Positions 1-11,322 of a stretch of 11,322 nucleotides of DNA are shown here, one piece after another (positions within the stretch are counted from its first letter, which is position 1; each line of letters opens with the position of its first letter). This DNA comes from Clostridia bacterium (GTDB lineage Bacteria; Bacillota; Clostridia; Lachnospirales; WQUN01). The stretch spans positions 1 to 11,322 of the forward strand of contig BNUF01000074.1 in the NCBI GenBank assembly GCA_025997155.1, given 5' to 3'. The notes beneath the pieces are model-generated. The model was not told the DNA's origin, ran no database searches, and was given only the letters and a program-made list of their open reading frames with translations. The translations under genes and the position numbers were made by a program.

Positions 1-141
1 AACAAATCGGTTTGCTTTCGCCGCCAAGAGCCGATTGTATTCATACGCCTCATTGAGCAACCTTGTATTATTTTCCTCCCGCAATATAGTTTTTGTTGCA
101 ACGTGTCCACGTTTTTTTATCAATATATTCAGTAGTTGTCC
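1..141 (-). CDS. ORF fragment leaving the left edge, coiled-coil-like, unknown
   Basis: A minus-strand frame is open from base 270 to the left edge. The part with protein-like character starts with GQLLNILIKK and continues with ILREENNTRLLNEAYEYN, then RLLAAKANRFV at the edge. It is charged, Leu/Glu/Asn-rich and probably helical. The same GQxLNILI motif occurs in a second frame just upstream of the MT-A70 gene (2567-2637), so this is a repeated gene start. There is no ATG in frame. A TTG at 58-60 lies behind a GGGAGG stretch and aligns with the TTG start of the MT-A70 gene, so the true start may be there. Function is not recognisable, and only the beginning of the gene is in the window. Confidence 0.35.
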
Positions 142-264
142 GCAAAATGACCACAAAAAAACGCCGCTTTTTGGCGAGTCGGCGTCAAAAATTATATTTG
201 CGATAAGTTGTGGCTTATGCAAACTTTTTAGAGGGGCATCGCGAGATTTTGTTTCCTGTGTTCG
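118..264 (-). repeat. Block 1 copy of a 3' module: hairpin, terminator, GQxLNILI start
   Basis: Read on the minus strand after the 137-aa gene, this holds a GAAAC-rich stretch and a hairpin with arms TTTGCATAAG and CTTATCGCAAA (197-223). An intrinsic terminator and a GGACA..TGAATATA.TGATA stretch follow. The same elements in the same order and spacing recur at 2613-2778 after the 88-aa gene. The terminator stems differ in sequence between copies but both still pair, which argues for conserved structure rather than a recent exact duplication. Confidence 0.6.
154..185 (-). terminator. Intrinsic terminator after the 137-aa gene
   Basis: On the minus strand the arms ACGCCG and CGGCGT enclose a 13-nt loop and are followed directly by seven T residues. 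This placement would end transcription of the 137-aa gene. Confidence 0.7.
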
Positions 265-311
265 TCTGAACTACGCGACAATGTCTTCTTCAACAAAGAC
301 TTTAGCAGCCA

Positions 312-725
312 TTAGGCCGCCCTCTCGACTTGCGGTTCTCCGTCCATTGACTGATCTTTGAAGCATTGTTTGCCTTCTCCGAAATCATAATCAACGAACC
401 GTTCGCAGCAGATCCATTCCCTAACGGCGTCAAAATCGGCGAATTCGCGGTCATACATATTGGAGTATAATTTGCAAGGTATGCCAAACCGTTCGATGTA
501 ATTTGTAATCATCATCGGACACTTGAACACACTATCCTCGCGCTCCCAGTATTTCGCATACTCCGCGCAAAAATTCGGATACTTTTCGCGGAAATCTTTG
601 GGGAAATTATAACACTTCCTAAAATCCCCAAACTTGGCGTGAATACACGCGAAGTCGCCTTCATAATAGTTCAAGTCATTTGTCGGCTTGAACCGCGGAT
701 ATTCTCTTTTTTCATCTTTCGTCAT
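312..725 (-). CDS. Hypothetical protein, 137 aa
   Basis: I do not recognise a family. The product is a soluble-looking 137-residue protein with no signal peptide or membrane segment. It is rich in aromatic and charged residues (GDFACIHAKFGDFRKCYNF near the start) and has seven cysteines spread through the chain, including an adjacent pair in WICCERF near residue 106. The ATG start is supported by an AAAGGA ribosome binding site five to six bases upstream. The gene appears monocistronic, with a structured leader shared with the 88-aa gene upstream and an intrinsic terminator about 125 bases after the stop. A 17-18-base inverted repeat (198-214 and 781-798) brackets it, which is consistent with a gene carried in a mobile or recombining flank. 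It lies divergently to the nucleotidyltransferase gene. Confidence 0.7.
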   Translation of the reverse strand: MTKDEKREYPRFKPTNDLNYYEGDFACIHAKFGDFRKCYNFPKDFREKYPNFCAEYAKYWEREDSVFKCPMMITNYIERFGIPCKLYSNMYDREFADFDAVREWICCERFVDYDFGEGKQCFKDQSMDGEPQVERAA

Positions 726-750
726 ATGTTCCTTTCATTTAACTTCTTTT

Positions 751-808
751 GTGAGCAACACCCTTCTTATGCGATTGCTCGCCACAACTTATACGCAAGA
801 TATTTATA
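751..808 (-). repeat. Shared 5' leader, copy 1 (upstream of 137-aa gene)
   Basis: On the minus strand this reads TCTTGCGTA, then ATAAG..GTGG, then GTGTTGCT.ACAAA just before the ribosome binding site. The same ordered words occur at 3081-3150 before the 88-aa gene. The arms GAGCAA and TTGCTC can pair here. The outer part (781-798) is the inverted complement of 198-214 on the other side of the gene, with one base inserted. Confidence 0.5.
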
Positions 809-855
809 TTCATAGGACAAACCAAATGAGAACCAAACAAATAAAAAACGTCCGT

Positions 856-884
856 TTGCATTAGTTCATGGGCTATGATAAAAT
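856..884 (+). promoter_or_regulatory. Putative sigma-70 promoter of the nucleotidyltransferase gene
   Basis: TTGCAT and TAAAAT are separated by 17 bases and end 25 bases before the ATG at 909. The -35 box matches four of six consensus positions and the -10 box five of six. Confidence 0.45.
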
Positions 885-908
885 ATACACAAAATAACGA
901 AACGAAAA

Positions 909-1502
909 ATGATGCCAAGCGAACCAAAGCAACTGCAGGAGTATAAGGACATTATCTGCTCTTCTGATTTTCTGGTTGATGTCATAGAGAAGCTAGCGGA
1001 GATAATGCGTGAGTTAAACATAAAAGATTATTCGTTATCGGGAGGGGCGGTATATCAAATTGTTTGGAATTATAAACTTTCGCAAGGCTTACAGTATGGG
1101 TTGGGCGATTTGGACGTGGTTTATTATGATAATTGTTTGTCGGAAGAGAAAGAAGCTTATGCCCAAGATCGAGTGCGGGAGCATTTGGCATATCAAAAAT
1201 ACCCCGTAGAAGTCACCAATCAAGCCAGAGTACATTTGTGGAACAAGAGTATGCATCACGTTGAATCTAACAGTTTAACGTCTTTGGAAGACGCTATTGC
1301 GAGCTGGATGCCCCTTTGTGCCTGTGTTGGCATAAGGAAAACGGAAGAGGGTCTATTGGTAATTGCACCTTATGGGCTGGATGATATTTTTAACTTGACA
1401 GTGCGTCCGAATAATAAGCCCGAGAAATCGCAAACCGTTTATAATCAAAAAGTTCTCAAGTGGTCTGAGCTTTGGCGAGATTTAACGGTGATTCCTTGGT
1501 AA
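909..1502 (+). CDS. Nucleotidyltransferase family protein (NTP_transf_6/DUF925-like)
   Basis: This 197-residue cytoplasmic protein fits the nucleotidyltransferase-like family Pfam NTP_transf_6 (PF06042, COG3575). Visible signatures are SGGAVYQIVWN (residues 44-54), the metal-binding carboxylate motif GDLDVVYYD (66-74, with D67 and D69) and a probable third acidic residue E101 in PVEVTNQARVHLW. The family's closing block is also present: YGLDDIFNLTVRPN (155-168), then KVLKWSELWRDLTVIPW at the C-terminus. Length is normal and all key residues are present. The substrate of this family is not established to my knowledge. Two adjacent ATG codons (909 and 912) are possible starts, and neither has a clear Shine-Dalgarno sequence. 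It is the only plus-strand gene in the left half, divergent from the 137-aa gene and convergent with the methyltransferase, so it is probably transcribed alone. Confidence 0.88.
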   Translation: MMPSEPKQLQEYKDIICSSDFLVDVIEKLAEIMRELNIKDYSLSGGAVYQIVWNYKLSQGLQYGLGDLDVVYYDNCLSEEKEAYAQDRVREHLAYQKYPVEVTNQARVHLWNKSMHHVESNSLTSLEDAIASWMPLCACVGIRKTEEGLLVIAPYGLDDIFNLTVRPNNKPEKSQTVYNQKVLKWSELWRDLTVIPW

Positions 1503-1537
1503 CAAATCTAAATTCTTCGGTCTTATTTCTTGTTAGC

Positions 1538-2569
1538 CTAGCATGAATACTCCCCCTCAACTTGGTTCCCCCACACGCTCCACCGCTCGTTATACTTTTG
1601 CCGCGCAAACATTTCCAAGTATCGCCCTTCTGGAAACATCTTCTCAATCAGATCATAATAGTAATCCGGTTTTTTGCTATGTTGCGTCCGCGATTCCGTA
1701 TATACGGACGCAACTCGCGCTTCCGCCACAGGCGGCTTAAATTGCCCGCGAGTAGCCACCAGAAGCAACTCGTGCTGCCCTAAAAACCAGTAACCCATAC
1801 CGGGTCGGACTTTGTTCCACACGGCGCACGTCTTATATGTAAAGCCCCACGCGCTGATAACTGAAAAAGCGTCCTGCAACTTGGGCGCGGTTGTCCACAG
1901 GAGTAAAACGGCGTTATCTTGGGCGGGAATAGGTATGTTCTTAATTTCTTCTAAACTCATAGTCGGATAGTGATTTTCCACCGCCCACTTTTCCGTTTCC
2001 GAAAAATCATATTTCCAAGGCGGGTCGGCGTATATTACATCAAACTTGCCGGATAACGGCTGGGGTTGGGTAAATTGAAGCTCGCGCCGCTTCGCCTCGC
2101 ATTCCGCCCGTTTTATTTTTTCTAGCACAAAGGAACGGCTGACAATATCGTCATTCTCCCGAGCCTCGGTTTTGGCTTGTTCGACAAGTTCCCTATTTTC
2201 CGCCAGCTTCATAAACCGCTTCGCTTGATCCGTGGATATTCCGACAGTCTCACGCGCTTTTTGTTTTTGTGTTTCAAGCGGTGCAGCGCTGCCCTCCTTG
2301 AAATTCTCGCTTCTCCTGTCGCCGCCGCTTTCCGCTTTTATGGATTTCAGTAATTCGCCGATACGCATCTCCGCGTCAATAACCACTTCGGCTATATATT
2401 GCGCTTCTTCTTTCTTCTGCGCCCGCACATCGTCGGCAAGCTTTAACCGTTCGATAGCGCGGATTTCAGCGCGTACCGCTGTAAGCTTCTCACGACCAAC
2501 AAGCGCGAATTTCGCCAAATCGTCAAGCGCGGTCGGCAGTTGTGCGTTTTGTATCACTAATTCATCCAA
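1538..2569 (-). CDS. MT-A70 family DNA adenine-N6 methyltransferase, phage type
   Basis: This 343-residue protein is predicted to transfer a methyl group from S-adenosylmethionine to adenine N6, probably in DNA. Residues 1-165 are helical and charged (LPTALDDLAKFALVGREKL, later TVGISTDQAKRFMKLAENRE), resembling the DNA-recognition or ParB-like N-terminal halves common in phage and conjugative-element methyltransferases. Residues 170-335 form the catalytic domain, with FDVIYADPPWKYDF around the DPPW motif (182-185), LLLWTTAP (222-229), and the C-terminal LEMFARQ (318-324) and WGNQV (333-337) typical of MT-A70 (PF05063). No restriction enzyme is adjacent, so it is an orphan. The start is a TTG nine bases after a strong GGGGAGG site, and TAA lies two codons upstream. 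An upstream GQPLNILI frame joins it after a one-base shift, so a longer ancestral N-terminus is possible. Confidence 0.9.
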   Translation of the reverse strand: MDELVIQNAQLPTALDDLAKFALVGREKLTAVRAEIRAIERLKLADDVRAQKKEEAQYIAEVVIDAEMRIGELLKSIKAESGGDRRSENFKEGSAAPLETQKQKARETVGISTDQAKRFMKLAENRELVEQAKTEARENDDIVSRSFVLEKIKRAECEAKRRELQFTQPQPLSGKFDVIYADPPWKYDFSETEKWAVENHYPTMSLEEIKNIPIPAQDNAVLLLWTTAPKLQDAFSVISAWGFTYKTCAVWNKVRPGMGYWFLGQHELLLVATRGQFKPPVAEARVASVYTESRTQHSKKPDYYYDLIEKMFPEGRYLEMFARQKYNERWSVWGNQVEGEYSC

Positions 2570-2612
2570 GTCTTATGCCCTCCCCTTTGGTCAAAGCGTT
2601 CTCCCACCTGCG

Positions 2613-2778
2613 TATCAGTATATTCAAGGGCTGTCCCAATAATAACCGACAAAATAAAAACGCTTGCTTTACGATAAAGCGAGCGTTGATGGAAGTTATG
2701 TTTGCATATAAGCTATGGTTTTGCAAACTGTTTTCGGCGGATGTTGCCAAATGTTTCGTTTCTGATTTTTGTGTTAGG
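2613..2778 (-). repeat. Block 2 copy of the 3' module
   Basis: This counterpart of 118-264 lies downstream of the 88-aa gene. It has the same order: GAAAC-rich stretch, hairpin with arms GTTTGC and GCAAAC (2700-2728), intrinsic terminator (2651-2687), then the frame GQPLNILIRRW. Both copies read from an ETK codon triplet through S-L and ANI in the same frame, so part of the similarity may be coding, but neither copy has a convincing start. Confidence 0.6.
2651..2687 (-). terminator. Intrinsic terminator after the 88-aa gene
   Basis: AACGCTCGCTTTA pairs with TAAAGCAAGCGTT (13 bp, one G-T pair) around a three-base loop, followed by TTTATTTTG on the minus strand. The symmetric stem could work weakly in the other direction, but the T-tract is on the minus side. 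Confidence 0.8.
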
Positions 2779-2790
2779 AGCGGAAGATTA

Positions 2791-3057
2791 TCAATAATCT
2801 TCCGGCAGCAGAACGGTGGTCGCGCTGCGGTCGGCTTCGGTGATTATCCAAAATCTTGCGCCCTTGTGGTCGCGATATACGGATAAAATTCTGCCGTCGT
2901 TGTTTTCTACGGCGTAATCGTTCATCTCCGGATCCGCGCACTCGCCCCAATCACAACACATATGCCGCGCCAATCCTCTACTTATGTCCTCTTTGGCAAT
3001 CGCAGAATATACCTTACTGGTTATTACGATATTCCCTAACTCAAACTTTCTTTTCAT
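2791..3057 (-). CDS. Small conserved protein with 'WIITEADRSATTVLLP' C-terminus
   Basis: This 88-residue soluble protein matches a small family found widely in Firmicutes plasmids, integrative elements and accessory regions. From memory it is often labelled, without experimental basis, 'type I restriction endonuclease subunit M' or 'plasmid-related protein'. Signatures are FELGNIVITSKVYSAIA (5-21), LARHMCCDWGEC (29-40, the usual 'RH..GDWG' position), GRILSVYR (55-62) and the near-invariant WIITEADRSATTVLLPEDY at the C-terminus. No restriction-modification domain is present, so that label should not be taken as function. ATG is preceded by GAAGGA six bases upstream. It has its own shared-type leader and a strong terminator, indicating a single-gene unit between cassette A and the methyltransferase. 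Confidence 0.85.
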   Translation of the reverse strand: MKRKFELGNIVITSKVYSAIAKEDISRGLARHMCCDWGECADPEMNDYAVENNDGRILSVYRDHKGARFWIITEADRSATTVLLPEDY

Positions 3058-3080
3058 TCTTAATCCTTCGTTTACGTTGC

Positions 3081-3150
3081 TTTGTCAGCAACACACGCCT
3101 TGTCGAGCTGCCCAACCACGCTTATATGCCCTATATTTTACGCAAGAAAT
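3081..3150 (-). repeat. Shared 5' leader, copy 2 (upstream of 88-aa gene)
   Basis: This is the counterpart of 751-808, with TTCTTGCGTA, CATATAAGCGTGGTT and GTGTTGCTGACAAAG in the same order on the minus strand. The core GCATATAAGC..TGGTT reappears inverted on the other side of the gene at 2704-2719, as in block 1. Confidence 0.5.
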
Positions 3151-3171
3151 CATCAAAACAGAACCACCAAA

Positions 3172-3198
3172 GAAAAAGCCCCGACTATAAGCCGGAGC
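3172..3198 (-). terminator. Intrinsic terminator of cassette A
   Basis: GCTCCG and CGGGGC pair around a short loop, followed by TTTTTC on the minus strand, about 45 bases after the cassette A stop. It is nearly identical to the cassette B terminator at 4410-4434. Confidence 0.8.
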
Positions 3199-3241
3199 AT
3201 TTTCGTCCCTAATCGCAAGAAAAAATGGTAGCGCAAAAAGT

Positions 3242-3958
3242 CTATTCCACCACCGCGAAACGAACACCCCCGCGCCAGCACGCCAAGCCATTCGACCCGA
3301 CGAACTCAAGCCGACCATCGTCATACACGCACACGCGCGGCACGTGACGGCCATCAGCCGTTTGGATAAACCCATCCTCGGAGTATTGCGGGAAGCGGGT
3401 AAACGTGAAATCGCCCTTATTGAAGTCCAATAACTCGGTGCTGTCATATTCGTCCTCAGACTTAGCGCGGGCGTTGGAAGCTCTCTGTATTTGAGCGCAG
3501 ACGTAGGCGGCAGGCGTGAGGTAGTTCAGTCTAGGCTTGTCAGCCATCAGCTGCTTACTCTCGACGATTTGCTCCTCTATAGCCTTGTCCGTGAACCAAA
3601 GACCCTCGACCTCGTCGCTATGGACAAGAACCAGCCATTGTGGCTCGTTCTTGATGCCATAGTCTCCGAATATCTCGGCTTTGTCGTCCCAAAGTGGAGA
3701 CCATCGCCAATGCTCACCGCCCTCATAGCCGTGTTCTTGGCGCGTAGTGTGGAGCTTAGTGAGCAGGGTGTTGAACTTCTCGGTCGATGTCACGCCATTG
3801 ATGTCTTTGGCGGCAGGAATGTGGATGAGCTCGAGATTGTCTCCCTTGTGGCCAAGAGAGATGACTTTGTCGAGCAAAGCTCTACCCCTTTCGTCTTCAT
3901 CAATCGCCTCGTTTGCCCAAGCCTTGATTGCATCGGGCAGCATTTTTGTGTTTGCCAT
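3242..3958 (-). CDS. Cassette A protein, 238 aa, with hypervariable C-terminus
   Basis: Unknown family, paralogous to the 252-aa protein at 4476-5234. It is cytoplasmic by sequence, with no signal peptide or membrane segment. The N-terminus is MANTKMLPDAIKAW. A conserved core PQWLVLVHSDEVEGLWF spans residues 107-123, followed by LTPAAYVCAQIQRA (147-160) and LLDFNKGDFTFTRFPQY (176-192). The last 33 residues (206-238, from VPRVC to GGVRFAVVE) align without gaps with the paralogue but differ at 21 positions. The ending GVRxAV and the preceding TRFPQ resemble the terminal part of C-type-lectin-fold domains used as variable scaffolds, which is inference only. ATG follows GGAGGT with eight-base spacing. 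It has its own promoter, structured leader and terminator. Binding partner or activity is unknown. Confidence 0.8.
   Translation of the reverse strand: MANTKMLPDAIKAWANEAIDEDERGRALLDKVISLGHKGDNLELIHIPAAKDINGVTSTEKFNTLLTKLHTTRQEHGYEGGEHWRWSPLWDDKAEIFGDYGIKNEPQWLVLVHSDEVEGLWFTDKAIEEQIVESKQLMADKPRLNYLTPAAYVCAQIQRASNARAKSEDEYDSTELLDFNKGDFTFTRFPQYSEDGFIQTADGRHVPRVCVYDDGRLEFVGSNGLACWRGGVRFAVVE
3245..3343 (-). other. Candidate variable region of cassette A (last 33 codons)
   Basis: Aligned codon by codon with 4479-4577 of cassette B, 11 codons are identical, 21 change the amino acid and one is synonymous. I counted 42 base differences: 19 at first, 13 at second and 10 at third positions. Fixed anchors are VP, S, G, A, W, GVR, AV and the final E. 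Confidence 0.55.
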
Positions 3959-4027
3959 TTTTATTTACCTCCATTTGGATATATTCGAATACCGCCCTTG
4001 GAACTGTTCCTCGGGTCGGTGCTGTCG

Positions 4028-4074
4028 TGCAGCGCTAATGAGTAAAAACTTTCGTTTTCACTCTTAACGCTGCA
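4028..4074 (-). promoter_or_regulatory. Long leader hairpin of cassette A
   Basis: On the minus strand TGCAGCGTTAA-GAGTG-AAAAC pairs with GTTTT-TACTC-ATTAG-CGCTGCA over about 21 base pairs, with one bulged A, two G-U pairs and a GAAA loop closed by C-G (a GNRA tetraloop). The 5' arm contains the last codons and stop of the leader peptide. No T-tract follows, so it is not an intrinsic terminator. Copy B has identical arms and a TAAA loop. Confidence 0.75.
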
Positions 4075-4096
4075 CTCCAGCCAAAATGGCAAACAT
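4064..4096 (-). CDS. Putative 10-aa leader peptide of cassette A (MFAILAGVQR)
   Basis: A short ORF in the 5' leader encodes MFAILAGVQR and has AGGA six bases before its ATG. Its stop TAA lies inside the 5' arm of the leader hairpin. The equivalent ORF in cassette B reads MFAILAGLQR. The two nucleotide differences give one synonymous change (GGA/GGT) and one conservative change (V/L), compatible with a translated peptide. The arrangement resembles translational or transcriptional attenuators in which a ribosome on the leader ORF controls folding downstream. This function is inferred. Confidence 0.5.
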   Translation of the reverse strand: MFAILAGVQR

Positions 4097-4162
4097 TCTT
4101 TTTCCTAACGATTATTAAAATACGATGAAAGACAAGGTAGTCTTTACTAATCTTGTATCCGT

Positions 4163-4191
4163 ATTATATAACACTTTGCACTAAAAGTCAA
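4163..4191 (-). promoter_or_regulatory. Sigma-A promoter of cassette A
   Basis: TTGACT and TATAAT are separated by 17 bases on the minus strand. The predicted start near 4156 gives a leader of about 200 nt before the ATG at 3958. The -35 box overlaps the stop codon (4188-4190) of the lectin-like remnant. Confidence 0.82.
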
Positions 4192-4403
4192 GGAATTACC
4201 ACCACCCCACGAAAACCGTAATAGGTAAGGGCGCTGCCATTCGTGTCATAGATAGCCTCGACACCAGCATCGGGGGTATTATCTGAACGGCCACCCCGTA
4301 TGAACCACGGACCGGTGGCGATGACAGAGTTAGCTCGAGCCCCCGACCAGCCACTAGACTCGAAGATAGCTTGTCCTAGACCTAGTTTATTAGAATAGAC
4401 GGA
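4188..4403 (-). pseudogene. Headless C-terminal fragment of a C-type-lectin / FGE-like domain protein
   Basis: An open frame of 71 codons without a start codon reads LGLGQAIFESSGWSGARAN, then GPWFIRGGRSDNTPDAGVEA and TYYGFRGVVVIP before TGA. The pattern 'G-A-[IV]-[FY]-E-[ST]-S ... PWF.RGG ... AGV ... FR.V' matches the C-terminus of phage- and surface-type proteins with a formylglycine-generating-enzyme/C-type-lectin fold, which commonly carry DGR variable regions. An in-frame TGA at 4404-4406 removes the upstream part, and the cassette B terminator follows at once. It looks like the remaining tail of a larger gene cut by insertion or rearrangement of the neighbouring cassette. Expression is doubtful. 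Confidence 0.65.
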
Positions 4404-4409
4404 TCAAGG

Positions 4410-4434
4410 AAAAAGCCCCGACATAAGTCGGAGC
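4410..4434 (-). terminator. Intrinsic terminator of cassette B
   Basis: GCTCCGAC pairs with GTCGGGGC (8 bp, one U-G pair) around TTAT, followed by TTTTTCC on the minus strand. It lies 41 bases after the cassette B stop, and the flank is shared with cassette A. Confidence 0.85.
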
Positions 4435-4475
4435 ATTTTCGTTCTTAATCGCAGAAAAAATTAGGGTATTGAGAC

Positions 4476-5234
4476 CTATTCCTCCACCGCGAGACGAACG
4501 CCCTGGTCCCAGCGCGCATCGCCTTGCGAATAACTTAGATGACGAAACCTTATGGAACGCAGGTTCGTGCTCGGCACTTTTTGATCACTAGGTTTGCTAC
4601 GTACTCCGTCAATGTATTGCGGGAACAGGGTAACGGTTTCGAATCCATTGTTGAAGTCGAGCATTTCGGAGTTATCGCTATCGCCCTCAACGCTGGCGGC
4701 GCGCCGTATCTGTGCGCAAACGTATGCGGCAGGCGAAAGATATCTAAGCCCGGGCTTTTTAGCCATCAGCTTCTTGCTTTCATTAATCTGTTTCTTTACT
4801 GTCTTTTTTGTGAACCACAAACCATCAACCTCGTCGCTATGAACCAGAACCAGCCATTGCGGCTTGTTTTTGACGCCGTAGTTGTCGAAGATTTTGGGCT
4901 TTTCGTACGAAAAACTTTCAAAAAACATCCCGTAATAGTCTTTGCAACCGTGCTCTATGCGGATTGTGCGTAGTTTGGCGATAAGTTCGTCAAAGGTGGT
5001 ATTGGCAGGAATGTAAATCGGTTCGAGTTTATCTTCCTTGAATCCTAGGGAGATAGCTTTGTAAAGTAAAGCTTTACACCTTTCGTCATCTTCTTGCATT
5101 CTGGCGCTTATGTTCGCAACTTCCATATCAGTTGCAAGCCGAGAGATTTCTTGCTCAACCTCGCGCAGTTCTTTGGATGTTGCCCCGTTTATCCAAGCCT
5201 TAATTGGGTCGGGAAGCATTGTTTTGTTCACCAT
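4476..5234 (-). CDS. Cassette B protein, 252 aa, paralogue of cassette A
   Basis: Unknown family, paralogous to the 238-aa protein downstream. It starts MVNKTMLPDPIKAW. An insertion of about 28 residues absent from cassette A follows (residues 20-47, KELREVEQEISRLATDMEVA onwards), heptad-like and probably a short coiled coil. The shared core PQWLVLVHSDEVDGLWF (126-142) differs from A at one residue although several codons differ silently, so the core is under purifying selection. LSPAAYVCAQIRRA (166-179) and FPQY (204-207) are also shared. The final 33 residues (220-252, VPSTN to GVRLAVEE) are strongly divergent from A at fixed length. ATG follows an AGGAGGAG site at good spacing. It carries its own consensus promoter, conserved leader and terminator. 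No secretion signal is visible, and function is unknown. Confidence 0.8.
   Translation of the reverse strand: MVNKTMLPDPIKAWINGATSKELREVEQEISRLATDMEVANISARMQEDDERCKALLYKAISLGFKEDKLEPIYIPANTTFDELIAKLRTIRIEHGCKDYYGMFFESFSYEKPKIFDNYGVKNKPQWLVLVHSDEVDGLWFTKKTVKKQINESKKLMAKKPGLRYLSPAAYVCAQIRRAASVEGDSDNSEMLDFNNGFETVTLFPQYIDGVRSKPSDQKVPSTNLRSIRFRHLSYSQGDARWDQGVRLAVEE
4479..4577 (-). other. Candidate variable region of cassette B (last 33 codons)
   Basis: This is the partner of 3245-3343. Length and frame are identical, with anchors shared at VP, S17, G19, A21, W23, GVR and AV (numbered within the 33). Divergence is concentrated between the anchors. No A-rich template copy of this stretch is present in the window. 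Confidence 0.55.
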
Positions 5235-5302
5235 TTTGATCTCCTCCTAATAGGATTATAAGATACCGCCCGTAGATTTATTCCTCGAGTCAGTTGCTGT
5301 CG

Positions 5303-5349
5303 TGCAGCGCTAATGAGTAAAAACTTTAGTTTTCACTCTTAACGCTGCA
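5303..5349 (-). promoter_or_regulatory. Long leader hairpin of cassette B
   Basis: Both arms are identical in sequence to the cassette A hairpin, and the four-base loop is TAAA instead of GAAA. The leaders around it (about 5290-5410) are highly similar to A, while the last 60 bases before the ATG have diverged. This points to selection on the peptide-plus-hairpin part. Confidence 0.75.
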
Positions 5350-5371
5350 AACCAGCCAAAATGGCAAACAT
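5339..5371 (-). CDS. Putative 10-aa leader peptide of cassette B (MFAILAGLQR)
   Basis: This is the same short ORF as in cassette A, with the same AGGA site six bases upstream and the same TAA buried in the hairpin stem. The Val-to-Leu replacement relative to A is conservative. Confidence 0.5.
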   Translation of the reverse strand: MFAILAGLQR

Positions 5372-5437
5372 TCTTTTTCCTAACGATTGTAAAAGTCCGA
5401 TTAAAGACAAGGTGATTTTGATTAGCCTTATACACAT

Positions 5438-5466
5438 ATAATAGCACACTTTGTGCAAAAAGTCAA
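5438..5466 (-). promoter_or_regulatory. Sigma-A promoter of cassette B
   Basis: TTGACT and TATTAT are separated by 17 bases on the minus strand. The spacer contains the same GCA.AAAGTG word as promoter A. Between it and the kinase stop (5467-5522) I see no further feature and no terminator, so some read-through from the kinase is possible. Confidence 0.8.
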
Positions 5467-5522
5467 TAGATTTGGCATATTTTGTGCTGTTTTAGAATGT
5501 TTCATGGTATTTTTGGTCAAAA

Positions 5523-7604
5523 TCAGCCATTATAAACATCCAATTCGAACGTAAAGGCACTGCCTTCGCCCTCAATGCTAGAAAAAGTGAGTTTACCGCC
5601 GTGGTTCTCTATGACGGTTTTTGAGACATAAAGCCCAATGCCGGTTCCATCAGGGCGATGCTGTTCAGCGTTGGAAGCGCGGAACATCTTGCCGAAAATC
5701 TTGGCTTGATCGGCTTTTGGAATACCAATACCATCGTCTTTGACAGTAAAGACCGCGCGACTGCCGACTTTCCGCAGGCTTGCGTCAACTTTGCTTTTAC
5801 CATAAAAGATAGCGTTGTCGAGCAGATTGGCTACAACTTGCCTTATTCTGGATATATCTCCGTTAATTTCTATGTCGCCCTTGTCGCGACTGTAGGTCAA
5901 CTCAATGCCTTTATCTTCGGCAAGCCACCTTATAGCCGCAACTTCTTGGTCTGCAGAATCGGTTAAGCTGAAAACGGTTTTGTTGAGCCCAAATCTCCCT
6001 GAATCTATGCGAGAGGCGTCCAAGAGGCTGTTGACGACCTGGTTCATAATTTTGCCGCTCTTTTTAATTTCTCCGGCATACATTTCCAGCTCCTTTTTAC
6101 TGACGCCGCCCTCAAGCATCATATCCGCATAGCCGATTACGCCGGTTAAGGGTGTGCGCAGGTTGTGGGAAACAATGGTTAGAAGCTCGCTTTTCATATC
6201 GTCAAGCTTCAGTAATTCTTTGTTGCTGGCGCGAAGTTCGCGGGTTTGCTTGCGGATTTTATCCGCCATATTGTGATTGAGATCCAAAACTTCTTCATAG
6301 AGAATTGCGGACTGGACAAAGGGCGAGATAATAGCGGCTATCCTTTCCAATGTTTCTCCATAGTATCTGTCGAATTTACGTTTTCTCGGACTGAGAACAA
6401 TCGCTCCTAAAGTTTTCCTGTCGATCGCGCTTATTATAGGGATTACAACCTCGATGTTGTGGGCGATAAGAGCCGTGCGGACGGTTTTGCTTTGCGCGTC
6501 TTCATAGTAAACCGCAGTGGCTTTTTGACCTTGAAGCAAGTGCGGTAATTGGCTTTCCAAGCTGGTTGAGGTATGCGCGGCGGTGTTTTTGCCCAAGATA
6601 ATAACGTCCGACTGCTCAACACCGAAGGCTCTGTTTAGAGTATGGCGAATTGCGCTGAAAAAGTCTTTTGCTCCGTGCCTTTTCTCGATGATGTATGAAA
6701 TGTTGCGGATAATTTCTGATTCGTTGTAGGAGTCGGAGTCAAAATAGCGGGTAGTCAAACGGTTAATGCCAAGCACTATCATTATAAGTGATACGCATAC
6801 AAGACTGCTAACGCCGGAAATTATGAGCGGCTGCTGACGACGCAAGAAATATCCCGTTAAAAGCGTTCCAAAAATTATTGTAACTAGGCAAACTGTGATA
6901 CTCAGTCCTTTTAAGAGAGTTTTTACGGCGGAAAAATGTTCGCCGGTAGTGGCGAGACGAAAAGCTATGGGAATAAATACCATTGCGCCCAACGGACCGA
7001 CCCAAATTAAGTTATAGTTACCAAGCGCAGGCAAAAGGAGATTGAACCAAGCGCCTATTACACCGCCAGCTGCGGCTAGTGGAAGGATCAGCTTTAGCTC
7101 CTTTGTCTTTCGTATATTGAGGGTTTGCGATTTTATGGTTAGGAAAACCAATCCTAGAAATACCGTAAACAAAGCGACAAAAACGGCACAGTAAGTAAGA
7201 TAATTTGTCATATTCAATTCAACAATTCTGTTGCTATGAGAAATAATTTCTAACCCGGTAACAATTGTATCAGGCTTGAAAAATAAGGTGGCGGCAAGAA
7301 ATATAGGCACGCAAAAGAGGAGGAATCCAAGCAAAGCAGGTATTTTTTTGCTATAAGAGTCGGCAAGTAAAATACTGGAAACAGGAATTGTAATGGCAAT
7401 TACATAAAAGCAGTTGGCGTAAATAAGCGACATATTTTCGCTATCGCTTGTGAGAAAAAGTACAACCAGCAAAATCCAAGTAGCTTCAACGATCGTAGTG
7501 AGAGCCACCCTTTTGGCGGAGACGCTTTTTAAGGTAAAAGACCCCATCGCCAGCATAAACAAAATGCCTGCAATAACAGTAAGCAGGTACAAGTGTTTTT
7601 CCAT
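5523..7604 (-). CDS. 7TM sensor histidine kinase (7TM-GAF-HisKA-HATPase_c)
   Basis: A membrane sensor kinase of about 693 residues. The first ~285 residues contain eight or so hydrophobic segments, consistent with the N-terminal 7TM sensing region of histidine kinases (PF16927-like) plus extra helices. Residues ~320-435 look like a GAF-type domain (RAFGVEQSDVIILG, then GAIVLSPR). A short coiled coil leads to HisKA with SHNLRTP, whose phospho-accepting His is about residue 480. HATPase_c has the N-box NLLDNA, G1 box DDGIGIP and G2 box RPDGTGIGL. All catalytic motifs are intact, with no receiver domain and no response-regulator gene in the window. A longer start at 7622 (six more residues) is possible. 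I prefer 7604 because 7622 lies within the putative -10 box and neither start has a Shine-Dalgarno site. It lies downstream of a methyltransferase in the same orientation, which may make or modify its signal (inference). Confidence 0.88.
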   Translation of the reverse strand: MEKHLYLLTVIAGILFMLAMGSFTLKSVSAKRVALTTIVEATWILLVVLFLTSDSENMSLIYANCFYVIAITIPVSSILLADSYSKKIPALLGFLLFCVPIFLAATLFFKPDTIVTGLEIISHSNRIVELNMTNYLTYCAVFVALFTVFLGLVFLTIKSQTLNIRKTKELKLILPLAAAGGVIGAWFNLLLPALGNYNLIWVGPLGAMVFIPIAFRLATTGEHFSAVKTLLKGLSITVCLVTIIFGTLLTGYFLRRQQPLIISGVSSLVCVSLIMIVLGINRLTTRYFDSDSYNESEIIRNISYIIEKRHGAKDFFSAIRHTLNRAFGVEQSDVIILGKNTAAHTSTSLESQLPHLLQGQKATAVYYEDAQSKTVRTALIAHNIEVVIPIISAIDRKTLGAIVLSPRKRKFDRYYGETLERIAAIISPFVQSAILYEEVLDLNHNMADKIRKQTRELRASNKELLKLDDMKSELLTIVSHNLRTPLTGVIGYADMMLEGGVSKKELEMYAGEIKKSGKIMNQVVNSLLDASRIDSGRFGLNKTVFSLTDSADQEVAAIRWLAEDKGIELTYSRDKGDIEINGDISRIRQVVANLLDNAIFYGKSKVDASLRKVGSRAVFTVKDDGIGIPKADQAKIFGKMFRASNAEQHRPDGTGIGLYVSKTVIENHGGKLTFSSIEGEGSAFTFELDVYNG

Positions 7605-7612
7605 ATAATGAT

Positions 7613-7641
7613 AGTTTAGCATAGAAAAAGAAAAACGGCAA
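7613..7641 (-). promoter_or_regulatory. Possible kinase promoter giving a near-leaderless mRNA
   Basis: TTGCCG, partly inside the terminator stem, and TAAACT are separated by 17 bases. Transcription would start around 7606, only a couple of bases before the ATG at 7604. The match is moderate. Confidence 0.35.
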
Positions 7642-7660
7642 CCTCTCTGTCGCCGTTTTT
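7631..7660 (-). terminator. Intrinsic terminator between methyltransferase and kinase
   Basis: AAAAACGGCGAC pairs with GTTGCCGTTTTT (12 bp, one G-U) around AGAGAG, followed by CTTTTTC on the minus strand. It lies seven bases after the methyltransferase stop and would separate or attenuate kinase expression. Confidence 0.8.
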
Positions 7661-7666
7661 ACATGA

Positions 7667-8581
7667 TCACCCCTTTTCAACTTTAATAACCGCGCCGTAA
7701 TTGCCGCATTTGTAAACCGTAATATCCGCTTCGTCGAGTTCGGCGGCGTTTACAAGAGCTAACGCCTCATCAACGCTGCGATAGCGGAACTTTAATCCGC
7801 CGCCGTAAGATACGTCTTTGAGGTGGAGCAGCAGTTCGAGCGTATCGCGGACGACTTCATCATCATCGTGCGATACGTCAAACAGCATGCAACCTCCGTT
7901 TTTAATCCGTCGCCATTTCGACTGCTGGAACTGTACAAAGCTCTCGTCGGACATATAGTGTCCGTCAAATCCGATAGTTGAAATAACGTCCGCCGGAAAC
8001 TCCACGCTTACATTATCCGCAAAAACGCTCATAGAATAAGCTTTTGCAAACGCTTCCAGATTAAGGCGCGACAGTAGTTGCTTGGCTATGCTTATAGCCT
8101 TTCCGTTCGCGTCCACAAGGGCAAGACTGGGAAAAGACGCGTGTTCTTTGTATAAAGCTGTAATTGGTCCCCAGCCAACGCTAGAGCCGATGGCAACGAA
8201 ATGTCCGCCGTTTGCGAAGGTTTCCCTTGCGAGTTCCATTTCGATGTTTGACCGTGTTTGATGAAGGATAGCGGTAGGGATAACGGTGTTTAAGACTGTA
8301 AGCTCGTCGCAAATTGCCTGACCGCAAATGTTAATCTTGAAGGGTAAATCCTTGCGCCCCGCGCCAAACATGACACCAAACTCGTCCCAAACTTCTGAGA
8401 GAAGAACTTTTGCCTGCGGGATTTCTTTTAGCACGCTCATAACCGAAACCATAGCGTTTTCCGGATGAGCTTTTTGCTCCGCAAACGCTTTGCGGAATAG
8501 GGTTTCCATGCGCTTTCCGTCTGTTGACTCTCGCCTGTGAAGATACTCAGATCGTTCTATCATAGTGATGTTCGATACCAT
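7667..8581 (-). CDS. Predicted class I SAM-dependent methyltransferase-fold protein
   Basis: A soluble protein of about 304 residues. An N-terminal helical region (roughly 1-115) precedes a Rossmann-type domain. Its glycine-rich motif I is HFVAIGSSVGWGPITALY (about residues 127-144), an acidic residue ends strand 2 (LALVDANGKAISIAKQLL, D157), and later strands read ADVISTIGFDG and GGCMLFDVSHDD. The VAIGSSVGWGPITALY stretch resembles nicotianamine-synthase-like and related small-molecule SAM enzymes, so the substrate may be a small metabolite or signal, but this is unproven. I chose the ATG at 8581 because AGAGG lies eight bases upstream; a GTG at 8590 overlaps that site. It has a good promoter and a strongly structured leader. 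It is followed by the sensor kinase gene, suggesting a functional pair. Confidence 0.72.
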   Translation of the reverse strand: MVSNITMIERSEYLHRRESTDGKRMETLFRKAFAEQKAHPENAMVSVMSVLKEIPQAKVLLSEVWDEFGVMFGAGRKDLPFKINICGQAICDELTVLNTVIPTAILHQTRSNIEMELARETFANGGHFVAIGSSVGWGPITALYKEHASFPSLALVDANGKAISIAKQLLSRLNLEAFAKAYSMSVFADNVSVEFPADVISTIGFDGHYMSDESFVQFQQSKWRRIKNGGCMLFDVSHDDDEVVRDTLELLLHLKDVSYGGGLKFRYRSVDEALALVNAAELDEADITVYKCGNYGAVIKVEKG

Positions 8582-8606
8582 AATCAGCACCTCTTTCCAT
8601 ATTTTT

Positions 8607-8698
8607 AGGCTCGGCTATTTACAGCATGAAAATAAAGGGTTGTAAAGGTGCATGCAGACGCACAACCCTATTTTCTCTGAAAATATGCTTGCGAGCCT
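8607..8698 (-). promoter_or_regulatory. 92-nt nested palindromic leader RNA of the methyltransferase gene
   Basis: From outside inward on the minus strand, AGGCTCG pairs with CGAGCCT, AGCAT with ATGCT, GAAAATA with TATTTTC and GGGTTGT with ACAACCC. The apex contains GTGC..GCAC. The predicted transcription start (about 8702) is just before the first arm, so the mRNA would begin with this structure, and the ribosome site follows within ~20 nt. It could be a cis-regulatory RNA or a small palindromic repeat. No known riboswitch consensus was recognised. Confidence 0.6.
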
Positions 8699-8708
8699 TA
8701 TGTGGTAT

Positions 8709-8737
8709 ATTTTACCATATTAGTGATGAAAAATCAA
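8709..8737 (-). promoter_or_regulatory. Sigma-A promoter of the methyltransferase gene
   Basis: TTGATT and TAAAAT are separated by exactly 17 bases on the minus strand, with a TG-type context (ATATGG) before the -10 box. The predicted start is near 8702. Confidence 0.7.
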
Positions 8738-8774
8738 GTTAGTTGGCGGTTTTTAATGTTTTTTGAGAATAAAG

Positions 8775-8795
8775 AACCCCCCGAAAACGGGGGTT
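8775..8795 (-). terminator. Intrinsic terminator, GC-rich stem
   Basis: AACCCCCG pairs with CGGGGGGTT around TTTT, followed by CTTTATT on the minus strand. It ends transcription from the recombinase and the headless ORF before the methyltransferase promoter. Confidence 0.75.
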
Positions 8796-8806
8796 GGTGG
8801 AAATTG

Positions 8807-9073
8807 TTAATTAAATCCTATACGCCACAAGTTCGACACCGCAGCCTTACCGTAATCAGTAATCGCGTAGAATTTCACATTTTTACCATTACTAATCTTG
8901 GTCAAGGCATCCTGCAGCTTAATGTCAAAGCCGACAGCAATGGCGTCAGCATCATCGCAGTACACAGACTCAGCCCAAACTGCCATTTTGCTGTTTTCAG
9001 CAAACTTGAGCGACTTGGCAACTCGCTTCGACGTCTCATCTTGGCTTTCCCCTGCTTTGGGTATACTCCATTT
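8807..9073 (-). pseudogene. Headless ORF (C-terminal fragment, unknown protein)
   Basis: An 88-codon open frame follows a TGA at 9074-9076. It reads IPKAGESQDETSKRVAKSL, then MAVWAESVYCDDADAIAVGF and VKFYAITDYGKAAVSNLWR, ending RIGFN and TAA. Composition is protein-like and the stop is followed after 11 bases by a good terminator, so this was probably a gene end. The only in-frame ATG (8984-8986) would give 59 residues and has no clear ribosome site. A separate ATG at about 9070 in another frame (MEYTQSRGKPR) stops quickly, consistent with a frameshift near the start. Family unknown. It lies immediately downstream of the recombinase, so it may be a truncated passenger or a remnant left by rearrangement. 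Confidence 0.45.
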
Positions 9074-9097
9074 TCACCGGCTTGTCTATACGCCTTT

Positions 9098-9790
9098 TTA
9101 TTTGACGCTTACATAACCCACGATAAATTCGGGAGAGTTAACGTTCCTGTCATTGTCAGTACGCCCATCCCCCGCTCGCCGCTCCGCCGTTAAGTTATAC
9201 AGCGTCTTAACGCAAACCCCGCAGAGTTCCGCCGCCTGTTTGCCTGTTAGTTCCCGTGTCCGCCAGCGGCGGTAAATATCATCAAAATCCTTGGGTAATT
9301 CCGCCGCTTTGCGTCCGAACGCCACGCCTTTGGCTTTCGCGGCGGCAATACCCTCGGCTTGGCGTTGCAGGATATTCTCACGCTCGAGTTGCGACGAGAA
9401 AGACATCACTTGCAACACCAAGTCAGATATAAAGGTGCCGAGCAAGTCCTTGCAGTAGGTTGTGTCCAGCATCGGCATATCCAAAACCTTAATATCTACG
9501 CCTTTCTCACGCGTCAAAAGCCGCCATTGCTCGATAATCTCGCCGTAATCTCGTCCAAGCCGGTCAATGGATTTGATGTATAATAAATCACCGGCGCATA
9601 ATTCGCGGAATAGCCGTTTATACTTTGGCCTGTCAAAGTCTTTGCCGCTCTGCTTCTCAACAAAGAGGTTGCTTTGCGGGATCTGATACGGTTCCATCGC
9701 GATAAGCTGGCGGTCGGCGTTTTGCTCCTTCACGGAAACGCGAACGTAACCAAAAGTTTGCGGTTCGCGCACGGCTTTACTTTTCGGCAT
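9098..9790 (-). CDS. Serine recombinase / resolvase-invertase family
   Basis: A DNA recombinase of about 230 residues that cuts and rejoins DNA through a phosphoserine intermediate. The N-terminal catalytic domain shows GYVRVSVKEQNADRQL with nucleophile Ser near residue 19 and its neighbouring Arg. It also has EKQSGKDFDRPKYKRL and the signature IKSIDRLGRDYGEI with the conserved arginines, and then LERENILQRQAEGIAAAKAKG as the long E-helix leading to GVAFGRK. A C-terminal helix-turn-helix (GKQAAELCGVCVKTLYNLTAERR) follows. Length fits plain resolvases/invertases rather than large integrases. The ATG at 9790 is preferred because GGAGGG lies seven bases upstream; the ATG at 9805 precedes that site. 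The extra tail NSPEFIVGYVSVK is unusual. No invertible segment or res site is evident nearby. Confidence 0.92.
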   Translation of the reverse strand: MPKSKAVREPQTFGYVRVSVKEQNADRQLIAMEPYQIPQSNLFVEKQSGKDFDRPKYKRLFRELCAGDLLYIKSIDRLGRDYGEIIEQWRLLTREKGVDIKVLDMPMLDTTYCKDLLGTFISDLVLQVMSFSSQLERENILQRQAEGIAAAKAKGVAFGRKAAELPKDFDDIYRRWRTRELTGKQAAELCGVCVKTLYNLTAERRAGDGRTDNDRNVNSPEFIVGYVSVK

Positions 9791-9820
9791 AAACAAGCCC
9801 TCCATTTAGTGTTTTCGCTA

Positions 9821-9850
9821 ATTGTAAAGGTTTAGCACCGAAGAAGGCAA
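9821..9850 (-). promoter_or_regulatory. Putative recombinase promoter
   Basis: TTGCCT and TACAAT are separated by 18 bases on the minus strand, with the start predicted near 9814, about 24 bases before the ATG at 9790. Confidence 0.5.
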
Positions 9851-9866
9851 CGGACGAAATTTTTTC

Positions 9867-9895
9867 TTGACACGCGAATAGGAGCGCGTTATAAT
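9867..9895 (+). promoter_or_regulatory. Perfect-consensus sigma-A promoter with palindrome in the spacer
   Basis: TTGACA and TATAAT match consensus at all twelve positions with the optimal 17-base spacer. The spacer region contains the inverted repeat ACGCG..CGCGT with eight bases between arms, a typical place for a repressor operator. No plus-strand protein gene follows directly. Confidence 0.85.
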
Positions 9896-9901
9896 TATTT
9901 T

Positions 9902-9977
9902 TAATGGAATTGTAATAATTCATAGTTATTTACATATTACCATATTGCCGCGGGATCATGTGCCTCGTGGCTTTTTT
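9902..9977 (+). ncRNA. Candidate ~75-nt small RNA
   Basis: This is a short transcription unit defined by the consensus promoter (9867-9895) and a strong terminator (9947-9977). Its only ATG opens a three-codon frame (M-E-L-stop), so a protein product is unlikely. The 5' half is AT-rich with a GAATT..AATTC hairpin potential, and the 3' half is the terminator stem. It is divergent from the recombinase. It could be a regulatory RNA, or the promoter and terminator left after a gene was lost. Confidence 0.5.
9947..9977 (+). terminator. Intrinsic terminator of the candidate sRNA
   Basis: GCCGCGGG pairs with CC-T-CGTGGC (one G-U, one bulge), followed by six T residues on the plus strand. Confidence 0.8.
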
Positions 9978-10005
9978 ACGTTCCATAATCACCTAAAATC
10001 TTCCA

Positions 10006-10030
10006 AAACCACCCCTTGTAAAAAGGTATG
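10006..10030. repeat. 25-bp direct repeat, copy 1
   Basis: It is identical over 25 bases to 10292-10316 (begins AAACCACCCC, ends AAGGTATG). In this copy CCTTGTAAA at 10014-10022 also pairs with TTTACAAGG at 10035-10043, forming a 9-bp stem with a 12-base loop. The two copies bracket the 56-aa ORF. Confidence 0.8.
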
Positions 10031-10068
10031 CCCATTTACAAGGCGGCGGTAGTGTCCTCCTCCAGCGA

Positions 10069-10239
10069 CTATCGCCTGTTCGGAGGATTATTCGCCATAA
10101 ATCTTTCGTTGGCTTCTCTCAAGAGCTCCGTTTGGGTTTTCTGCTCTTGTTCCCTGGTGTAAGCGCCGCTTTGCTGCCCCCTATGGAAGTCCTCCACGCG
10201 CTCCCGAAGTTCCGAATCGCTAAGTTTTCCAAGATCCAT
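10069..10239 (-). CDS. Small charged helical protein, 56 aa
   Basis: A short ORF reads MDLGKLSDSELRERVEDFH then REQEQKTQTELLREANERF. It is highly charged, probably two amphipathic helices, with no transmembrane or secretion signal. I do not recognise the family. The ATG at 10239 follows AGAGGTGG at about eight bases; a GTG at 10251 in the same frame is less likely because it lies within that site. The stop codon TAG lies exactly in the three-base loop of a two-tier hairpin (10059-10086). The ORF sits alone between two identical 25-bp repeats and faces away from the lipoprotein gene. Confidence 0.55.
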   Translation of the reverse strand: MDLGKLSDSELRERVEDFHRGQQSGAYTREQEQKTQTELLREANERFMANNPPNRR

Positions 10240-10291
10240 ATTTTTCACCACCTCTCACAATAATGGCATAACTTCCGTATTTCAGCCTAGC

Positions 10292-10316
10292 AAACCACCC
10301 CTTGTAAAAAGGTATG
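10292..10316. repeat. 25-bp direct repeat, copy 2
   Basis: Identical to 10006-10030, 286 bp apart, same orientation. The partner arm of the stem is degenerate here (only CCTTG..CCAAGG remains). It lies in the region upstream of the lipoprotein gene. Confidence 0.8.
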
Positions 10317-10406
10317 GTAATAATCCAAGGCGTATGCGCCTTTCGTGCCCATCTGCAAGGCAGAATAAAACAAACCAACAAAACGACGATGAGAGGAAGC
10401 GAGCGA

Positions 10407-11322
10407 ATGATTAAAATTGTAAAACGTATATACCCGCTCCTTCTCGTAACATTCGCGCTGTTGTTCACGGCTTGCGGTGTCAATCCATCTAAACCCACGA
10501 GCGTTTTGGCTCGCTTCGAGAAAGCGAACAACGACCGCGATTTACAGGCGCTTATGGAGTGTTACGACCCGGATTACGTTGCCTTTATGAACGGCTTGAC
10601 CTCAATCTTCGGCGGCGCTGTCGGTGGCGGGGTTGGCGGGGGTATGGGCAAAGCGGCGGACGCGCAGAACCAAATGGCGCCGTTCTTCTCCAAGGCGTTT
10701 CAAGCGTATGTCCAGGAAAATGACGCCTACGCCAAACTCAAGCTTAAAGAGAAATCAATCGTAATGAACGGCGATAGCAAAGCGACTATCAGCTATACCG
10801 AGACGCTCATATATCCGAACGGGAAACAGGAGACTACAGAGCAGACAATGTATGTCTTAAAATACAGCGATGGAAAGTGGTACATATCCGTTACGGATGA
10901 ACTGCGAAAACTGCTGTCTGGCAAAGGTAATAGCAAGGACACCGCCGAGGAAGAAGTCCAAAGTGATACGCCTGTCCGAATCCGCGAATGCGGTGAAGGG
11001 TTATGGCTGGCGAGCTACCACGATAAATATGGCTTAATCGATAGCGGCGACAACGTCATCTTTGATTTTGAGTATGACGACTTCGGCGTTTTTTCGGGCG
11101 GGCTTATCCCTGTGCGCAAAAGCGGCTACTGGGGTGTGCTGAATAAGAGCGGCGAACAAGTTGTTGACTTTATGTACGATGCGCTTTACTCTACAGTAAC
11201 TAATGGAGAATTGTACTACAATAAACTTTTAAGTATAAGAAATGTCGGATACGAACAAGGTTATATTTGCGCAGAGTTAAACGGAGCGCATGGTTATATG
11301 GACACGCACGGCGATTTTGTGA
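10407..11322 (+). CDS. Lipoprotein with C-terminal WG-type repeats (partial, 3' end outside)
   Basis: At least 305 codons are open to the right edge. The N-terminus MIKIVKRIYPLLLVTFALLF followed by TAC-G is a signal peptide with a lipobox and lipidated Cys at residue 23, so the protein should be anchored on the outer face of the membrane. Residues ~33-170 (RFEKANNDRDLQALMECYDP through YVLKYSDGKWYISVTDELR) resemble NTF2-like/DUF4878-type domains of Gram-positive lipoproteins, and include a glycine-rich GGAVGGGVGGG stretch near 70-80. From ~200 onward there are WG-repeat-like units (WLASYHDKYGLIDSGDNVIF, then VRKSGYWGVLNKSGEQVVDF). ATG at 10407 is supported by AGGAAG seven bases upstream; an in-frame ATG at 10389 is less likely. 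The ligand is unknown. Confidence 0.85.
   Translation, partial: MIKIVKRIYPLLLVTFALLFTACGVNPSKPTSVLARFEKANNDRDLQALMECYDPDYVAFMNGLTSIFGGAVGGGVGGGMGKAADAQNQMAPFFSKAFQAYVQENDAYAKLKLKEKSIVMNGDSKATISYTETLIYPNGKQETTEQTMYVLKYSDGKWYISVTDELRKLLSGKGNSKDTAEEEVQSDTPVRIRECGEGLWLASYHDKYGLIDSGDNVIFDFEYDDFGVFSGGLIPVRKSGYWGVLNKSGEQVVDFMYDALYSTVTNGELYYNKLLSIRNVGYEQGYICAELNGAHGYMDTHGDFV

Follow-up and report, generated by a model that had tools for sequence, protein, structure and literature searches.

Two tandem Clostridia paralogues with hypervariable C-terminal tails that look like variable regions of diversity-generating retroelements

The hallmark of diversity-generating retroelements (DGRs), together with their AAY codons, is set out in PMC5006420, and according to PMC8144416, at least 75% of the mismatches usually lie opposite template adenines. 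That large survey would, by its own account, miss targets that do not adjoin a reverse transcriptase (RT). Remote and left-over DGR targets are described in PMC4891356. Two further links are that of DUF6273 to the C-type lectin fold (PMC10743442), and that of lectin-fold DGR targets to vWA systems (PMC7159879). We describe here two paralogous genes, A and B, whose tails look like DGR variable regions. In the reading that we prefer, with a probability of about two in three, A and B are remote or orphaned DGR targets, in which a C-type-lectin-like domain ends in a variable tail diversified by mutagenic retrohoming.

The tandem cassettes

The window, that is, the whole stretch of 11,322 nucleotides analysed here, is contig C74 of assembly G000 (77% complete, 502 contigs). 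It includes two tandem cassettes, both on the minus strand, each formed by a promoter-like sequence and a leader with a long hairpin, then the gene, and then a hairpin with a T run (Table 1). B is 51% identical to A across A residues 20-237. The promoter-like sequences and leaders, assigned from the sequence only, are 85% identical between the cassettes. For A, TTGACT (4191-4186) and TATAAT (4168-4163) are separated by a 17-base spacer, with the hairpin leader downstream; for B, TTGACT (5466-5461) and TATTAT (5443-5438) have a spacer of the same 17 bases, and the hairpin is the same as that of A. Searches of gene A against Pfam, NCBIfam and PHROG give nothing at E<=1, which includes the Pfam model of DUF6273 (PF19789), and the sole Pfam match of B is unrelated and below the cut-off. 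Between the cassettes there is a remnant reading frame whose TGA stop (4190-4188) falls within the -35 box of gene A, and which we take to resemble another class of DGR variable region. The remnant has no relatives in G000, in the relative genome G017, in phages or in viral_contigs, and its best PHROG match has an E-value of 0.22. Neighbouring genes in the window include those for an MT-A70 methyltransferase, a resolvase-type recombinase, a histidine kinase and a nucleotidyltransferase.

Table 1. Features of the two cassettes in the window, and of the DGR found elsewhere in the same assembly.
Feature	Position	Strand	Remarks
Gene A	3242..3958	-	238 aa
Gene B	4476..5234	-	252 aa; paralogue of A
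Variable-region-like tail of A	3245..3349	-	residues 204-238
Variable-region-like tail of B	4479..4583	-	
17-codon conserved core of A, PQWLVLVHSDEVEGLWF	3593..3643	-	silent substitutions relative to B
Promoter-like sequence and leader of A	4020..4191	-	putative
Promoter-like sequence and leader of B	5295..5466	-	putative
Terminator-like hairpin and T run after A	3170..3224	-	
Terminator-like hairpin and T run after B	4406..4460	-	
Remnant reading frame (..GPWFIRGGRSDNTPDAGVEAIYDTNGSALTYYGFRGVVVIP) between the cassettes	4191..4382	-	
DGR on contig C79 of G000 (L007)	1599-5275		two DUF6273 targets, template 4125-4329, RT fragment

Variability of the tails

The original prediction contrasted the last 33 codons of A and B, which align without gaps, with a conserved core, and recomputation gives the same figures: 11 identical, 1 synonymous and 21 non-synonymous codons in the tail, with base changes at codon positions 1/2/3 of 19/13/10, against 11 identical codons, 5 silent changes and 1 replacement in the 17-codon core PQWLVLVHSDEV[E/D]GLWF. 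Compared with the body, replacements are over-represented in the tail (non-synonymous to synonymous codons 21:1 versus 86:51, Fisher p 0.0013), and third-position changes are under-represented (10 of 42 base changes versus 98 of 201, p 0.0035). The tail is itself a mosaic. Counted by eye, and with a cut set after seeing the data, third bases differ in 1 of the 21 codons in the outer blocks (residues 206-213 and 226-238) versus 9 of the 12 in the middle (214-225); with blocks so chosen, 20 of the 21 outer codons keep their third base, against 98 of 191 body codons in which it has changed. The middle of the B tail lacks residues that are fixed across the family (A positions 211, 215, 217 and 221). 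Compensating frameshifts in this block of B can be discarded, as the other frames give stops or no likeness (by eye). For one template to serve both A and B, 7 of the 12 middle codons would, counted by eye, have to be AAA, and the C79 template has no AAA among the 45 codons shown. It follows that, along the full tail, A and B cannot both have been copied recently from the same template, and we reject one shared template.

Protein searches find 13 family members among about 5.8 billion sequences; no precomputed Pfam domain is assigned to any of them. Clostridia bacterium AGMMS49975 and Defluviitaleaceae bacterium are the sources given by name, and the MAG Th196P3bin142 has two members in stretches that contain the G017 DNA. 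Going by the isolate names, the family presumably comes from the termite gut. The gene is present in 2 of the 38 genomes of the family rank; genomes drawn evenly from the order (392), class (391) and phylum (398) give no full-length relative besides G000 and G017, and the weak matches in them span only family-profile positions 47-92. Two of these weak matches (L035 and L036), near positions 48-92, are in proteins that we assume to be MazG-like. There is no family relative in viral_contigs, nor in phages with the relative P0010 as query; genome_contigs gives none with A alone and two with the alignment as query, both in the G017 assembly.

Aligning these homologues bears out the predicted variability, as other family members show the same hypervariable C-terminal pattern. 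Eleven tail columns (205, 208, 210, 212, 214, 218, 220, 223, 225, 227 and 229 in A numbering) have at least six residue types, after dropping P0005 (close to P0004) and sparsely filled columns, and they alternate with fixed ones. The ten full-length tails form 45 pairs, which agree at none of the 11 columns in 10 cases, at 1 in 21, at 2 in 10, at 3 in 3 and at 10 in a single case, bearing in mind that the pairs share ancestry and that the columns were selected for variability. In the pair comparison, which excludes P0006, P0008 and P0012 with their odd tail ends, five pairs among the 14 listed out of 45 have 76-80% body identity. Four of them agree at 1-2 of the 11 columns: A (P0001) and P0002 (body 139/181 identical, other tail sites 18/24, hypervariable columns 1/11), P0010 and P0011 (134/171, 20/24, 2/11), P0004 and P0007 (129/169, 16/24, 1/11), and P0005 and P0007 (136/169, 14/24, 2/11). 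The fifth pair, P0004 and P0005, both from G017, agrees at 10/11 (137/171, 22/24). This contrast, between pairs whose bodies are about equally alike, suffers less from the objections of column selection and kinship.

The residues at these columns have a composition of their own. Compared with 19 hypervariable body columns, the tail columns are rich in Cys (14/127 versus 0/227, p 4e-7; 10/99 versus 0/206 when only the nine intact, non-duplicate tails are used) and Tyr (16/127 versus 6/227), and poor in K/E/Q/M/W (11/127 versus 60/227). In the five cleanest columns, picked afterwards, K/E/Q/M/W account for none of the 57 residues, and 52 are codable by N-[A/G]-Y, the remaining five being F and L. 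Codons ending in C or T make up 24 of 27 at the hypervariable columns, versus 338 of 615 in the body and 29 of 75 at other tail codons (A, B and one G017 copy; nine of the 11 columns, leaving out 214 and 218). The footprint of replacement at scattered AAY codons is thus present, and the composition fits AAY mutagenesis with one deviation, which speaks against a simple reading: A/T/P/I/V are absent among the 57 residues.

The original prediction also suggested a C-type-lectin fold. A model of P0010 (pLDDT 76, pTM 0.83) does resemble C-type lectins, with modest Z-scores, and A itself may adopt the same fold. Among the 50 structural matches listed, 34 reach the P0010 C-terminus, of which 33 are C-type lectins (assigned in part by title), EgtB/SenA/OvoA enzymes, which share the C-type lectin fold, or 5vf4, a DGR variable protein of Thermus. 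Foldseek against the PDB and viral models gives nothing at E<=0.001.

Reverse transcriptases and the search for a template

A DGR reverse transcriptase was expected in the genome, and G000 has five places matching RVT_1 (PF00078), four of them above the cut-off, with none on the contig of the window. Contig C79 is an inverted, head-to-head copy of itself, probably because the assembly folded back and truncated the RT, so that two of the five places represent a single gene. The translation of the C79 template is asparagine-rich. The PF19789 profile detects this template (E 1.6e-5), as well as four further DUF6273 genes on contigs C207 (L050), C116 (L051) and C27 (L052). The ends of these four genes look like the C79 variable regions; by eye, those on C207 and C27 adjoin vWA- and PP2C-looking genes, and on C207 also a kinase. 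On contig C63 (L006, 1421-3504), a DGR-like RT and the 259-aa frame that precedes it lie between 43-base inverted repeats that are 93% complementary. The closest PDB sequence to this RT is 8ub7, titled 'Reverse transcriptase' and probably the DGR enzyme of a Bordetella phage.

The predicted template for the A and B tails does not appear by tail profile in G000 or in G017 (96% complete), nor in an adenine-aware scan of 18 loci that include the window and the G017 stretches; the positive controls of the template searches succeeded. The C79 template gives no match to the tails in the adenine-aware scan, and a sub-threshold tail-profile match in G000 (L033, E 4.8) sits inside a 439-aa frame. In the 38 family-rank genomes, the tail profile recovers the four known tails and nine weak matches (E 0.011-0.94); all of the latter but that on G009 C26 were translated, and none of these eight is asparagine-rich like a template. 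Two frames, at L054 587-970 (G029) and L058 1441-1671 (G022), share a similar stretch (EDGRHVPRAYNMDTGRF / EEGRHVPRTYNMDNGQF) like the start of the tail, and are probably from an unrelated repeat protein. Neither an RT nor a template adjoins A and B, which lowers their standing as DGR targets without excluding it, since remote targets are known.

The relative G017 has no RVT_1 match, and its two tails are frozen: the last 33 codons differ by 3 silent and 3 replacement changes, the body by 39 and 38. G000 with its RTs and G017 without an RT match make one comparison, not a trend. In the same genome, a 131-base repeat, 92% identical, occurs twice on one contig, with one copy upstream of the family gene (L023 4763-4893 and 7364-7494).

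Alternative readings and known systems

The proposal that A and B are DGR targets keeps the hypervariability, the composition, the P0010 model and the RTs in the genome on its side, and falls short of proof because the template is missing. As remote or orphaned targets, A and B would belong to a small, unnamed Clostridia gene family whose proteins start with a helical part and continue into a C-type-lectin-like domain. The final ~35 residues of this domain would form a DGR-type variable region and may bind a ligand. Fixed scaffold residues would alternate with residues that mutagenic retrohoming has randomised anew at AAY-like codons. The machinery would act, or have acted, from elsewhere; G000 has DGR-type RT genes, and the cognate template may be in the unassembled part of that genome, or lost.

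One form of this reading, somewhat less likely than not, is that the family descends from DGR targets but that, after loss of the DGR, A and B, or at least B, are no longer diversified and simply drift. The frozen G017 copies in a genome without an RVT_1 match favour it, as do the missing family residues in the middle of the B tail, the odd tail ends of P0006, P0008 and P0012 (which assembly errors could also explain), and the recombinase gene and variable-region-like remnant in the window. Against it, G000 has RT genes, and A and P0002 differ at 10 of the 11 columns despite 77% body identity. A left-over target of a lost DGR has been proposed in Treponema denticola (PMC4891356).

Less likely, and in our view doubtful, is that no retroelement is involved and that a lectin-like domain exposes the tail as its binding face, changed by ordinary point mutation under strong diversifying selection. 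In its favour are the failure to find a template in G000, G017 or the 18 scanned loci, and the third-position changes in the middle of the A and B tails; the skew to C, Y, R, S, N, G and D without A/T/P/I/V could also come from a binding surface. Selection would, however, have to reduce agreement to 1-2 of 11 columns in proteins 76-80% identical elsewhere, to place 11% Cys at the variable columns, which we judge unusual for a selected surface, to prefer C/T-ending codons there, and to spare the third bases of the outer blocks (chosen afterwards). We consider it improbable that a trans-acting, template-directed system with a mutation spectrum unlike that of the C79 DGR, turning second-position A almost only into G, diversified the tails, although the 52 of 57 residues codable by N-[A/G]-Y look that way; if it did, this would be a variant DGR, or some different localised mutator, with a whole family of targets at a distance. 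Chance, or an artefact of aligning two diverged paralogues, was conceivable when the comparison consisted of two tails only, and is hardly credible now that the pattern recurs in further members.

The family suggests that a protein alignment may suffice to spot remote targets, through alternating hypervariable columns in which Cys and Tyr are frequent. It also gives a first, single comparison of a genome with RTs and a relative without a match. Amongst known systems, the remote or left-over targets of Treponema denticola resemble A and B in lying away from, or without, an RT and a template, and differ in that their matching template is known from other isolates (PMC4891356), while none is known for A and B. 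The Thermus aquaticus TaqVP (5vf4) is absent from the sequence matches at E<=10. The C79 DUF6273 genes differ in having their own template, and DUF6273 in that A has no Pfam match to it. Like A and B, the C79 targets have a C-terminal variable region, ending in G-V-R-P-A, and by eye they have in common with the A/B family the spacing A-x-V-x-x-x-G-x-[VF]-x-[IL]-x-G; the profile-profile match, which is not significant, aligns the two families in that same register.
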